This document shows, piece after piece, positions 1-64,000 of a stretch of DNA of 64,000 nt (position 1 is the stretch's first letter; the number at the start of each line of letters is the position of its first letter). Below the pieces are notes generated by a model. It ran no database searches, was not told the origin of the DNA, and saw only the letters and a program-made list of their open reading frames with translations. Location of the stretch: the NCBI GenBank assembly GCA_016235245.1, contig JACRLO010000032.1:3413-67412 (forward strand). The letters run 5' to 3'. Made by a program: the position numbers and the translations under genes. Source of the stretch: Nitrospirota bacterium (GTDB lineage Bacteria; Nitrospirota; Thermodesulfovibrionia; Thermodesulfovibrionales; UBA6898).

Positions 1-196
1 ACCCGTCCATTTCCGGCATACGCACATCCATCAGCACGATCGCAAAGTCATGCTTCAAAGAGAGGCCCAGCGCTTCATTGCCCGAGCCAGCCTTGTATAT
101 GGCAAGCCCCATATCCTCCAGAAGTCCTTCAAGCGCAACCAGGTTCTCAGGCCGGTCGTCTACCAGCAATACCGGTATCTTTTCGGGTTCAGTCAT
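1..196 (-). CDS. Response regulator receiver domain protein (3' part outside window)
   Basis: The first 65 codons of a response regulator are visible; the gene continues beyond base 1. The protein begins MTEPEKIPVLLVDDRPENL and reaches the phosphoacceptor strand IVLMDVRMPEMDG, so the acidic pair (DD) and the phosphorylatable Asp are present. It starts 22 bases after the stop of the hybrid histidine kinase gene on the same strand and is therefore the last visible gene of the long operon. It probably receives phosphate from that kinase. The output domain cannot be seen, so it could be a single-domain regulator, another hybrid kinase or a diguanylate-cyclase type protein. Confidence 0.85.
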   Translation of the reverse strand, partial: MTEPEKIPVLLVDDRPENLVALEGLLEDMGLAIYKAGSGNEALGLSLKHDFAIVLMDVRMPEMDG

Positions 197-218
197 TTCC
201 GTTTATTCCCTCTTCAGG

Positions 219-3866
<3,648 letters not shown>

Positions 3867-3904
3867 TTATCAACCTCCGCCTGTTTGAAAAGATAATAAT
3901 GCGT

Positions 3905-5098
3905 TCATCCCAACTGCCCTGTGCTGCCTGATCCTGTCTGTTTCTCCAGTTCCTGTATCCTGTTCTTCAATTCGATCATCTTCAGTTCCCTGCCGACGAA
4001 TAACTTATTGAATTTTTCGAGTTCAGCGTTTTTCTCCACAAGCTCGGCAGTTCGCTCCTTTACACGCTGTTCCAACTCTTCGTTCAGTTTGCGGATATCA
4101 TCTTCGGCCTTTTTGCGTTCAGAAATCTCCGCCAGAAGTTCGCTGTTGGCCTGAGCCAACTCGGCAGTCCGCTGCTCAACCCTATGTTCGAGTGTTGCTT
4201 TCGACTCCTGCAGCTCCAGTGCAACTTTGGCAAAGGCGTCGGTCAGAAGGTTCACGCCATTCACCAGTTCCCGCCATTTTCCGCTGAAGAGACCCGCATT
4301 GCCGCGACTGTCGAGCTTGCCTTCCTTAACAGCCAGAATAAGGCCGTCCGTCTCGCTCAGCACCTGCTGAATAATGGTTTTCATCCGCTGAAAGGTATTA
4401 GACAGCACACCGATTTCATCATGCCTCCGGGTATCTGCCTCCTGGCTGAAGTCACCGTCCGCAATTTGATTGGCAATATCCAGGATTTTGGAGAGAGGCT
4501 GTAACACCAGACCGATCAGGAAATACGCAAAGACACTGCCGCAGATGGTAAAAAAGAGGAGAAGCAGCATGCTCCGCTCAACGATCTTCCTTTCTGTTTC
4601 CTTCATGGAGGCTTTTGAGAAGACCAACCGGACCCAGCCGATATGTTCCCTGAGCGTTTTTACACTGTCGGTCTCATAGAGGACGTCTGTCTCGTCCTGC
4701 ATCCTCAGCGCAAAAACAGGGGCATAAAAGACAAAGAAGCCGCTTTCCTCTGAACTGTAAATCTGTCCGTTTGAATTCAGGGCAGGCGTCGGCCCTGACC
4801 TCGGGGGGCCATCGTGCATCAATTCCTTCATGCTGCTGTCATAAAATGTGACTGAATATATATCTGATCTGGCTTTCAGGAATAAGACGATATCTTTCAG
4901 AAGCCGGGGGCTTCCTGAGAGGATCGGCAATTCACCATTCTTGGTCGCCAAAGACGTTATGGTTTCTGCCCTCTTGATGATCTCCATTCGTATGATGTTC
5001 TTCTCGGTGTTGATTGACTCCCAGGTATATACGAGTGAGATGACTGCGATGACCGATATCATGGATAGAAGCGCCTTTGTTTTAAGGATCATTTTCAT
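3905..5098 (-). CDS. Membrane HAMP-domain sensory protein without kinase core
   Basis: A 397-residue protein with a membrane segment at about 7-25, a periplasmic region to about 180, a second membrane segment (about 182-202), a HAMP domain (about 203-255) and then only coiled coil to the end. There is no H-box, HATPase, GGDEF or chemoreceptor signalling tip. The C-terminus carries LFVGRELKMIELKNRIQELE, which recurs almost unchanged at the ends of the proteins at 8113-10149 and 13186-14868. It overlaps the upstream binding-protein gene by ATGA, so the two are translationally coupled. That suggests the binding protein presents a ligand to this sensor. It probably signals through the hybrid kinase encoded next; this is inference. 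Confidence 0.8.
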   Translation of the reverse strand: MKMILKTKALLSMISVIAVISLVYTWESINTEKNIIRMEIIKRAETITSLATKNGELPILSGSPRLLKDIVLFLKARSDIYSVTFYDSSMKELMHDGPPRSGPTPALNSNGQIYSSEESGFFVFYAPVFALRMQDETDVLYETDSVKTLREHIGWVRLVFSKASMKETERKIVERSMLLLLFFTICGSVFAYFLIGLVLQPLSKILDIANQIADGDFSQEADTRRHDEIGVLSNTFQRMKTIIQQVLSETDGLILAVKEGKLDSRGNAGLFSGKWRELVNGVNLLTDAFAKVALELQESKATLEHRVEQRTAELAQANSELLAEISERKKAEDDIRKLNEELEQRVKERTAELVEKNAELEKFNKLFVGRELKMIELKNRIQELEKQTGSGSTGQLG

Positions 5099-5982
5099 GG
5101 ATAGATCCTCCTGGCCATTTTCAGCATCTCATCAGGTATGCGGATGCCCATCTTTCCGGCGGTTTCCGTATTCAGATAGAGGTCGAAACGCCTGGACGCT
5201 GCAGGGGGGAGTTGCTCGACCTGCGTGCCGTTGAGCACTGCTGACGCATACTCGCCTATCATCCTGCCATGACTGAGGAGGTCCACTACCAGGGCAAGCA
5301 GGGCACCATCCCTGACCTGTCGTTCTGAAATGCCCAGAAGGGGGATACTCTTTCTGAAAGAGAGAAGATAGGTCTCTTCCATGGCAGTTGGTGTCAGGAT
5401 AGAGACATTAGGAAGGAACAGGATAGCATCCATATTGCCAAGCTGTTTAAGCGTGTCGACAAATTCAACGCTGTTTTTTACGCTGTAGTCGTTCCAGCGC
5501 GGAAGGCTGTGCCCATCCAGGATATTAATTTGTTCGCGGCTGCCTATAACAGCCACAGTCTTAATGGAATTGAGATATTTCTTAACCAGATCTGCGTATT
5601 CCCTGACCGGGGTTGCCATATAAATACCGGTTAGGTTCTGCCTGCTGATGGCAGGGGGGGTGAGAATTAAACCGTAAATAACCGGAATGTCTGTCGGCAG
5701 GGTTTGGGCCTCGGCAAGAGCATCCCGGCCAAGCGCTATCACGATCCTGCACTGCTCCTTTCCGACAATGCGGCGGAGCGTCCCTTTTGTCTCGTCCGGA
5801 GAATAGATACTGATGGAGCTCCTCAGCGTCTTCCTGATTCCGGAAATGACCTCAGCAACCAGTTTGAGTTGCGTATCGCCTATGATAACGACCTCTGCCG
5901 CCTCAGCCCTCGATATAAGCATCACCGGGGCAAGTGCGGCAAAGAGCGTAATCAGTATGAAGAGACCGCTTCTTTTCACCAT
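5095..5982 (-). CDS. Periplasmic ABC-type substrate-binding protein (PF04392-like)
   Basis: A 295-residue secreted protein. The N-terminus is a signal peptide ending near ...LISRAEAAEV. The body resembles the ABC_sub_bind family (the type often next to TrpX or hybrid sensor kinases): GDTQLKLVAEVISGI, a KEQCRIVIALGRDAL segment, then IPVIYGLILTPP, and a C-terminal lobe with LLGISERQVRDGALLAL. No permease or ATPase gene accompanies it. It overlaps the following HAMP sensor gene by four bases. The most likely job is ligand sensing rather than import. The ligand cannot be read from sequence; the neighbouring corrinoid methyl-transfer genes suggest a methylated compound, but this is a guess. Confidence 0.75.
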   Translation of the reverse strand: MVKRSGLFILITLFAALAPVMLISRAEAAEVVIIGDTQLKLVAEVISGIRKTLRSSISIYSPDETKGTLRRIVGKEQCRIVIALGRDALAEAQTLPTDIPVIYGLILTPPAISRQNLTGIYMATPVREYADLVKKYLNSIKTVAVIGSREQINILDGHSLPRWNDYSVKNSVEFVDTLKQLGNMDAILFLPNVSILTPTAMEETYLLSFRKSIPLLGISERQVRDGALLALVVDLLSHGRMIGEYASAVLNGTQVEQLPPAASRRFDLYLNTETAGKMGIRIPDEMLKMARRIYP

Positions 5983-6028
5983 AACCTCAAAGGTTGTATG
6001 TAAGCGTCTTGCAGCAATGCCCTTTCCC

Positions 6029-8116
6029 TTAAAATTTATACACGATATTTACCAATACCGAAATGCCTTCGCGAGGGAAATCATCCGGAATCTTGTTGGC
6101 ACCTCCGGAGGTGTCCGGATCATGGTAATGCTTGTTAAACAGGTTGTGGCCGACCAGCTGAAACTCCAGGCCCTTGTATAACCCATGGGCTGTTAAGGCA
6201 ATATCCACTGTTGTATATGAAGGCATCTCAGACCGGATGTCACCCTGGGCGCGGGGCCGTGCGCCTGTCCACTGGATATCGCCATGCAGATTCAGATATC
6301 GGCTCAGACCGTAATTCAGACTGGCAGTTGCCCGATGGGAGGGGACGTATGGCAAACGCTGGCCGGTGACGCCGTCACGCGGGTCCTGCCAGGCATAGGT
6401 CGTTTTCCAGCGGATGGAATCAAAGGCCCTGCCTTGCAGCCCCGCCTCCACTCCCTGAATATCGGCCCTGCCTGCATTGATAAAGCTGGTAGGGGTCACG
6501 CTGCCGTCTCTCGTGATCAAATCGTCAATGTCGCTATGGAAGTAGTTGAGTTCAAGCTGTAGTGTTCGTGAAATACGATATGCCACCCCCGCCTCAAGAG
6601 TCTCGATCCTTTCCGGCTTGAGATTTGGGTTGCCTGCATTTGATACCGTGTTTATGTTGTACAGCTCCTGGAAATTGGGGGCGCGGAAGGCCCGGCCATA
6701 GAGCAGTTTCAAATCGGCGTTTTCCAGAACAGTCCATACCAGACCTGCCCGCGGGCTGATGGCATCGCCAAAGTCACTATAGTGGTCATAACGGGCGCCT
6801 ACGGTCAGATTGATACTCTTTGACAACTGCCACTCGTCCTGAAGGTAAAACGATGCATTCTGCCTCCCCACCTCCCGGTTCCAGTTGGCCACCTCCTGGA
6901 GCGGACCAACATAAGCTCCTGTCAATGGATTGAAGTTGGCAAGTCGTTTGACCCCGTACTGCTGGAAATCCTCGTAGACCAGACCCGTGCTCAGGCGGTT
7001 CCCTTTGAAAGGCTCCCAAGCGATCTGCCACTCTGTGCCGATAGTCCCATTTTGCATTATAGGCTCGCCTATCCTTCCCTCGGGGAAGCTGTTATTGAAT
7101 CCGTTGGGGAGAGACTTGACAAGCGGGTCCTGGCTGTAGTGATCGTAATAGAGCTTGATCGTGGCGTCAAGATTCTCACTGATGCGCCGGTTCCAGGCAA
7201 GCTCACCCCAGTAGTTTTCGATATCACAATAATGGTTGGTTCTGTCCGTGACTGCAAAACCGAAGCCGATATAGTACCCTTTACGCGAAGTGAGATAGTG
7301 CCCCCTGAAGGAGAAGTCGCCGTAGACTACCTTCAGGAAGGCATCAGTCTGTTTGACATCAAGATGCGGTGCACCCGGCGCAGCTGAAAAAGGCGTGCTC
7401 CTGAGGACGTCTGACGCTACACGCAGATTGGGGCCGCTGCTGCGGTAGTAGTCTATACTCCCCGAGGCTGCCAGCTTGTCGCCATGGACAGCAGCTCCAA
7501 CCAGATTGCCCTTAAAGGTATCAAAACTGCCGCCGCTTATCTTTGTCTCCAGACCGTCAATCTCTTCGGCATCACGGGTGATGATATTGATCGTGGCCAT
7601 GAAGGCGCTGCTGCCATAGAGTGCGGAACCCGGGCCGCGTACCACCTCCACCTGTTTTATATTCTCGACCGGAAGTGTATCGGCCAAGAGATGAAGACCG
7701 CTGCCAAATGAATTCTTATTAATGGAGTGCCCGTCGATCATAATCAGGATTTTTTCATTGAACGTCGTTCTTATCCCGCGCACCTCAATCATATTTACAC
7801 CATATTCATTCATCGAGATGCCGACTCCAGGCACCATCTTCAGTACGTCAAGCAGATTGCGCGCACCCATATCCCTGATTTCATCAGCGGTGATGACGGT
7901 GGCAACGGCAGGGGCCTTGCGCAGCGGAGTTGAGCGTTTAGTGGCGGTGACAAGGTCTTTTTCTTCATACAGGAGCTGAAGCTCGGCTGTTTCGTCAGGA
8001 GCCGCTGCCGCAGTCGCCTGAGGGGTCTGGGTCACGGTCTCAACTGCCTCCGCCTGCCAACTGGGGAGTAACAGACAGAACAGAAACAGCACAACAAATA
8101 ACGATTGGACTTTCAT
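6029..8116 (-). CDS. TonB-dependent outer-membrane receptor
   Basis: A 695-residue receptor with a signal peptide (cleavage near WQAEA), a TonB-box-like KDLVTATKR at about 53-61, a plug domain (about 65-190 with VEVVRGPGSALYGSSAFMATINII) and a 22-strand-type barrel ending in ...VLVNIVYKF with the C-terminal aromatic typical of outer-membrane proteins. It belongs to the BtuB/CirA-like group, which moves cobalamin, siderophores or similar large ligands into the periplasm using TonB energy. The ATGA overlap with the upstream GAF/PAS gene and the GGAGG site support the start. In this operon it may bring in a corrinoid for the methyl-transfer proteins or the compound being sensed. No tonB/exbBD is in the window. 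Confidence 0.9.
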   Translation of the reverse strand: MKVQSLFVVLFLFCLLLPSWQAEAVETVTQTPQATAAAAPDETAELQLLYEEKDLVTATKRSTPLRKAPAVATVITADEIRDMGARNLLDVLKMVPGVGISMNEYGVNMIEVRGIRTTFNEKILIMIDGHSINKNSFGSGLHLLADTLPVENIKQVEVVRGPGSALYGSSAFMATINIITRDAEEIDGLETKISGGSFDTFKGNLVGAAVHGDKLAASGSIDYYRSSGPNLRVASDVLRSTPFSAAPGAPHLDVKQTDAFLKVVYGDFSFRGHYLTSRKGYYIGFGFAVTDRTNHYCDIENYWGELAWNRRISENLDATIKLYYDHYSQDPLVKSLPNGFNNSFPEGRIGEPIMQNGTIGTEWQIAWEPFKGNRLSTGLVYEDFQQYGVKRLANFNPLTGAYVGPLQEVANWNREVGRQNASFYLQDEWQLSKSINLTVGARYDHYSDFGDAISPRAGLVWTVLENADLKLLYGRAFRAPNFQELYNINTVSNAGNPNLKPERIETLEAGVAYRISRTLQLELNYFHSDIDDLITRDGSVTPTSFINAGRADIQGVEAGLQGRAFDSIRWKTTYAWQDPRDGVTGQRLPYVPSHRATASLNYGLSRYLNLHGDIQWTGARPRAQGDIRSEMPSYTTVDIALTAHGLYKGLEFQLVGHNLFNKHYHDPDTSGGANKIPDDFPREGISVLVNIVYKF

Positions 8117-10149
8117 GCCTTGCCTCCTTCCAGTTCCTTTATCTTCTCCTTTAATTCCTTCATGCGCAGCTCCCTGCCAACAAAGAGTTTGTTCATCTTT
8201 CCGAGTTCCGCGTTCTTCTGCTGCAGTTCCGCAGTCCGCTCCTTTACACGCTGCTCGAGCTCATCATTGAGCTTGTGCAGCTCATCCTCCACCCGTTTGC
8301 GTTCGGAGATGTCGGTGATTATCCCTTCAATGGCTATGATGCTACCCCCCTCATCACGGATCAGGATGTTCCGCTGGTTTATCCAGCGAATCTCCCCAGA
8401 CTTATGGATGATCGGGAACTCATAGGTGGGGGGCATATCCCCCTGCAGCAGTCCCGACCACTGTTCTTCAAAATACCCATGCCAGTCCGGAGGGATGATC
8501 TTACGTATCAATTGCGGCGAGGCGTAGAATTCCTCAGGAGCATATCCCGACAACTCCGCAGCAGCAGGACTCATGTACTCATATCTGCCGTCAGGAAGCG
8601 ACATACGATAGATGACGTCGCGGGCGTTCTCCGCAAGTCGACGGAACCGCTCCTCGCTCTTTTTCAGCGCCTCTTCAGCCCGCCTGCGCCCGGTAATATC
8701 GCGGACATATGCGCAGTTGTATTCCTTTTCGTTGAATTCGACATGGTTGGCGGTTATTTCGACCGGAATCCGCCGGCCGTCTTTCCCTGTAAGCAACGTC
8801 TCGAACCTGAGAAACCTGCATCTCCTGAGCTCTTCCCAATGCTCCTGCCAGGCAACGCCTGTATGTTCAGGATTGAGATCACACGTCTTCAGATGCAAAA
8901 AATCATCGTCAGAATATCCGAGCAATTCACAGGCCGCCCTGTTCCAGTATGAATACGATCCGTCCGGCCTGATCCAGAAAATTATATCGGCCGATCGGTC
9001 GACCGAAAACTGTGTGACCAGGAGTCTGGCTTCGATGCGCTTGCGTTCTTCGAGCTCAAGCTGCAAATCTTCGTTGGCTTTATGCAGTTCTGCGGTCCGC
9101 TCAATGACCCTTTTTTCGAGTTCCTCATTCGCCCTGCGGAGTTTCTCTTCAACGCGCCTGAGTTCGGTAACGTCGCGCATGACCACAACTGCACCAATCT
9201 TCCTGCCGCTCTCATCCCTGATCACGCTCCCATTGGCGAGTATAAAGCGTGCAGTCCTGCCCTTGACAACGATCGCCATGCCGGCATCTACAACGATTTC
9301 ACCCTTAAAGGCCCTGGCAAGAGGTATCTCCTCTGTCAACAGGGGGGTGACCCCATCAGAGCGGTAGAGGTCATAATGTTTCGCCCATTCTTCGGGTGGG
9401 AGCTTCCTGGGGTCCATACCATGCCACTGCCTGGCGGTGCGGTTGAAAAGGGTAAGACTGCCTTCAGCGTCGCAGGCTACCACGCCGTCTGCCATACTCT
9501 CAAGCAGAGAGCGGCTGAACTCGCGCTCCCCGATTAACGCCATCTCAGCCCTCTTGTGCTCAATAATCTCCTTCTCCAACACTTCATTCGATTTACTCAA
9601 TTCGTCATATGCCCTTTTTAGCGTACTTTGCCTGAGCATCTCATTTTTCAGTATGACTGCAGCATAATTAAAAAAGGCCGGAAGATAGGCCCTCAACTCC
9701 CTCATATCCATATGCAGATTTTCCATTTTGATAACGCCGACAATGTCGCTGCCGACTACAAGCGGAACAACCCAGGTCCATGCCCTGGTAAACTCGGGCG
9801 TATTCATCAGCGTGTTGCTGAAGTCATGTTCATATTCCATGGCAGCGCGTTTCTGCAGCACCGCATTCACCTGTGGGTCGTCAATTGCTTCGACCTTCTT
9901 TGCTCTGCCGAAAACATCCGCATAATAGATATCCCTGTTGATTGCATAGACGATGAGGTTCGTCCCGCCAATGGTATCGAGAACAGCCCTGAGCATATTC
10001 TCGATGGTATTTTCGAGGCCCGGCGTCTCACTCAGTTTCATCATCATGTGGTTGATAATCTGGAGGCAGGACTTTTCCTGCGCAAGCCGTGTGGTTCGCT
10101 CCTGCAGATTCGAAAGTTCGTCTTTCGCTATGCGTATCATCTCGCTCAT
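8113..10149 (-). CDS. Cytoplasmic GAF and triple-PAS sensory protein without kinase core
   Basis: A 678-residue soluble protein with no membrane segment. A GAF-like domain (about 25-170) is followed by three PAS domains (about 205-335, 380-495 and 500-620) separated by coiled coils of the EELEKRVIERTAEL type. It ends in KLFVGRELRMKELKEKIKEL, the same tail as two other sensors in this operon. No catalytic or DNA-binding module is present. It lies directly after the UroD-like methyltransferase gene (nine-base gap) and overlaps the TonB receptor gene. It may sense a cytoplasmic state, such as redox or the methyl-corrinoid reaction, and pass it to the hybrid kinase by protein contact. Ligands of the PAS and GAF domains are not predictable here. 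Confidence 0.82.
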   Translation of the reverse strand: MSEMIRIAKDELSNLQERTTRLAQEKSCLQIINHMMMKLSETPGLENTIENMLRAVLDTIGGTNLIVYAINRDIYYADVFGRAKKVEAIDDPQVNAVLQKRAAMEYEHDFSNTLMNTPEFTRAWTWVVPLVVGSDIVGVIKMENLHMDMRELRAYLPAFFNYAAVILKNEMLRQSTLKRAYDELSKSNEVLEKEIIEHKRAEMALIGEREFSRSLLESMADGVVACDAEGSLTLFNRTARQWHGMDPRKLPPEEWAKHYDLYRSDGVTPLLTEEIPLARAFKGEIVVDAGMAIVVKGRTARFILANGSVIRDESGRKIGAVVVMRDVTELRRVEEKLRRANEELEKRVIERTAELHKANEDLQLELEERKRIEARLLVTQFSVDRSADIIFWIRPDGSYSYWNRAACELLGYSDDDFLHLKTCDLNPEHTGVAWQEHWEELRRCRFLRFETLLTGKDGRRIPVEITANHVEFNEKEYNCAYVRDITGRRRAEEALKKSEERFRRLAENARDVIYRMSLPDGRYEYMSPAAAELSGYAPEEFYASPQLIRKIIPPDWHGYFEEQWSGLLQGDMPPTYEFPIIHKSGEIRWINQRNILIRDEGGSIIAIEGIITDISERKRVEDELHKLNDELEQRVKERTAELQQKNAELGKMNKLFVGRELRMKELKEKIKELEGGKA

Positions 10150-10158
10150 GTCAGTCTG

Positions 10159-11196
10159 TCACCGCGTTTCATAACTGCCGAATTCATATGCAGCCTCAAG
10201 CATGGTCCTGATATTCTCCTCAGGAATCGCGTAGGGCATCACCCCTGTACCGAACAAAAAGCGTCCTCCCGGCATTCCGGCCCCGATTATTCTCCTGACC
10301 TCCGCCCTTATTTCTTCCGTGGTCCAGTCGATCAGTTTAATATCATTGATAACGCCACAGGTCAGCGCCCGGCTGTTAATGATCCTTTTGCCCTCCGCTA
10401 TGTCATCGAGCGGGCTGAGATAATACGTCCCGATGCCTGTCTTTTCCATGACCGCCTCTATGGATGCCGTCAGCCGCGCCATACCGCAGTAAAAAACGAC
10501 GCCCTGCGTGCCGCCAGGATTAAGGTCCTTTTCCATCCAGGGCAGGGATACCCCATCGAATATTTTCTTCGTGACGAAATCAGTTGAGCCGAAGGCGTTT
10601 GCATAGACGAAAACATCCACGCCGGCTGCGCGGTACGCTGCGATCTCTTTTCTGAAAAAGTCCGAGCACTTGCCGAGGAGCTCATCCCGCACGGCAACCG
10701 GTCCGATGAGCAGCAGTTCCAGCCACTTTTCCATGCCCATCAACAGAGCAGGCAGGGTCATCGATGCGGTCACATAGGCGCAGATCGGATACCTGCCAGC
10801 CGACTCCTGCTTCAGTATCCGCAGACAATTCAATTCCTCCTGAAAGACCGGATGATCAGTGACAGACTCAGGCACAAGCAGGTTATGGACATCGTCATAG
10901 GACTTTATTACAAAGTCCTGCACATTCGGAGGTCCGTCCTTGGCAAAGAGAATTTTTTTGCAGCCCAGCAGTTCGGCTTCCTTGCCGACATAGAAAAGAC
11001 TCCAAAGGTTGTCATACCCATATTTTTCGCGCATCCGGAGCTGGGCCTCAGCCACATGTTCTCCTTTGGAAAAATATTCTTCGATCGACATGCCGAGCAC
11101 CTTCGCGCCCTGGTCGCTCATGTTGCAGAATACCGGTATGCGGTCCGACGGTTCACCCTTGATTGCAGCAATCAGCCTGTCCATCCCCGTGATCAT
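10159..11196 (-). CDS. Uroporphyrinogen decarboxylase-family (MtaA-like) methyltransferase
   Basis: A 345-residue TIM-barrel protein of the UroD/MtaA family. These enzymes move methyl groups between a corrinoid protein and a thiol or other acceptor, or demethylate a substrate; true HemE is unlikely because a corrinoid protein gene sits immediately upstream. The start was placed at the ATG overlapping the stop of that gene by ATGA, behind GGAGG; a longer frame begins seven codons earlier. The segment GVVFYCGMARLTASIE corresponds to the zinc-binding His-X-Cys of MtaA, but Tyr replaces the His. A later Cys occurs in LTCGVINDIKL. The substrate is unknown, and the altered zinc site leaves catalysis open. 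Confidence 0.82.
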   Translation of the reverse strand: MITGMDRLIAAIKGEPSDRIPVFCNMSDQGAKVLGMSIEEYFSKGEHVAEAQLRMREKYGYDNLWSLFYVGKEAELLGCKKILFAKDGPPNVQDFVIKSYDDVHNLLVPESVTDHPVFQEELNCLRILKQESAGRYPICAYVTASMTLPALLMGMEKWLELLLIGPVAVRDELLGKCSDFFRKEIAAYRAAGVDVFVYANAFGSTDFVTKKIFDGVSLPWMEKDLNPGGTQGVVFYCGMARLTASIEAVMEKTGIGTYYLSPLDDIAEGKRIINSRALTCGVINDIKLIDWTTEEIRAEVRRIIGAGMPGGRFLFGTGVMPYAIPEENIRTMLEAAYEFGSYETR

Positions 11197-11858
11197 TTCC
11201 CCACCTCCCGGATACAATCTTCAATAACCCGGCCAGCCGTAACGCCGTCTTCAGCCCATGCATCTGCAAGCACAGCCTTATAGAGGTCATGGGCAAAATG
11301 AAACGGAGCTCCGCCGACCACGATCCTGATCGTGTCTTCGAGTCCGCGTTCTTTCAGTATCTGCCGGACCCGAAGGCAGCCGTTATCACCCTTGGCAGTA
11401 TGGACCATCATGGCCGATATGGCGATCACCTCGGCGTTGCGTGCGACGGCCTCATCCACAAAGCGTTCGGGCGTGACATTGACGCCCAGATCAGTCACTT
11501 CGATCATACGGGCCTTGAGGCAGCCGATCACAATCCTCTTGCCAAGAGAATGCATATCGCCCTGCGCCGTCCCGATCACCACATGCCCTGCTACCGAAGG
11601 CGATACGGTAAATTTTGGGATCATCTCATCCGCAACTTCAGAGGCGATCTGGGCAGTCATGAAGTGCTGTGCCAGATTAGAGTCAAAGTTTTCGCTGATC
11701 GACCTTATCATGCCCTCCATTGCAGGCAGGACCACTCTGAAAACAATATCCTCCGGCGACATCCCCCTGTCTACGGCTTCATGGACAATGCGAAGCGCCC
11801 TTTCGCGGTCGGTATCGAAGATCGCCTCGCTATATTCTCTGATAACGCGGTCCAGCAT
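11193..11858 (-). CDS. Corrinoid (B12-binding) protein of methyltransferase systems
   Basis: A 221-residue protein with the two-part build of MtaC/MtbC/MetH-type corrinoid proteins: a four-helix cap (about 1-88) and a Rossmann B12-binding domain (about 90-212). The signature GDMHSLGK gives Asp101-x-His103-x-x-Gly106, where His103 would be the lower axial cobalt ligand. A GG-containing loop (VVGGAPFHFAHD) closes the nucleotide-tail pocket. AGGAGG five bases before ATG sets the start. It would shuttle methyl groups for the UroD-like enzyme encoded next and be reactivated by the RACo-like protein encoded just before. The operon shows no second methyltransferase of the MttB or MtaB type, which is unusual for such a system. 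Confidence 0.9.
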   Translation of the reverse strand: MLDRVIREYSEAIFDTDRERALRIVHEAVDRGMSPEDIVFRVVLPAMEGMIRSISENFDSNLAQHFMTAQIASEVADEMIPKFTVSPSVAGHVVIGTAQGDMHSLGKRIVIGCLKARMIEVTDLGVNVTPERFVDEAVARNAEVIAISAMMVHTAKGDNGCLRVRQILKERGLEDTIRIVVGGAPFHFAHDLYKAVLADAWAEDGVTAGRVIEDCIREVGK

Positions 11859-11872
11859 TGCAGCCTCCTGTT

Positions 11873-13189
11873 TTATCCTGTGGCTTCGGAATCTCCGCTC
11901 CAGGGCCGCAAACGGAGATCCCGGATAAAAACATCTTCATATTCAGGAAGATATGACATATTGATAACAACGCTCCCTTTGTGCGGCCCCCCGGAGGCTC
12001 CGGGATTGCGGCATTCAGTCAGCAGCTTCTCAGCGCCTGCCAGGGCCGTATTGCCGCACAACTCAACATGCTGAAGGTCAACCGGCGGAAGCAGTCCGAT
12101 CGCAATAGCGTTTGCCGCATCCAGATAACTCCCAAAGGCGCCGCTGACGCAGACTCGCCTGATTTCACTCAAGCGCAGTCCGGCCTTTCTGATCAGGCAC
12201 TGAGCAGACGCAGAGACTCCGGCCTTTGCACGCTGCAGAGCGTCAATGTCCTGAGCAGTCACGATAATGTTCTCCTCTTTACTTATCGGCACAAAACCTT
12301 TTTTCCCTGCATCCCCCTTTAACCTGCCCGATTCTGAGAGGAGCCCGGACCGCAGCATACAGGCAGAGATATCAATAAGACCCGAGCCGCATATCCCTTC
12401 AGGAGCCCCGCCGCCTATTACGTCAGGTATAAAGACTGAATGAACCGGATCACACTGCACGCGGCAGATGGCCCCCGGCTCTGCAGCCATGCCGCACCTG
12501 ATCCCGCTGCCTTCAAAGGCAGGACCGCCCGCAGCCGATGTAGCCCAGAGGCGGCTGCCATCCCATAGCGCGATCTCCGTATTCGCGCCAAAATCGAGCA
12601 GCAGAGAGCCGACCTGCCCCCCGGCAAGTCCTGTTGCAATAATCCCGGCATAAAGATCCGAGCCGACAAACCCTGCCATCGGCTGAACAACTTCGATCCT
12701 GCAGGCCGAATTGACGCCCCAGTTTTCACGTATGCCCTGCAAATCCGGAAACCTGCATTCAATCACCTGGTTCCACATCCCGGGCCTAAGCAGAGCGTCA
12801 TATCCCTGACCGGTCAGGAGCGCAAGCATGGCAGTATTTCCGACAACCGACACCTTTCTTATGTCAGAAACAGAGACTGCATGGTCAGTGCAGAGGCCCC
12901 GGATCAGCAAACCTATGGTCTCTCGAGCAGAACCGCTGAGCTCCCCGGCCGATGCTGCCGACTCCGACGCAGCGGTAAGCCTCGACAGCACATCAGCCCC
13001 GAACTCGGCCTGCGGGTTCCGGAGGCTTCGCCTTCCGATGCACTGCTTCCCGGCCAGGTCCCAGAGACTGACACGGACCTCCGTGGTCCCCAGATCTATT
13101 GCCGCGCCATAGCCGGTCATTTCTGTGCAGTTCTGTGTAATTGTCGAGACGCCGCAGTACGGCACCTTGTCAAGACGATCTCCGCTCAT
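11873..13189 (-). CDS. RACo-like ASKHA-domain corrinoid activation protein (no ferredoxin domain)
   Basis: A 438-residue protein of the DUF4445/RACo family, ATP-using reductive activators that return inactive Co(II) corrinoid to Co(I). ASKHA nucleotide-binding signatures are visible: AAIDLGTTEVRVSLWD near the start, LLLDFGANTEIALWDG, the family mark AGGPAFEGSGIRCGMAAEPG, and VCVSGAFGSYLDAANAIAIG. Typical RACo proteins carry an N-terminal 2Fe-2S ferredoxin domain and are about 600 residues; here only about 25 residues precede the ASKHA part, so the electron donor must be a separate protein. The start overlaps the upstream PAS gene by ATGA; an ATG 23 codons later is also possible. It sits next to its expected client, the corrinoid protein. 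Confidence 0.85.
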   Translation of the reverse strand: MSGDRLDKVPYCGVSTITQNCTEMTGYGAAIDLGTTEVRVSLWDLAGKQCIGRRSLRNPQAEFGADVLSRLTAASESAASAGELSGSARETIGLLIRGLCTDHAVSVSDIRKVSVVGNTAMLALLTGQGYDALLRPGMWNQVIECRFPDLQGIRENWGVNSACRIEVVQPMAGFVGSDLYAGIIATGLAGGQVGSLLLDFGANTEIALWDGSRLWATSAAGGPAFEGSGIRCGMAAEPGAICRVQCDPVHSVFIPDVIGGGAPEGICGSGLIDISACMLRSGLLSESGRLKGDAGKKGFVPISKEENIIVTAQDIDALQRAKAGVSASAQCLIRKAGLRLSEIRRVCVSGAFGSYLDAANAIAIGLLPPVDLQHVELCGNTALAGAEKLLTECRNPGASGGPHKGSVVINMSYLPEYEDVFIRDLRLRPWSGDSEATG

Positions 13190-14868
13190 AAAACATCCGG
13201 CTTCGATTCCAGCACGGCAATCTTTTCCTTCAGTTGCACCATGCGCAATTCCCTGCCGACAAAAAGCTTGTTCATGCGCTCCAGTTCCTGGTTCTTCTCC
13301 TGCAGTTCAGCAGTTCTGTCCTTCACCCGCTGTTCGAGCTCTTCGTTCAGCCTCCGAAGCTCTCCCTCCGCGCGCTTGCGATCGGTGATGTCGCTCCAGA
13401 TGGTGAGTGCACTTACGACATTTCCGGTTTCATCAAATTCCGGCACAATGCGCACAAACCAATATATTTGCTTCCCCTCTTTGGTCCAGTTCAAGTCGAC
13501 ACTGGCAACCGTGGATGATCCCATTGCAGCCATAAGCTTTTCCGTGAAAACGTCCGCCATGGGCGCCAGTTCGGTCGAGAGCTCGGTCGGTTTTTTACCG
13601 ATGACCTCCTGCGATGAAAGGTGGTTTACCCGCTCAAACTCCGGATTAACATACATACGCCTGCCCTCCCGGTCATAGCGAACGATGACATCGGGCGTAT
13701 TTTCAACTACCGCTCGGAATGCCTGTTCACTGGCGCGAAGCCTAAGTTCTGCATTCCTGCGCTCAGTCATATCCCGGGATAATACGGCAACGCCAATGAC
13801 CGAATTGTCTTCCGCGAGAATGGGATTATGTGATACTTCGAAATACAACCTTGAGAGGGCGTCTTCACCGGAATAAGCCAATACAACGAAACGCTCGCCC
13901 GCAAGCGCCCGATCAAGGTTCCGTTGTGCTTTTTCCCGGTCCTCCGGCACGGTCATAAAATCCAGCAGACGCTCGCCGGTCCGAATCTCCCGGCCGTAGA
14001 TCGCCTGCATGACCGCAGCGTGGCCGGCATTGAAACTCGTATAGCGGTAGTGCCGGTCTACGGAAAAAATAAGGGCATCGGCACTCTCGATGATACCCCG
14101 CAGGGTCGAGTATTGCTCTTTCAGCGCCTCCCTCTCGCGAATAAGGTCATGTTCCGTTGTGAAGAGTCTGGTCGAAGCATAGTTCAGGGATGCCCCCAGT
14201 TCTTCGATTTCGATGGCCTGATGCCCAACCTCCATCTGGTCGCCTTTGCGTTCGTCAAGACTGCGCGCAAAAGAGCTGAGACGACCGACAGCCAATACTG
14301 TCGGTCGCAGCACGAGAAGGAGCATAAATCCACTGCAGACGACCCATAAAAGCGAGAGCATGAGGCTGTTTTTCCAGGTCTCCTCCTGTACTTCGCTGAT
14401 TGAAGCCATGCTGAAGGTCGCCTTGATCCATCCGAGCATGCTGCCGGCTTGTATCGGCTGCCAGATGATCAATGCTCCCTTCTCAATGGTTATCAGGGAG
14501 GCTGCCTGAGGGGGGGGGATAATACGGTTAATCCCAGGCATGAGGCGCGGCTTCGAGCCTGCAGGACGCTCGATATCGCCGACGACAGCGCCGTCAGGCT
14601 CGCAGACCTGGAGCCGTGTGACATCAGGCAGTTCGGCAGATTTCAGAAGAAACGATTCAAGTCCTGCATAGTCCCTGAGCACAAGATAATGGGCAGCGTT
14701 TTCTGAGAAGCTCCTGGTCATGACGGCAGAATTGCTCCGCATGGTCGTAAGGAGCGTCTCTGACTGCCTTTGTGCCGTTATCCAGGCCGAAATTGCTCCG
14801 GTAGCAAAGAGGATGCACGAAACGAGGAGGATCAGCTGCGCATGAATCCGCCGGGGCAGAAACGGCAT
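13186..14868 (-). CDS. Membrane PAS-domain sensory protein without kinase core
   Basis: A 560-residue sensor with membrane segments at about 10-32 and 150-172 flanking a periplasmic domain of about 115 residues. A linker/HAMP-like region (about 173-235), two PAS domains (about 250-365 and 375-490), coiled coil and the tail KLFVGRELRMVQLKEKIAVLE follow. There is no H-box, ATPase or GGDEF. The longest frame starts 39 codons upstream inside the PhnD-like gene. I placed the start at the ATG two bases after that gene's stop codon because MPFLPRRIHAQLILLVSC then forms a normal membrane anchor. Coupling to the PhnD-like protein suggests that this protein reads its ligand state. It shares its tail with the sensors at 3905-5098 and 8113-10149. 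Confidence 0.82.
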   Translation of the reverse strand: MPFLPRRIHAQLILLVSCILFATGAISAWITAQRQSETLLTTMRSNSAVMTRSFSENAAHYLVLRDYAGLESFLLKSAELPDVTRLQVCEPDGAVVGDIERPAGSKPRLMPGINRIIPPPQAASLITIEKGALIIWQPIQAGSMLGWIKATFSMASISEVQEETWKNSLMLSLLWVVCSGFMLLLVLRPTVLAVGRLSSFARSLDERKGDQMEVGHQAIEIEELGASLNYASTRLFTTEHDLIREREALKEQYSTLRGIIESADALIFSVDRHYRYTSFNAGHAAVMQAIYGREIRTGERLLDFMTVPEDREKAQRNLDRALAGERFVVLAYSGEDALSRLYFEVSHNPILAEDNSVIGVAVLSRDMTERRNAELRLRASEQAFRAVVENTPDVIVRYDREGRRMYVNPEFERVNHLSSQEVIGKKPTELSTELAPMADVFTEKLMAAMGSSTVASVDLNWTKEGKQIYWFVRIVPEFDETGNVVSALTIWSDITDRKRAEGELRRLNEELEQRVKDRTAELQEKNQELERMNKLFVGRELRMVQLKEKIAVLESKPDVL

Positions 14869-14869
14869 A

Positions 14870-15805
14870 TCACTGTCCCCAATTGGTGAGACCCCTGACG
14901 TCGATCTCTTCCAGGGCGCGATAATCCCGCTCGTAGTCCGCAGCAACCGGGGCCGCCATCCTGAGCGTCTTAAACAGTTCAGCACCCTCTACGGTCACTG
15001 CTATGGCAAGCGAGGCCTTCTTCACCGCCTCCTGTATGGTCCTGGGCACGCGAGGATGAGCGCTGAACGGATGAGGGGCAATTTCCGGCGTCGTCAGAAT
15101 CGGACGGAGCTGCCTGCGGGTCTCATCGGTCTCCCTCTCCAGTTCCGGTATAAACACCGCTCCTGCTTCGCTTTTTCCCAGAAGAACGTTGATGATCACG
15201 TTTCTGGTTGAGCCTGCATATTCCCTGGTGAATGCCAATTTGTCCTTATGTTTTCCCAGCAGGTGCTGGACAAATACGCTGCAAAGGTTCTTGTTGCCGA
15301 CAAAAGAAATCGTTTTACCGGCCAGATCATCAATGCCTTTAACAGGGGAATCCCTGCGCACAAAGAGACCGATAGCGATATTCTTGCCGCCGCGTACCAG
15401 TGGCAGGTAGCCGCTTGATTTGTGGGCAACCATTACCTGGATCGGTGAGGAGAAGATGAAATCGGGAGCGCCGCTCCAGATATCCCGTTCGAATTCTGCC
15501 ATTTGATCGTATACCTTGAGACGAAACTCAAGACCGGTCTCCCGGGAGAGACGTTCCACTAATGGCATCCATTGCGTATGTATGGCAACCGGCGGGGCAG
15601 AAGGAATAACAGCGATCGTGTAAGGATCATTACGCTGCTCCGCATAGGAAATCTGGCAGCAGGTCGCTGCCGTGAAAATAAGAAAAAGCCGGAGCAGGGG
15701 CAAGCGCAGAGAATACAGGCGCCACGTTATAACGGCATTGAGAAGCCGCTGCGCAGCGCCAAGATTTAACAAATCCCGGGTCTTCATACCATCATCGTAT
15801 GACAT
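14870..15805 (-). CDS. PhnD-like periplasmic phosphate/phosphonate-type binding protein
   Basis: A secreted PhnD-family protein (type 2 periplasmic binding fold) of 311 residues from the first ATG. Visible are the hydrophobic signal segment LLRLFLIFTAATCCQISYA, then YTIAVIPSAPPVAIHTQWMP, DFIFSSPIQVMVAH and the hinge-region DDLAGKTISFVGNKN. Family members bind phosphonates, phosphite or other small anions. No transport genes accompany it, whereas a membrane PAS sensor follows at once, which favours a sensing role. A consensus-like promoter lies across the first codons, so the true start may be the internal ATG at 15785-15787 or a later non-ATG codon; the signal peptide begins about 35 residues in. 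First gene of the long operon. Confidence 0.8.
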   Translation of the reverse strand: MSYDDGMKTRDLLNLGAAQRLLNAVITWRLYSLRLPLLRLFLIFTAATCCQISYAEQRNDPYTIAVIPSAPPVAIHTQWMPLVERLSRETGLEFRLKVYDQMAEFERDIWSGAPDFIFSSPIQVMVAHKSSGYLPLVRGGKNIAIGLFVRRDSPVKGIDDLAGKTISFVGNKNLCSVFVQHLLGKHKDKLAFTREYAGSTRNVIINVLLGKSEAGAVFIPELERETDETRRQLRPILTTPEIAPHPFSAHPRVPRTIQEAVKKASLAIAVTVEGAELFKTLRMAAPVAADYERDYRALEEIDVRGLTNWGQ

Positions 15806-15822
15806 TATGAAGCCACTGTCAA
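15794..15822 (-). promoter_or_regulatory. Candidate sigma-70 promoter of the corrinoid/sensor operon
   Basis: On the minus strand TTGACA (15817-15822) is followed by 17 bases and TACGAT (15794-15799). The -35 box is a perfect match and the -10 box matches at four of six positions. The predicted transcription start falls at about 15787, on the second in-frame ATG of the PhnD-like gene. That would give a leaderless message or push translation to a later start. It would drive the whole 15.6-kb run of genes to base 1 and beyond. Confidence 0.4.
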
Positions 15823-15898
15823 ACTAAGATTTTAGCTTTATTATCAGGAAGTGCGGCCCGGAACCGCTTCTGAGCAAGACCGAAAAATTATGGGCAGA

Positions 15899-18742
15899 TC
15901 ATCTCTTTTTCACAATCCACTGGGTGCCGCAGATGAACCGGAAATCACAGTCAGGGCATGACCGCTTGATATCATGCGCCGGCACAAACGGGACCTCCGG
16001 ATCAATGATCTCCCTAAGCAGCGACCGGATAATTGAACTCAGATTGTCATACACCTCTCCTGCGTTGTGGGCCTCAAAGAGCGGGACCTCGATTTCCCGG
16101 CTCATCACAGACCTGCCGAGCATCAGGTATGCGGCGTTCATTGACCGCAGATCGATATTGTTCTTCCCGGCATAGATCATCACGTAGCAGGGAAGCTGCA
16201 GACTGCCGATGGAGCTGCGCCATGTCTCAGGATCATCCGGAACGAGCTTCTTATGATTGATCTTCAGATAGGAAACAGCCGAACCGGTCTTATAGTCAAT
16301 GATCAGAACCTTGCCGTTGCGTTTTTCGAGAATATCCATCCTGCCCTCAAGCCTGCAGCCCTCAACCGTGATCTCTTCCTTATATTCAGTCGCAAGGACC
16401 TCTATTTCGTTTTCCCTGACAAGCGGCAGATAATAGGCTTCTATGAAGGCAGCAAGCTGATCCGCCACCTGCTGCTCAAGCAGATAGTGCGCTCCGACCA
16501 GATCGCTCCCGTATTGAGCCTGAAAATAGCTGTGGGTCATGGCCCTGATCTCTGCAGGATCCATATCAGTCGCTGCAAGGGGCCTGCCCCTTTTGGTATC
16601 AAAAAATCTCCTGAGGATCGCATGGACCACGTTGCCGATATCGGTCCGCGCAATCTCACCGGTCATCTCATCCCGTTTTCCGATGCGCAGGAGATACTGG
16701 TAATAGAATTTGAGCGGACAGCGGAAATACGTGTCGAGCGCTGACGGACTGTATCGAAAAGTCTTCAGGGTCTGGACAATTTCGGCGGTTTTACCTATTT
16801 CCTCGGGCAGCTGGTTATTCAGCTTCACAAGATACTGGACAGGTCTGATATAGTCCCTGTCCGACTTCTTTTTTTCCTTCTGCTGCTTCTGCCAGAGCAG
16901 TCGCTCCACAAAGCGCGAGCGCTCCTTTGAGTCTGACTCGATAAAGAAGAGATGCGCCTCCTTTGAACCCTTTATAAGGATATCGAAATTGTAAGCAGCA
17001 AGCTGCTCCCGTTCGATATAGGTCGGCAGCCCCAGCAGACGGCGGGCCTTAAACGGCAGCAGTGAATCCTCCTTCTTTACCGAGGGCAGCACCTCTTCAT
17101 TTGCATGCAGCACGAATATCCGGTCGAACTTCAGGCTCCGCGTCTCGAGCATGCCCAACACCTGGAGCCCCCGGACCGGAGCTCCCTCAAAAGGCACTGA
17201 GCCTGACCCAAGACATCTTCTTAAGAGCGCGAAGTATCCGTCCCGCTCTCTAAAGGACCGGTTGCAGAGGAGCGAACACTCCATATCGCTGATCGTCTGC
17301 AGGAAGGCATCTGCAAAACGGCTGAAGAGCGGGTGGAGCTTTGCGCTGCTGTTGTTGAAGATGAAGGTGAGCAGGCCCGTGCATCCGGCCGCAAAGTCAG
17401 CGACCGAACTGAACGAAAGGAAGCGTTTTATCGTCTGGTCATGGATCTTCCTGAGATGCGACCGCATCTCGTCAGCACTCCGGGCCAGCCCTGCACCTTT
17501 CAGCCTTTCCGCGATCTTCTGAAAAACCTCTGCATTCGTCTCTATCTCGTTGAGCGTAATGAAGGCCCGGACCGAGGTGCGCGAAAAGGACTCCTCGATC
17601 GTATGAAAGAGTATTCTGGTAACCTCTGCATTGGACTGGTAATAGATGTTCTTGGTATAGGGATGAAGCACAAAGTTCAGGTACGCAGGAAGGTAGACCC
17701 GGTCGCCCTCCATCGACCCGATCAGGTCCATGAGGTTCTGCAGGAAACCGAAGAGCGGCGTCCGCTCAAGGGGGTACCCGATCGATATGTTATAGTCACC
17801 GTCCTCAAGGCCTGACAGGCCCTGACGGATCAGAGGAAAGAGCATGTCAGACGAAGGCAGGACAATGGAGGTCTTCTCGTCAGGCAGCGCCTGTCCCTGC
17901 AGGGCCGCATTCAGCGCAAAGATCTGGCCATGCGTATCAGGGCTGCTGTAGAAGCTGATCTCAGGCAAAGGACCGGCATCTTCAGGGATATGCTCCTCGC
18001 CGATACCGAGGTCATGCAGCCGTTCTTCTATCCCCCTGCCCTGCTGAAATAGGAAATAGACGTCAGGACGATCGAGCAGACCTTTGAATATCTGATGCTC
18101 TGACCTTGTGAGCGCAAAGAAGCCTGCAAAGATGATCCTTTTGAATTTTGAAAGACCGGCACGGCTTATTCCGTCAGCCACAGCACGATATCTGACAGAC
18201 CGTGTCGAGAACCCCAGCTCATCCAGTTGCTGATAGAACCGCTCGTAGAAATAGGCCAGGGATTGCAGCATCGCAAGAGAACGCTCCGGCACAGCGCCTG
18301 CAGCAAGATCGTTGATCTCTTTTACCCTGTTCAGCGGGACCTGCTCGATCAGCAGTTCCTCGATATCCCGGAATATCTTCATGCCGATCGGGAAGAAGCT
18401 GTCCAGAGAAAGGAAGTTCTGTCCGCCGATCCGCGCTGATGTCCGGGTATGGATGTCATGCAGGACCGCAACAGCATCCATTGGGCCTATCTTCCGCTTC
18501 TGCTGCCGTTCTTCAAACAGGGTGTCAATGCATTCGTCCATGGAATAGATGGCCGGCGGCAGGATGGAACTGCCGGCCTGCTCTGCGAGGGCCTTGCGCA
18601 GAAAATGGCCCGGCCGCCTGCCCGGAAAGACGATCATATAGTCGGAAAAATCCCTGCACTCAGCAGGCAGCAGCGACACGATCCCACTGATCAAATTCTC
18701 TGCTGAGGAAAGGACCCTGATATTCATCGGATCGTTATTCAT
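15899..18742 (-). CDS. addB: AddB/RexB-like PD-(D/E)XK exonuclease subunit
   Basis: A 947-residue protein resembling AddB/RexB, the inactivated-helicase partner in double-strand-break processing before RecA loading. The N-terminal Walker A region is degenerate (VFPGRRPGHFLRKALA), as in RexB. The C-terminal nuclease shows LEGRMDILEKRNGKVLIIDY followed by KTG, giving the catalytic Asp, Asp-x-Lys, and a QLPCYVMIY helix (Q-x3-Y). Cysteines for an AddB-type 4Fe-4S cluster are split: one in YFRCPLKFYYQYLL before the nuclease and three in SCPDCDFRFICG at the end. Its start overlaps the stop of the AddA-like gene by ATGA. The symbol is by family; a RecBCD-like arrangement is excluded by the absence of recC and recD. 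Confidence 0.85.
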   Translation of the reverse strand: MNNDPMNIRVLSSAENLISGIVSLLPAECRDFSDYMIVFPGRRPGHFLRKALAEQAGSSILPPAIYSMDECIDTLFEERQQKRKIGPMDAVAVLHDIHTRTSARIGGQNFLSLDSFFPIGMKIFRDIEELLIEQVPLNRVKEINDLAAGAVPERSLAMLQSLAYFYERFYQQLDELGFSTRSVRYRAVADGISRAGLSKFKRIIFAGFFALTRSEHQIFKGLLDRPDVYFLFQQGRGIEERLHDLGIGEEHIPEDAGPLPEISFYSSPDTHGQIFALNAALQGQALPDEKTSIVLPSSDMLFPLIRQGLSGLEDGDYNISIGYPLERTPLFGFLQNLMDLIGSMEGDRVYLPAYLNFVLHPYTKNIYYQSNAEVTRILFHTIEESFSRTSVRAFITLNEIETNAEVFQKIAERLKGAGLARSADEMRSHLRKIHDQTIKRFLSFSSVADFAAGCTGLLTFIFNNSSAKLHPLFSRFADAFLQTISDMECSLLCNRSFRERDGYFALLRRCLGSGSVPFEGAPVRGLQVLGMLETRSLKFDRIFVLHANEEVLPSVKKEDSLLPFKARRLLGLPTYIEREQLAAYNFDILIKGSKEAHLFFIESDSKERSRFVERLLWQKQQKEKKKSDRDYIRPVQYLVKLNNQLPEEIGKTAEIVQTLKTFRYSPSALDTYFRCPLKFYYQYLLRIGKRDEMTGEIARTDIGNVVHAILRRFFDTKRGRPLAATDMDPAEIRAMTHSYFQAQYGSDLVGAHYLLEQQVADQLAAFIEAYYLPLVRENEIEVLATEYKEEITVEGCRLEGRMDILEKRNGKVLIIDYKTGSAVSYLKINHKKLVPDDPETWRSSIGSLQLPCYVMIYAGKNNIDLRSMNAAYLMLGRSVMSREIEVPLFEAHNAGEVYDNLSSIIRSLLREIIDPEVPFVPAHDIKRSCPDCDFRFICGTQWIVKKR

Positions 18743-21700
18743 TGAACCGTGGCCACCTTTCCGAGGTCAATGTACACAAGCATGCCGGCAACAGGACGGC
18801 CGCTGTACACAGGGCTTAGGATCTTCATATAGTTTCTCACCTGATCAGCGTGCCGTTCCTCTGAGCCGATATCACTGCCGGTCTTGAAGTCGACGATCGT
18901 GATGCAGTCGTCATCAACGACAAGCCGGTCGATCCTGAAGAGCCCGCCGTCAGCATCTACGATCTCCTGTTCGTTCATCACCTTTCTGCCAGGCATCGGA
19001 CTGAAAAGGGCCTTCACCCCGCTCAGCTCAAGCATCCCAAGGACTGAGGCGACGGCCTCTTCAACACCAAATTCCGCTCCGGTCTCCCTGATTGCTGCAT
19101 GCACAGCAGTTCTGGCATCCAGCTCAGGCGCACTGCCAAGATACACGATATGGGAGAGCACGTTATGTAGAAACTCTCCGCGCCTGCGTTCTGCAACGCT
19201 GATCAGGTCAGCAGATTGACGCGAATCCCGGACCCTGTTCTGATGGTGCAGGACTGAACAGACAAGAGGCTGCTCTTCCTTTGCCCTATGTATTCTAACT
19301 GTGCCGGTCTTTGGGAAATCACCTGCCGGGAGGATGTCAAACGGGAACGTATCCTTCTCTGCCTTCACGCCAACAACGTACATCTCCTCCTTTGCGCGGG
19401 TGAATCCGACATAGAGGCTGTTCAGCCTGGAGACCCAGTCCTTTTCAGATGCCTTGTCATAGAGCGGCTGCAGCTCAGGGGCGCTTATGCAGATATCCTT
19501 CGTGCATTTGAGAAAGCGCATCCTTTCATCGACCGCCTCCTCAAAATAGTCAAATGTCTGCGGCTTCGAGCGGTACAGAAGCAGAATGACCGCGGGGAAT
19601 CCGAGACCTTTAGCCTTATGCACGGTCATGACCCGGACTGCCTCGATATTCTTCGGTACATCCATATTCCATGCAGAGGTGTCTGCATTCTCATCTTCGG
19701 CAAAATCGAGGAAGTCACGCAGACTGTTGAAGCCAGAGCCTTCAAAATCCTTGATCACCTCAAGGATCTTCACCAAAGTCGCCTGCTCATCGCTGCAGGT
19801 ATCGAGAAGCCGGAAGGTGCTGAAGGCCTCGACCGCAAGATCGTACAGAGGGAAATAGCCTGCAACCCTGAAGAGGACTGCGAAGTACTGCTCCCACAAC
19901 TCGGAAAAGGACTTCTGAAATGCCTTGTACAGCGGCTCTTTTCCTGATGTGGTATAAATAAGCTGCCTAAAATTATCCTGCCATTTATTATGGTCTGGTC
20001 CTGACCCATCACTGCCAAGCGCCTGCAGAAAGATCCCGCCGAGGATAAATGAAGCAAAGGCATGGTCGTCAATCGGCGAATCGAGGAAATTCAGCAGGCT
20101 GATCACTTCGCCGGTTATCTTTCTTCTCCGGATATCGAGGTTGCTGTATGAGATGAACGGGATCCCCTTTTCGTTCAGCCAGCCTGAGACCCGCACCGCA
20201 TCCTCGTTCTTCTGTGTCAGCACCGCGATCTCGCTGCAGCTGAATTTTCTGGCACGCAGGTCTTCTATGATCCGCTGGATCTCTTCTTTCTCAGGCGGCT
20301 CTTCGTCATTCCGGTAGAGCAGGACCACCTCGGCATGGCCGAAATCACTCGAAGGCTCCCTAACCTCCTGCACGTAATCGGTCAGGCCGCTCAATTCCCC
20401 GTAACTGCTGTATTCTGTGCTCTCTTTCACCGCCTTCTTGAAGACCGCCTCGCTGAAGTCGAGAATACTTCTGAGGCTACGGGAATTCTTGTCGAGATTG
20501 TCGATCTTCGGCTTAAACGTGTCAAAATAGCAGCCGCTTTCCAGTTTTTTCATGATCGTGTAGTCTGCGTTTCTGAAGCCGTAGATCGCCTGCTTTGTGT
20601 CGCCCACAACGAAAAGGCTGCCTCCCTGGCTCAGGGAATTTTCAATAAGCGGCTGAAGATCATCCCACTGCACCGGCGAGGTGTCCTGGAACTCATCAAT
20701 CAGGTAGTGATAGATCGTCTCGCCGAGCCTGAAATAGATATCAGGCACTTTAAATTCTCTAAGATGCTCTGCAAGGGTCCGGCTGATATCGCCGATAAAG
20801 ACCCTCTCCTGCCGCTTCTTGACCATATCAAGCGTCTGGCTGAACCCGTCATATACCTTGAGATACGGGATATAGAATGATCGGGCATAACAGCCTGCAT
20901 ACTCGCAAACGACCTGTTTGAACGCTTCCCACCGCTCCAGTATCTCTTCGTATTCCTTTTTATATGCCTCGTCAGCCTTCTTCAGGCTGCTGACCGGAGC
21001 CGTCTTGAACTCTTTGCCGATCAGTTCAGAATGGCGACCCTCCTCTGCAAGCTGCGGCAGATTGGACTTCTTAAAGGATGAATTACCGTTCAGTTTAAAG
21101 CCTGTCCTGATGACCAGCTCATTGATCGCATTCAGCTCTGCAGTGATCCTGTTTTTCAGCGTGGCCATGGCCGCCATTGCTGCTGAACAATCTTCGATAA
21201 GAGGCTGGGCAGACATGGCCGAGAGCTTCTGGTAGATGCCCTTGATCTGTTCGAGGATCGCGGCTGACGGGTCCCAGAGGTACGCAGAATTGCCGTCCTT
21301 ATGTTCGGAGATATAGGAGACGATAGACCCCAAAACTTCAGCATCAGGGCTGCCCCTGCGTATGCGGCGGAGGAAGAGGTCAAAGGTATAGACCAGGAGC
21401 GGACTGCTGTCCATGATGATCTCAAAGTCAGGGTTATACCCGAAATCTATTGCAGAGGCCTTGAAGACCGTGGTCATGAAGCTATCGATCGTGCGGACCT
21501 GAAAGTCGGAATAGTTGTCGAGTATATGTTCGAGCAGGGCTGCTGACCGCTCTCTCACTGCTTCACGGTCAAGGGAGAGCTTTTCACAAAGCTGATCAAT
21601 ACTTGCTGGATCATCGAGACAGGCCGCCTTCAGCCATTGGAGGATGCGCTCCTTCATCTCCTTGGCAGCATTGTTTGAGAAGGTTATGGCAAGGATGTTC

Positions 21701-21843
21701 CTGAGGTCGTTCATGGGGACCTTCTCCGGGTCGGAAAGCACAAAAGCAGCATACCGGAGGGTCAGTTCATGGGTCTTGCCTGCGCCTGCAGAGGCCTTCA
21801 GGATTTTTAGTCTGTCGGCAAAGGTAGTATCAATGTCAGTCAT
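18739..21843 (-). CDS. addA: AddA-like UvrD/RecB-family helicase-nuclease
   Basis: A 1034-residue superfamily 1A helicase with nuclease. Motif I is LKASAGAGKTHELTLRYA near the N-terminus. Motif II is YHYLIDEFQDTSPVQW, followed by GGSLFVVGDTKQAIYGFRNAD (motif III region). Motif V/VI elements are VRVMTVHKAKGLGFPAVIL and LYVGFTRAKEEMYVV. The C-terminal PD-(D/E)XK domain has FRIDRLVVDDDCITIVDFK and a downstream QVRNYM, so both enzyme activities look intact. With the coupled AddB-like protein it would unwind and resect broken DNA ends. The 5' end of this gene recurs in degenerate form at 24562-24596 and 26710-26870, which marks it as a site of past insertion or duplication. Confidence 0.87.
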   Translation of the reverse strand: MTDIDTTFADRLKILKASAGAGKTHELTLRYAAFVLSDPEKVPMNDLRNILAITFSNNAAKEMKERILQWLKAACLDDPASIDQLCEKLSLDREAVRERSAALLEHILDNYSDFQVRTIDSFMTTVFKASAIDFGYNPDFEIIMDSSPLLVYTFDLFLRRIRRGSPDAEVLGSIVSYISEHKDGNSAYLWDPSAAILEQIKGIYQKLSAMSAQPLIEDCSAAMAAMATLKNRITAELNAINELVIRTGFKLNGNSSFKKSNLPQLAEEGRHSELIGKEFKTAPVSSLKKADEAYKKEYEEILERWEAFKQVVCEYAGCYARSFYIPYLKVYDGFSQTLDMVKKRQERVFIGDISRTLAEHLREFKVPDIYFRLGETIYHYLIDEFQDTSPVQWDDLQPLIENSLSQGGSLFVVGDTKQAIYGFRNADYTIMKKLESGCYFDTFKPKIDNLDKNSRSLRSILDFSEAVFKKAVKESTEYSSYGELSGLTDYVQEVREPSSDFGHAEVVLLYRNDEEPPEKEEIQRIIEDLRARKFSCSEIAVLTQKNEDAVRVSGWLNEKGIPFISYSNLDIRRRKITGEVISLLNFLDSPIDDHAFASFILGGIFLQALGSDGSGPDHNKWQDNFRQLIYTTSGKEPLYKAFQKSFSELWEQYFAVLFRVAGYFPLYDLAVEAFSTFRLLDTCSDEQATLVKILEVIKDFEGSGFNSLRDFLDFAEDENADTSAWNMDVPKNIEAVRVMTVHKAKGLGFPAVILLLYRSKPQTFDYFEEAVDERMRFLKCTKDICISAPELQPLYDKASEKDWVSRLNSLYVGFTRAKEEMYVVGVKAEKDTFPFDILPAGDFPKTGTVRIHRAKEEQPLVCSVLHHQNRVRDSRQSADLISVAERRRGEFLHNVLSHIVYLGSAPELDARTAVHAAIRETGAEFGVEEAVASVLGMLELSGVKALFSPMPGRKVMNEQEIVDADGGLFRIDRLVVDDDCITIVDFKTGSDIGSEERHADQVRNYMKILSPVYSGRPVAGMLVYIDLGKVATVQ

Positions 21844-21863
21844 GGGTTGATAACAAAGAAAAG

Positions 21864-22454
21864 CTATAATCCATCAGTGTCAATCAATATACGGTCGTGA
21901 CCGTTTTGCTCCAACCACCAATATGTAAAATGTTTCGATAGCCAACTGGCGGCTTTCTCTGAGGCCAGGTGACGATTTCGTGACGAATACAAGATGGGAA
22001 TACCAAACTTGGCCTCAATGGCATCCAGTGTTCCGCAAACCGCATTGGGATGCGCTTCAGTTATCAAGTCTTCAAATCTATGGTACGGCGTTTTCAGCTC
22101 CTCATAACTTGCTTCGATCAGAATTGCTTTCCAGCGGAATTTGGCCAAAGAAGCACACGAACGTATGAACCGCTCCCTGCCAGCTACGGTACTGCCGATT
22201 GCATCTGCCATTGATTTGCGCTCAAGAGACAGAACATTTTCCATGCCCTCAATCGAATAGTCTCCCGCTTGCAGCGTAACACGCAGTGCGCCGCCAAACC
22301 AGTTCGGGTGATTTTCGAATAGATAGAGTGGCATCTGTTCACGCGAATCTACCAGCACAATTGGTTTTGGTATCTTCCACGCTCTGACCACGGCTTGACC
22401 GCCACGCATAACACAAAGTCTTGTTTTGCTTGGTGATACAAAGGAATCACTCAT
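21864..22454 (-). CDS. ERCC4-domain nuclease
   Basis: A 196-residue single-domain ERCC4 (XPF/Mus81-type) nuclease. The catalytic set is readable: IVLVDSREQMPLYLF, LQAGDYSIEGMENVLSLERKS and MADAIGSTVAGRERF, which correspond to the family's GDx(n)ERKxxxD signature plus the upstream DSREQ strand. No helix-hairpin-helix or helicase domain is attached, as in the short versions found in phages and mobile DNA. AAGGAG seven bases before ATG supports the start. It lies 20 bases upstream of the AddA-like gene on the same strand, so the three may be co-transcribed, and a structure-specific nuclease next to a resection enzyme makes sense. It could equally be cargo of the accessory region. Confidence 0.82.
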   Translation of the reverse strand: MSDSFVSPSKTRLCVMRGGQAVVRAWKIPKPIVLVDSREQMPLYLFENHPNWFGGALRVTLQAGDYSIEGMENVLSLERKSMADAIGSTVAGRERFIRSCASLAKFRWKAILIEASYEELKTPYHRFEDLITEAHPNAVCGTLDAIEAKFGIPILYSSRNRHLASEKAASWLSKHFTYWWLEQNGHDRILIDTDGL

Positions 22455-22615
22455 CGCTTAACTCCTTTTTTTGAAAAAAACACTCTTGAGATGAGCGGCT
22501 TAACCGCTATAACGACTGGTTGGAATCAACAAGTCTGCCTTTTCCCATATCAAGGTGCGCTCATCTGACTTCTTCCTTTGTCAATTGCAATTTGTAAACC
22601 CATTGATATGAGCAT

Positions 22616-23485
22616 TTATTCTTCGCTTTCTTCTTTTTCAATTTGCTTATGTCTATTTCTTACATCTTGCAGTTCACATATTGTATTGATCAAGTTTTCT
22701 TTTGCCTCAACATTACTAAAAACAAACTCTTTGCCTTTATATTCGTAGCTTTCACTTTTATTTTCCAATAACAGTTTTATTTTTTCGGATAATTCTTGGT
22801 CTGATACTCTAAGAGCTATTCTAAATCTCGGCTTAGCCCTTTTGTTCATATAGTATTGATTTATCCCATCCTTCGTTATTGCGATATAGCTTTGCGTATA
22901 TTTCAAAGATAAACCGGTATCATTTTTATTAAGTCTTTCCAATATTTTCCTCGCAGCCCCAATAACCCATGGCGCATCTTTTTCCCAATCCTCTTCCTTT
23001 ACTTCTACATTTTCAATTCCATCATCCTCTTCCTCATAAATATCCATTATTTTCGTAAAACTTAATGTATAGTTATTTTCTGATTCGATAATATCCAATT
23101 GAACAGCAATCATAGGAATACTTTGACTTAAGAGCTGAACAACATTGAAATATCTTCTATTGAAACTTTCTGCCACTAAAACTGCATAATGTTGCCATAG
23201 AGGAGCTTTTCGTTTTTCAATATCCCAATATTCTATACATCTAATAATATGTGAAGGATCTGTATCGCCTAGCATAATTTCAACTGCATATGATAACTTT
23301 TCCTCCGTTGATTTCATTAAGAAATCGAGTCTGCCCCCAGATGATTGTTTTCTTTCTTTCGCTACAACAACAAGATTTTCAAAGGGCAATAATGATGGGT
23401 CTTTTTCAATTATATCTTGCAACCATTTTTCATCTTTTCCGATATTTCTCAAGAAAACTTTTTTACCAGTTGCGAATTCTTTCAT
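22616..23485 (-). CDS. Predicted PD-(D/E)XK-like nuclease of unknown role
   Basis: A 289-residue hypothetical protein. The middle resembles a restriction-endonuclease-like core: GGRLDFLM, then AVEIMLGDTDPSHIIRCIEY and YAVLVAESFNRRYFNVVQLL. Relatives that I recognise by pattern carry ExQ or ExK where this protein has Glu-Ile-Met, so the last catalytic position is altered. The second half is acidic and charged, ending in EKEESEE. The gene is clearly A+T-richer than its neighbours, a sign of transfer. AAGGAG precedes the ATG. A promoter of the TTGACG-18-TATATT type lies about 220 bases upstream. A DNA-defence role is possible but unproven. Confidence 0.65.
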   Translation of the reverse strand: MKEFATGKKVFLRNIGKDEKWLQDIIEKDPSLLPFENLVVVAKERKQSSGGRLDFLMKSTEEKLSYAVEIMLGDTDPSHIIRCIEYWDIEKRKAPLWQHYAVLVAESFNRRYFNVVQLLSQSIPMIAVQLDIIESENNYTLSFTKIMDIYEEEDDGIENVEVKEEDWEKDAPWVIGAARKILERLNKNDTGLSLKYTQSYIAITKDGINQYYMNKRAKPRFRIALRVSDQELSEKIKLLLENKSESYEYKGKEFVFSNVEAKENLINTICELQDVRNRHKQIEKEESEE

Positions 23486-23648
23486 TGTATTCTCCTTATT
23501 TACGAATCAACGTTTGAAAAGAAGCCAATTAGATGTAAGTCTACATTCTTGATAGGATAGATATTCCGGAGCGATATGCTGTCGCTATCGGGATAAGGCT
23601 TATTTGCGGAGAAAACAGCCGAGGGAATAGTAGACTGATTGATTTTTA

Positions 23649-23742
23649 TTCTGAAAGGCCTTCTGATTTCCCCTTGCACTTCATCCCCTCACTAAGAATT
23701 GAGCCTAATATATCAATCAGTTTCTCCCTGCGTCAATATAAT
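23649..23742. repeat. 94-bp direct repeat, copy 1 (flanks higBA)
   Basis: This segment is about 85% identical to 24402-24495 and has the same length. It contains a complete promoter module on the minus strand (-10 at 23707-23712, -35 at 23731-23736) and about 55 bases of downstream leader. It lies between the end of higA and the A+T-rich gene at 22616-23485, so together with copy 2 it brackets the toxin-antitoxin pair. Confidence 0.85.
23707..23736 (-). promoter_or_regulatory. Promoter TTGACG-18-TATATT, copy 1
   Basis: On the minus strand TTGACG (23731-23736), 18 bases and TATATT (23707-23712). The same module with the same spacing occurs at 24460-24489 and 28626-28655, each time ahead of a minus-strand gene. 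It would drive the gene at 22616-23485 with a leader of roughly 215 bases. Confidence 0.6.
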
Positions 23743-23766
23743 AATTCTGTATCCTTATTGCCCTAT

Positions 23767-24051
23767 CTATGCCGCCCTTTTAAGACTGATACGCATCCCG
23801 GCCTTTGTTGCCAGCGCGATAAGCATCTCCAGGCTGAACTTCTCCCATTTACCGCGAATTAAGTCAGAAACCCGTGACTGACTGACACCAAGCATCTCGG
23901 CTGCTCTTGCCTGAGTCAGTTTCTTTGTCTTAATAACTTTCCGGATATCAGTCATTATTTCGGAACGCATCTGAAGAATGGCAGCTTCTTCTGGGGAAAA
24001 ACCCAGGTCGAGAAATACGTTGCCAGAAGATTTGATAATAGGTTCTTTCAT
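23767..24051 (-). CDS. higA: HigA-type XRE-family antitoxin
   Basis: A 94-residue helix-turn-helix protein. The start was taken at MKEPIIKSSGNVFLDLGF, just after the toxin gene, rather than the longer frame that runs through it. The XRE-type HTH is clear: KTKKLTQARAAEMLGVSQSR followed by VSDLIRGK. The first 30 residues (FLDLGFSPEEAAILQMRSEI) are the usual lead of HigA proteins paired with Gp49-like toxins. It should neutralise the toxin and repress the pair's promoter. The order toxin first, antitoxin second, with a four-base gap, is the reversed order typical of higBA. Confidence 0.88.
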   Translation of the reverse strand: MKEPIIKSSGNVFLDLGFSPEEAAILQMRSEIMTDIRKVIKTKKLTQARAAEMLGVSQSRVSDLIRGKWEKFSLEMLIALATKAGMRISLKRAA

Positions 24052-24055
24052 AATA

Positions 24056-24370
24056 CTATCCTCCAATCTGTTTATACCGCTTGCGTGCAATTTCAACGTC
24101 ATGTTGATTCGTCTTTCGACTTTTTTTCTGAAACGCGTGGAGCACATATACGGCATTCTCGAACTTCGCCAAGTAAATGATGCGCCATTCTCCCAGAACA
24201 TGTATACGGACTTCCTTGACCCCGCGTCCTACGCTCAACATGGGTTTCCAATCGGTCGGTTCAAGGCCGCACTGAACGGAATATAATTCAAAGCCCGATG
24301 CCTTACGCGCTTCGTCCGGGAAGTTCCGAAGATCGTCCAGGCTCGATCCTACGAAGTTTAAAGGTTTCAT
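24056..24370 (-). CDS. higB: HigB-type (RelE superfamily, Gp49-like) toxin
   Basis: A 104-residue Gp49-like protein of the RelE/HigB toxin superfamily, normally a ribosome-dependent mRNA interferase. Family marks are FPDEARKASGFELYSVQCG, EVRIHVLGEWRIIYLAKF and VYVLHAFQKKSRKT, the last carrying the basic residues needed for mRNA binding. It lies directly before the HTH antitoxin gene. The pair is bracketed by 94-bp direct repeats and has its own promoter in the upstream copy (24460-24489), which leaves a leader of about 80 bases. It looks intact. Confidence 0.88.
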   Translation of the reverse strand: MKPLNFVGSSLDDLRNFPDEARKASGFELYSVQCGLEPTDWKPMLSVGRGVKEVRIHVLGEWRIIYLAKFENAVYVLHAFQKKSRKTNQHDVEIARKRYKQIGG

Positions 24371-24401
24371 ACTCTAAGCACTATACACTGAGTGATTTCG
24401 C

Positions 24402-24495
24402 TTCTGAAAAGCTTTCTGATGTCCCCTTGCACTTCATCCCCTCCCTTAAAACTGAGCCTAATATATCAAGCAGGTTCTTTCCGCGTCAATACAAT
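24402..24495. repeat. 94-bp direct repeat, copy 2 (flanks higBA)
   Basis: Counterpart of 23649-23742 in the same orientation, about 85% identical. The conserved part covers the promoter of higBA and its leader, including a run reading CCCCTTGCACTTCATCCCCT on the plus strand that is unchanged between copies. The arrangement suggests that a promoter segment was duplicated around the toxin-antitoxin cassette, or that the cassette entered between the copies. Confidence 0.85.
24460..24489 (-). promoter_or_regulatory. Promoter TTGACG-18-TATATT, copy 2 (higBA)
   Basis: TTGACG at 24484-24489 and TATATT at 24460-24465 on the minus strand, 18-base spacer. Transcription would begin near 24453 and read into higB, whose ATG is at 24370. 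HigA would be expected to act here, but no clear operator palindrome was seen. Confidence 0.65.
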
Positions 24496-24561
24496 GTTAT
24501 CTCTGTCTGCAGATCTAATCTGCCCGAGGTTGTCAGACGCACTCTTGTCAGTGCCAGGCAT

Positions 24562-24596
24562 AAAGGTATTTTTAATGTCAACCATAGATCTGTTTC
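24562..24596. repeat. 35-bp copy of an addA-like 5' end, copy 1
   Basis: 32 of 35 bases match 26836-26870. On the minus strand it reads GAAACAGATCTATGG, then TTGACATTAAAAATACC, a start codon followed by codons for M-V-D-I-K-N-T. The AddA protein begins MTDIDTT and the fragment at 26710-26859 begins MADINNT, so this is probably a shorter relic of the same gene start. The frame soon loses similarity to AddA. Confidence 0.6.
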
Positions 24597-24666
24597 AGGG
24601 TTAACCGTCGCCCTCTGCTCCCTGAACGACCCCACAAGCTGCCGGCACCACAATTGGCAGAGTCAA

Positions 24667-26166
24667 CTATCTACCGGCTGCTTGGTCTGCATTGGCCGCC
24701 TTCTCGATGATGGTGTCGGCGTCTGTCAGGAATTGCCTGAGCGCCTCCTCCTTGCGCGGTCGGGAAAGGTCGTTCTCCACTTCAACCCTCACCGTGCTGC
24801 GGTTTATATCTACAACCACGTTGCCGATTTTCGCGATTCGCATAATGGCATCCACAACCGATGGATTCAGGAGTGTTTTGGCAAATTCAACATCACTGCC
24901 CGATACCACGAACTTCCTGCTGAACTCGCTCTCCGGCATTGGGATGATATCCTTGTCCGGCCGCCCGCTGATCTTATCCAGTATGTTCTTCCTGCGTATC
25001 TCCAGCGGGTTGAGCGGCCCTCGTATTGTCGCATCCAGACGGGTAAACGCGTTTTCGGTTTCGCCTCCTTCTTCAAAAGAGACTTTTCCGATCCATGCCT
25101 CCCTGGCATAGTACAGAGAGGGAGAGACTCCCTCAACGACCAGGAAAGCTCCGGGGTTCATACCGGCCATGCGCTTCAGCACAGGATACATCTTCACGCG
25201 CCGGTTAAAATCCCTGAAGACCAATGTGATAAGGAAAGGCACGAGAAATACCCCGAAAAAGACGAGCACTGCACTCAGTGAGACAGGGGCATTGGTCCTG
25301 CTGTATTGCAGGCCGTAGTAGCACCAATAGGTCATGGCTGAAAAGAGGACCAGATAAACCGGCATCGCAGGCACACTCAGGCTTGGGACAGGCCCACTAT
25401 TCTGTTCCATTTTCCTGCGGAACTCTTCCGGTCTCTGGAACTCTCCTGGCAGGGCAGCCGGGGACTTGGCGGGCCTGGTCCCTGGAGGCGTCCTTTGTTC
25501 CTGCCTCCAGATTTGTTGAATCTGACGCGTCTTAGATTCCAACTGCTCCCTGTCTGTTGAAACTCCCATCGCTTCCGCAACGCGTCGCACTTCCAGATAC
25601 GTCGGGCCGCCACGGTCCATGCGCCATTTCATTTCTTTTTGATACTGGGCCTCAAATCGGGATGCGAACTCTGCAATCGGTATCACTATGCGGCCTGTCT
25701 CTCTATTTTCAGCCAGCATTCTACGAAAAAGATCATCGAAAGAACTTCCCTTGCAGTAGATCTTGGTCTGCTGCGGCATATGATCGAGTTCATCTCCTAT
25801 GGGAGCGCTTGAAACAGTAAGGCTCCCTCCATCTTTGTAATGGGCAAATAGATCAACCCATATACCCTGAACCGGATGGTCGTAGATTACTCCAGCCATC
25901 TGCTCTGAGGGCCGGACAAAACCAGAGATAATCAACGAGGGGATTTCAGGGCAGGTATATTCTCCTGCTGATTCAAAACCCTTTTGATGAAATGAGGCAG
26001 CAAGGTCGGTAATCTTCCTTCTGTCCGACCATTTTGGCTCATCGACCGGCGAGAGCTTGATTTCAAATATCGGCCGGGAGATGATATTCCTGAGAAACCT
26101 GAAACCAGCATATCCAACTGAGGCCACTGCGGCACTTATGAATAAAAGAAGGAATATGGTTGTCAT
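24667..26166 (-). CDS. Membrane-anchored protein of unknown function (DUF3137-like C-terminus)
   Basis: A 499-residue protein that I cannot assign. There is an N-terminal membrane anchor (about 3-25), a soluble region to about 265 with Pro-rich linker (TPPGTRPAKSPAALPG), two membrane segments (about 270-290 and 300-322), and a C-terminal cytoplasmic domain with FSRKFVVSGSDVEFAKTLLN and NVVVDINRSTVRVEVENDL. The last part resembles the F..F.V..SD..FA..LL pattern of DUF3137 proteins. It follows the 176-residue hypothetical gene by 20 bases, so the two probably form an operon. It may be a house-keeping envelope protein captured in this variable stretch. Confidence 0.6.
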   Translation of the reverse strand: MTTIFLLLFISAAVASVGYAGFRFLRNIISRPIFEIKLSPVDEPKWSDRRKITDLAASFHQKGFESAGEYTCPEIPSLIISGFVRPSEQMAGVIYDHPVQGIWVDLFAHYKDGGSLTVSSAPIGDELDHMPQQTKIYCKGSSFDDLFRRMLAENRETGRIVIPIAEFASRFEAQYQKEMKWRMDRGGPTYLEVRRVAEAMGVSTDREQLESKTRQIQQIWRQEQRTPPGTRPAKSPAALPGEFQRPEEFRRKMEQNSGPVPSLSVPAMPVYLVLFSAMTYWCYYGLQYSRTNAPVSLSAVLVFFGVFLVPFLITLVFRDFNRRVKMYPVLKRMAGMNPGAFLVVEGVSPSLYYAREAWIGKVSFEEGGETENAFTRLDATIRGPLNPLEIRRKNILDKISGRPDKDIIPMPESEFSRKFVVSGSDVEFAKTLLNPSVVDAIMRIAKIGNVVVDINRSTVRVEVENDLSRPRKEEALRQFLTDADTIIEKAANADQAAGR

Positions 26167-26186
26167 ATCGTCACGTCAATGCAGGA

Positions 26187-26717
26187 TCAGCGACGCCGAC
26201 AGGCATCTGCTACGATCAGTTTCAGATTAAAAACAGTCCATTTGTCTACCAACCGAAAACAGGAGTGCAGCTCCATTGTCTTTAGTATGATACTGAAATG
26301 GCTATAGGGCGGTTTGCGTTGCTCTTTTTGCACAAAGCGCTCCTCGATGGTCCTGTATTGCAGTGGACGAGCGAATGCCCAGATCGGCCTGTGCTGGGGC
26401 GAAATAAGCGTAATCCTCACCCGCTCGCCGGTGAGCAGTCTGCCGCTGCCGCTGTTTGTGAGGGGAGCAGCGAAGTACATCTCGAACTGCACGTCAATGT
26501 CATGCGCTACCTCATAGATCTCACCAACCCTGGGAAAGCGAATGTTTGACGGAAGAAGGCCCTGTTCATACTGCGTGGCCCAATCCATCTCTGCGCGTCC
26601 GATTGAAGCACGTTTGCCGTTCTTCATCTCGGTCATGAGGTCTTCGTGAGTCTTGTTCCAGCCAGGCGGCATTAATGAATCATCAGGGATAGTTCCTGTT
26701 TTGATAGTCTTATGCAT
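26187..26717 (-). CDS. Hypothetical protein
   Basis: A 176-residue protein with no family that I recognise. It has no signal peptide or membrane segment. The middle (VGEIYEVAHDIDVQFEMYFA and RLLTGERVRITLIS) looks like a small beta-barrel fold, and the C-terminus ends in ADACRRR. The upstream addA-like relic frame overlaps its start by eight bases. It is followed closely by the membrane protein gene at 24667-26166, and the two are likely co-expressed. The reading frame is long and unbroken, and no competing frame is better. Confidence 0.55.
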   Translation of the reverse strand: MHKTIKTGTIPDDSLMPPGWNKTHEDLMTEMKNGKRASIGRAEMDWATQYEQGLLPSNIRFPRVGEIYEVAHDIDVQFEMYFAAPLTNSGSGRLLTGERVRITLISPQHRPIWAFARPLQYRTIEERFVQKEQRKPPYSHFSIILKTMELHSCFRLVDKWTVFNLKLIVADACRRR

Positions 26718-26859
26718 TATTTCCCTGCCTTCCTATAGGCAATGCAGCGAGCCTCCCTATCATAAGCGCATGGGTCCTGCCTGAGCCGGCAGAGGCCTTC
26801 AGGACAATGGAATGGGGAAATTTGAGCTCGTTGGCAATGGTATTATTAATGTCAGCCAT
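26710..26859 (-). pseudogene. Truncated addA-like 5' gene fragment
   Basis: A 49-codon frame starting MADINNTIANEL and containing IVLKASAGSGRTHAL, an obvious relative of the AddA N-terminus (LKASAGAGKTHEL, helicase motif I). The Walker Lys is replaced by Arg. Similarity ends a few residues later and the frame stops inside the start of the next gene. Only the first 40 or so of more than 1000 codons remain, so no function is expected; its start region may still provide translation to the gene at 26187-26717. Confidence 0.7.
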
Positions 26860-26870
26860 AGATCTGTTTC
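26836..26870. repeat. 35-bp copy of an addA-like 5' end, copy 2
   Basis: Matches 24562-24596 at 32 of 35 positions. It covers the start codon and first codons of the addA-like fragment plus ten bases before it (GAAACAGATC on the minus strand). The authentic addA start at 21843 shares the coding part (ATGACTGACATT) but not this upstream sequence. Confidence 0.65.
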
Positions 26871-27191
26871 ATCGGCATACAATAATGCCTCTATCATACC
26901 ATTACGAGGATGCAAACTTGATGGCTTCATTGTCTAAAGAAGAAGCTCAAGGCACCGATTGTTATGACAATTCTTTGATTATATGCCGTGAAAAGTTTCG
27001 TCCATTTCGTTATGACGGGGAACTGGCTGTTTCTTGCCGGTTTTAGGATTAAGGTAGAGATCGTGCCGTTGACCATGCCTCAATAACACACAGCCGCAGG
27101 AGGTGATTTTTTTGATTAGCTATTTTCTTTTCAAACTGACGGGACGAGCTTTTTAATCTTATGTTTTGTTTGAGTGTTGCTTCAGTGACAG
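26871..27191. other. Gene-free stretch, no feature recognised
   Basis: About 320 bases between the addA-like relic and the membrane protein gene ending at 27192. A short plus-strand frame (26807-27046) crosses the relic and has no ribosome binding site or recognisable product. The end of the stretch is A+T-rich. No terminator hairpin, RNA gene or convincing promoter was seen. Confidence 0.5.
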
Positions 27192-27818
27192 TCAATCGGC
27201 CTCGAACCATGAGGCGCAGGCGACCACATGATCCGAAGGATTGGCGGCATCGTAGAAGACGGGAACACTGGAGCCTTCGAGGACGTCATAGCCAACATAC
27301 ATTGCCCGACCCGAGACATCCGACCCGCCGGCAGTCCTGAAATGATAGGAGATCCGATCGTCTGACCACTCTGCCGTGTTTTCCCTGCTATCGATTAACG
27401 CTGTCGCGACTTCTCCGCCCCGGAGCAGTCTGATCTCGCGCCACCGCCTCCGCGCCACCAGAGCCAGTATTACACTGGCGAGCGAAACCAGCAGGTACAA
27501 CACCCAGTCGAGATCAAAGTGCATACGCAGAATCGAGAGAAAGTGCCAGAGAATAAGCACGAAAGGCGCATAAACAGGAAGCCGAACAGCGGCCCTCCAG
27601 GAAAGGTGAACACGTCGAGGTGGAGAGCTATAGCCCTCATTATTGATCCAGGGCAACGGAAGGATGGCCATGATCCGCGAGGCTATCAGGCCGGTGCAGA
27701 ACGCCACGATGCAGGGCAGGAAGAACCACCAGGGGCCATTATTTGAATGCACCCCGCCGAGCATAAGCGAGAGACCAACGTAGAGGGCGGTTAGAGCGAT
27801 GGCTACTGCGATCTGCAT
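27192..27818 (-). CDS. DUF3592-like membrane protein
   Basis: A roughly 208-residue integral membrane protein with four hydrophobic segments: IAVAIALTALYVGLSLML, WWFFLPCIVAFCTGLIA, VYAPFVLILWHFL and VLYLLVSLASVILALVA. A C-terminal domain (AEWSDDRISYHFRTAGG, then PVFYDAANPSDHVV) resembles DUF3592 proteins. The longest frame begins 35 codons upstream inside the desaturase gene; I chose the ATG 19 bases after that gene's stop, although no strong ribosome binding site precedes it. It probably shares a transcript with the lipid desaturase. Function unknown. Confidence 0.6.
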   Translation of the reverse strand: MQIAVAIALTALYVGLSLMLGGVHSNNGPWWFFLPCIVAFCTGLIASRIMAILPLPWINNEGYSSPPRRVHLSWRAAVRLPVYAPFVLILWHFLSILRMHFDLDWVLYLLVSLASVILALVARRRWREIRLLRGGEVATALIDSRENTAEWSDDRISYHFRTAGGSDVSGRAMYVGYDVLEGSSVPVFYDAANPSDHVVACASWFEAD

Positions 27819-27837
27819 AAGAGGTATTTGAGAACAA

Positions 27838-28566
27838 TCATCTGTTTGCGGTCCCGCTTCCCATATAGGCGGTATAATGTCTGTCCGTCGTGTTTTTGTA
27901 TCCGCGGGAATAGTTTCGGGCAATGAAATTCAATAACGGGTCGGTAAAACCATTCAAAAACGCATAATTGACATTGTCGGCAATATGGTGGAGTCCGTGG
28001 TGTTTTTTCGACAACAACAATCCGGGATATTGCAAATACTGTTCTATTTTTGAGTCAGACACATGGCAGCAATAATGAGAGACTTCCGCAGCAGAAGATA
28101 AGATCCCGATATAGACAATGATATAGGAAAATACGGGCTGGATAGACGTAGCACTGATCAGGATCACGGCTATCAGGAGATATCCCACGAGCCAGATCTT
28201 CGCTCCGGATTCATTGAAATAGACAAGCAGGAGGTTGTTCTTTCTATAAAGCGGGGTCTTATGGTGCAGATGGAACGCGGCGATCAACGGCCCTGCCAGT
28301 GAATCATAGTCGTCGTTGCTGTCCATGAACATATGGACCAGCCCATTTAAAAAGTCGGCTGCCAGATATGATGAGAAAATAGCGAGCAACTGTAAAGGCA
28401 GCCCTATGGAGACAGGAATTACCAGATACAGCAGATAGCACTGCAGCGAAACATTGACCACCGAGACTGTCTTGCCGATTACCTTATAGATGCCGACCTT
28501 CTCGTAGCGCTCCATTGCAGCGTTAAACTCTCTCTGCTTTAATTCCAGAGCAGGAGCCTGGCTCAT
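27838..28566 (-). CDS. CarF/TMEM189-like lipid desaturase
   Basis: A 242-residue membrane protein matching the Lipid_desat (PF10520) family of CarF and TMEM189, the plasmanylethanolamine desaturases that make the vinyl-ether bond of plasmalogens with O2 and a di-metal centre. The histidine motifs appear in order: NGLVHMFMDSND, AAFHLHHKTP, EVSHYCCH and LLLSKKHHGLHHIADN, then the NGFTDPLL tail. Hydrophobic segments lie at about 38-75, 125-145 and 148-165. No good ribosome binding site is visible at the ATG; a conserved promoter lies about 60 bases upstream. Some relatives act on other lipids, so the product is uncertain. Confidence 0.78.
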   Translation of the reverse strand: MSQAPALELKQREFNAAMERYEKVGIYKVIGKTVSVVNVSLQCYLLYLVIPVSIGLPLQLLAIFSSYLAADFLNGLVHMFMDSNDDYDSLAGPLIAAFHLHHKTPLYRKNNLLLVYFNESGAKIWLVGYLLIAVILISATSIQPVFSYIIVYIGILSSAAEVSHYCCHVSDSKIEQYLQYPGLLLSKKHHGLHHIADNVNYAFLNGFTDPLLNFIARNYSRGYKNTTDRHYTAYMGSGTANR

Positions 28567-28625
28567 ATATGTATCGTTCTATCAGCAAACATACGTTATT
28601 GACGGCATGACGGCAGCGTGCACCT

Positions 28626-28655
28626 AATATAGCAAGCAGGCTTTTGGAGCGTCAA
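28626..28655 (-). promoter_or_regulatory. Promoter TTGACG-18-TATATT, copy 3 (lipid desaturase)
   Basis: TTGACG at 28650-28655 and TATATT at 28626-28631 on the minus strand with an 18-base spacer. The spacer end (CCTGCTTGC) and the bases after the -10 box (AGG) are close to the copies at 23707 and 24460. Transcription would start near 28619, about 50 bases before the desaturase ATG. Confidence 0.65.
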
Positions 28656-28749
28656 TACAAATACCGTTTTGTATGCTTAAGGTTTTCGGGCTTTTTTCCG
28701 ATAAAGAAGTAATACCGGCAGGAGGCCGGAATAAAGGAGGCAGAAGGCC

Positions 28750-28935
28750 ATGACTATGAGAGAAACCGTGGAGATCATCAAGGAATCACCGCTCTGGGAT
28801 ATGCTTACGACCGGAGAGAAACTGGACGCTCTTTTGGATGCCGTGCAGAATATTGACGGCGTAAGGAGCTCGCGGGACGAGCAGATCGACGTAACAGACA
28901 TCATCGGAGAGATATTCAGGGGCTACAATGCATAA
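28750..28935 (+). CDS. Small hypothetical protein
   Basis: A 61-residue acidic protein, MTMRETVEIIKESPLWDMLT and onward, with predicted helices and no membrane segment. GGAGG lies nine bases before the ATG, and a strong terminator follows the stop codon immediately, so the frame is probably a real single-gene unit. I do not recognise the family. A second ATG two codons downstream is also possible. Confidence 0.6.
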   Translation: MTMRETVEIIKESPLWDMLTTGEKLDALLDAVQNIDGVRSSRDEQIDVTDIIGEIFRGYNA

Positions 28936-28978
28936 TAAAAAAGGGCGACTGCCTCTTAGACATGCCGCCCTTTTTTAT
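28935..28978. terminator. Bidirectional Rho-independent terminator
   Basis: Perfect 13-base inverted repeat ATAAAAAAGGGCG / CGCCCTTTTTTAT around an 18-base loop. The T run after the stem on the plus strand ends the 61-residue gene's transcript, and the A run before it acts as the T run for the converging zinc-ribbon gene at 29020-29208. Confidence 0.85.
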
Positions 28979-29019
28979 GTTCTTTTAAGACCGGACCGGT
29001 CTTAGCAGCCTCTGGGGCT

Positions 29020-29208
29020 TCAACCACCGCCGGAAAACATGCCGCTCATCTCGGCAGCGCTCAAAGGACCTTCCAGCTTCAGCTTCTTCTCACTGCAATT
29101 CGGGCAGGCTTCCTTCTGCAGTTCCTCATCAGAATTGATGATCGTTGCATAATGGTTGCCGCACTTGCCGCAGGAGCATCTATTGTAGGTTGGTACACTT
29201 GTTTCCAT
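29020..29208 (-). CDS. Small zinc-ribbon protein
   Basis: A 62-residue protein with RCSCGKCGNHYATI at about 10-23 and ACPNCSEKKLKL at about 34-45, giving C-x-C-x2-C and C-x2-C, enough for a zinc ribbon of the FmdB-like kind. It ends in a Gly-rich tail. GGAGG seven bases before the ATG supports the start. A 12-base palindrome (29245-29256, CAATATATATTG) lies just upstream and could bind a regulator. It may be a small regulator or a metal-site protein; no partner is evident. Confidence 0.7.
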   Translation of the reverse strand: METSVPTYNRCSCGKCGNHYATIINSDEELQKEACPNCSEKKLKLEGPLSAAEMSGMFSGGG

Positions 29209-29309
29209 GATTATTCACCTCCGTTTAAACTTGTTTCGTAGTTGCAATATATATTGATTATACATAATACGCAGACTTTTTTCCATGATTTCTATCATAC
29301 AATCGGCGG

Positions 29310-29954
29310 CTAAAAGGCGAAATTCCCAATAACAAGAATGTACAGACCAAAGGCGATAAGAATGCCGCCCGTTATATACCGAACAACCGCTTCATGCCTC
29401 GCCATCGCAACAAGCCTGCGCTGCAGGAGATGCGACGAATAGGCTATGGTCAGCAGCGGTATGGCCAGACCCAGGGAATAAAACCCGAGGAGCATAACGC
29501 CTTTTACCAGTTCGCCGCTCGTGCCGACCATTGCAAGGATACTCGAGAGCATCGGGCCGATACAGGGAACCCAGACGATACCAAGCGCCATTCCGAGGAT
29601 GATCCCGCTGAATCTGCCTTCAGACTTTACCTGAATATTTGAAAGCCGGTACAACCGCTTAAAGACGTTCAGGTCGAAGAAGACCATCAGACCCATGGCA
29701 AGGATGACCGCACCGCCAATCTGCTCGATAAACCGCGTGCGTCCAACCAGCAGCTCCCCAAAAAGGGATGAAACAGCGCCCATGGCCATGAAGGTTATCG
29801 AAAGTCCCAAAACCACAAGCAGAGGCCGCAGACGGTCTTTTTTTTCTGCGCCGCCGACCGCGATCACCGGGATTACCGGCAGCACGCAGGGAGAGAGCAC
29901 ACTGGCCAGACCGGCCCCTGCTGAAAGCAGGATATTGGCGATGCTGATATCCAT
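29310..29954 (-). CDS. ccdA: CcdA/DsbD-type transmembrane electron-transfer protein
   Basis: A 214-residue six-helix membrane protein of the CcdA family, which carries reducing equivalents from cytoplasmic thioredoxin to periplasmic thiol proteins (cytochrome c maturation or oxidative repair). The two functional cysteines are in LSPCVLPVIPVIAVGG and WVPCIGPMLSS, each with the family's prolines. The start shares one base with the stop of the upstream thioredoxin-like gene (TAATG), so the two are coupled. Cytochrome maturation genes are not nearby, so the natural partner is the secreted thioredoxin-like protein. Confidence 0.88.
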   Translation of the reverse strand: MDISIANILLSAGAGLASVLSPCVLPVIPVIAVGGAEKKDRLRPLLVVLGLSITFMAMGAVSSLFGELLVGRTRFIEQIGGAVILAMGLMVFFDLNVFKRLYRLSNIQVKSEGRFSGIILGMALGIVWVPCIGPMLSSILAMVGTSGELVKGVMLLGFYSLGLAIPLLTIAYSSHLLQRRLVAMARHEAVVRYITGGILIAFGLYILVIGNFAF

Positions 29955-30358
29955 TATTTTATGCTGTCGAGAGACTGTGAAAGGGTCTCATAGCTCTGAA
30001 TACCGGGAGGAAAGACGCGGCTGATATTACCGCTTCCGTCAACAAGCACAAGGGAAGGGAGATTTCTTACGCCGTAATCGTAAAAAGCCTTCTGATCTTC
30101 TGGCTTCATGGAGTTCACATAGGCAATCGTGAAATTTCCCTTCCTGTCTTTCAGGAGCTTCTGGAGAATATCGGTCTGGGCCTTGCAGGGGCCGCCATTG
30201 GGGTTCTGGAAAAATACGACCGTCTTCTTGCCTGTTCCGAGAAGCTGTTTCAGTTCAGGGGTGCTCTTGGGAGCAGCATTTGCCGCTGCGCTGATCTGGA
30301 CCAAAAAGACCGTGAGACAAAAGACAACGAACAAAACAATAATACCTCTTCTCTTCAT
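29954..30358 (-). CDS. Secreted thioredoxin-like protein with one active-site cysteine
   Basis: A 134-residue exported protein: signal peptide IIVLFVVFCLTVFLVQISAA, then a thioredoxin-like fold (KTVVFFQNPNGGPCKAQTDI, NFTIAYVNSMKPEDQ, GVRNLPSLVLVDGSGNISRV with the cis-Pro region). The usual WCGPC is NGGPC, so the first catalytic cysteine is missing. The protein cannot cycle a disulphide by itself but could form mixed disulphides or accept electrons by another route. It is coupled to ccdA. It may be a reductase variant for a particular substrate or a binding protein; sequencing error cannot be excluded from one sequence. Confidence 0.82.
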   Translation of the reverse strand: MKRRGIIVLFVVFCLTVFLVQISAAANAAPKSTPELKQLLGTGKKTVVFFQNPNGGPCKAQTDILQKLLKDRKGNFTIAYVNSMKPEDQKAFYDYGVRNLPSLVLVDGSGNISRVFPPGIQSYETLSQSLDSIK

Positions 30359-30443
30359 ACCTGTTCTCCTTATGGATAATGTTCTTACTTAGTTCACCTG
30401 ATGCTGTTTAGAGGCAGCACATGCTATTCTGTGCATATGCACA

Positions 30444-33400
30444 TTATAACGTTTCAGGGTCAATCTTTTCAATATCACTGCCGGAGCCCAGAGGACATGG
30501 CCGGTCCTTGAAATATTCATAATAGAGCAGCGGAACCGCAACAAGCGTCAATGCCGTAGCGGCCAGGGCACCGAACATCATCGCAATCGCAAGACCCTGG
30601 AAGATGGGGTCAAAAAGCATCACAAAGGAGCCCACGACCACAGCAGCCGCGGTAACTGCAATCGGCCTGAACCTGACTGCCACGGCCTTGATCAGTGCGG
30701 CATTGAGATCACCGCTGTCCCTCCACTCCATCTGCACAAAATCGATCAGCAGGATCGAGTTCCTTACGATAATGCCGGCAAGTGCTATGAACCCTATCAT
30801 GGAGGTTGCAGTAAAAAACGCGCCGAATATCCAATGACCCGGCAGTATGCCGACAAGGGTCAGGGGGATGGGGGCCATAATGATCAGTGGAGTCACGAAG
30901 TTTCTGAACCAGGCGACAACAAGGACATAGATAAGCACCAGCACAGCGCCAAATGCGATACCCAGATCGCGGAACACCTCATAGGTGATATGCCACTCGC
31001 CGTCCCACTTCATGGAATAGCGGTCTTCAAGCCAGGGCTGCTCAGACGAATACTGCTTCAGCTCATACCCTTCGGCAAGTTTAAGGTCTTTGATCTTTTC
31101 CTTCATCGTAAGTATTGCGTATGCAGGGCTTTCTGCTGTGCCTGCAACATCACCGGTAACATAAACAACCCGCTTGAGGTTCTTATGGTAAATAGTCTTG
31201 TCTTCTACCCCTTCCCGCATCTTCACCAGTTCTGAAAGGGATATTGGACGGCCATCTGCCGAGGGCATGGTAATTCCACTGAGTGATGCAAGCGTTGACC
31301 GCTCACTTATTGGCATCCTCAGGACAAGCTCAACAGGCTCTTTTTCCCTTTCCATGTGTACGAGACCGGCAGACATACCGCTTAAGGCAATTCTGAGGCT
31401 CTGAGCCACTGCCTCGGTTGAAATGCCGTGCTGGCCTGCCTTCTCACGATCAACATCAAAGGTGATCTTCTGCTGGTCATCCTCAACATACCAGTCCACA
31501 TCGACCACACCTTCGGTCTTTTCAAAGATGCTGCGAATGCTTTTTGCAATCTCTGTCTGCCGCTGCAGGTCAGGTCCATACACCTCGGCAACAAGGGTGC
31601 TCAGGACAGGAGGTCCCGGGGGTATCTCTGCCACCTTGAGGCGGGCCTGATACCGGTCGGCAATTTTTTTCAGCTCCGGCCGAAGCCGTTTTGCGATCTC
31701 GTGGCTTTGGGCCTTGCGCTCGGACTTCGGAACGAAATTGACCTGAATATCGGCGACATTGCTGCCAGATCTCATGAAATAGTGTCTGACCAGCCCATTA
31801 AAATTGTAGGGCGCTGCAGTCCCGACATAGGTCTGAAAATCCGTCACCTCAACCACGGTCTTGAGATACTCGCCCATCTCCCTGCCAAGCGCTGCGCTCT
31901 GTTCCAGCGTTACCCCCTCGGGCATATCCACGATCACCTGCAGCTCGCTTTTGTTGTCGAAGGGCAGCATCTTGAGCGTCACTGCCTTCAGCGGAACCAG
32001 CACCAGGGAAAGAGCAAGGAGCAGAAGTACAACCGCAAGGGCAGTGATGCGTTTTTTCTTCTTCTCGATCAACGGTCTGAGCATGCGCTCGTACAACGAG
32101 GCAAAGCCACCGGCATCCTCCTGCCCTTTTCTGTGCGACTCATTGCGCTTGAGATTCCTCAGCACCTTATAGCTCATCCACGGGCTTACGATAAAGGCAA
32201 TGAGCAGCGAAAAGATCATGGCAGCAGAGGCGCCGACCGGTATCGGCCGCATATAGGGCCCCATCAGACCGGTAACAAATGCCATTGGCAGAAGCGCTGC
32301 AATGACCGCAAAGGTGGCGAGGATCGTCGGATTACCGACCTCATCGACGGCATATGCCGCAGTAAGCGGATCTATTTTGTGCATCCTGAAGTGACGGTGG
32401 ATATTTTCGACAACGACAATCGCATCGTCAACGAGTATGCCGATAGAGAAGATCAGGGCAAAAAGCGTAACCCTGTTCAGGGTATAGCCATAGAGATAAT
32501 TGATAAGCAGGGTAAGAGACAGCGTAACAGGTACGGCCACGCCCACAACAATCGACTCCCTCCAGCCAAGGGCAAGGGCGATGAGGATAACAACCGACAG
32601 GGATGCGATAAGGAGATGCTCAAGCAGCTCGTTGGATTTTTCCTTTGCAGTCTCACCATAGTTTCTTGTTGTTGTTATTTCTATCTCAGACGGTATGGCC
32701 TTGCCTTTCAGCGCTTCTATTTTGCGTATGGCGTCTTCGGCAACCATACTTGCATTTGCGCCTTTCTTTTTTGAGACCGTCAGCGTAACCGCTTCATACT
32801 GTCCGGCACGTGAATGGCTGGCCGCGATGCCCCGGGATTGGGCAGCAGGACCAAGTCCCATAAAGACATAATCCGCGGGCTCTTCCGGCCCGTCAGTCAA
32901 TACAGCCACATCCCTGAGGTACACCGGCCTGTTATTGTTCATACTCACCACGACCGAACCGACCTCTTCCGCATTTTTGAGAAATGTGCCGGTATCAATA
33001 AGATATTCCCTGTTGCCTGAGGAAAAGGCGCCTGAAGGCATCAGAAAATTAGCCTTCTGAAGCATGCCCATGATCTGCCGTGCCGAGAGGCTGTATGCAC
33101 GCAGGCGGGCAGGGTCAAGGCTGATCCTTACCTGTCGTTTCTGTCCGCCTATAATTGTTGTTTCCGATACGTCCTTATCCTTCTTGATCTCATTGCAGAT
33201 CTCCTGCGCAACCCTCCTGAGCTCATAGCCGTTATAGCGTTCAGACCAGAGCGTAAATGTCGTAATAGGCACATCGTCAATAGACTTCGGTCTTACCAGC
33301 GGCTGGGAAACGCCCGGGGGGATCTTGTCATAGTTGGACATCAGCTTGTTATACAGCTTCACAAGACTGGCTTCCATATCCTCGCCCACATAGAAGCGCA

Positions 33401-33695
33401 CGATGGTAAGGTTCATTCCGGGCTTAGCTATGGAGTACACATACTCAACGCCCTTGATCTCCCAAAGGAATTTCTCCATGGGCTTTGTAACCCGTTCTTC
33501 AACCTCTTTTGCCGATGCTCCGGGATAGGTGACCATCACGTCGATCATCGGAACGACAATCTGGGGCTCTTCTTCGCGCGGAGTAACCATAACGGCAAAG
33601 ACGCCAAGGAGCAGTGATGCCATAACGATCAACGGCGTCAGCTTTGACTGAATAAAAGCCTTTGCGATCTTCCCTGATATTCCTATAGCCTTCAT
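30444..33695 (-). CDS. RND-family efflux permease (AcrB-like)
   Basis: A 1083-residue inner-membrane transporter of the resistance-nodulation-division superfamily. Twelve membrane helices are expected; TM1 is at [18 protein letters not shown]. Periplasmic porter segments such as [19 protein letters not shown] are present. The proton-relay pair is visible in [18 protein letters not shown] (Asp-Asp), typical of HAE-type rather than heavy-metal (HME) pumps. AAGGA lies six bases before the third codon's ATG, so I start there rather than two codons earlier. It is the last gene of the arsR-OMF-MFP-RND operon and would pump drugs, solvents or other amphiphiles with its adaptor and TolC-like channel. 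Confidence 0.92.
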
Positions 33696-33732
33696 ATTCA
33701 TTCCTTACCGGGAAACCAAAGAGGATTTCCCA

Positions 33733-34806
33733 CTACTGTTTAACAATGCCGCCATCTATCGCCTTTTCAACGTTGTCCACGATGATTCTTTCATTGGGGT
33801 TCAGTCCTGAGAGGACCTCGACCATTTCGCCATATACCCTGCCGGCGCGGATCAGTCTGTACGTCACGATCGAATTGGCATCCACAACATAGACACCCGT
33901 AAGCTGCCCTTTTCCGACAATCGCCTTTTTACTGACCAGCAAGGCCTCTTTCTTCCCCACAGGGATAGAAATCTTGCCATAGGAGCCGTTCCTCAGGCCT
34001 TCGCCGCTGATTGCGATCTTTACAGGAAATGTCCTTGTCATCGGATCGACAGAGGGAACAACCTCGGTGATAACACCTTGTATTTCCCTGCCCATGGTTT
34101 CGATGAAGATCCTTGCCTCCATTCCCTGCTTCACCTTGCCTGCAAGCTTCTCATCAAGGTTCGCCTCCACCCTGTATCCTGAGGTATCTTCAATCGTAAA
34201 GAGCGGCATTCCCGGCACTGCTGTACTGCCAAGATCTATCTTCTTTTCCATAACAACGCCTGATACAGGGGCAGTCACACGGGTAAATCCCTGATACACG
34301 CGGGCCTCCTGATGCATTGCCCGGGCCCTCTCATATTCCAGGTCTGCCACTTTCTTCTGCGTCTCGACCTGGTCAAGTTCCTGTCCGGTGAGCGCCCTGT
34401 CGTCATGGAGTTTTTTGTACCTCTGATATGTGACATCCGCCAGTGACATCTGCTGTTTTGCGGCCTCAACACCTTTCTCTGCCGCCCTGACCCTCTGAAC
34501 CAGATCACTGTCATCAACGGTCGCCAGCACCTGACCGGCATGCACCCTGTCGCCCTCTTTTACCCTGAGTGAGGTGATCGTACCCATCATACGGCTGGCC
34601 ACAATGCTCGTGGTCTTTGCCTTCACTGTTGCTGATGTCTCAATATATTCATCTGCCTGCGACAGCTTCACTGTCTCGATTGTTACACCTGCAACCTGCG
34701 GCCGCTTGATCTCAACTGACTCCTTACCTGCCTTACCTTTGCAGCCCGAAAGCATTGCAGCCAGCGCAAACAGCAGCAGCATTGTGATAATACCGAAACG
34801 CTTCAT
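33733..34806 (-). CDS. RND efflux periplasmic adaptor lipoprotein (MFP/HlyD family)
   Basis: About 357 residues. The N-terminus is a lipoprotein signal (LLLFALAAMLSGCKG), placing the protein in the inner-membrane outer leaflet. A barrel-sandwich domain (VKEGDRVHAGQVLATVDDSD and VTAPVSGVVMEKKIDLGSTA) flanks an alpha-helical hairpin (about 100-165), followed by a beta-barrel and membrane-proximal domain. The start is the ATG with AGGAG eight bases before it; a longer frame starts five codons earlier and overlaps the TolC gene by ATGA. It joins the RND pump to the outer-membrane channel encoded on either side. Confidence 0.9.
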   Translation of the reverse strand: MKRFGIITMLLLFALAAMLSGCKGKAGKESVEIKRPQVAGVTIETVKLSQADEYIETSATVKAKTTSIVASRMMGTITSLRVKEGDRVHAGQVLATVDDSDLVQRVRAAEKGVEAAKQQMSLADVTYQRYKKLHDDRALTGQELDQVETQKKVADLEYERARAMHQEARVYQGFTRVTAPVSGVVMEKKIDLGSTAVPGMPLFTIEDTSGYRVEANLDEKLAGKVKQGMEARIFIETMGREIQGVITEVVPSVDPMTRTFPVKIAISGEGLRNGSYGKISIPVGKKEALLVSKKAIVGKGQLTGVYVVDANSIVTYRLIRAGRVYGEMVEVLSGLNPNERIIVDNVEKAIDGGIVKQ

Positions 34807-34817
34807 ATGGTCTCTCC

Positions 34818-36164
34818 TCATCTTTCTATATCCAGGTCTTTCATAATCGTTCCGCTTTCATAGCTGAGCCTTGCAATAGCAGTGAGATAGGATGCCTCTT
34901 TTGCCACAACATCAGCCCGCACAGCATCAAGGCTGCTCTGCACGTCAAGCATATCGACTGCAGCGGCAAGATTATTTTCATAGCGCACCGTCACCAGTCT
35001 TCTGCCCTCCTCTGCCGAGGCAAGATTTGCCTTTGCAAGCTCAAGTCCTTTGCGAGCCTCCTCCACAGAAAGATATGCCTCATATATTGCAAACGATATC
35101 CGCTTTTTCATGCCATCGAGGTATTCTCCGGCCTCTGCCAGTTTGTGCTTTGCCTTGCTCCGTTCTGCTTCACGCCTGAGACCGTCAAAAATTTCCCACC
35201 GCAGGAATGCCATAACCTGCCAGCTTTGACCTTCTTCTCCAAGGACGGCCCTATGGCTGTTCAACTGATATGAGCCGCCAATGCCGATTGTGGGAAGATA
35301 TGATGCATCTGCCATCTTCAGGTTATTTTCTGCATTGGTATGCCGTGCTTCCAGGGCCTTCAGGTCCTTTCGTGTCAGAGCCATATTCTCATAATACGCA
35401 AGGTCTTTCAGCTCAAGCGATGGCCGCTGGTCTGTCACGTTAATGGACGAAGTCAGTCCGAGCATCAACCCGAGCGCACGTCCTGCCACCTTCATATTCT
35501 TTTCTGCAGAAACCTTCCGTTCTTCCGCAGTTCTCAGTGCTACCTGGGCCCTCAGCATATCAGAGTACAGGCCAAGGCCGGCGTTATTTCTGCTTTCCGA
35601 TATCCGAAGATGCTCCTTTGCGTCTTCAATCCCTTTTTCTGCGACAGATACATAAGCACGCGCTGTCTGCGAATCAAGATAGGTCTTAAAAACCGAGAAA
35701 ACAACCTCATCTTTGTTGCGCTCAACGTCCTGCCCTTTGGCCTCAAATTCCTTTCTGCTCATCTTCAGGCCGATATACGCCTTTGGTGCAAAAACAGCCT
35801 GTTCAAAAGATACGCTTGACTGAAAATCAGACACAGGCTGGGGGTTGTTGAGTGATGGTATGGCAAAGTCCGTCATCGCAAATCGCTCCTGATTCAGCTT
35901 TGCCATAAACGCATAGGTCGGATTATTGGTCCGCATGAACCGCTCTTCAAAGCCGATACGGGGAAGCAGGAAACTCCGTGCAATACGTATGTCCTCTTTT
36001 ACGGCAAACAGTGCATGTTCATTGGCCCTGATCTCAGGATTGCCCTTCAAAGCCTGCTGCAGGGCATCGTGAAGGGAAATAACCTTCCCCTCTGCAAAAG
36101 CCTCTGTATATAATCCCAGGAGAAGAACAGCAATTATCCATATCCATTTTCTGCTCATGCGCAT
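34818..36164 (-). CDS. TolC-family outer-membrane efflux protein
   Basis: A 448-residue OEP/TolC protein: signal peptide (IWIIAVLLLGLYTEAFA), then the internal two-fold repeat of long helices and short beta segments (ISLHDALQQALKGNPEIRAN; ALTRKDLKALEARHTNAENN; LAAAVDMLDVQSSLDAVRAD). The start chosen is one base after the stop of the arsR gene, with AAGGA before it; the longer frame begins eight codons upstream within arsR. It forms the outer channel of the tripartite pump. Confidence 0.9.
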   Translation of the reverse strand: MRMSRKWIWIIAVLLLGLYTEAFAEGKVISLHDALQQALKGNPEIRANEHALFAVKEDIRIARSFLLPRIGFEERFMRTNNPTYAFMAKLNQERFAMTDFAIPSLNNPQPVSDFQSSVSFEQAVFAPKAYIGLKMSRKEFEAKGQDVERNKDEVVFSVFKTYLDSQTARAYVSVAEKGIEDAKEHLRISESRNNAGLGLYSDMLRAQVALRTAEERKVSAEKNMKVAGRALGLMLGLTSSINVTDQRPSLELKDLAYYENMALTRKDLKALEARHTNAENNLKMADASYLPTIGIGGSYQLNSHRAVLGEEGQSWQVMAFLRWEIFDGLRREAERSKAKHKLAEAGEYLDGMKKRISFAIYEAYLSVEEARKGLELAKANLASAEEGRRLVTVRYENNLAAAVDMLDVQSSLDAVRADVVAKEASYLTAIARLSYESGTIMKDLDIER

Positions 36165-36165
36165 T

Positions 36166-36585
36166 TCAGTCCTTCCTCCACGATTCATTTGCTGACCTCT
36201 TTGGCTTTCTCTGCATGAATTCCTTCAGCGTCTTCATATCGCATTTCCCGGCCTTCTTCTGAAATTCCTCGCAGTCTTTCAGGGAATGGAGATCACCCGA
36301 GAACGTTTCATCAGCTCCGGTCAACTCCTGCAGCAGCTCTATCACTTTCTTTTGGGACTGATGCATCTCCTTATTCAGCGAATAAAAGACCAGTTTGCCG
36401 TCTTTGCGTTCTTTCAAAAGACCGGCACTGTTCAGCATGGCGAGGTTATGCGACACAAGGGGCTGGGCTATGCCGAGAACACCCATGATCTGGCAGACGC
36501 AGAGTTCTTTGCGCGCCATGAGCATCAGGATCCTCAGCCGGGTCTCGTCAGAAAGGAGCTTCAGAAATTTTGCCGTGCTTAACAT
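36166..36585 (-). CDS. ArsR-family transcriptional regulator of the efflux operon
   Basis: About 139 residues from the ATG that opens MLSTAKFLKLLSDETRLRIL; the longest frame begins 23 codons earlier inside the promoter. The winged helix is canonical (ELCVCQIMGVLGIAQPLVSH, then NLAMLNSAGLLKERKDGKLV). A C-V-C motif in helix alpha3 matches the metal site of ArsR/SmtB sensors, and more cysteines follow in the extended C-terminus (KDCEEF, GKCDMK). It is the first gene of the pump operon and is preceded by a dyad suited to autoregulation. Metal or metalloid sensing is plausible, although the pump looks like a drug-type RND. Confidence 0.88.
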   Translation of the reverse strand: MLSTAKFLKLLSDETRLRILMLMARKELCVCQIMGVLGIAQPLVSHNLAMLNSAGLLKERKDGKLVFYSLNKEMHQSQKKVIELLQELTGADETFSGDLHSLKDCEEFQKKAGKCDMKTLKEFMQRKPKRSANESWRKD

Positions 36586-36620
36586 ATGTATAGTTAAACA
36601 TACGTTAATATGATTGTCAA
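36581..36620 (-). promoter_or_regulatory. arsR operator and -35 element
   Basis: An imperfect dyad, AACATATG-10-CATACGTT (36581-36606), spans the arsR start codon; seven of eight arm positions pair. A perfect TTGACA -35 hexamer lies at 36615-36620 on the minus strand, so a bound ArsR dimer would cover the -10 region and start site. No clear -10 at standard spacing was found, only TATACA somewhat too far away. Confidence 0.5.
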
Positions 36621-36767
36621 GCGATTTATTGACCTTGCAACTGTTGAATTGCAATGCTGAGGGTAATTTGCGAGCAGCTATGTTTTTACGAAAAAACTGA
36701 GGGGTTCAGGGGCATGGACGTAATCATGCATAATTCAGCAGGCAAACTTCACCGCAGCCTCACTTCC

Positions 36768-37307
36768 TCACCCAGTCGGCTGGTCGAGATGGCCCTCGCG
36801 GATCACCTTGTATTCTCCGGTAGAAATACTGAGGTTGTATACACTGAAGTTCGTCCGGATATCAAAGCCCTCATAATGCACTGCAAGGTTAATGGCGGCA
36901 GAGCCCTCGCTGCCTGACTGGATGCGGTGGAATACATTGCGCGGCCATGAAATTACTGCGCCGCCCACATAGATCACCTGCCCGTTCTTCATGACCTGAT
37001 GAGGCGTTACGGTGAACTGCTCTATCCTGCCATGCTTCGGCGTATAGATCTCCATATGCCGCGTTCCAGAGAGCACAATCAGGTTGTCGTCCTGAAAGGG
37101 GTGCATGTACCATGGCCGTTCAACAGGACCGACCGGACCGGGAGAGACCGCATTGCCTTCGTGGATCACACGGTCCATGGCATCGATACGGGGAAGAAGG
37201 CCGATCGGAACAAAGTCAAAGGTCACGCTCTGCGTCTTCCGAAAAATCTTAAGGGGCATGATTCTATACAGTCCCGGAACTTCTTCGATAATAGTATCTA
37301 CCGTCAT
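36768..37307 (-). CDS. Cupin-like hypothetical protein
   Basis: A 179-residue soluble protein, probably a single-domain beta-barrel of cupin type: WYMHPFQDDNLIVLSGTRHM and VISWPRNVFHRIQSGSEG look like the two cupin motifs, with His and Asp residues that could bind a metal. No catalytic family is recognised. It stands alone between the arsR promoter region and the divergent RluD-type gene. A secondary-metabolite or sensor role cannot be decided from sequence. Confidence 0.6.
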   Translation of the reverse strand: MTVDTIIEEVPGLYRIMPLKIFRKTQSVTFDFVPIGLLPRIDAMDRVIHEGNAVSPGPVGPVERPWYMHPFQDDNLIVLSGTRHMEIYTPKHGRIEQFTVTPHQVMKNGQVIYVGGAVISWPRNVFHRIQSGSEGSAAINLAVHYEGFDIRTNFSVYNLSISTGEYKVIREGHLDQPTG

Positions 37308-37425
37308 GACACGTTACCTCCCTATGCAAGTCTATGCCACTATTGTATCACCTCCCGCCAGCTAATGGATTATATGCGCGTCGCAAGAGAGCCAAAGCCC
37401 TGCCTTTTACGGTAAAATTACGATC

Positions 37426-38364
37426 ATGGCTGAGACTACGTTTCATATTAATGCAGAAGACGCCGGAAAACGTCTTGATCTGCTGGTGTCGGAGCTTTCA
37501 GGACTGACCCGTTCACAGGTGCAGAGACTGATCGAAAAAGAGATGCTGAGTGTCAACGGAAACCCCTCCAGGGCCAACTATAAGGCCCATACAGATGATC
37601 TGATCCATGTCTCCATTGTTGAAGAGAACGAAGAGCTGCTGCCGGAGAATCTGCCTGTCGAGGTTCTGTATTGCGATGATTTTTTGATGGTGGTGAACAA
37701 ACCGGCAGGCATGGTCGTGTACCCGGCAGCAGGCCACAGCAGCGGCACTCTTATGAATGCGATCGCATTCCATGCGAAGAAGCTCGCCACAATCGGCGGC
37801 CCCCTCAGGCCGGGCGTTGTGCATAGACTCGACAAAGAGACCTCAGGCGTTATGGTTGTGGCGCTCGACGACAAGGCGTACTATGATCTTGTTGAACAGT
37901 TCAGAAAACGGACCATGAGCAGGCGATACAAAACGCTCATCTTCGGCACTCTTAAAGAAGACAGCGGAGAGATATCCCTGAGGATCGGCAGGTCAGAGTC
38001 TGACAGAAAAAAGATGTCCACGCACTCAAAAAGAGGTAAAGAGGCGGTCACGACCTGGAGAGTGGTTGAGCGTTATCGATCAGGTTCGCTGATCGAGGCA
38101 AAGCTCGGCACCGGAAGGACCCACCAGATCCGTGTGCATTTCGCATCCATCGGCCATCCTGTGCTGGGCGACAAGACCTATGGTTCGAAGATTTCACTGG
38201 AAATCGGCAGAAAGAGGATAGTCTTTCCCCGCCAGATGCTCCATGCCGAACTCCTCGGTTTCACCCACCCTGTCACAAAGGAATGGCTCGAATTCAGAAC
38301 ACCTGTGCCACAGGATATGGAGGAGAAGATCAGCGAGTTGCGCAATGGAATATCGTTGTCATAA
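37426..38364 (+). CDS. rluD: RluD-family 23S rRNA pseudouridine synthase
   Basis: A 312-residue pseudouridine synthase. An S4 RNA-binding domain (about 12-75, KRLDLLVSELSGLTRSQVQR) precedes the catalytic domain with the RluA/RluD motif RPGVVHRLDKETSGVMVVAL, where the Asp is the nucleophile. Further family blocks are RRYKTLIFGTL and GTGRTHQIRVHFASIGHPVLG. RluD modifies helix 69 of 23S rRNA; RluA-type relatives act elsewhere, so the exact target is by family. The next gene starts inside its last codons. Confidence 0.9.
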   Translation: MAETTFHINAEDAGKRLDLLVSELSGLTRSQVQRLIEKEMLSVNGNPSRANYKAHTDDLIHVSIVEENEELLPENLPVEVLYCDDFLMVVNKPAGMVVYPAAGHSSGTLMNAIAFHAKKLATIGGPLRPGVVHRLDKETSGVMVVALDDKAYYDLVEQFRKRTMSRRYKTLIFGTLKEDSGEISLRIGRSESDRKKMSTHSKRGKEAVTTWRVVERYRSGSLIEAKLGTGRTHQIRVHFASIGHPVLGDKTYGSKISLEIGRKRIVFPRQMLHAELLGFTHPVTKEWLEFRTPVPQDMEEKISELRNGISLS

Positions 38365-40579
38365 GAATACAGGACTGGCTTCAAAATCTTTCCTGGGCAT
38401 ACTCCTGTTTCTGTTTGTTGTTTCATGTAACACTCAGTATATTGTGCAGCACGATGCAGCAGAGCAGACCGTACCAAATCTTTATTGCAGTATGCTCAAT
38501 ATACCCCAAAGGCCCCATGCTCTCATAGAGCCAAAACCGTATCTCGGCATCCATATAGCATCCGTAGTATTTGAGCAGACGCTGTATCCCGCCTGCACCG
38601 AAAAACGTTTTATACAGGCCGCAGGCATAGTCGCCGGGAGCCCTGCCGCAAAGGCAGGGATCAAAGAAAAGGATATAATTCTGTCGTTCAATGGCGTTCC
38701 TGCCTGTTATAACGAAGGACAGATTCCGGATGACTTCAAAAGATCGGTTGAACAACAGACAATCGGGGTTCCGGTCCGAATGGAAATCCAGAGCAATGAC
38801 CAGCGGTTTTCTATCACTGCACTACCCGAGGCAAGACCGATGCATCAGCAGCCTGAGGCGAAACATCCTGAGATAGGGCAGTGCCAGACGCAACCGTCGC
38901 TGCTGCAGCAGCAATTAGATGCCAAAAATATCATGCCGATGTTCAACAATATTATTGATGAGCTGTACATCCGGTCTAACATTAACCACAACCCCGGCTC
39001 AGCCCATAACAGTGAATCCGATCCGCTGCAGCTGAAAGAGGTGACGTATGCCCTGCGCCACCCGCTGTCTGTCGGAGTTGCAGGCAGGGAGTTGTCGCAG
39101 CGAATTATCGATGCTGCCCGAAATAATCAACTGCTGCAAGGAGCAGCCGCACTGCTCGATATGGAACTGCCTTTTTCAAAACCGCAGGCTGAAATAAGTT
39201 TTCCTATACTGCTTCAGATTATGGACGAGGCAAAAAGCGGCATTGAAAAGGCATTGAGCAATCTTTCTCCTGAAGAAAAGGCCCTGCTGAGGGAAAAGGC
39301 CATAGATCCTTGGAATAGCAAGCAGTGGAGCAGGACATTGGCGATCTCGGCAAAGGTGGACCGCGCAGGATTATTCGGGGCATTATCTCCCCTGCTCTCT
39401 TTCCTGACACCTGAGAATCTGCCGCTGCTTAAAGAAGATCTCATGAGGCGTTTTGGTGCCGGCAGCGGTCCGATCCTGTACGATGCAACGACCAGCCTGG
39501 GCCGGGTGATCGTCGGCGGCATCGGGCCGAACGTTTATACGGAGGACGCAGCTTTAATACTGGACCTCGGGGGCGATGATCTCTACCTTAATAATGCCGG
39601 AGGTACGCGGCCTGGCATGCCCGTAGCACTTGTGATTGACTGGGGAGGGAACAACCAGTATATAAGCAGAGAGAATTTTTCGCAGGGCGCCGGATTGCTG
39701 GGTGGCGGCCTTCTTCTCGATCTGGGTCAGGATGCTACGTTCAGTTCATTGGACGGAAGTCAGGGCGCAGGCTTTTGGGGTCTTGGCCTTCTCTATCATG
39801 GCAGCGGCAAGGCAGCATATCAGGCGAGAAGATATTCGCAGGGCACAGGACAGATGGGAATAGGCATGCTTATCTGCGGAAGAGGCGACGATCATTACAG
39901 CTGTTCATTCGGCGGACAGGGGCTCGGTCTTTTCGGCGGTGCCGGACTGCTGATAGACCAAGCCGGTGACGACACGTATCAGTTGGGCGGCCTGGAACCG
40001 GATTTCCGCGACCCGGGAAAATCGACCGTGAGCATGGGCCAGGGGTTCGGGAGGGGACTGCGTCCTGACAAGACTCAGGAGGGTGTGCCGGGCGGTATCG
40101 GTATGCTCATTGATCAGAAAGGAAACGATCGATATATTGCGGATTACTTTGCGCAGGGCGCGTCGTATTACTATGGTCTCGGCATACTCCGCGATCTGTC
40201 CGGTGACGACCAGTATCTATCCGGCCGCTACTCACAGGGAGCAGGGATTCATTCTTCCATCGGGTTCCTTCTCGATGAAGGAGGCAATGACTCTTATTAT
40301 GCCTCCTTTGGCGTAGCACAGGGGCTGGGACATGATTTCGGCATCGGCGTTCTCGAAGACAGTGGCGGGAACAACCGTTTTTGGGGAGGAACCCTCGTGC
40401 AGGGCGCAGCCACAAATGGCAGCATCGGCATATTAATTGATCTGTCCGAAAATGGGCAGAGGATGTCTGTCAGCAACGCTCAGGCCTACGCTCAGGAAGA
40501 AAACAGCATCGGGCTGATGATCAGCAAGGCTCCCGGAAGCGATGCAGCCGCAATAACGACAGGAATAAAGAAGCACTGA
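38345..40579 (+). CDS. PDZ-domain lipoprotein with glycine-rich beta-repeat domain
   Basis: About 744 residues from the ATG opening MEYRCHKNTGLASKSFLGI; the long frame begins inside rluD. A lipoprotein signal (ILLFLFVVSCNTQY) is followed by a PDZ domain (AGIVAGSPAAKAGIKEKDII), a helical middle, then from about residue 390 some ten repeats of roughly 28 residues with the pattern (Y/F)-x-Q-G-x-G...G-(I/L)-G-x-L-x-D-x-x-G-(D/N)-D-x-Y. Examples are YSQGAGIHSSIGFLLDEGGN and FAQGASYYYGLGILRDLSGD. This suggests a parallel beta-solenoid, perhaps Ca-binding at the Asp-rich turns. It may scaffold or guard envelope proteins. It overlaps rluD by 20 bases; the small secreted protein gene follows. Confidence 0.75.
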   Translation: MEYRCHKNTGLASKSFLGILLFLFVVSCNTQYIVQHDAAEQTVPNLYCSMLNIPQRPHALIEPKPYLGIHIASVVFEQTLYPACTEKRFIQAAGIVAGSPAAKAGIKEKDIILSFNGVPACYNEGQIPDDFKRSVEQQTIGVPVRMEIQSNDQRFSITALPEARPMHQQPEAKHPEIGQCQTQPSLLQQQLDAKNIMPMFNNIIDELYIRSNINHNPGSAHNSESDPLQLKEVTYALRHPLSVGVAGRELSQRIIDAARNNQLLQGAAALLDMELPFSKPQAEISFPILLQIMDEAKSGIEKALSNLSPEEKALLREKAIDPWNSKQWSRTLAISAKVDRAGLFGALSPLLSFLTPENLPLLKEDLMRRFGAGSGPILYDATTSLGRVIVGGIGPNVYTEDAALILDLGGDDLYLNNAGGTRPGMPVALVIDWGGNNQYISRENFSQGAGLLGGGLLLDLGQDATFSSLDGSQGAGFWGLGLLYHGSGKAAYQARRYSQGTGQMGIGMLICGRGDDHYSCSFGGQGLGLFGGAGLLIDQAGDDTYQLGGLEPDFRDPGKSTVSMGQGFGRGLRPDKTQEGVPGGIGMLIDQKGNDRYIADYFAQGASYYYGLGILRDLSGDDQYLSGRYSQGAGIHSSIGFLLDEGGNDSYYASFGVAQGLGHDFGIGVLEDSGGNNRFWGGTLVQGAATNGSIGILIDLSENGQRMSVSNAQAYAQEENSIGLMISKAPGSDAAAITTGIKKH

Positions 40580-40615
40580 ATCAGCCAGGACCGGACTTCA
40601 GCAACAGGAGTATGC

Positions 40616-41059
40616 ATGAAAATAGCTGCCATCTCAGGACTGCTCATCTGCTTTGTTCTGTTCATGGCATCAAACAGTTTTTCAGCCCCGCTGCCGCGGT
40701 TCGAACCTGTGGATCTTTCCGGCACCATCTCTGATGTCCGCTGGTTCCCTGAGAAGTCGGTTATGGGTACACCCGGCATGTCAGGCAGTGCAGGGAAGGA
40801 CCGCACCTTTCCTGCCCACTTCATCGTAGAACTGAATAATGCAGAAGGCGTAGACCGCGAAACAGCCGGACGGCTCTCCTATTTCGTTGCAGGAGAAAGG
40901 TCTAAAGGCAGGAAGGACTCCACAATGTTTCTGCAGCTCGATCACCGTGACAGAAACTTTCTGCAGAAGGGCATGGAGATACGCATCAGGGGCTACACGG
41001 TAAGAGGGGATGAAGGCGGAACCTGGACCTCATACAAAAAGATCGAGGTCCTGCCCTAA
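40616..41059 (+). CDS. Small secreted hypothetical protein
   Basis: A 147-residue exported protein with signal peptide (IAAISGLLICFVLFMASNSF, cleavage near FSA). The mature part begins FEPVDLSGTISDVRWFPEKS and ends RIRGYTVRGDEGGTWTSYK, resembling an OB-like beta-barrel. No cysteines or metal motif. It lies 36 bases after the beta-repeat lipoprotein and has AACAGGAG before the ATG, so the two are probably co-expressed and may act together in the periplasm. Confidence 0.65.
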   Translation: MKIAAISGLLICFVLFMASNSFSAPLPRFEPVDLSGTISDVRWFPEKSVMGTPGMSGSAGKDRTFPAHFIVELNNAEGVDRETAGRLSYFVAGERSKGRKDSTMFLQLDHRDRNFLQKGMEIRIRGYTVRGDEGGTWTSYKKIEVLP

Positions 41060-41151
41060 GGTCCTTTGTCCTGTGTCACTCCCGCCAGATAATATCTGCC
41101 TCTATCCTTAGCAGTTTGGTTCCCTTTGGATCAGGAATACATTCCTCTCTA

Positions 41152-42075
41152 TCAATCCCGCTTAGGATAAAGCGCGGTAACATTGCCCGCAACGAACATC
41201 TCGAAAAACTGCCTTTTGGGGACAGCCTTGATTATCTCTGCGGCAATGAACTTCGCATCTTTTCCCTGCGCGGACAGTTCCCTGCCGATCCGCTCAAATG
41301 TCAGCAGGTACTGCTTCATCTCCTGCAGATCCTTTTTTGTCGAAAGCGGCCCGTGGCCAGGGATAATGGATACGACATCCATGGCCGATATATCATCAAG
41401 GACGCCGGTCCAGCCCTTTATCTGTCCGTCCCCCATGTAAGGGTGAACATCCGTAAAAAGAATGTCACCTGCAAACAATGTTTTAGTGTCAGGGACGTAC
41501 ATCAATAGGCTCCCGTCCGTATGCGACGCTCCGGTAAAGATCAGTTCCACCTTCCTGTCGCCGAGATCGATCTCCATCCTGTTGTTAAAGGTCAGCGATG
41601 CCATCGCAACGGTAGTTCCGGCAAGTAGTTCGTCCGTAAGTCCGTAGCTTTTCGCCTTCAGAAGGATGGTAGCGGCAGCAGCCTCAGCGTTTTTCCTGCC
41701 GTTGGTGTGAGAGACAACGACAGCGCCGAGCCTGATGAAATCAGCGTTGCCCAGCGAGTGATCGAGGTGTTCATGAGTATTCACTACATACTTGATCGGC
41801 TTATCTGAAACAGCCCTGATGTCCCTTATAAAACGCTGGGCCTCTTTCGACGAAATCAGGGTATCGACCACGACGATGCCATCTTTGCCGATAATGATCC
41901 CTGCGTTTGCGCCAAAGCTGCTTGATGGAGCAGGATTTTTTGCATCGATGTAGGAGTAGATACCCTCTGCAATCTTCGTCAACCCCGGATTGCGGGTGGC
42001 ATCTTCCCCTATGGCCAAACCTCCCAACGCCATAAAAGCAAAAATCAATCCTGCAAACAACAATACCTTCTTCAT
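41152..42075 (-). CDS. Secreted MBL-fold metallo-hydrolase (SoxH/quinoprotein-relay type)
   Basis: A 307-residue exported metallo-beta-lactamase-fold protein with signal peptide (VLLFAGLIFAFMALGGLAIG). The metal motif is VVNTHEHLDHSLGN (H-x-H-x-D-H), with SHTNGRKN, FTGASHTDGSLLMYVPDTKT and LFAGD giving the later His and Asp, and IPGHGPLSTK the last His. It resembles SoxH-like hydrolases linked to sulphur or quinoprotein pathways. The substrate is unknown. It stands at the end of the minus-strand enzyme cluster; 21 bases separate it from the methyltransferase gene upstream. Confidence 0.82.
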   Translation of the reverse strand: MKKVLLFAGLIFAFMALGGLAIGEDATRNPGLTKIAEGIYSYIDAKNPAPSSSFGANAGIIIGKDGIVVVDTLISSKEAQRFIRDIRAVSDKPIKYVVNTHEHLDHSLGNADFIRLGAVVVSHTNGRKNAEAAAATILLKAKSYGLTDELLAGTTVAMASLTFNNRMEIDLGDRKVELIFTGASHTDGSLLMYVPDTKTLFAGDILFTDVHPYMGDGQIKGWTGVLDDISAMDVVSIIPGHGPLSTKKDLQEMKQYLLTFERIGRELSAQGKDAKFIAAEIIKAVPKRQFFEMFVAGNVTALYPKRD

Positions 42076-42096
42076 TGCAGCCTCCTGTTTTATGAT

Positions 42097-42921
42097 TTAC
42101 CGTTCGAGGGGTGCAACAGCCGCTGCCAGCAAGACCTCGACTTCAAGCCAGATGCCTTTTTCGTCAGCAACGTTGTCCACCTCTTTTAAATGCTCATCCA
42201 TAAACCGCGTCAAATCTTCCTCGGAAAGCCCGCTAAACAGACCTCGATAACCGCTGTTCCAGAGGACATCCCGCCATTCCATACTGTTTCTTAAATAATA
42301 GCCCATCTGTTTTGATTGGATATTAATGTCCAGGTAACCTGCTCCGCTCAGAAGCACGGTGATTTTATCCTGGCTGTCCAGCCGCATCCATGACAGTTTC
42401 GGTTCTTCAACGCCATACTCTTTGATCCTGTCTATCAACATCTTCCGTAACGGCATCATCAACGTGGGGGTAAAACTCGTTATGGCAAGCTTCCCGCCAG
42501 GCTTCAGGACTCTTGAAATACAGGTTAATCCATTCTCCATGTCCGGCAAAAAGAAGAGGCCGAAAGCACAGCAGGCTGCATTAAAGGTGTTATTTTGAAA
42601 GCCCATATCTTCCACATCACAGCGTTTGAATGTCGTATTTTGCAAATTCATTTTGTGCGCCTTGATTACAGCCCTCTGAAGCATCTTCTCCGAAATGTCA
42701 ATGCCGGTAACATGACCAGTCGCCAGTTCCTGGGCAGCGGCTATCGCCACATGCCCGGTCCCGGTAGCAACATCAAGCAGATTCTCATTGCCGTTTAAGT
42801 GCATACTCTTGATCAACCACGAGGCGCTTTCGGCAAAAAAGCGCAGACCGGAACAATCGTAGCCTTCGCCTGCCATGTCAAAGGCAGCCTTTACCTTTTG
42901 CTTCTGTTCATCATGGTTCAT
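42097..42921 (-). CDS. SAM-dependent methyltransferase
   Basis: About 274 residues, class I Rossmann methyltransferase. Motif I is ENLLDVATGTGHVAIAAAQ, motif II VTGIDISEKML, then FKRCDVEDMGF and LKPGGKLAITSF. The start was placed at MNHDEQKQKVKAAFDMAGEG, nine bases after AGAGGA; the longer frame starts nine codons earlier. It belongs to the UbiE-like group that methylates small molecules. Its substrate is not predictable. It precedes the MBL hydrolase gene and follows the GNAT gene on the same strand. Confidence 0.82.
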   Translation of the reverse strand: MNHDEQKQKVKAAFDMAGEGYDCSGLRFFAESASWLIKSMHLNGNENLLDVATGTGHVAIAAAQELATGHVTGIDISEKMLQRAVIKAHKMNLQNTTFKRCDVEDMGFQNNTFNAACCAFGLFFLPDMENGLTCISRVLKPGGKLAITSFTPTLMMPLRKMLIDRIKEYGVEEPKLSWMRLDSQDKITVLLSGAGYLDINIQSKQMGYYLRNSMEWRDVLWNSGYRGLFSGLSEEDLTRFMDEHLKEVDNVADEKGIWLEVEVLLAAAVAPLER

Positions 42922-42957
42922 CGTTCGGCATCCTCTCATGTAATTCAAACCGTGTGT

Positions 42958-43380
42958 TCATTCGATCATTCCCTTTGCTCGCAGCAATTCCGGATTATCC
43001 GTGATCGCCATGGCAGTCTTCATCTTATGGAAGCCTATCCTGCCGTAGAAAGGTTCCTTGCCGGGGTTCGCAAAGAGCATGGTTATCTCGGCATTCGCTC
43101 TTACAAGCAGATACTCCATGATCATGGTCCCTATGCCTTTTCCCTGGTATTGCGGAAGGACGACCACGTCGTAAATAGCCGCACGCAAGGCCCCGTCCGA
43201 AATACCTCGCCCTGCTCCTATCAGCTTCTCATCATGATATGCAAAACAGCGCATTTCGCTGTTTCGAAAGGCAGTTTCAAGCTTTACAATATCCCTTTTG
43301 CCAAGAGGTGCCAGTTCGATAACCCTTGCAAGCTCTTCCCAGGAAATATTTTCAACGTCGTCAGCCAATTGAATATCCAT
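42958..43380 (-). CDS. GNAT-family N-acetyltransferase
   Basis: A 140-residue GCN5-related acetyltransferase. The acetyl-CoA pyrophosphate loop is DVVVLPQYQGKGIGTMIMEY (Q/R-x-x-G-x-G pattern), and the C-terminal FYGRIGFHK is typical of the family. GAGGGG sits before the ATG, which starts one base after the stop of the AlkZ-like gene; four extra codons are possible upstream. Substrate unknown. Confidence 0.85.
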   Translation of the reverse strand: MDIQLADDVENISWEELARVIELAPLGKRDIVKLETAFRNSEMRCFAYHDEKLIGAGRGISDGALRAAIYDVVVLPQYQGKGIGTMIMEYLLVRANAEITMLFANPGKEPFYGRIGFHKMKTAMAITDNPELLRAKGMIE

Positions 43381-43381
43381 T

Positions 43382-44518
43382 TCACCCCTCAACTGTTTTA
43401 TGGCCTGCTGAAGTTATCGGCATTGCCTCAGAAACCGCATCGAAAACAGGCATCTCCACAGACATGCCAAGAAACTTGCCGTAACGCTCTGCTGCATCAA
43501 CTAAGGCATCGCTGTTTTTTGCCTGACGGCCAAAGAAATCAACTTTTATGCTAATGACGCTCTTTTTAATAATACGCTTCCATGTGCCGACAACCCGGCC
43601 GTCCATAATAACCGTCGGGGCAAACATCCCGTTATTCCCGGGACATATTTTTTGCACGTGGCGTGGATCAAGCGCAGCGCTGCGGTCTTTATACCCGAGC
43701 ATATATTCATCAAATCCGGGCAGGAGGTAAACAGCCTTCGGGTCATGCCGAAACACAGGCATATTCATGGCCATCCAATAGACATTACCGTCAACGCTTT
43801 CCTGCGTGAGCCAGGTCTTGGCCTCTTCCAGGCCAGCTTTCGCATCAGACACCTTAAGCCCGGACCACCATACAAAATCTTCCAAAGTAGCAGGGCCGTG
43901 GCTCACGAAATAACGTTTTGTGAGCTCGCACACTGCTTCATCCCGCGCTAATATCTTTGTTGTCGGACAGTATTCATCAAGCAGTCTGAATGTGTCCTGC
44001 CTGCTGCGCGGCAGCCCGAAACAGATGAGCCTGTCCTGCCCGGCCCGCCTCAGGATATGGTAGCCTCGCTGCTTGTCCACGGCGATACCGTCATGCTCCA
44101 GCGCCTCGTACATTTCAGCACGGGTAAGTTGCTTGCCACCTGCAAGTGCCTTCTCAAACACGTTCTTGCAACGTGTAAACGTTCGCTCATCGAGTTCCAA
44201 TTCCCTGAAGCGGGACGCGCTGCTCTCAATAATGCGCGGCGACAGAAGCTCAAGCATCCATCGGATGTCAGCTGCAGCAACGAAATGCAACGTGCCGCGC
44301 ATCGGCCAGGTCCTGATTATTGATCCGTCGACTATTGCCTGCTCAATATTGGTTATCGTTGCATTGGGAAGACGAAGTCCAATGGCCCAGAGTGTGCCCG
44401 GATAGTCCTGGGCCTGCATCGCACCCAGCGATTTAACAACCTCGCCGGGTTTCTTGAACCTTGCAGAGGAGATCTGCTGGTTATAAAGCCTAAAGCGGGT
44501 TATATCCTGAACAGTCAT
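43382..44518 (-). CDS. AlkZ/YcaQ-like winged-helix DNA glycosylase
   Basis: A 378-residue protein of the HTH_42 superfamily, DNA glycosylases that unhook interstrand crosslinks (AlkZ, AlkX/YcaQ). The start at MTVQDITRFRLYNQQISSAR places the catalytic Gln-x-Gln at residues 35-37 in SLGAMQAQDYPGTLWAIGLR, as in AlkZ. Other family blocks are RTWPMRGTLHFVAAADIRWM and the C-terminal LLPGFDEYMLGYKDRSA with KIICPG-like region. It sits in a run of small enzyme genes; several relatives protect producers of alkylating antibiotics, but no such pathway is visible here. Confidence 0.85.
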   Translation of the reverse strand: MTVQDITRFRLYNQQISSARFKKPGEVVKSLGAMQAQDYPGTLWAIGLRLPNATITNIEQAIVDGSIIRTWPMRGTLHFVAAADIRWMLELLSPRIIESSASRFRELELDERTFTRCKNVFEKALAGGKQLTRAEMYEALEHDGIAVDKQRGYHILRRAGQDRLICFGLPRSRQDTFRLLDEYCPTTKILARDEAVCELTKRYFVSHGPATLEDFVWWSGLKVSDAKAGLEEAKTWLTQESVDGNVYWMAMNMPVFRHDPKAVYLLPGFDEYMLGYKDRSAALDPRHVQKICPGNNGMFAPTVIMDGRVVGTWKRIIKKSVISIKVDFFGRQAKNSDALVDAAERYGKFLGMSVEMPVFDAVSEAMPITSAGHKTVEG

Positions 44519-44531
44519 AAGATTGGAGTGA

Positions 44532-44924
44532 TCAATTTTCCTGTCCGGATGCGTCACGCTCAGCAAAGACTTCCTTCGCTGCAAAGGTGCCGTTAAGTGC
44601 AGCAGGAAACCCGGCATACACAGCCATCTGGATCATGATCTCGACAATTTCCTGCCTTGTGCATCCGACATTGAGGGCGCCGTGAATATGAACTTTGAGT
44701 TGCGGCTGAGCATTGCCTAAGGCGGCAAGCGCTGCGACCGTTGCGATCTCACGCTCCTTTAGCGACAGCACACCGCGGGAATAAACATCGCCAAAAGGAA
44801 ATTCGATGGTGTACCGGGCGAGATCCGGAGCAATATCCTTCAGCGCCTCAATCACTCTTTCACCGGCATAGCCGTCAATTTCATTAAGCTTTTCCAAACC
44901 TCTTTTAAAGCGATCCGAATTCAT
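44532..44924 (-). CDS. Carboxymuconolactone decarboxylase-family protein
   Basis: A 130-residue CMD/AhpD-superfamily protein. The start chosen, [20 protein letters not shown], lies just after the stop of the methyltransferase gene behind AAGGAG. The core [20 protein letters not shown] and [20 protein letters not shown] matches gamma-carboxymuconolactone decarboxylases; the AhpD C-x-x-C pair is absent, so peroxidase activity is unlikely. No protocatechuate pathway genes are nearby, so the physiological reaction is uncertain. Confidence 0.82.
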
Positions 44925-44929
44925 GATGA

Positions 44930-45736
44930 CTACTCCTTTTTGGCAACAGCCTTGAAAAAGGTATAACAAAATACTCCGTCGGATTCTGTTGTGCGATTGA
45001 GGTCCTGAATGCCTTTGTCAAAGGTGTTTTCATCAGTTAACCCAGCTGTGAGTGCAGATTCACGTACACCCTCGATCATGGCGGTAAAGGTCTTTTTTGT
45101 GAAGCCATCAACAAGTTCAGGTCTGCTGTCATCAACGTAGACCATACGCGGGGAAACATGTATCGCGCCAAAACCGGCACGGCTGAGGAGCGGATACAGT
45201 TCTCTGCCGATAGTCGCATTTCCGCCGGACCTTCTCTGCAGTTCAACCTGGCAAAGAATGGCTTTACGGGCAGATTCACTGTCAGGGTAGAAATATGCTG
45301 AACCGTGATCACCCTCGATAACCGTTATTGTTCCGCCGGGCTTTAGATGGCTTTTCAGGATAGTCAGCGCTTCAACCGGGAGGGGCAGATGTTCGAGGAC
45401 AAAACAGACAAAAATATGGTCGAATGAGTTTGGCCCGAACGGTAAGCGAAAGATGTCGCCCTGCTGAAATCTGACGTTCGTTATCCCCGCTGCCTCGGCA
45501 TTCATTCTGGCTGCAGTCAGGGACTTTTCAGATATATCGACAGAAGTGATCAGGGCCTCGGGGCTGTATTTGGCAAGCGTGACGGTTTGTGCGCCAACAC
45601 CACAGCCAGCCTCCAAAACATTACTTCCGGCAGGGTAAAAAGTGTCAGAGTGCAATAACTCAACCAGTGTTAACGCCTGGTCCTGAAGGCGAATATTCTC
45701 TCTCAGATCGTAGCCGTGAACATAGCTGTTATTCAT
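44930..45736 (-). CDS. SAM-dependent methyltransferase (UbiE-like)
   Basis: A 268-residue class I methyltransferase: motif [21 protein letters not shown], motif [22 protein letters not shown], then [20 protein letters not shown] and [19 protein letters not shown]. The family is typical of small-molecule C- or O-methyltransferases. It is separated by five bases from the CMD-family gene, so these two are one transcription unit. Substrate unknown. Confidence 0.85.
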
Positions 45737-45781
45737 TACCGTCTTCCCCCATCCACGCTAATACTGCGTTTCACTCAATTA

Positions 45782-46276
45782 TCAGTCTGTTCTGATCGCA
45801 ACAAAGGCCCCTTCCATTCTTCCTGCGATCTGTTGATCGTATTCGATGACGGAAGACAACTCGACCCGTGCGATTTTCTTGCGCTTCAACATTGCTACAA
45901 AATGCTGCCATGCTTCAGTTTCTGGTGCGTCGCAACGAGCGGTAAAATCGCCCGCAATCGGCTTGTCATAGCTCATGGAGTTTCTCTGAATGACCAGCCG
46001 ACACGTTAGCCCCTCCTGCTTCAGTCTGAAATGCACCGCGGTCCATGCCGCAAGGATCGCAAGAGACGACGCGCTGCCGCCGAACACGGTTTCTCGGTGG
46101 TTTATGTTCGGGGCAAGCGGGGCTGACAGCACCACGCCCTCCGCATCAGCTTTACGCACCTCAACGCCCATTGCTTTGGACAAAGGGATATGTTCGTGCA
46201 AGTAATCCTGAATCGCCTTTAATGAATCTTTAGTCACGTTATTCTGCCTTGCCTGCCTTTGTTGGATAGACCTCAA
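45782..46276 (-). CDS. YiiD C-terminal-like thioesterase
   Basis: A roughly 150-164-residue hot-dog-fold thioesterase of the YiiD_C type: DYLHEHIPLSKAMGVEVRKA, then NINHRETVFGGSASSLAILA and CRLVIQRNSMSYDKPIAGDF. These hydrolyse acyl-CoA or similar thioesters. The longest frame opens with TTG at 46276; a GTG 14 codons later (46234) with AAGGCAG before it may be the true start. No ATG is available, which makes the start uncertain. Preceded by a 40-base gap after the GIY-YIG gene region. Confidence 0.78.
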   Translation of the reverse strand: MRSIQQRQARQNNVTKDSLKAIQDYLHEHIPLSKAMGVEVRKADAEGVVLSAPLAPNINHRETVFGGSASSLAILAAWTAVHFRLKQEGLTCRLVIQRNSMSYDKPIAGDFTARCDAPETEAWQHFVAMLKRKKIARVELSSVIEYDQQIAGRMEGAFVAIRTD

Positions 46277-46319
46277 AAATTACAGCAATCACTTCGTTCT
46301 CCTCCATAGCCAAGCGAAT

Positions 46320-46676
46320 TTATGATTTCTTTTTTGAGTTATATCCTTTTTCATTATACGGTTGAATCTTATCCAGCCACATTTCTTCGAGTATTTTCAA
46401 ATCTTCGGTATAATCATAAGACAAATCTTCTTTTGGCTTTAACTGGTCTAACACATCGAAAGAAAAACCTTCTTCGCCTATTTCATTGAAATCTCTTTGC
46501 ATTTCTTTATTTAAGTGGCTGCCCATTCTTAATTGAAACTTATTGCTATTTATTCTGCCGCGCAGGTCTTTGGCGCTTCCAATATATATCTTGCCGTTTC
46601 CCAGGTTCCTTATCTGATAAATGCCCATCGGCTGAATGGTCTGCTTATATTTGTTTATGATTTCTTTCCTGTTCAT
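46320..46676 (-). CDS. GIY-YIG-domain nuclease
   Basis: A 118-residue protein with a single GIY-YIG endonuclease domain: GIYQIRNLGNGKIYIGSAKD provides both tyrosine motifs, RGRINSNKFQLRMGSHLNKE supplies the Arg and His, and KILEEMWLDKIQPYNEKGYN the Glu and Asn. All catalytic positions look intact. It ends KGYNSKKKS. It follows the DUF6530-like gene by 13 bases, and both may be under the palindromic operator at 47189-47235. Such small enzymes often occur in mobile elements. Confidence 0.85.
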   Translation of the reverse strand: MNRKEIINKYKQTIQPMGIYQIRNLGNGKIYIGSAKDLRGRINSNKFQLRMGSHLNKEMQRDFNEIGEEGFSFDVLDQLKPKEDLSYDYTEDLKILEEMWLDKIQPYNEKGYNSKKKS

Positions 46677-46689
46677 ATCTTTTCTCTTC

Positions 46690-47172
46690 TCAGTAGCCCA
46701 ATTCCTTTAATATTGACGAAAGTCTTTGCAGCCGTTCGCCGAGCAGTTCGTCATCGTTACTTAACGCCTGCTGAAACAATTTTATGTCTTCATCTATCTT
46801 GGGGTTATCAGTACATACCGCTATAGTCATTGCATCGCCCTGCATTGCTACCCTGTCAATTACGGATTTTGCCGAATCATATAATTTTTCATGGCGATAT
46901 GCCTCTGCAGAGAAATACTGCTTTGCCCTACAAACAAAAATCGCGAGGTCGAGCACACGATGAAGTGGCAGTTCTTCAGATTGTCTCGACCACTTTTCGC
47001 CTGTATATCTCCAGACTTTTGCCGAGATATCAACTTTTCCCCTATCATTCCATTGAGCCAGTCCAAGGGAAAGCCCCTTGGCATCGGTACTATAGGCATA
47101 TCGTCCATCAATATTTTCGTAATTCTCGGAAACAATAACCGGCTTATGCTTTAGTGATACGGGTATCTTCAT
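46690..47172 (-). CDS. DUF6530-like hypothetical protein
   Basis: A 160-residue protein beginning MKIPVSLKHKPVIVSENYEN and containing DAKGLSLGLAQWNDRGKVDI and VSAKVWRYTGEKWSRQSEEL-type sequence (ISAKVWRYTGEKWSRQSEEL). I associate this pattern with DUF6530 but cannot run a search. No transmembrane segment or DNA-binding motif is obvious. The promoter region upstream holds nested perfect palindromes, so expression is probably controlled by a repressor. It forms an operon with the GIY-YIG gene. Confidence 0.65.
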   Translation of the reverse strand: MKIPVSLKHKPVIVSENYENIDGRYAYSTDAKGLSLGLAQWNDRGKVDISAKVWRYTGEKWSRQSEELPLHRVLDLAIFVCRAKQYFSAEAYRHEKLYDSAKSVIDRVAMQGDAMTIAVCTDNPKIDEDIKLFQQALSNDDELLGERLQRLSSILKELGY

Positions 47173-47188
47173 GATTTTAGACTCCTTA

Positions 47189-47235
47189 TAATGTATCTAC
47201 TAATATAGTAATTTACTGCTTTAGTAGATACATTA
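47189..47235 (-). promoter_or_regulatory. Nested palindromic operator upstream of DUF6530-like gene
   Basis: A perfect 15-base inverted repeat, TAATGTATCTACTAA (47189-47203) and TTAGTAGATACATTA (47221-47235), surrounds a second one, AGTAA-T-TTACT, in the loop. TTGACA lies further upstream on the minus strand, so the palindrome covers the expected -10 region and transcription start. There is no T run, so a terminator is less likely than a repressor site. The repressor is not encoded next to it. Confidence 0.6.
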
Positions 47236-47314
47236 CGATTCTAATGGTGAAGATGTCAAGCATATTGCATTTTATTCAGGGGAGCCAACTCTGCACGTTC
47301 CCTCAATTTTTACC

Positions 47315-47881
47315 CTAATAGACCTCCTGCGATATTGCAATCGCAACTGCTTCTGCCAAGACCACTATGTCCTCGGTGCAAAATATCTGCGTTATGCTTT
47401 TATCAAAAAGCAGGTTTGCTTCAGGGCCAAATTCTTCATCTGCCCGCCAGAGCTCAATAAAAACAGGGGCACCTTCAAATGCCTCAAGCACAATTGCCAC
47501 ATCTGATCGATTTATCTTTTCGCCAGGCATACGATCCAGGACTGATAAAATATTGTCAGGATTATTCCCATATGTTCTTACGATCAGATCAGTGGAGCGT
47601 CTCTTGAACTCTTCAGCAAAACTCCCGGCAGCTGAAAGTCCGCTAAAACCAAGCCGCTCTCCCGTTAATACAGGCAAGCCCGCTATCTTTCGCGTAAGGT
47701 AATGCAGAATTAATACCGTCAGATAATCCTCTGCCGGAGCATTACGTGATAAAGACAGAACCTGCTTGTCTTTTACATCAACAACGTATTTATCGGCAAG
47801 AAATCTCACAGATGCGTTTTCAGGCAAACCTGAACGTAACAGGCTGTCCCAGGCTTTCATTATCGCTGCCTCAAGGCCCAT
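47315..47881 (-). CDS. DUF3786-domain protein
   Basis: A 188-residue protein matching the DUF3786 pattern: VLILHYLTRKIAGLPVLTGE, FSGLSAAGSFAEEFKRRSTD, then DVAIVLEAFEGAPVFIELWR followed by ADEEFGPEANLLFDKS, and a final EDIVVLAEAVA helix. These proteins occur mainly in anaerobes, often fused or adjacent to Fe-S or corrinoid proteins; their function is not established. It is followed after 17 bases by a small PAS-like gene and lies near a QueG-like Fe-S protein, which fits the anaerobic context. Confidence 0.78.
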   Translation of the reverse strand: MGLEAAIMKAWDSLLRSGLPENASVRFLADKYVVDVKDKQVLSLSRNAPAEDYLTVLILHYLTRKIAGLPVLTGERLGFSGLSAAGSFAEEFKRRSTDLIVRTYGNNPDNILSVLDRMPGEKINRSDVAIVLEAFEGAPVFIELWRADEEFGPEANLLFDKSITQIFCTEDIVVLAEAVAIAISQEVY

Positions 47882-47898
47882 GATATATTCGTTCCCTC

Positions 47899-48246
47899 TT
47901 AAGAAGCATCCCGTATAAAGTGCGGCATGGAGGCCGGGACTTCTATCACCATCTCGATAAAACCGCGATACTCCCCCTTCAGATACCAGGGGCTCTGATA
48001 AATAAACTTCTTGATTCCTTTTTTCTCGATAGTATAAATATTCGTCTGACGCAGTTGCATCAGTTGTTGAAGCTTCGTACGTGACGGCTCAGGGTGGCAG
48101 TCGAGCAGATTCGAGCCGATGAGCTTTATGCCTCCTGATTTCGCAAACGTCTTTATTGCCTTCTCATTCATCTCAAGTATTATGCCCTCAGGATCGCAGA
48201 CAACAACCGATCCTGCAAATTCTTTCACCCATGCAGATTTTTCCAT
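47899..48246 (-). CDS. Small PAS-like domain protein
   Basis: A 115-residue protein that starts MEKSAWVKEFAGSVVVCDPE and continues GIILEMNEKAIKTF, LIGSNLLDCHPEPSR and KFIYQSPWYLKGEYRGFIEM, the strand/helix order of a stand-alone PAS domain, probably of the type that binds a small ligand or haem. The start is behind AGGAGG with a rather long ten-base spacer; the longest frame adds 15 codons. No output domain. It lies between the QueG-like and DUF3786 genes on the same strand. Confidence 0.7.
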   Translation of the reverse strand: MEKSAWVKEFAGSVVVCDPEGIILEMNEKAIKTFAKSGGIKLIGSNLLDCHPEPSRTKLQQLMQLRQTNIYTIEKKGIKKFIYQSPWYLKGEYRGFIEMVIEVPASMPHFIRDAS

Positions 48247-48268
48247 GGTCAACAATCCTCCTGTGTCG

Positions 48269-48285
48269 ACTAAATGCCCCAAAAG
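48269..48285 (-). terminator. Weak terminator-like hairpin
   Basis: A perfect hairpin TGCCCC-TTTT-GGGGCA followed by a short TTTA on the minus strand, between the QueG-like gene and the small PAS-like gene. The T run is too short for a strong terminator; partial read-through is likely. Confidence 0.35.
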
Positions 48286-48325
48286 GGGCAATTCTAACGT
48301 TATTATTCCCGGCAGTTCGAAGATA

Positions 48326-49033
48326 TCACTGCTGCGGTTTCCCCTTTCCGAAAGGGCAGACCTTCACACATACGCCGCATATGCGGGCACCGATTCCGTC
48401 TCTGGCCTTGAATTCCAGGGTCTTGTCAGCGCACCTGCTGAAGTACAACGCTTCGTCGCGGCTTTCATACCGGTCGCCTGCCAAAACGTTTTTTATCGCT
48501 GATGCAGGACAGGCCTTCGTACATTCAGTGCATTTGCCGCACCGGTTTTTCAAAGGCACGTCAGGGACAAGCGGCATGTCCGTCAGAACGGTCGCAAGCC
48601 TTATGCGAGGTCCGTATTGAGGACTGACAATCAGAAGACTTTTCCCCTGCCATCCTATTCCGGCCATGCGCGCAACCGCCTTGTGTGAAACATTCCCCAA
48701 CAGGTTGACCTCATCGGTTATAAAGGATGCCGGAACTGCTTTCGCAGCAAAGCCCTGTTCCTTTATCCAATGAACAAGCGCTGCGGTAATGCCATCCAGC
48801 CGCGCGTTTATCTCACGATAATGCTGGGCATATGCGATCGTGGGACCATCAGTTATCACATTCAGGATTTCGTCATTCAGATGCACGGCAACAGATATGG
48901 CAGAAGAATACGGCGTCAGCAGATCATCAGGGATCACCTTCCATCCTTTTTTGAATTCTGCAAGATCGGCCACCCCGACAAGGTTTGCTCCTTCAGCACG
49001 GCTCAAATCCTTAAGTTCTCTGGTCTGTCTCAT
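48326..49033 (-). CDS. QueG-like 4Fe-4S protein (COG1600 short form)
   Basis: A 235-residue protein of the epoxyqueuosine-reductase/reductive-dehalogenase-related COG1600 group. Two 4Fe-4S motifs are present: CGKCTECTKACPASAI and CGVCVKVCPFG, with an extra Cys in FSRCADKTLEF. The N-terminal part (GANLVGVADLAEFKKGWKVI, SAISVAVHLNDEIL, ARMAGIGWQGKSLLIVSPQY) fits the cobalamin-binding core of QueG, but the protein is about 100 residues shorter than QueG and lacks the C-terminal HEAT-like region. A role in tRNA queuosine is possible but not certain. AGGAGG precedes the ATG. Confidence 0.8.
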   Translation of the reverse strand: MRQTRELKDLSRAEGANLVGVADLAEFKKGWKVIPDDLLTPYSSAISVAVHLNDEILNVITDGPTIAYAQHYREINARLDGITAALVHWIKEQGFAAKAVPASFITDEVNLLGNVSHKAVARMAGIGWQGKSLLIVSPQYGPRIRLATVLTDMPLVPDVPLKNRCGKCTECTKACPASAIKNVLAGDRYESRDEALYFSRCADKTLEFKARDGIGARICGVCVKVCPFGKGKPQQ

Positions 49034-49071
49034 CGTTCCTCCTTTCAGTCATGCTCATCTTATACGTGTTG

Positions 49072-50493
49072 TCATCTGCCCTTTCTGCCTGCCAATGACC
49101 CCAAGGCCTTTATTGCATCCTGAACAACATCAGTCCACGTCGCTGCATTCAGGCGCAGGAAGTGCCGGTATTTCTGTCTCGGTGAAAATATGGGTCCAGG
49201 CGCAAAACTTATACCTTTTTTGACCGCCCGTTCATACATTTCAAGGCAATCAATCCCTCTGGGGAGCTCAACCCATAGGACGTAGCCTCCTGCGGGTCGA
49301 GAGACCTTTGTGCCCTCAGGGAAATGCCTGATGACCGCCTCAGACATCAGATGGACATGCCGGGCATAGATCCTCCGTATTTTTCTCAGGTGATGGTCAT
49401 AGCCTCCGTTTGCCAGAAATTCGGCGATTGCCAATTGTGGCGGAGTAGCGGTGGCCATATTGGTTATTGATTTCATCCTTTCGATATCGCGCGTAAAGCG
49501 GCCCGCAACCGTCCAGCCGATGCGATATCCCGGCGCAATCGTCTTTGAGAAGGACGAGCACAAAATAACGCTGTCCTTTTTGTCAAAGGCCTTGGCAGCC
49601 TTCGGCCTCTGGCCGGAAAAAGAGATATCGCCGTAAATATCGTCTTCGATAAGCGGAATATTATGGGACGCAAGCAATTCAACCAACTCCTTCTTTTTCA
49701 CGTCCGGCATGCAGCTGCCCAGAGGGTTGTTAAAACTCGTGATGCAGAGGCATGCGCTTATCCGGTTCTGCTCAATGGCATATTTGAGCGTATCCACAGA
49801 GATCCCGTCACGCGGATGGGTCGGAATTTCGAGCGCCTTCAGTCCCATCATCTCAATCGCCTGGAGAAAATTATAATAGGTCGGCGATTCAACCGCCACC
49901 GTGTCCCCCGGCCTGCAGATCACCCTTAAAGCAAGGACTATCGCCTCCTGACATCCGGAGGTGATGATAACGTCATCAGGCGTGATCGTATAGCCTGCGG
50001 TAAGGGCGCGTCTGGCAATCTGTGTCCTAAGCCCCTCAAACCCGGCCGCAAATTCATACGAAATATTCTTTATCCTGTACCGCCGGGTCACTGCAGCCAT
50101 GGCCCGGTTGATCCTGTCAACCGGCAGCAGCTCAGGGTTGGGAACTGCTGCGCCAAGCTGAACAAGCTTTGGGTTGCCGCTGTCCTTCAGGATCATCATC
50201 ACAAGGTCGCTGACACTCACCGTTGACGGCCTCGATGATGGATTGGACAATTCTATTTCAGCACCCTTGCGTGGCGTCGCCGAGAGCACATAATATCCGG
50301 ACTGGGGGCGGCACTCAATCAGCCCCTTGTCTTCCAGCAGGCGATATGCCTCCATGACCGTAGCAATGCTCACCTGCATCTGCCTGTTAAGGCTGCGCAC
50401 AGACGGAATGCGGTCTCCGGGGCTGAAGGTTCCCGAATCGATCAGGTGTGACATATCATTTGCCACCTTTTCATAAAGCGTCATATCTTTCAT
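49072..50493 (-). CDS. MocR-type GntR/aminotransferase regulator
   Basis: A 473-residue fusion of a GntR winged helix (about 1-75: IPSVRSLNRQMQVSIATVME) to a fold-type I aminotransferase domain (about 100-470). The PLP lysine is in LCSSFSKTIAPGYRIGWTVA, and other cofactor contacts lie in ITSGCQEAIVLALRVICRPG and SFNNPLGSCMPD. MocR proteins are PLP-dependent transcription regulators; a few work as aminotransferases. It is divergent from the DUF2917 gene, and an ATACCA/TGGTAT palindrome between them is the likely operator. GGGAGG precedes the start. Confidence 0.88.
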   Translation of the reverse strand: MKDMTLYEKVANDMSHLIDSGTFSPGDRIPSVRSLNRQMQVSIATVMEAYRLLEDKGLIECRPQSGYYVLSATPRKGAEIELSNPSSRPSTVSVSDLVMMILKDSGNPKLVQLGAAVPNPELLPVDRINRAMAAVTRRYRIKNISYEFAAGFEGLRTQIARRALTAGYTITPDDVIITSGCQEAIVLALRVICRPGDTVAVESPTYYNFLQAIEMMGLKALEIPTHPRDGISVDTLKYAIEQNRISACLCITSFNNPLGSCMPDVKKKELVELLASHNIPLIEDDIYGDISFSGQRPKAAKAFDKKDSVILCSSFSKTIAPGYRIGWTVAGRFTRDIERMKSITNMATATPPQLAIAEFLANGGYDHHLRKIRRIYARHVHLMSEAVIRHFPEGTKVSRPAGGYVLWVELPRGIDCLEMYERAVKKGISFAPGPIFSPRQKYRHFLRLNAATWTDVVQDAIKALGSLAGRKGR

Positions 50494-50517
50494 GAGCAGC
50501 CTCCCTGTTTTGATCGG

Positions 50518-50534
50518 ATACCACTAAATGGTAT
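50518..50534. promoter_or_regulatory. Palindromic operator for the MocR regulator
   Basis: ATACCA-CTAAA-TGGTAT, a perfect six-base dyad 25 bases upstream of the MocR gene start in the divergent region shared with the DUF2917 gene. Position and symmetry suit a dimeric GntR-type regulator acting on its own promoter. Confidence 0.5.
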
Positions 50535-50671
50535 ATGACCGAAGCACCAATTACCAGATGCAATTCCCTTCTCCGCAAGGCATAACAGTTCCCACAATGC
50601 AGAACTGTTATGCAATCAATAGCGATATTTTGCATCTGTTTTTCCCTGATACGCAACGATAGACTATTACC

Positions 50672-50974
50672 ATGAAACAGAGAAAATGCCGTATACGGTC
50701 CGGGACGCAGTCCTCCCCACTAGCATTAATCGACGCAGCCGCAGGGAACAACGCTGCAGCCGAGATGCACAGCGGAGCAATGCTCCTGATAGACGGCGAT
50801 GGCAGAGGTATTACGGTTCTATGTACAGAAGGGACGGGTTGTCTGACGCAGCCGAGCGACCCTGAGGACCACATATTGCTCCCGGGGGAAACATTTGTCA
50901 TCGATAAGAAGGGGCTCGTTGCAATCACCGCGCTCACCAACATGCACCTGAACCTGCTGACCACGCCATCATAG
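50672..50974 (+). CDS. DUF2917-domain small protein
   Basis: A 100-residue protein matching DUF2917: MHSGAMLLIDGDGRGITVLC, TEGTGCLTQPSDPEDHILLP and GETFVIDKKGLVAITALTNM, i.e. a compact cupin-like beta fold. Function unknown; members often lie beside regulators. The stop overlaps the converging chorismate-mutase gene's end by six bases. It is divergent from the MocR-type gene and is probably its regulatory target. Confidence 0.75.
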   Translation: MKQRKCRIRSGTQSSPLALIDAAAGNNAAAEMHSGAMLLIDGDGRGITVLCTEGTGCLTQPSDPEDHILLPGETFVIDKKGLVAITALTNMHLNLLTTPS

Positions 50975-51598
50975 GTATTCCTTTCTCACGGGTGACCAGG
51001 CATCAACCGCCCTGCAGTGGGCAGTTCCCGTGGACACGGAATGCACGACATTTGAAGGAATGGCAATCACCTCGCCCGGCTTTAGCGTAATATGTCCGGC
51101 ATCAACAGTAAAGGTCAGTTCACCTTCAAGCACCATGGTGATCTGCTCAGATTCATGACTATGTTCCGGAAAGGTGGTATTCCCCTCCATCTCAAAATAG
51201 GTCAGCATGCTCTTTTCAAGGCCTACGGCCCACATGTCAGCGCCCGGCAGGAGAGTCCGCAAAGGCAGGTCTTTCTTGCGGTAAGCCCTCACCGATGGGG
51301 CATGCGTTTTCATGAATTCGCGCATTTCCTGATTGATAAAACAGTCTGTTATCGTCCGGTAAACCGTTTCAGCAATTGCAGGGTCCAGACCGGCCGCTTC
51401 CGCCCCATTTCTCACTTTTTGAATCACCTCTGCCACACGGTCAGGCGCCTTTACATCCTTTTCATCTTTTTTCAATTTGCCGGCCTTATTCACCAGCCTG
51501 CCTCTTTTTGAAAGCAAGCCGATGAGTTCAGCATCCAGGGTATCAATCTCGTCTCTTATTTCCCTCAGGCTCATCGCCTTCCTCCATACATCGGTCAT
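50969..51598 (-). CDS. Chorismate mutase (AroQ)-cupin fusion protein
   Basis: A 209-residue two-domain protein. Residues 10-95 form an AroQ-type chorismate mutase helix bundle (IRDEIDTLDAELIGLLSKRG, KAPDRVAEVIQKVR, then YRTITDCFINQ). Residues 105-205 are a cupin: FPEHSHESEQITMVLEGELT with two His and a Glu, and HITLKPGEVIAIPSNVVHSV with the last His, so a metal site looks complete. AGGAGG four bases before the ATG and an ATGA overlap with the upstream gene support the start. The mutase would convert chorismate to prephenate or act on isochorismate; the cupin may sense or process a product. Confidence 0.8.
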   Translation of the reverse strand: MTDVWRKAMSLREIRDEIDTLDAELIGLLSKRGRLVNKAGKLKKDEKDVKAPDRVAEVIQKVRNGAEAAGLDPAIAETVYRTITDCFINQEMREFMKTHAPSVRAYRKKDLPLRTLLPGADMWAVGLEKSMLTYFEMEGNTTFPEHSHESEQITMVLEGELTFTVDAGHITLKPGEVIAIPSNVVHSVSTGTAHCRAVDAWSPVRKEYL

Positions 51599-52317
51599 AA
51601 TGCCTCCTTTTCGTATGCCCGGCGTCTCAGCCTCAACATCTTTTTTGAGCCCCGCTGAAACTCAAACGGCACAGGCACCATTTCGACATCGATGCCTTCC
51701 TTCTCCAGGCCCCTCAGCACCTCATCCATAGGGGGGTATGGTTTTGCATCAAGCCCCTGCAGGGGATAGATCCTGACTTCTCCGGCACAAACCCTAAGCA
51801 TTTCCCTCAGGCTTGCGACATGGAAATCCGGACTCAGCCGGTCCCCATAGAGGAAGAGAAAGTGACTCGACAGGACAAGCGTAAAAGCCCTGTCTGCAAA
51901 AGGCAGAAGAGGCAATCGGGCCTGGACATATCTTCCCTCCGCGCATCCCTCCTGATAGTCGGCCATAAACAATGCGAGGGCCATGTCTCGATAAGCCATG
52001 AGCCCATCTCTGTCCCGGTAATAATCCCAGTGAAAAAGATGTGGCACTTCGCTGACCCTTTGATATACGAGCGCCGTGTCTGCTTTTCCCTTCTCCCACA
52101 GATGATCGGCTGAAAGACCATAAAGGAGATCGCAGGCGGTAACGCGGATTTCTTTCATGTGTGCCTCAGCCGCAAAGGAAGATGCGCCCCCGGGGCAGTC
52201 GAGAATCCTCCCCTGGCGAAGCAGTGCTTCGTCAAGAGAGAATATCCTCATATATTCTTCATAGGTCCGCCCGATGAAGGCGATGCGGTCCAGTTCAAAC
52301 GAAGTCAGGTTTCCCAT
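51595..52317 (-). CDS. SAM methyltransferase-like protein
   Basis: A 240-residue protein with a methyltransferase-like core: GRILDCPGGASSFAAEAHMK (motif I variant, D-C-P-G-G-A), VTACDLLYGLSADHL (motif II), FADRAFTLVLSSHFLFLYGD and an EMLRVCAGEVRIYPL strand. It overlaps the chorismate-mutase gene by ATGA and follows the next methyltransferase gene by five bases. The unusual CPGG in motif I is seen in a family of uncharacterised methyltransferases. Substrate unknown. Confidence 0.7.
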   Translation of the reverse strand: MGNLTSFELDRIAFIGRTYEEYMRIFSLDEALLRQGRILDCPGGASSFAAEAHMKEIRVTACDLLYGLSADHLWEKGKADTALVYQRVSEVPHLFHWDYYRDRDGLMAYRDMALALFMADYQEGCAEGRYVQARLPLLPFADRAFTLVLSSHFLFLYGDRLSPDFHVASLREMLRVCAGEVRIYPLQGLDAKPYPPMDEVLRGLEKEGIDVEMVPVPFEFQRGSKKMLRLRRRAYEKEAL

Positions 52318-52322
52318 AAGGG

Positions 52323-53099
52323 TTATTTCTCCTTTTCTGCAAAGGCAAAAAGCCTGCGAAAATTGAACTCATATTTCTTCCCTGTCCAGTTCTGCTCGTA
52401 CTGCATTCCGACTGCATAGCTGAAATATCCCTGCTCTTTATCGGGCAGCACGGCGAGATAGGGCCGCAAACCGGCTGAAGACCACCAGTCCATAATCTCA
52501 CCAATGCTATCAAACGAGATCGCGTAGTCCCGGTAAGAGACGTTGACCGCTGCGAAGCCGGCTTCAAGCAGGAGGCGCTCATACTCCTCTTTTGACGGCA
52601 GATACCAGGGCAACTCCATATTTTCATAGAACCGCTCAAATTTCAGAGCTGCGATTGCCTTTTCGGTATACGCAAAGAACTCTCTGCAGAAATTCCTTGC
52701 CGGAAGCTGAAAGGCAATTCTCCCTCCTGGTTTCAGCGCCCGGTGAGTCCTGGCAATGGCCTGCGGCTGGTCCTTTACCCACTGGAGGGCAGAGTTGGAA
52801 AACGCAAGGTCGAATTGTTCGATAAAATCCATCGACTCAGCCGCTATTTTTATGAACCTGATATTGCCGGCTTGCGCCGATACTTCCTCTGCCTTGCGCT
52901 GCATCTCTTCGGAAGGGTCGATGCCGACTATTTCACCTCCGGATGCAAGGCGTGAGAGTTCGAGCGTGAGCTTGCCGGTGCCGCAGCCGATATCAAGCAC
53001 CGAATAGTCTTCACGTATGCCGGCCATGACAGTCAGCTCCTTCCCGGCCTCGATCTGAGGCGCCTTTACCCGGTCATATCTTTCAGCATCCCATCTCAC
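52323..53099 (-). CDS. SAM-dependent methyltransferase (trans-aconitate/BioC-like)
   Basis: A 258-residue class I methyltransferase that starts with GTG, behind GGAGG and a six-base spacer. Motif I is SVLDIGCGTGKLTLELSRLA, motif II EIVGIDPSEEMQRKA, followed by FDLAFSNSALQWVKDQPQAI and LKPGGRIAFQLPA. The N-terminus WDAERYDRVKAPQIEAGKEL and the ALQWV block resemble trans-aconitate methyltransferase and BioC. It is the first gene of a three-gene operon with a leader of about 160 bases that carries a terminator, so its transcription is probably attenuated. Confidence 0.82.
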   Translation of the reverse strand: MRWDAERYDRVKAPQIEAGKELTVMAGIREDYSVLDIGCGTGKLTLELSRLASGGEIVGIDPSEEMQRKAEEVSAQAGNIRFIKIAAESMDFIEQFDLAFSNSALQWVKDQPQAIARTHRALKPGGRIAFQLPARNFCREFFAYTEKAIAALKFERFYENMELPWYLPSKEEYERLLLEAGFAAVNVSYRDYAISFDSIGEIMDWWSSAGLRPYLAVLPDKEQGYFSYAVGMQYEQNWTGKKYEFNFRRLFAFAEKEK

Positions 53100-53110
53100 T
53101 GCACACCTCC

Positions 53111-53218
53111 AAAAACAAAAAGGCCACGGGGTTTATTCCGTGGCCTTCAGGATATTCTCTATGACTTCTGCTAACAGCTAATAGGAACTCCTCCCGGCCA
53201 CGGCATTGATATGCCACG
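53111..53218 (-). promoter_or_regulatory. Transcription attenuator/riboswitch-like leader of the methyltransferase operon
   Basis: On the minus strand a perfect 10-bp stem, AAGGCCACGG (53138-53147) with CCGTGGCCTT (53120-53129), is followed by a T-rich run, a Rho-independent terminator just before the GGAGG of the first gene. An upstream copy of CCGTGGCC (53196-53203) can pair with the 5' arm and destroy the terminator. That upstream copy is itself partly held by a hairpin CGTGGCAT-ATCA-ATGCCGTG. This gives the three mutually exclusive pairings of an attenuator. No known riboswitch class was recognised. Confidence 0.7.
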
Positions 53219-53269
53219 CCCTCTTAAGAATTACTCGCGCTGTCAACAGACCTGTGTAAAACATGCGGC

Positions 53270-53299
53270 AGTATAGATAATTTCGGTTTTGCATGTCAA
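53270..53299 (-). promoter_or_regulatory. Promoter of the attenuated methyltransferase operon
   Basis: TTGACA (53294-53299), 18 bases, TATACT (53270-53275) on the minus strand. Transcription would start near 53263, about 160 bases before the GTG start, so the attenuator is inside the leader. An open frame of 28 codons begins at the predicted start site (ATG at 53262-53264), possibly a leader peptide. Confidence 0.6.
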
Positions 53300-53328
53300 G
53301 GGAAAGGCGTTCAGTTCAGGATATGCGC

Positions 53329-53388
53329 TTGACAGCAACAGCATGCAGTTTTATAATGACCAATAGTCATTAAATGAATACTGGTCAT
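53329..53388 (+). promoter_or_regulatory. tetR promoter and operator
   Basis: Consensus promoter TTGACA (53329-53334), 17 bases, TATAAT (53352-53357). Overlapping it are ATGAC/GTCAT (53356-53370) and a second TGGTCAT half-site (53382-53388) that pairs with ATGACCA at 53356-53362, so a TetR dimer or pair of dimers could cover the start site. The predicted transcript begins only about ten bases before the annotated ATG, which has no ribosome binding site. Confidence 0.65.
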
Positions 53389-54027
53389 AGCAAGAAGACA
53401 GAGCGGCGGAAGAACGAGCAGTTGGCGCGAAAGACAGCCATTGTTAAGGCTGCGCGTGAGGTATTCTTCGCAAAAGGGTTTATGAGCGCAACGGTCGATG
53501 AAATAGCCGACCGGTGCGGGCCTGCAAAAGGGACGATATACCTTTATTTCATAAGCAAGGAAGAGCTCTATATGTCGGTCATGGCTGAGGGGATGCAGAG
53601 GCTGAGGAAGGAGTTCGGAGTCCTCAAAAAGCGCCCCCCCGGCAGCAAGGAGTTCGTCGAAAGCGCCTTCATGGCCTATTATCATTTTTTCAAAAGGAAC
53701 AGAAAATACTTCCGCATCATGTTCCTCAGCAGCCAGCCTGACATGCGCTCACGCGTACCTGAGGAAGCACTCAGAGGTTGCATGGAAGCCGCTCTGGAGT
53801 GTCTCGGCATTGTCCGGGACCTCGTGCAGGAGGGCATCGATGCGCGCTGCTACCGGCAGGTAGACGCCTGGGCAGTGGCCAACATCCTCTGGGCCACAAT
53901 CAACGGGATCATTATGGCCTATGAGCAGGACCCGATCTACCGCGAGGAGATCGTCGGCATGGAACTGGAGCAGATGCTGCTGCAGAGCCTCGACCTTGCT
54001 ATGGAAGGTCTGAGGCTGAAGAAATAA
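53374..54027 (+). CDS. TetR-family transcriptional regulator
   Basis: A 217-residue repressor. The N-terminal HTH is clear: TAIVKAAREVFFAKGFMSAT, then VDEIADRCGPAKGTIYLYF and SKEELYMSVM. The C-terminal ligand-binding half (FVESAFMAYYHFFKRNRKYF, WATINGIIMAYEQDP) resembles regulators of efflux and lipid genes. It overlaps the ABC permease gene (TAATG), so it co-regulates its own operon through the operator at its promoter. The inducer is unknown. Confidence 0.88.
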   Translation: MNTGHSKKTERRKNEQLARKTAIVKAAREVFFAKGFMSATVDEIADRCGPAKGTIYLYFISKEELYMSVMAEGMQRLRKEFGVLKKRPPGSKEFVESAFMAYYHFFKRNRKYFRIMFLSSQPDMRSRVPEEALRGCMEAALECLGIVRDLVQEGIDARCYRQVDAWAVANILWATINGIIMAYEQDPIYREEIVGMELEQMLLQSLDLAMEGLRLKK

Positions 54028-55157
54028 TGTTCTGGCTGGCATGGAAGACGCTGTACCATGAAAAAGGCAGATTTATTGTCACGGTCGCAGGCATCGTCTT
54101 CTCGACCATCCTCGTGCTTACTGAGGTAGGTATCTATCTTGGGATGATGGGCAGCGCAACCGACATCATCCGGCATAACGACGCCGATATCTGGATTGCT
54201 TCAAAGAACATCCAGAGCTTCGATTTTGCAAACGCCTTTCCGGAATCAAGAAAAAACCGTGTAGAGTCACTTGCCGAGGTGCTCTGGGCAGAGCCGCTTA
54301 TCCTTACCTGGGGGTTCTTAAAACTGGCCAATGGCGGACAGGAGCAGGTGCAGATCGTGGGCTTTAATCCTGACAAGGGCATCGGCGCGCCATGGTTGAT
54401 GATTGAGGGGCAAGCCTCGGATGTAAAAGGCGGAAGGTATATGGTGCTGGATAGAACATCGGAGAAGCGGCTCGGCAGCCTGAAGCCCGGCTCTCTGTGG
54501 GAGTTAAGCCAGTCGAGGTTCAGGCTGGTTGGGGTGTCCCAGGACATAAGGAGCTTTACGACCGCGCCAGTACTCTTCATGTCCTATGCGCAGGCGCAGG
54601 ACCTGCCGATCGGATGGATTAAGCCCGGCCTCACTTCCTATATCCTTGCAAAGCTCAAAGATGGAACAAAAAAGGACGAAATTGTAAAGGCCCTCAGAGT
54701 ACTTCTTAAAGACAACGATGTAATGACAAAAGAGGAATTTGTGATGCGGACAGTCAAATACTGGACGATCCAGACAGGCATAGGCATGAGCTTTTTTCTT
54801 ACCGCCCTTCTTGGCCTGATGATCGGCGGGGCCATCGTGGGCCAGACGATCTACGCAAATACCATCCAGCATATGAAGGAATACGGGACACTCAAGGCAA
54901 TGGGAGCAAGGAATGAGGAGATCTATAAGACCATCTTCAGTCAGGCGCTCATCAGTGCGGCAGTCGGTTACTCGCTGGGGACGGCAGTCATGCTGATGTC
55001 GCGCCACTCCATAGAGGCGGCTGGCGTTCCGATGTTGCTGAGCCCGCTGCTTATCGCAGCTCTCTTTATTATTATCTGCGCAAGCTGCCTGTTTTCGGCC
55101 TACTTCTCGGTAAGAAAGATCAAGACCCTTGACCCGGTAATGGTCTTCAGGGGGTAA
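54027..55157 (+). CDS. ABC transporter permease (FtsX/MacB-like, DevC type)
   Basis: A 376-residue inner-membrane permease. One membrane segment lies near residues 10-32 (FIVTVAGIVFSTILVLTEVG), then a large periplasmic domain, and three C-terminal segments (GMSFFLTALLGLMIGGAIVG; FSQALISAAVGYSLGTAVML; LLIAALFIIICASCLFSAYF). This is the FtsX/MacB topology of mechanotransmission transporters. With the ATPase and HlyD-like adaptor that follow it resembles cyanobacterial DevBCA exporters, which move glycolipids or siderophores to a TolC-like channel. Translation is coupled to tetR. Confidence 0.87.
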   Translation: MFWLAWKTLYHEKGRFIVTVAGIVFSTILVLTEVGIYLGMMGSATDIIRHNDADIWIASKNIQSFDFANAFPESRKNRVESLAEVLWAEPLILTWGFLKLANGGQEQVQIVGFNPDKGIGAPWLMIEGQASDVKGGRYMVLDRTSEKRLGSLKPGSLWELSQSRFRLVGVSQDIRSFTTAPVLFMSYAQAQDLPIGWIKPGLTSYILAKLKDGTKKDEIVKALRVLLKDNDVMTKEEFVMRTVKYWTIQTGIGMSFFLTALLGLMIGGAIVGQTIYANTIQHMKEYGTLKAMGARNEEIYKTIFSQALISAAVGYSLGTAVMLMSRHSIEAAGVPMLLSPLLIAALFIIICASCLFSAYFSVRKIKTLDPVMVFRG

Positions 55158-55158
55158 G

Positions 55159-55833
55159 ATGGGAACAATCCTTCAACTGCGCAGCGTAAGCAAAACCTAT
55201 CGCGAGGGAAAAAACGAAGTGCCGGCGGTTGAGTCGGTCTCTCTTGATCTTCGAAGGGGAGAGCTGCTGCTTTTGATGGGGCCTTCCGGCTCGGGCAAGA
55301 CCACGCTTCTTTCGATGATGGGCTGCATCCTGCGCCCTACTGCTGGCGAGATAAGGATAGACGGTGCAGTCGTAGACCATCTCCAGGAGGCCACACTGCC
55401 TGATATCCGGAAAAAGCATTTCGGCTTTGTCTTTCAATCGTTCAATCTCTTCCCCTCCCTTACCGCTGCAGAGAATATCGAACTTCTGCTGAGGATGAAG
55501 GGCTATGAAAAGAAGGGGCTCAGGGCCGAGGCACTGAGACTGCTTGAAAAGGTCGGGCTCTCAAACCGGACAGATTTTTATCCTGCAGACCTCAGCGGCG
55601 GACAGAAGCAGCGGATCGCCTTTGCCCGGGCTCTTGTGGGAGACCCGCCGATTATACTCACCGATGAGCCGACCGCAAACCTTGATTCAAAACGGGGCAG
55701 GGAAGTCCTTGAGCTGCTTAAAAGACATGCTGCAGAGCAGAACAGGGCCGTAGCTGTCGTCAGCCATGACCCCAAGGCAGAGGCTGCTGCTGACAGGGTA
55801 ATATTTCTTGAAGACGGGAGGATAAAAGAATGA
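55159..55833 (+). CDS. ABC transporter ATP-binding protein (DevA/LolD type)
   Basis: A 224-residue ATPase: Walker A GPSGSGKTTLLSMM, Q-loop FVFQSFNLFP, signature LSGGQKQRIAFARALVGDPP, Walker B IILTDEPTANLD and H-loop VVSHDPKAEAAADR. It is a member of the MacB/LolD group that works with FtsX-type permeases. The gap from the permease gene is one base and it overlaps the adaptor gene by ATGA, so the three products form one exporter. Confidence 0.92.
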   Translation: MGTILQLRSVSKTYREGKNEVPAVESVSLDLRRGELLLLMGPSGSGKTTLLSMMGCILRPTAGEIRIDGAVVDHLQEATLPDIRKKHFGFVFQSFNLFPSLTAAENIELLLRMKGYEKKGLRAEALRLLEKVGLSNRTDFYPADLSGGQKQRIAFARALVGDPPIILTDEPTANLDSKRGREVLELLKRHAAEQNRAVAVVSHDPKAEAAADRVIFLEDGRIKE

Positions 55834-56852
55834 AGCGCAGATTGGCATTTATCATTGCGATGGTTGTAATAGCCGGTATGGGATATCTTTTTTTATCAGG
55901 GTCCGATGCCAGGAAAGAAGAAGTGAAGCGACCGCTTGAGCGGTACGCCGCTGCCGAAGGCAAGGTAGAGGTATTACCGGGCTTCGAGGTGGAGCTCAGC
56001 AGTGAACTGGAAGGGAGAATAGAGTCGTTTCCGCTCAGAGAAGGTGATAATGTCCGTAAAGGTGATCTCATCGCCATGATGGCCAACAGTGACATCAAGG
56101 CAAAACTCCGGGAGTCAGAGGCAGAACTATCTGTGGCCGGATCAAAGTTGAAGGAGATTGCCTCTGGCGCACGCGAGGAAGAGATCAGGGAGGCTGCCGC
56201 GTCTTTGGAAAGCGCAAAGGCTGCCATGGAATTTGAAAAGGCAAGCCGTGACCGTCACAGGGAACTCTTTGCCAAGGGGTATGTCCACAGAGAACTGCTC
56301 GACGAAAAGGAGAAGAATCTCAAGGTAGCGTTAGCCGCCGTTAAGAAGGCCGAAGAGACCAAGACCCTGCTTGAGAAGGGGCCGAAGAAAGAGACGCTCA
56401 GGTTCTATGAGGAAGAAATTGGCAGGGCCGGAGCGGCAGCGCAGTATTATCGCAAGCTTCTCGAGAAAACCTATATCACCGCTCCGATTGCAGGCAAGGT
56501 TATCAGAAAATATTTTCAGGAAGGCGAAAGCGTCACCAAGGACAAGGCCCTTGCCGCGGTCGCTGATATTGCGCAGCTGCGGATCAACGCCGAGGTGGAT
56601 GAAACCGATATCGGCATGGTCCATATTGGAGATAGGGCAGAAGTCAGATCAGATACCTTTGCCGGCGAGGTTTTCAGAGGCAGGGTAGAGGAGATATCGG
56701 ATTATGCAGGCATCAGAAAGGTAAAACCGAATGACCAGGCAAAAAATCTCGACATGAAGGTGGTGCAGGTCAAGATCAGGCTTGAGGAGAAGACCTCGCT
56801 GAAACCCGGCATGACCGTGGATGTAAAAGTCCTGCCGGAAAAGAAAGGCTGA
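55830..56852 (+). CDS. HlyD-family membrane fusion protein (DevB type)
   Basis: A 340-residue adaptor anchored by an N-terminal membrane helix (LAFIIAMVVIAGMGYLFLSG). A biotinyl-lipoyl-like hairpin (SFPLREGDNVRKGDLIAMMA) and a long coiled coil (about 90-190) are followed by KTYITAPIAGKVIRKYFQEG and beta-barrel segments. It lacks a lipobox, unlike the RND adaptor at 33733-34806. It would bridge the permease to an outer-membrane TolC-type protein; no such gene is in this operon. Last gene of the tetR operon. Confidence 0.88.
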   Translation: MKRRLAFIIAMVVIAGMGYLFLSGSDARKEEVKRPLERYAAAEGKVEVLPGFEVELSSELEGRIESFPLREGDNVRKGDLIAMMANSDIKAKLRESEAELSVAGSKLKEIASGAREEEIREAAASLESAKAAMEFEKASRDRHRELFAKGYVHRELLDEKEKNLKVALAAVKKAEETKTLLEKGPKKETLRFYEEEIGRAGAAAQYYRKLLEKTYITAPIAGKVIRKYFQEGESVTKDKALAAVADIAQLRINAEVDETDIGMVHIGDRAEVRSDTFAGEVFRGRVEEISDYAGIRKVKPNDQAKNLDMKVVQVKIRLEEKTSLKPGMTVDVKVLPEKKG

Positions 56853-56955
56853 CCGTTGCGTTGTTGCCCCTGTTTTGGCAGGCTCTTTTCTTTAATTTAT
56901 CCTTAATTTTCCTTCATTAAATTTATGAATCAGCATCGATATGAGAGATTGATAC
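56853..56955. repeat. 103-bp direct repeat, copy 1 (brnA 3' end)
   Basis: Matches 57386-57488 with about five substitutions and two compensating one-base indels. On the minus strand it encodes YQSLISMLIHKFNEGKLRIN plus stop, the C-terminus of the BrnA-like antitoxin, without the rest of the gene. Together with copy 2 it brackets the broken hicB, as if an insert duplicated the 3' end of brnA. Confidence 0.85.
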
Positions 56956-56970
56956 ATGAGGGAGCCATGC

Positions 56971-57305
56971 TTAGACGGCTACCTTTTCTTCAAGTGCCTT
57001 CTGTACGAGTTGATTCAGGAAAACGCCCATCATTGTAGCCTTTGCAGCTGCCTTCCTGTGTAGGTCTGTGGGTATCCTTACATTGAAACTCCCTTAAAGG
57101 GTTTCTGCGGCTCCCGGCACATCTGCCTGCATGTCTCAAGGTAATCATCAACCGCCTCATGGAACGCCCTCTTAAGCTCCTTAACGCTTGTTCCTTCAAA
57201 CATAATAAGGTCGTTTATGGCTTCAATCTTGCCGTGAAAAACCTCGTCCTCTTCGCTGTAGTGGACCGTACCAATATAGCCTTTATAAGTCATTGAATCG
57301 CTCAT
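56971..57305 (-). pseudogene. hicB: HicB-type antitoxin, frameshifted
   Basis: The first 70 codons (MSDSMTYKGYIGTVHYSEED, VFHGKIEAINDLIMFEGTSV, then FHEAVDDYLETC) are the HicB N-terminal domain. After EPQKPFKG the frame runs into a stop, but the next frame continues SFNVRIPTDLHRKAAAKATM and VFLNQLVQKALEEKVAV, the ribbon-helix-helix/HicB C-terminus. A one-base deletion around 57097-57101 explains both. No hicA toxin is next to it; a 30-codon frame upstream overlaps its start by ATGA and could be a partner relic. It lies between the two brnA-end repeats. Confidence 0.8.
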
Positions 57306-57385
57306 CTTATAACCTCCCTGTCTCTCAACTGCTGTTCAATTTCTCTCAGGTAGCATTGCTTAATGACCTGTGCCAGAAAAGATAA

Positions 57386-57488
57386 CCGTTGAGTTGTGGA
57401 CCCTGTTTGGCAGGCGTCTTTTCTTCAATTTATCCTTAATTTTCCTTCATTGAATTTATGAATCAGCATCGATATGAGAGATTGATAC
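57386..57488. repeat. 103-bp direct repeat, copy 2 (3' end of brnA)
   Basis: The original copy: it covers the last 21 codons of the BrnA-like gene (stop at 57425) and about 40 bases beyond. Same orientation as 56853-56955, 533 bases apart. Confidence 0.85.
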
Positions 57489-57700
57489 GGCAGTCCTTCC
57501 TCAATTGCCTTGGCCTGAATTTTTTTCAGGTCTCGTTCCGTCATCCGTATATTTATCCGTTTTTGCTTGTTCAGGCTATAGCGGGCGTATTCCTCGTATT
57601 GTTTCTTGTCCTTTTTAGTTAGATCAGAAACCCATTCTTCCTTTTCAAGCGATCTTTCCAATTCCATTTCATCTTTATCTAAGCGTGCTGTTTTTTTCAT
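57425..57700 (-). CDS. brnA: BrnA-like antitoxin
   Basis: A 91-residue, highly charged antitoxin. The N-terminal half is acidic (KDEMELERSLEKEEW) and the C-terminal half has a ribbon-helix-helix-like segment NKQKRINIRMTERDLKKIQA ending GLPYQSLISMLIHKF. It follows the BrnT-like toxin with a four-base ATGA overlap, the standard brnTA order. BrnA binds BrnT and represses the operon. Its 3' end is duplicated 530 bases downstream. Confidence 0.82.
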   Translation of the reverse strand: MKKTARLDKDEMELERSLEKEEWVSDLTKKDKKQYEEYARYSLNKQKRINIRMTERDLKKIQAKAIEEGLPYQSLISMLIHKFNEGKLRIN

Positions 57701-57975
57701 GTCTTGCCTCCCAAATATTTCCTTGTCTCTTTGCTGTTTGGAATTATTGTTTTTAAAAATATTTTTTCGCTGTCTTCAACATACGGCACGGAATAGACAT
57801 AATTTTCGATTCTAACCAGAAAAACTTTTTGATTTGGATATTTATCAGGATTGGGATGCCGCATTCGGTCAAGCAAATCGCCGGACGCAATTGCCAGCTC
57901 AACCTGTTCAAATGAAACTCCGCGCTCTTTCTTGAGCAATTCATTCTTTTCATCATTCCAGTCGAAGAATTTCAT
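57697..57975 (-). CDS. brnT: BrnT-like toxin
   Basis: A 92-residue protein from the ATG at MKFFDWNDEKNELLKKERGV, the usual BrnT opening (F-x-W-D-x-x-K). Later blocks are SFEQVELAIASGDLLDRMRH and KVFLVRIENYVYSVPYVEDS, and the end is IIPNSKETRKYLGG. BrnT has a RelE-like fold and is a ribonuclease that arrests growth. AAGG nine bases upstream supports this start; the longer frame adds 19 codons. Paired with brnA, both A+T-rich. Confidence 0.82.
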   Translation of the reverse strand: MKFFDWNDEKNELLKKERGVSFEQVELAIASGDLLDRMRHPNPDKYPNQKVFLVRIENYVYSVPYVEDSEKIFLKTIIPNSKETRKYLGGKT

Positions 57976-58231
57976 GAATGGATGCCTTTTGTATTCATGT
58001 CCTATAATATCAAGGCTGCATGGCCCTGTCAAATAGGCTTTTGTCTCTGTTTGTTATTTCGTCCTGGCCGTTATTAAGCCGTTATTAAGGTCGCTGATTT
58101 CTTCGGTATCTTCACAGAAGCGGGATAGGGAAAAATCAAAGAAACATGTACCAACGGAATAAGCATATAAGGATTTATTTCAGCATATCCGTCTCCCGTG
58201 ATCTGTATTTTGTGCAACATCAGGGTTTATA

Positions 58232-58909
58232 ATGCCGGATGAGCGATTATCTCTTTCGTGCGAGGCTATAGTGGCGAACAGCAGCCGTTCGGCCATACAT
58301 ACGGTGGTGTCTTCGGTCATGAGCGCCGTGCCCGATTTACTCATAGCCTTTGCCTGCCTCACAACATGGCTATTTCCGTCTTTGTACGGCTCCCGGTGGG
58401 TGCATCGATCGGGCTCGCTCATGGTGCAGGAATTCATCGTGATCCATTCGTCCGTCTTCCTCGCCTGGGTAATCGCCATGAATATTGGAAGGGGGAAGAA
58501 GGTAATTGCTCTCATCTGTATGAGCTCTGTCTATTCGATGTTCAGCTTTGGCTTCGGCTCGTGGCCGGCGCTGATATCGTTCTGGCTTCTGTGGATCAAC
58601 AGGTCAATGCCCACGCTTGCCGGCCAGGCCCTTTCGGAGAATGCCATGCAGGCGGCCGTTCTGAACTGGGTGGCAAGTCTGGTCATATATCTCTTCGCCG
58701 TGTTCCTGACCACTTATGCCCCCGTGCCTGCGATGGGGATTACTGCGGATGTGATACAGGGGCAGGGGTTTGCCGAAAGAGGGCTCTGGGTGGAGCAGCC
58801 CTACCGCGTGCTGGCCGCAGGCGTAATCTACTACGCTGGGATCGGCCTTTGGCAGCTCCATGCCGGATACCGGGTGTGGAAGCAGCTCCCCATAAAGCTC
58901 AGCGCGTAA
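58232..58909 (+). CDS. Multi-spanning membrane protein of unknown function
   Basis: A 225-residue hydrophobic protein with about five or six membrane segments, among them VPDLLIAFACLTTWLFPSLY, VIHSSVFLAWVIAMNIG, SVYSMFSFGFGSWPALISFW, WVASLVIYLFAVFLTTYA and VLAAGVIYYAGIGLWQL. No family recognised and no catalytic motif. The start is uncertain; an internal ATG (about codon 30) fits the first membrane helix better. A competing frame in the same strand has less coherent hydrophobicity and was discarded. Confidence 0.55.
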   Translation: MPDERLSLSCEAIVANSSRSAIHTVVSSVMSAVPDLLIAFACLTTWLFPSLYGSRWVHRSGSLMVQEFIVIHSSVFLAWVIAMNIGRGKKVIALICMSSVYSMFSFGFGSWPALISFWLLWINRSMPTLAGQALSENAMQAAVLNWVASLVIYLFAVFLTTYAPVPAMGITADVIQGQGFAERGLWVEQPYRVLAAGVIYYAGIGLWQLHAGYRVWKQLPIKLSA

Positions 58910-59088
58910 ACACCATGCAGGTTCAATTCTGACTGTCTCCTTCTGGGCCTGAGTTTGTAGACGTTGATGCTTTTAGTGCATAGCGATTTCTTCCTTATGA
59001 CCCTTCAACTGGCGTTTGATGATAGTTGTATTAACCCCAGGATGACGCTCACTCTCGGCCTATGAATACTCGATTTCTTCCTTGAGAG

Positions 59089-59196
59089 AAAATAGGGACA
59101 CATCTCAACTAATAAGTTTCGTTTTTATTCCCAGCTATGCCGCAACAAGTGCTTATTCTGATTTCTTCGATCTAAATTGGGATGTGTCCCTATTTT
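59089..59196. mobile_element. 108-bp MITE-like element with perfect 16-bp terminal inverted repeats
   Basis: AAAATAGGGACACATC at the left end (59089-59104) and its exact reverse complement at the right (59181-59196). No coding capacity. Similar GGGACACATC-type ends are seen at small elements and remnants in other bacteria, but the parent transposon is unknown. The right end lies inside the coding sequence of the SpoIIM-like gene, whose last codons come from the element. Confidence 0.65.
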
Positions 59197-59592
59197 TTCA
59201 GCAAAGACGGCTGGCAATTCGAAAATGCCATGAGGCAATAGCCTCAGTAGCTCTATCTCCGCATTTGGCTTAGTTATAGATGCTATTGTTGCTCCAATTA
59301 ATATGCCATTGGTAATAGCCGCCAAAGACGGAACAATTCCAAGCACTGCACCTAACAAAATAGAAATCAAAGCAGAAATGCTATTTTTAACAAAAATAGA
59401 GAGGATTAAGCCATACATATTTTGATGGAGAAGCCCCTTGGCCATTTTACCAAAAGCCAGCAAAAAGCCTTTGAATGTATCGGGATTAATATATCCAATC
59501 AAGATCCCCACTGAAAACAGCGTCATAGCAGCATAGATGTACTTTGCAGACTGTCCGATAAAGCCGCCTAATTCTTGGTAACGTTTTTTCAT
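59125..59592 (-). CDS. SpoIIM/DUF95-like membrane protein, 3' end altered by an inserted element
   Basis: A 155-residue membrane protein resembling the stage II sporulation protein M/DUF95 family: FSVGILIGYINPDTF, LSIFVKNSISALISILLGAV, LGIVPSLAAITNGILIGATI and the family mark LRLLPHGIFELPAVF. After FELPAVFAE the sequence changes to IGTHPNLDRRNQNKHLLRHS, which is encoded by the MITE-like element, so the natural last helix is lost. The family is widespread outside spore formers; function in membranes unclear. It is the fourth small membrane-protein gene of the probable cassette array. Confidence 0.7.
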   Translation of the reverse strand: MKKRYQELGGFIGQSAKYIYAAMTLFSVGILIGYINPDTFKGFLLAFGKMAKGLLHQNMYGLILSIFVKNSISALISILLGAVLGIVPSLAAITNGILIGATIASITKPNAEIELLRLLPHGIFELPAVFAEKIGTHPNLDRRNQNKHLLRHSWE

Positions 59593-59605
59593 GTGCTATA
59601 TATTA

Positions 59606-59662
59606 TTTTCAATTGACAGAACGCCAGCGATAAGGCGAGGTGGCAACCGGCCAAATTGAAAA
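59606..59662 (-). repeat. Possible degenerate attC site or terminator
   Basis: Outer arms TTTTCAATT/AATTGAAAA with partial inner pairing (GCCA/TGGC) just downstream of the gene ending at 59674. Position fits the attC of that cassette, but the core sites are poor. A simple terminator is an alternative. Confidence 0.35.
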
Positions 59663-59673
59663 CTAAAAAGCGC

Positions 59674-60174
59674 TTATTCACCGTCGCCTTGATTTGATTG
59701 TTCAGTGGCATTTATTATTTGCGTTCCAACCTTTTGACCACGATAGTATCGGACCACTTGCACAGGAATAAGAACCAATGCTATGACGGCGACCACAATG
59801 GGAATATAACCATACGGAGACCACCCAAGGACATTAGAATACCACAAAAACAAGACCAATAAAGTTAGTAAAATCACACAAGCTAATATCATAAATGCTG
59901 TTGAAAACAGAGTTGCCGACAGATTTGCCAAGGCGGTCGGCTTCTTTGTTCCATAATTTTGTCGTTTGATATATCGTGAAACCTGGATAGGAATAAGTGC
60001 CCAACCCAATGCGGGAATCCCGATGAATAAAGCATTAGGGATATTCCGCTCGAATGTAATACCGAGGAGTAAAAGCAATGCAAAAAAACCACCAATCAAA
60101 AACCAGCCCAAAATCATTAATCCTAAAGATCCATAAACGACTGCGTTCTTGTTTTTCTTAGTTTTTAGGGTCAT
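59674..60174 (-). CDS. Small four-helix membrane protein, probable integron cassette gene
   Basis: A 166-residue protein with four hydrophobic helices in two similar pairs: LGLMILGWFLIGGFFALLLL and FIGIPALGWALIPIQVSRYI, then LACVILLTLLVLFLWYSNVL and IPIVVAVIALVLIPVQVVRY. Both pairs end in a P-x-Q-V-x-R-Y motif, so the protein is an internal duplication. The C-terminus is short and charged. No family recognised. An attC-like repeat lies directly upstream of its ATG region (60216-60272), as expected for a promoterless cassette gene. Confidence 0.7.
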   Translation of the reverse strand: MTLKTKKNKNAVVYGSLGLMILGWFLIGGFFALLLLLGITFERNIPNALFIGIPALGWALIPIQVSRYIKRQNYGTKKPTALANLSATLFSTAFMILACVILLTLLVLFLWYSNVLGWSPYGYIPIVVAVIALVLIPVQVVRYYRGQKVGTQIINATEQSNQGDGE

Positions 60175-60215
60175 TTGCTTCTCTCATAAATTATAAATAT
60201 TTTCAGTTATCATTC

Positions 60216-60272
60216 ACTGAACAATGAGTTCACACGCCGCGAAGCGGTCGGCGTGGAACGATTCGTTATCAC
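60216..60272 (-). repeat. attC-like recombination site
   Basis: Arms GTTCACACGCCG (60228-60239) and CGGCGTGGAAC (60249-60259) pair except for one extra A, the extrahelical base typical of attC sites. The outer ends pair through AAC/GTT. The loop is nine bases. On the minus strand the core GTTCAGT ends the site and the next gene starts about 40 bases later. Confidence 0.65.
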
Positions 60273-60318
60273 TTTTCAATTTATAGGATGGGGCTAGTAA
60301 CACTAGGATCGACTGCTT

Positions 60319-60681
60319 CTAGCTTGTGACAAAGCCAAAATATTTTTTGACCTGATGTTTTTTTAAATAATTTAGAGTCTTATATGAAATAATAGTGCCG
60401 ACAGGAAAAGCTAGGACAAGAGTGTAAAGAATAAATTTGAACAAGAAATAACCCCATTTCGAAAATCTCAATATTCCCATTCCCGCAATCAAATAAAAAG
60501 CTGTACTAATTGTTACGAACCATATCGCAATCTCCGATGGAGGATTTTGACCGAATATGTATGCCCATGACTTTGGATTCAACCAGATATTACCAAAAAA
60601 AAGAAATCCCACAACGGCAAGCCCGATCAAGATGATGCCAATCTTCTTTAGGAGTTTTATTTGTTCGCTATTATCTGACAT
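60319..60681 (-). CDS. Small membrane protein, probable integron cassette gene
   Basis: A 120-residue protein with three or four hydrophobic helices: IGIILIGLAVVGFLFFGNIW, IAIWFVTISTAFYLIAGMGI and YFLFKFILYTLVLAFPVGTI. The C-terminus is basic (YLKKHQVKKYFGF). A+T-rich compared with the chromosomal genes. No family recognised. It lies between two attC-like repeats and reads in the same direction as the other three small genes. Confidence 0.68.
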   Translation of the reverse strand: MSDNSEQIKLLKKIGIILIGLAVVGFLFFGNIWLNPKSWAYIFGQNPPSEIAIWFVTISTAFYLIAGMGILRFSKWGYFLFKFILYTLVLAFPVGTIISYKTLNYLKKHQVKKYFGFVTS

Positions 60682-60721
60682 TTATCTTCTGTCTCTATTT
60701 CGGGACTGGGCTCGTCCGACC

Positions 60722-60817
60722 TGATAACGAGGTGCATCAGCCGACGCGCGCCACATACGCTTGAATGAAAAACGCGCCACGCTTATTCGCGGTCGGCTGG
60801 ATGCTGGTGTTAGCGCC
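60722..60817 (-). repeat. attC-like recombination site
   Basis: GCATCAGCCGAC (60734-60745) pairs with GTCGGCTG-G-ATGC (60792-60804) apart from one extrahelical G. Outside this, TAAC (60725-60728) pairs with GTTA (60809-60812). On the minus strand the site runs from GCGCTAAC to GTTATCA, and the next gene's ATG follows about 40 bases later. Best-preserved site of the array. Confidence 0.75.
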
Positions 60818-60821
60818 TGTC

Positions 60822-61199
60822 TTATTTTTCATTAGATTTCTCTGTCATGCTGTAGGAAATTGCTATCACAATGGAAATTGGCAATCCAAAAAGGAAGACA
60901 ATTACGTATGACATGGAGGCACCACCACCTCTATATGGCAAAACAAATTCAGGAATGTTTGCATATATTACAAATGGCAATAATGCTACGGCAGCAGCTG
61001 TACTAGCCGAATATTTCTTTTTTTCATATGCAACTAGAGCTGGAATTAATATCAATGTTGTAGCCAATAATATCCCGCTGAGACCACAAAGTCGGAAAGT
61101 TAAATCCTTGTAGCTTGGTATTGAGGCAAATATAGCTTGCATTAAATAGAATGCGATTAAGGTTATTTTTGCAGTTTTATGCCGTGATATTTTATTCAT
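60822..61199 (-). CDS. Small membrane protein, probable integron cassette gene
   Basis: A 125-residue protein with four hydrophobic helices: ITLIAFYLMQAIFASIPSYK, LSGILLATTLILIPALVAYE, STAAAVALLPFVIYANIPEF and YVIVFLFGLPISIVIAISYS. Short charged tail (MTEKSNEK). A+T-rich, no known family. Its ATG is only seven bases after the core GTTAGCGC of the upstream attC-like repeat, and its stop is five bases before the next one, exactly the packing of integron cassettes. Confidence 0.7.
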   Translation of the reverse strand: MNKISRHKTAKITLIAFYLMQAIFASIPSYKDLTFRLCGLSGILLATTLILIPALVAYEKKKYSASTAAAVALLPFVIYANIPEFVLPYRGGGASMSYVIVFLFGLPISIVIAISYSMTEKSNEK

Positions 61200-61205
61200 A
61201 TTATT

Positions 61206-61356
61206 GCGCTAACATAGGGCGCTGAGCGACTGCGACGGAGGCGGGAGGACGGAAGGTCCGGTAGCCTGCAGGAAGCAGTGCGCTCCAGCGGATTGATGGG
61301 CGGCCTCTATCAGAGGCCGGACAGCGAGATGCTGGGAGCAAGCCCAGCGCCCTATG
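61206..61356 (-). repeat. Large attC-like site (VCR-like length)
   Basis: A perfect 12-base inverted repeat CATAGGGCGCTG (61213-61224) / CAGCGCCCTATG (61345-61356) with an inner hairpin GGCCTC-TATCA-GAGGCC (61302-61318). On the minus strand the site ends GTTAGCGC directly before the gene at 60822-61199. The total length of about 150 bases is at the upper end for attC sites. It would belong to a preceding cassette whose gene is no longer recognisable. Confidence 0.6.
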
Positions 61357-61360
61357 AAGG

Positions 61361-61692
61361 GCGGGGGCCTCCCTATTGGTATTCATTGTCACTGCCCATT
61401 GTATCATCTGTTATTGTGGGCAGGGACATCTTTATTTCTCTCGCCCTTCAATTACTCTACCAACTTGGTTTTTACTGGGTCTCATCGCAAGATGATAGCA
61501 TAGCCCTCTGAGCTTGGGAAGACTAAAGTAAGCAAAATCAAAGGGTAATGTTTCTGGCAAAAGGTATTTGCTGTTATTACGGACTAAAAGCCAACTTGCC
61601 AAAACATGGGCTTATAGCAGGGTACTTTTCGCAGACTGACCTTGATATTCTGAGGTCAAGTTTCATTGAATGTCTTCCAAACTAATCACCTG
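61361..61692. other. Gene-free stretch, no feature recognised
   Basis: About 330 bases between the last attC-like repeat and the end of pgi. A plus-strand frame of 77 codons (61278-61511) crosses the repeat and was not accepted. No integrase, promoter or terminator was found here. It could be the eroded remains of further cassettes. Confidence 0.45.
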
Positions 61693-63354
61693 CTATCTGC
61701 CCTCTCCTCTCATCTCTTTCCAGACATTGATCAGGCCGTTGGTTGATGCGTCGTGGGAGGTGACCTCAGAACCGCTCTGCATCTCCGCAAGTATCTTCTT
61801 TGCGAGCACCTTGCCGAGTTCAACGCCCCACTGATCAAAGCTGAAGATGTTCCAGATTACGCCCTGAACAAAGATCTTATGCTCGTACATCGCAATCAGG
61901 CTGCCGAGCGTTCTGGGCGTGACCTTCTTCAGAAGAATCGAATTGGTAGGCCGGTTGCCGCTAAAAACCCTGAAAGGCGCGAGCCTTTTAATCTCTTTTG
62001 CGGACTTGCCTGAGGCAGCCAATTCAGCGGCCACCTCGTCGTATGTCTTGCCCTTCATGAGCGCCTCGGTCTGGGCAAAGAAGTTCGAAAGCAGTATGTC
62101 ATGATGATCGCCCAACGGGTTATGGCTGATGGCAGGCGCAATAAAATCGCAGGGTATCATTTTAGTGCCCTGGTGAATGAGCTGGTAAAAGGCATGCTGG
62201 CCGTTCGTGCCGGGCTCTCCCCAGATCACCGGCCCGGTCTGATACGATACCTCCCTTCCCTTCCGGTCGATGCTTTTGCCGCTGCTCTCCATATCTCCCT
62301 GCTGAAAATAGGCCGGGAACCTGTGCATATACTGGTCATACGGCAGGAGCGCGTGGGTCTCTGTGCCAAAAAAATTGTTATACCAGATGCCAAGCAGCGC
62401 GAGGATTACCGGTATGTTCCGGTCAAGAGGTGTCTCCCTGAAATGCCGGTCCATGGCATGGCCGCCTTCAAGCAGTTCCCGGAAATGGTCGAAGCCGATT
62501 GAGCAGGCAATCGAAAGCCCGATGGCCGACCAGAGGGAATATCTGCCGCCGACCCAGTCCCAAAACACAAACATATTTTCAGGCGCTATGCCAAATTTCT
62601 GCACTTCAGGCTCGTTGGTTGAGATCGCCACGAAATGCTTTTTTATATGCGATTCATCCTTCGCAGCCTCAAGAAACCATCTGCGTGCCGTGTGGGCATT
62701 GGTCATCGTCTCCTGCGTGGTGAAAGTCTTCGATGCGATCATAAAAAGGGTCGTTTCAGGGGAAAGCTCCTTCAGGGTCTCAGCAATATGGCTGCCGTCA
62801 ATGTTTGAGACAAAGTGTGTCCTGATATGTGGCTTGCGGTACGGCATGAGCGCCTCGGTAACCATGACCGGGCCCAGGTCAGAGCCTCCGATGCCGATGT
62901 TCACGATATCGGTCACCGGCTTGTTGGTATAGCCCTTCCATGATCCGTCAATGACCTTCAAGGAAAAGCGTTCGATCTGACCCAAAACAGCATTCACCTC
63001 AGGCATGATATCTTTATTGTTTATGACAACAGGTGTATTTGAGCGGTTTCTAAGCGCGGTATGAAGCGCCGCACGATCTTCAGTCTCGTTGATCCGTTCG
63101 CCTGAAAACATCTTCTCAACAGCGCCGGTAACGCCGGCTTCACGGGCAAGATTAACCAGGAGCGGCAGCGTCTCCTCGTTCATGATATTTTTCGAGTAAT
63201 CGAAGAGCATATCCTCAAACCAAAGGGAATACTTCTGAAACCGGTTGGGTTCTTCGCCAAACAGGTCTTTCATCTGCCGGTCTTTCATCACACTGAAATG
63301 CGCCTTCAGCTCTTTCCATGCAGCAGTCTTTACCGGGTTCTGCTTTTCAAGCAT
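61693..63354 (-). CDS. pgi: Glucose-6-phosphate isomerase
   Basis: A 553-residue enzyme interconverting glucose 6-phosphate and fructose 6-phosphate in glycolysis/gluconeogenesis. The family signatures are present: [53 protein letters not shown] (PGI signature 1) and [16 protein letters not shown] (signature 2). Length is normal for the long bacterial form. GGGGAGG before the ATG supports the start, three bases after the stop of the RNase gene, so the two are co-transcribed. Confidence 0.97.
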
Positions 63355-63357
63355 GCT

Positions 63358-64000
63358 CTACCTCCCCCTGACTTTTCTGAAATCTATGAAGCCCCGGTCA
63401 ACATCCGTGCGCACAAGTTGCACCCGAATCTTGTCTCCTACATCCACGCCTTTAAACCCCTCCATCAGCTTACCCTCCACAGGCGGATGGAATATGCGTA
63501 CCCATGTTCCCTTGTCAGCAGCGCCCGTCACAATCGCATCGAACTTTTCCCCGACCCTTGATTCCAGCAGAAGTGCGGCAGCCGACTTGCCTACCTGCCG
63601 CTCCACCTTGTTGGCAGCATCCTCCTGCTCTGTGCAGTGCTGAGCCAATGCCTCAAGATCCTCTTTCTGATAAGGGACCGCTTCCGCTGACAAGGCAGCC
63701 TTCAGAAGCCGGTGGGTTATCAGATCTGGATAACGACGATTGGGAGCGGTAGAATGGGAATAGTCCTTAACTGCCAGTCCAAAGTGGCCGGGAGCAGTCT
63801 GACCGGGAAATTCGGCAACATATTCGCCGGCACCCATCAGTTTGATGATGGTGAGTGAAAGGTCCGGAAACCTCAGAGGGTCGTCAGCCTTTGCCTTCAC
63901 CAGAAACTGCTCAAGCGCCTTTGAATCCGGCCTTTGGGGAAGCGTGTAATCATGCTCAGCAGCAACCTCAACGATCCGCTCCCATCTCTTGGGAATACGG
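63358..64000 (-). CDS. rnr: RNase R/RNase II family exoribonuclease (5' part outside window)
   Basis: The C-terminal 214 codons of an RNB-family 3'-5' exoribonuclease; the frame is open to the window edge, with RIPKRWERIVEVAAEHDYTL at the border. HFGLAVKDYSHSTAPNRRYP and DLITHRLL are the end of the RNB catalytic domain, with the Arg/Tyr contacts typical of the family. The S1 RNA-binding domain (SRVGEKFDAIVTGAADKGTW and GVDVGDKIRVQLV) follows. The tail is short (IDFRKVRGR), lacking the long basic end of E. coli RNase R, so RNase II or a shorter RNase R is possible. Confidence 0.9.
   Translation of the reverse strand, partial: RIPKRWERIVEVAAEHDYTLPQRPDSKALEQFLVKAKADDPLRFPDLSLTIIKLMGAGEYVAEFPGQTAPGHFGLAVKDYSHSTAPNRRYPDLITHRLLKAALSAEAVPYQKEDLEALAQHCTEQEDAANKVERQVGKSAAALLLESRVGEKFDAIVTGAADKGTWVRIFHPPVEGKLMEGFKGVDVGDKIRVQLVRTDVDRGFIDFRKVRGR

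What the first reader, a model, noticed from the sequence alone, without database searches (positions are those of the whole stretch)
59600..61360. Probable integron cassette array of small membrane-protein genes without an integrase
Four same-strand small genes are separated by imperfect palindromes with attC hallmarks: AAC/GTT outer pairing, complementary arms with single extrahelical bases, and tight packing of start and stop codons against the repeats. All four products are small membrane proteins of unknown function and none has a recognisable own promoter.
Basis: partly seen in the sequence, partly recalled or inferred. Interest (0 to 1): 0.66.

Follow-up and report, generated by a model that had tools for sequence, protein, structure and literature searches.

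The report
Integron cassette array missing its integrase
This stretch is a relic gene-capture platform (an integron) in a Nitrospirota bacterium: it keeps its docking site, promoter-like leader and five captured cassettes, but has lost the neighbouring integrase gene; one cassette probably protects its owner against a rival's toxin.

Summary
Read on the minus strand downstream of pgi, 61610-59125 is an integron without an integrase: a leader/attI remnant (61610-61450) with a conserved Pc-like promoter, a non-coding cassette 0 (61449-61213), three complete cassettes for small membrane proteins (125, 120 and 166 aa), and a fourth (SpoIIM-like) whose end is lost in an inverted-repeat element. The strongest evidence is that the first bases of each cassette are the reverse complement of the R'' box of that cassette's own attC (14 of 15 variable positions, P about 4e-8); the two boxes inside each integrated attC match less well. 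Cassette 0 recurs in two congeners behind different sites and before different genes, so it is mobile. The leader lies between intI and the first cassette in relatives. A covariance model from relatives' attCs puts site C first in the whole window, but a class-1-type model finds none of the sites, so a standard attC scan could miss this array. The genome encodes one integron integrase, on another contig, with a 9-residue deletion, and carries two more integrase-less leader-plus-cassette loci. Cassette 2 resembles an orphan Rhs-toxin immunity gene. New member of a known kind (CALIN).

The parts
61693..63354 (-). pgi (glucose-6-phosphate isomerase), chromosomal flank upstream of the array and co-directional with it
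   Evidence: PF00342 E 4e-239; the flank stays alignable to congener G002 down to 61662, then diverges
61450..61610 (-). Integron leader / attI remnant (~160 nt), ending ...GGTAGAGTAATT at the first cassette; core GTT replaced by GAA
   Evidence: Aligned to 13 other leader sequences; same element lies between the intI start and first cassette in G009:C19 and G023:C123
61492..61520 (-). Pc-like promoter TTCCCA-17-TATCAT with TG extension, pointing into the array
   Evidence: TTCACA-17-TG.TATCAT or TATTAT in several other leader copies
61213..61449 (-). Cassette 0, non-coding, ~237 nt, starts G|AAGGGCG
   Evidence: Homologous cassette in G002:C8, G007:C73, G007:C54 behind different sites
61206..61363 (-). 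Site A: attC of cassette 0 (R'' CGCCCTTC, R' GTTAGCGC), long hairpin
   Evidence: fold z -5.9 and -4.2; start/R'' complementarity 8/8
60822..61199 (-). Cassette 1 gene, 125 aa, 3 predicted membrane segments
   Evidence: no Pfam, NCBIfam or PADLOC match; no relative found in GTDB contigs
60721..60816 (-). Site B: attC of cassette 1 (R'' GCGCTAAC, R' GTTATCAG)
   Evidence: hairpin score 14.6; only its inner arms seen by R2, 5.6 bits; 78% identical to an attC-like stretch in the G017 intI locus
60319..60681 (-). Cassette 2 gene, 120 aa membrane protein, probable orphan Rhs-type immunity protein
   Evidence: Homologues (46-48%) directly 3' of Rhs_assc_core genes; toxin domain not found in own genome
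60215..60272 (-). Site C: attC of cassette 2 (R'' GTGATAAC, R' GTTCAGTG)
   Evidence: best hit of lineage attC model R2 in the window, 19.5 bits, E 0.047 over 64 kb, 0.0022 over 3 kb
59674..60174 (-). Cassette 3 gene, 166 aa, 5 predicted membrane segments; its last codons lie inside its attC
   Evidence: only two marginal relatives in 176 genomes of the order
59615..59707 (-). Site D: attC of cassette 3 (R'' CACTGAAC, R' GTTCTGTC)
   Evidence: hairpin 11.2; 89% identical over 76 nt to an attC in G009:C118 that scores 33 bits
59125..59592 (-). Cassette 4 gene, SpoIIM-family membrane protein, probably truncated; its own attC not found
   Evidence: PF01944 E 1.6e-12, profile 2-113 of 163; no full-match GACAGAAC R'' box downstream
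59086..59199 (.). 23-nt inverted-repeat (MITE/REP-like) element covering the 3' end of cassette 4
   Evidence: pair I1

Best explanation
The region is the surviving part of a chromosomal integron whose integrase gene has been lost, a CALIN that keeps its attI/Pc leader. Shown here: the leader homology, cassette boundaries, attC sites, mobility of cassette 0 in relatives, and absence of intI at the locus. Inferred: an IntI of the clade that sits beside this leader elsewhere ('clade C') once inserted cassettes one by one at the leader's attI, cutting after the G of GTT and using the folded bottom strand of each attC; intI was then deleted, leaving only ~50 nt between the pgi flank and the leader. 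The array is probably still transcribed towards lower coordinates from the leader promoter and perhaps by read-through from pgi, giving small membrane proteins; cassette 2 most likely confers immunity to an Rhs-type toxin of other bacteria. The array is probably frozen, because its attI core is mutated and the only other IntI in the genome belongs to another clade and lacks nine residues of the DNA-binding domain.
For: Boundary complementarity 8/8, 7/8, 8/8 (P 4e-8) against 5, 3 and 6 of 8 within the integrated sites. The same fingerprint occurs in intI-adjacent arrays of relatives such as L087, L083, L185. R2, built from 26 attCs without window sequence (covariation score 0.42 vs 0.16 shuffled), ranks site C first in the window. 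Site D homologue 33 bits. Cassette 0 follows the leader in the window and G007:C54, attC-like sites in G002:C8 and G007:C73, and is followed by different genes. Leader lies between intI and first cassette in G009:C19 and G023:C123. intI deletion is caught elsewhere: G019:C7 has residues 1-27 followed directly by 393-430 beside an intact leader; G007:C73 keeps residues 403-431. No array at pgi in relatives.
Against: Model R1 from 17 class-1-type attCs does not rank any window site; R2 gives site C only modest significance and misses full-length B and D. Sites B and D fold no better than most shuffles or only slightly so. R''/R' boxes depart from RYYYAAC/GTTRRRY. The attI core is GAA, so the leader is a remnant. 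No intI relic was found in the window, so loss by deletion is inferred from relatives.
Confidence: 0.9

Rival explanations
1. Off-target CALIN: an IntI encoded elsewhere in the genome inserted cassettes at a secondary site behind pgi, and no intI was ever there.
For: The genome has a trans IntI on C35 and CALINs can form this way (PMC8618304).
Against: A leader homologous to the intI-adjacent attI region lies exactly at the head of the array, which a random secondary site would not supply.
Confidence: 0.08
2. Satellite platform: leader/attI copies spread through the genome without intI and are loaded in trans by the single IntI on C35.
For: Three integrase-less leader-plus-cassette loci in this genome (C32, C14, C41) with start/R'' matches up to 8/8, 7/8 and 6/8; similar loci in G005 and G007.
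Against: IntI on C35 is of a different clade, has a 9-residue deletion, and the leader motif was not found beside it; intI relics beside leaders elsewhere favour local loss.
Confidence: 0.12
3. Ordinary operon of small membrane-protein genes with REP-like or terminator palindromes between them.
For: Genes are co-directional with pgi, and palindromes are common in intergenic DNA; hairpins alone are no rarer than in shuffles.
Against: Boundary complementarity, patchy distribution of the genes, mobile cassette 0, homologous leader at intI.
Confidence: 0.02
4. Assembly artefact: intI was dropped or split off in the draft genome.
For: The genome is a 41-contig draft; several intI contigs of relatives end close to their array.
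Against: The array lies inside a 98-kb contig with pgi on one side, with only ~50 nt of unassigned DNA between the pgi flank and the leader.
Confidence: 0.03

Closest known systems
CALIN (cluster of attC sites lacking an integron integrase; IntegronFinder, PMC9024848)
   Same: Several attC-bounded co-directional cassettes and no intI nearby
   Different: Keeps an attI/Pc leader and a non-coding cassette with a GAA/TTC core; attC boxes too divergent for a class-1-type model. In RefSeq complete genomes IntegronFinder 2.0 reported only two CALINs from the Nitrospira phylum
Integrase-less chromosomal integron of Treponema phagedenis (PMC3607928)
   Same: Chromosomal array with attC sites left after loss of intI
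   Different: Here the leader is also identified, and intI deletion is seen in progress in related genomes; the paper describes the loss at the level of a lineage
Complete integrons of the same order (e.g. G009:C19, G017:C87, G030:C5)
   Same: attC consensus and boundary fingerprint; leader shared with G009:C19
   Different: Those keep a clade C intI
Orphan immunity gene arrays of Vibrio cholerae T6SS (PMC5361080)
   Same: Immunity genes kept without their toxins, accumulating in an array
   Different: There the authors found no evidence of an integrase; here the candidate immunity gene sits in an attC-bounded cassette
Delta-attI-type cassettes of mobile integrons (PMC12901181)
   Same: attI sequences found away from their usual place beside intI
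   Different: Those are short attI fragments replacing an attC behind a gene; here a full-length leader stands in front of the array

Membership tests
Integron cassette array / CALIN | At least two attC sites | tested here: met
   Sites A-D by hairpin plus boundary fingerprint; by covariance model only site C stands out
Integron cassette array / CALIN | attC covariance model hit above the usual threshold at each site (IntegronFinder model) | tested here: inconclusive
   IntegronFinder's own model not available; R1 misses all window sites, R2 finds site C only, E 0.047
Integron cassette array / CALIN | AAC/GTT triplets at the two ends of attC | tested here: met
   Sites B, C, D; site A has TTC/GTT
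Integron cassette array / CALIN | Full RYYYAAC / GTTRRRY consensus boxes (a consensus, loosely kept even in intI-adjacent arrays of this order) | tested here: not met
   7-mers CGCTAAC, TGATAAC, ACTGAAC and GTTATCA, GTTCAGT, GTTCTGT depart from the consensus; boxes of the same kind occur in intI-adjacent arrays of relatives
Integron cassette array / CALIN | Start of each cassette complementary to R'' of its own attC | tested here: met
   8/8, 7/8, 8/8 and, for cassette 0, 8/8
Integron cassette array / CALIN | Cassettes are mobile between positions | tested here: met
   Cassette 0 in four different contexts; not shown for cassettes 1-4
Integron cassette array / CALIN | No intI at the locus | tested here: met
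   TIGR02249 over its cut-off only on C35; no relic in the window by tblastn
Complete integron | intI next to attI | tested here: not met
Functional attI | Core GTT and IntI binding sites at the head of the array | tested here: inconclusive
   Leader conserved but core is GAA in the window; binding not testable
Rhs toxin-immunity pair (cassette 2) | Gene directly 3' of an Rhs toxin tip | tested here: inconclusive
   Met for homologues in G013 and G022; in the window itself the gene stands alone and the toxin tip is not found in the genome
Rhs toxin-immunity pair (cassette 2) | Neutralises the toxin | not testable with these tools
   needs co-expression

The most novel reading that the evidence does not exclude
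In this Nitrospirota family, integrons work as multi-locus systems: attI/Pc leaders are scattered over the chromosome as integrase-less satellite platforms, each loaded with cassettes by an IntI encoded elsewhere in the cell, and stocked in part with orphan immunity genes against Rhs-type toxins.
Probability: 0.12. Interest if true: 0.75.

Novelty: new member of a known kind. Interest (0 to 1): 0.42.

Why it matters
It adds a well-dissected integrase-less integron from a phylum where few had been reported (PMC9024848), shows that class-1-type attC models can miss such arrays while start/R'' complementarity recovers them, catches integrase deletion in relatives, and suggests orphan immunity genes as cassette cargo, a testable role for small membrane-protein cassettes of unknown function. 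The several integrase-less leader loci in one genome ask whether attI platforms can be served in trans.

Tried and rejected
Rfam gathering-threshold scan of the window: no hits. Class-1-type attC model R1: no site in the array. Enrichment of membrane proteins among the lineage's cassettes: 13 of 22 with at least one membrane segment against 28 of 70 background ORFs; suggestive only, no significance claimed; the literature gives about a third of cassettes with signal peptide or membrane domains (PMC10963911). PADLOC: no defence family for the four proteins. Cassette 1 in GTDB contigs and cassette 2 in IMG/VR: no relatives. AlphaFold2 model of cassette 2 (mean pLDDT 77, helical) had no significant PDB match. 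An early idea that repeat 61449-61213 was a transposable element was dropped because it follows an attI leader or attC-like sites and ends in an attC. An early idea that the leader was a riboswitch or general promoter repeat was dropped because it sits between intI and the first cassette in G009:C19.

Full report
Setting. The window is contig C32 (98 kb) of a 3.25-Mb draft genome (41 contigs, 96% complete). Named records that encode the same proteins as relatives G013 and G022 are titled Nitrospirae bacterium, so the organism is taken to be a Nitrospirota member. pgi (63354-61693, minus strand) precedes four small minus-strand genes.

Observation. A hairpin scan anchored on AAC and GTT found minus-strand palindromes at 60811-60726 (B), 60267-60220 (C) and 59702-59620 (D). 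Such hairpins alone are not rare in shuffled sequence, and single-strand folding is exceptional only for the long upstream palindrome A and for C. The sequence offers a sharper test. A cassette inserted from a circle starts with bases that complement the R'' box of its own attC. The starts GTTAGCGC, GTTATCAG and GTTCAGTG match the R'' boxes GCGCTAAC, GTGATAAC and CACTGAAC at 8, 7 and 8 of 8 positions, while the two boxes inside each integrated site match at only 5, 3 and 6. Fourteen of 15 variable positions gives P about 4e-8 (that run mis-set the first start by one base, corrected).

attC models. R1, from 17 attCs of plasmid integrons, did not hit the array. R2, from 26 attCs of intI-adjacent arrays in relatives and containing no window sequence (covariation score 0.42 against 0.16 shuffled), ranked site C first in the 64-kb window (19.5 bits, E 0.047) and saw only the inner arms of B. 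Site D is 89% identical over 76 nt to an attC in G009:C118 that scores 33 bits. Site B resembles an attC-like stretch in the G017 intI locus.

Leader and cassette 0. Window 61610-61450 belongs to a conserved ~160-nt element found in several relatives. In G009:C19 it lies between the intI start codon and the first attC, and in G023:C123 it follows the 5' part of an intI and runs into a cassette whose start matches its attC 8/8. Copies elsewhere end ...GGTATAGTAATT|GTT; the window copy ends ...GGTAGAGTAATT|GAA. The element carries a promoter of the form TTCACA-17-TG.TATCAT in several copies, TTCCCA-17-TATCAT here. Behind it lies a non-coding cassette, 61449-61213, whose start GAAGGGCG matches its R'' CGCCCTTC 8/8. 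Homologous cassettes in G002 and G007 start GATGGGGCG and end CGCCCCATC, sit behind the leader or attC-like sites, and are followed by different genes. A relaxed middle base of the GTT core is known for IntI1 (GNT, with GAT used; PMC10127599).

Integrase. The genome's only TIGR02249 hit over the cut-off is on C35 (364 bits at genome level, 369 for the protein), beside its own attC (34.4 bits) and a cassette start that matches that attC's R'' box 8/8. Compared with the G003 orthologue it lacks nine residues (WLRAFLSYC) of the N-terminal domain. Three IntI groups occur in the order; the leader in the window goes with another group (clade C) than C35. G019:C7 keeps intI residues 1-27 directly followed by 393-430 beside an intact leader, and G007:C73 keeps residues 403-431, so local deletion of intI is a documented route in the family.

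Other loci. In this genome C14 and C41 also have leader, gene and attC without intI. In G003 an attC and a 117-aa gene lie next to the conserved left flank of the window region. Relatives lack the array behind pgi.

Cargo. Cassette 2 has 46-48% identical homologues in G013 and G022 placed directly after Rhs-core genes (TIGR03696) and before the next rhs gene; the toxin tip is not found in G000, G002 or G003. A homologue in Candidatus Manganitrophus is not next to rhs. Immunity is therefore a good but untested inference. Cassettes 1 and 3 have no clear relatives; cassette 4 is SpoIIM-like and probably truncated by the inverted-repeat element.

Verdict. A chromosomal integron without its integrase but with leader and cassettes, a new member of the CALIN kind, with precedent in Treponema phagedenis (PMC3607928). 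Whether the platform can still be served in trans is open.

Noticed in passing
window 57425-58032 and 57078-57305: CopG/BrnT-type toxin-antitoxin pair and a HicB-like gene lie between the conserved left flank and the array; the BrnT stretch is 74% identical to G009:C36.
   Followed up: no
window 59086-59199: 114-nt element with 23-nt inverted ends (AAATAGGGACACATC) covering the 3' end of the SpoIIM-like gene; MITE or REP-like.
   Followed up: partly
L195 289-480 (G019:C7): intI reduced to residues 1-27 followed directly by 393-430 beside an intact leader: an internal deletion.
   Followed up: partly
L069/L001 (G000:C35:32962-34179): The genome's integron integrase lacks nine residues (WLRAFLSYC) present in the G003 orthologue.
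   Followed up: partly
L118 (G007:C73): Array with four attC hits, cassette 0 and an intI C-terminal relic, no intI.
   Followed up: partly
L123 and L130 (G005:C94, G007:C121): Two congeners share a leader copy in front of the same 88-aa gene, suggesting an old, stable integrase-less locus.
   Followed up: no
L121 5342-6896 (G000:C20): Two near-identical pilin-like genes with a fragment of cassette 0 between them.
   Followed up: no
L205 3420-5351 (Candidatus Manganitrophus GAC4): Cassette 2 homologue lies among small same-strand genes, with a GTTAGGC core and attC-like half-sites by eye; R2 gave no hit.
   Followed up: partly
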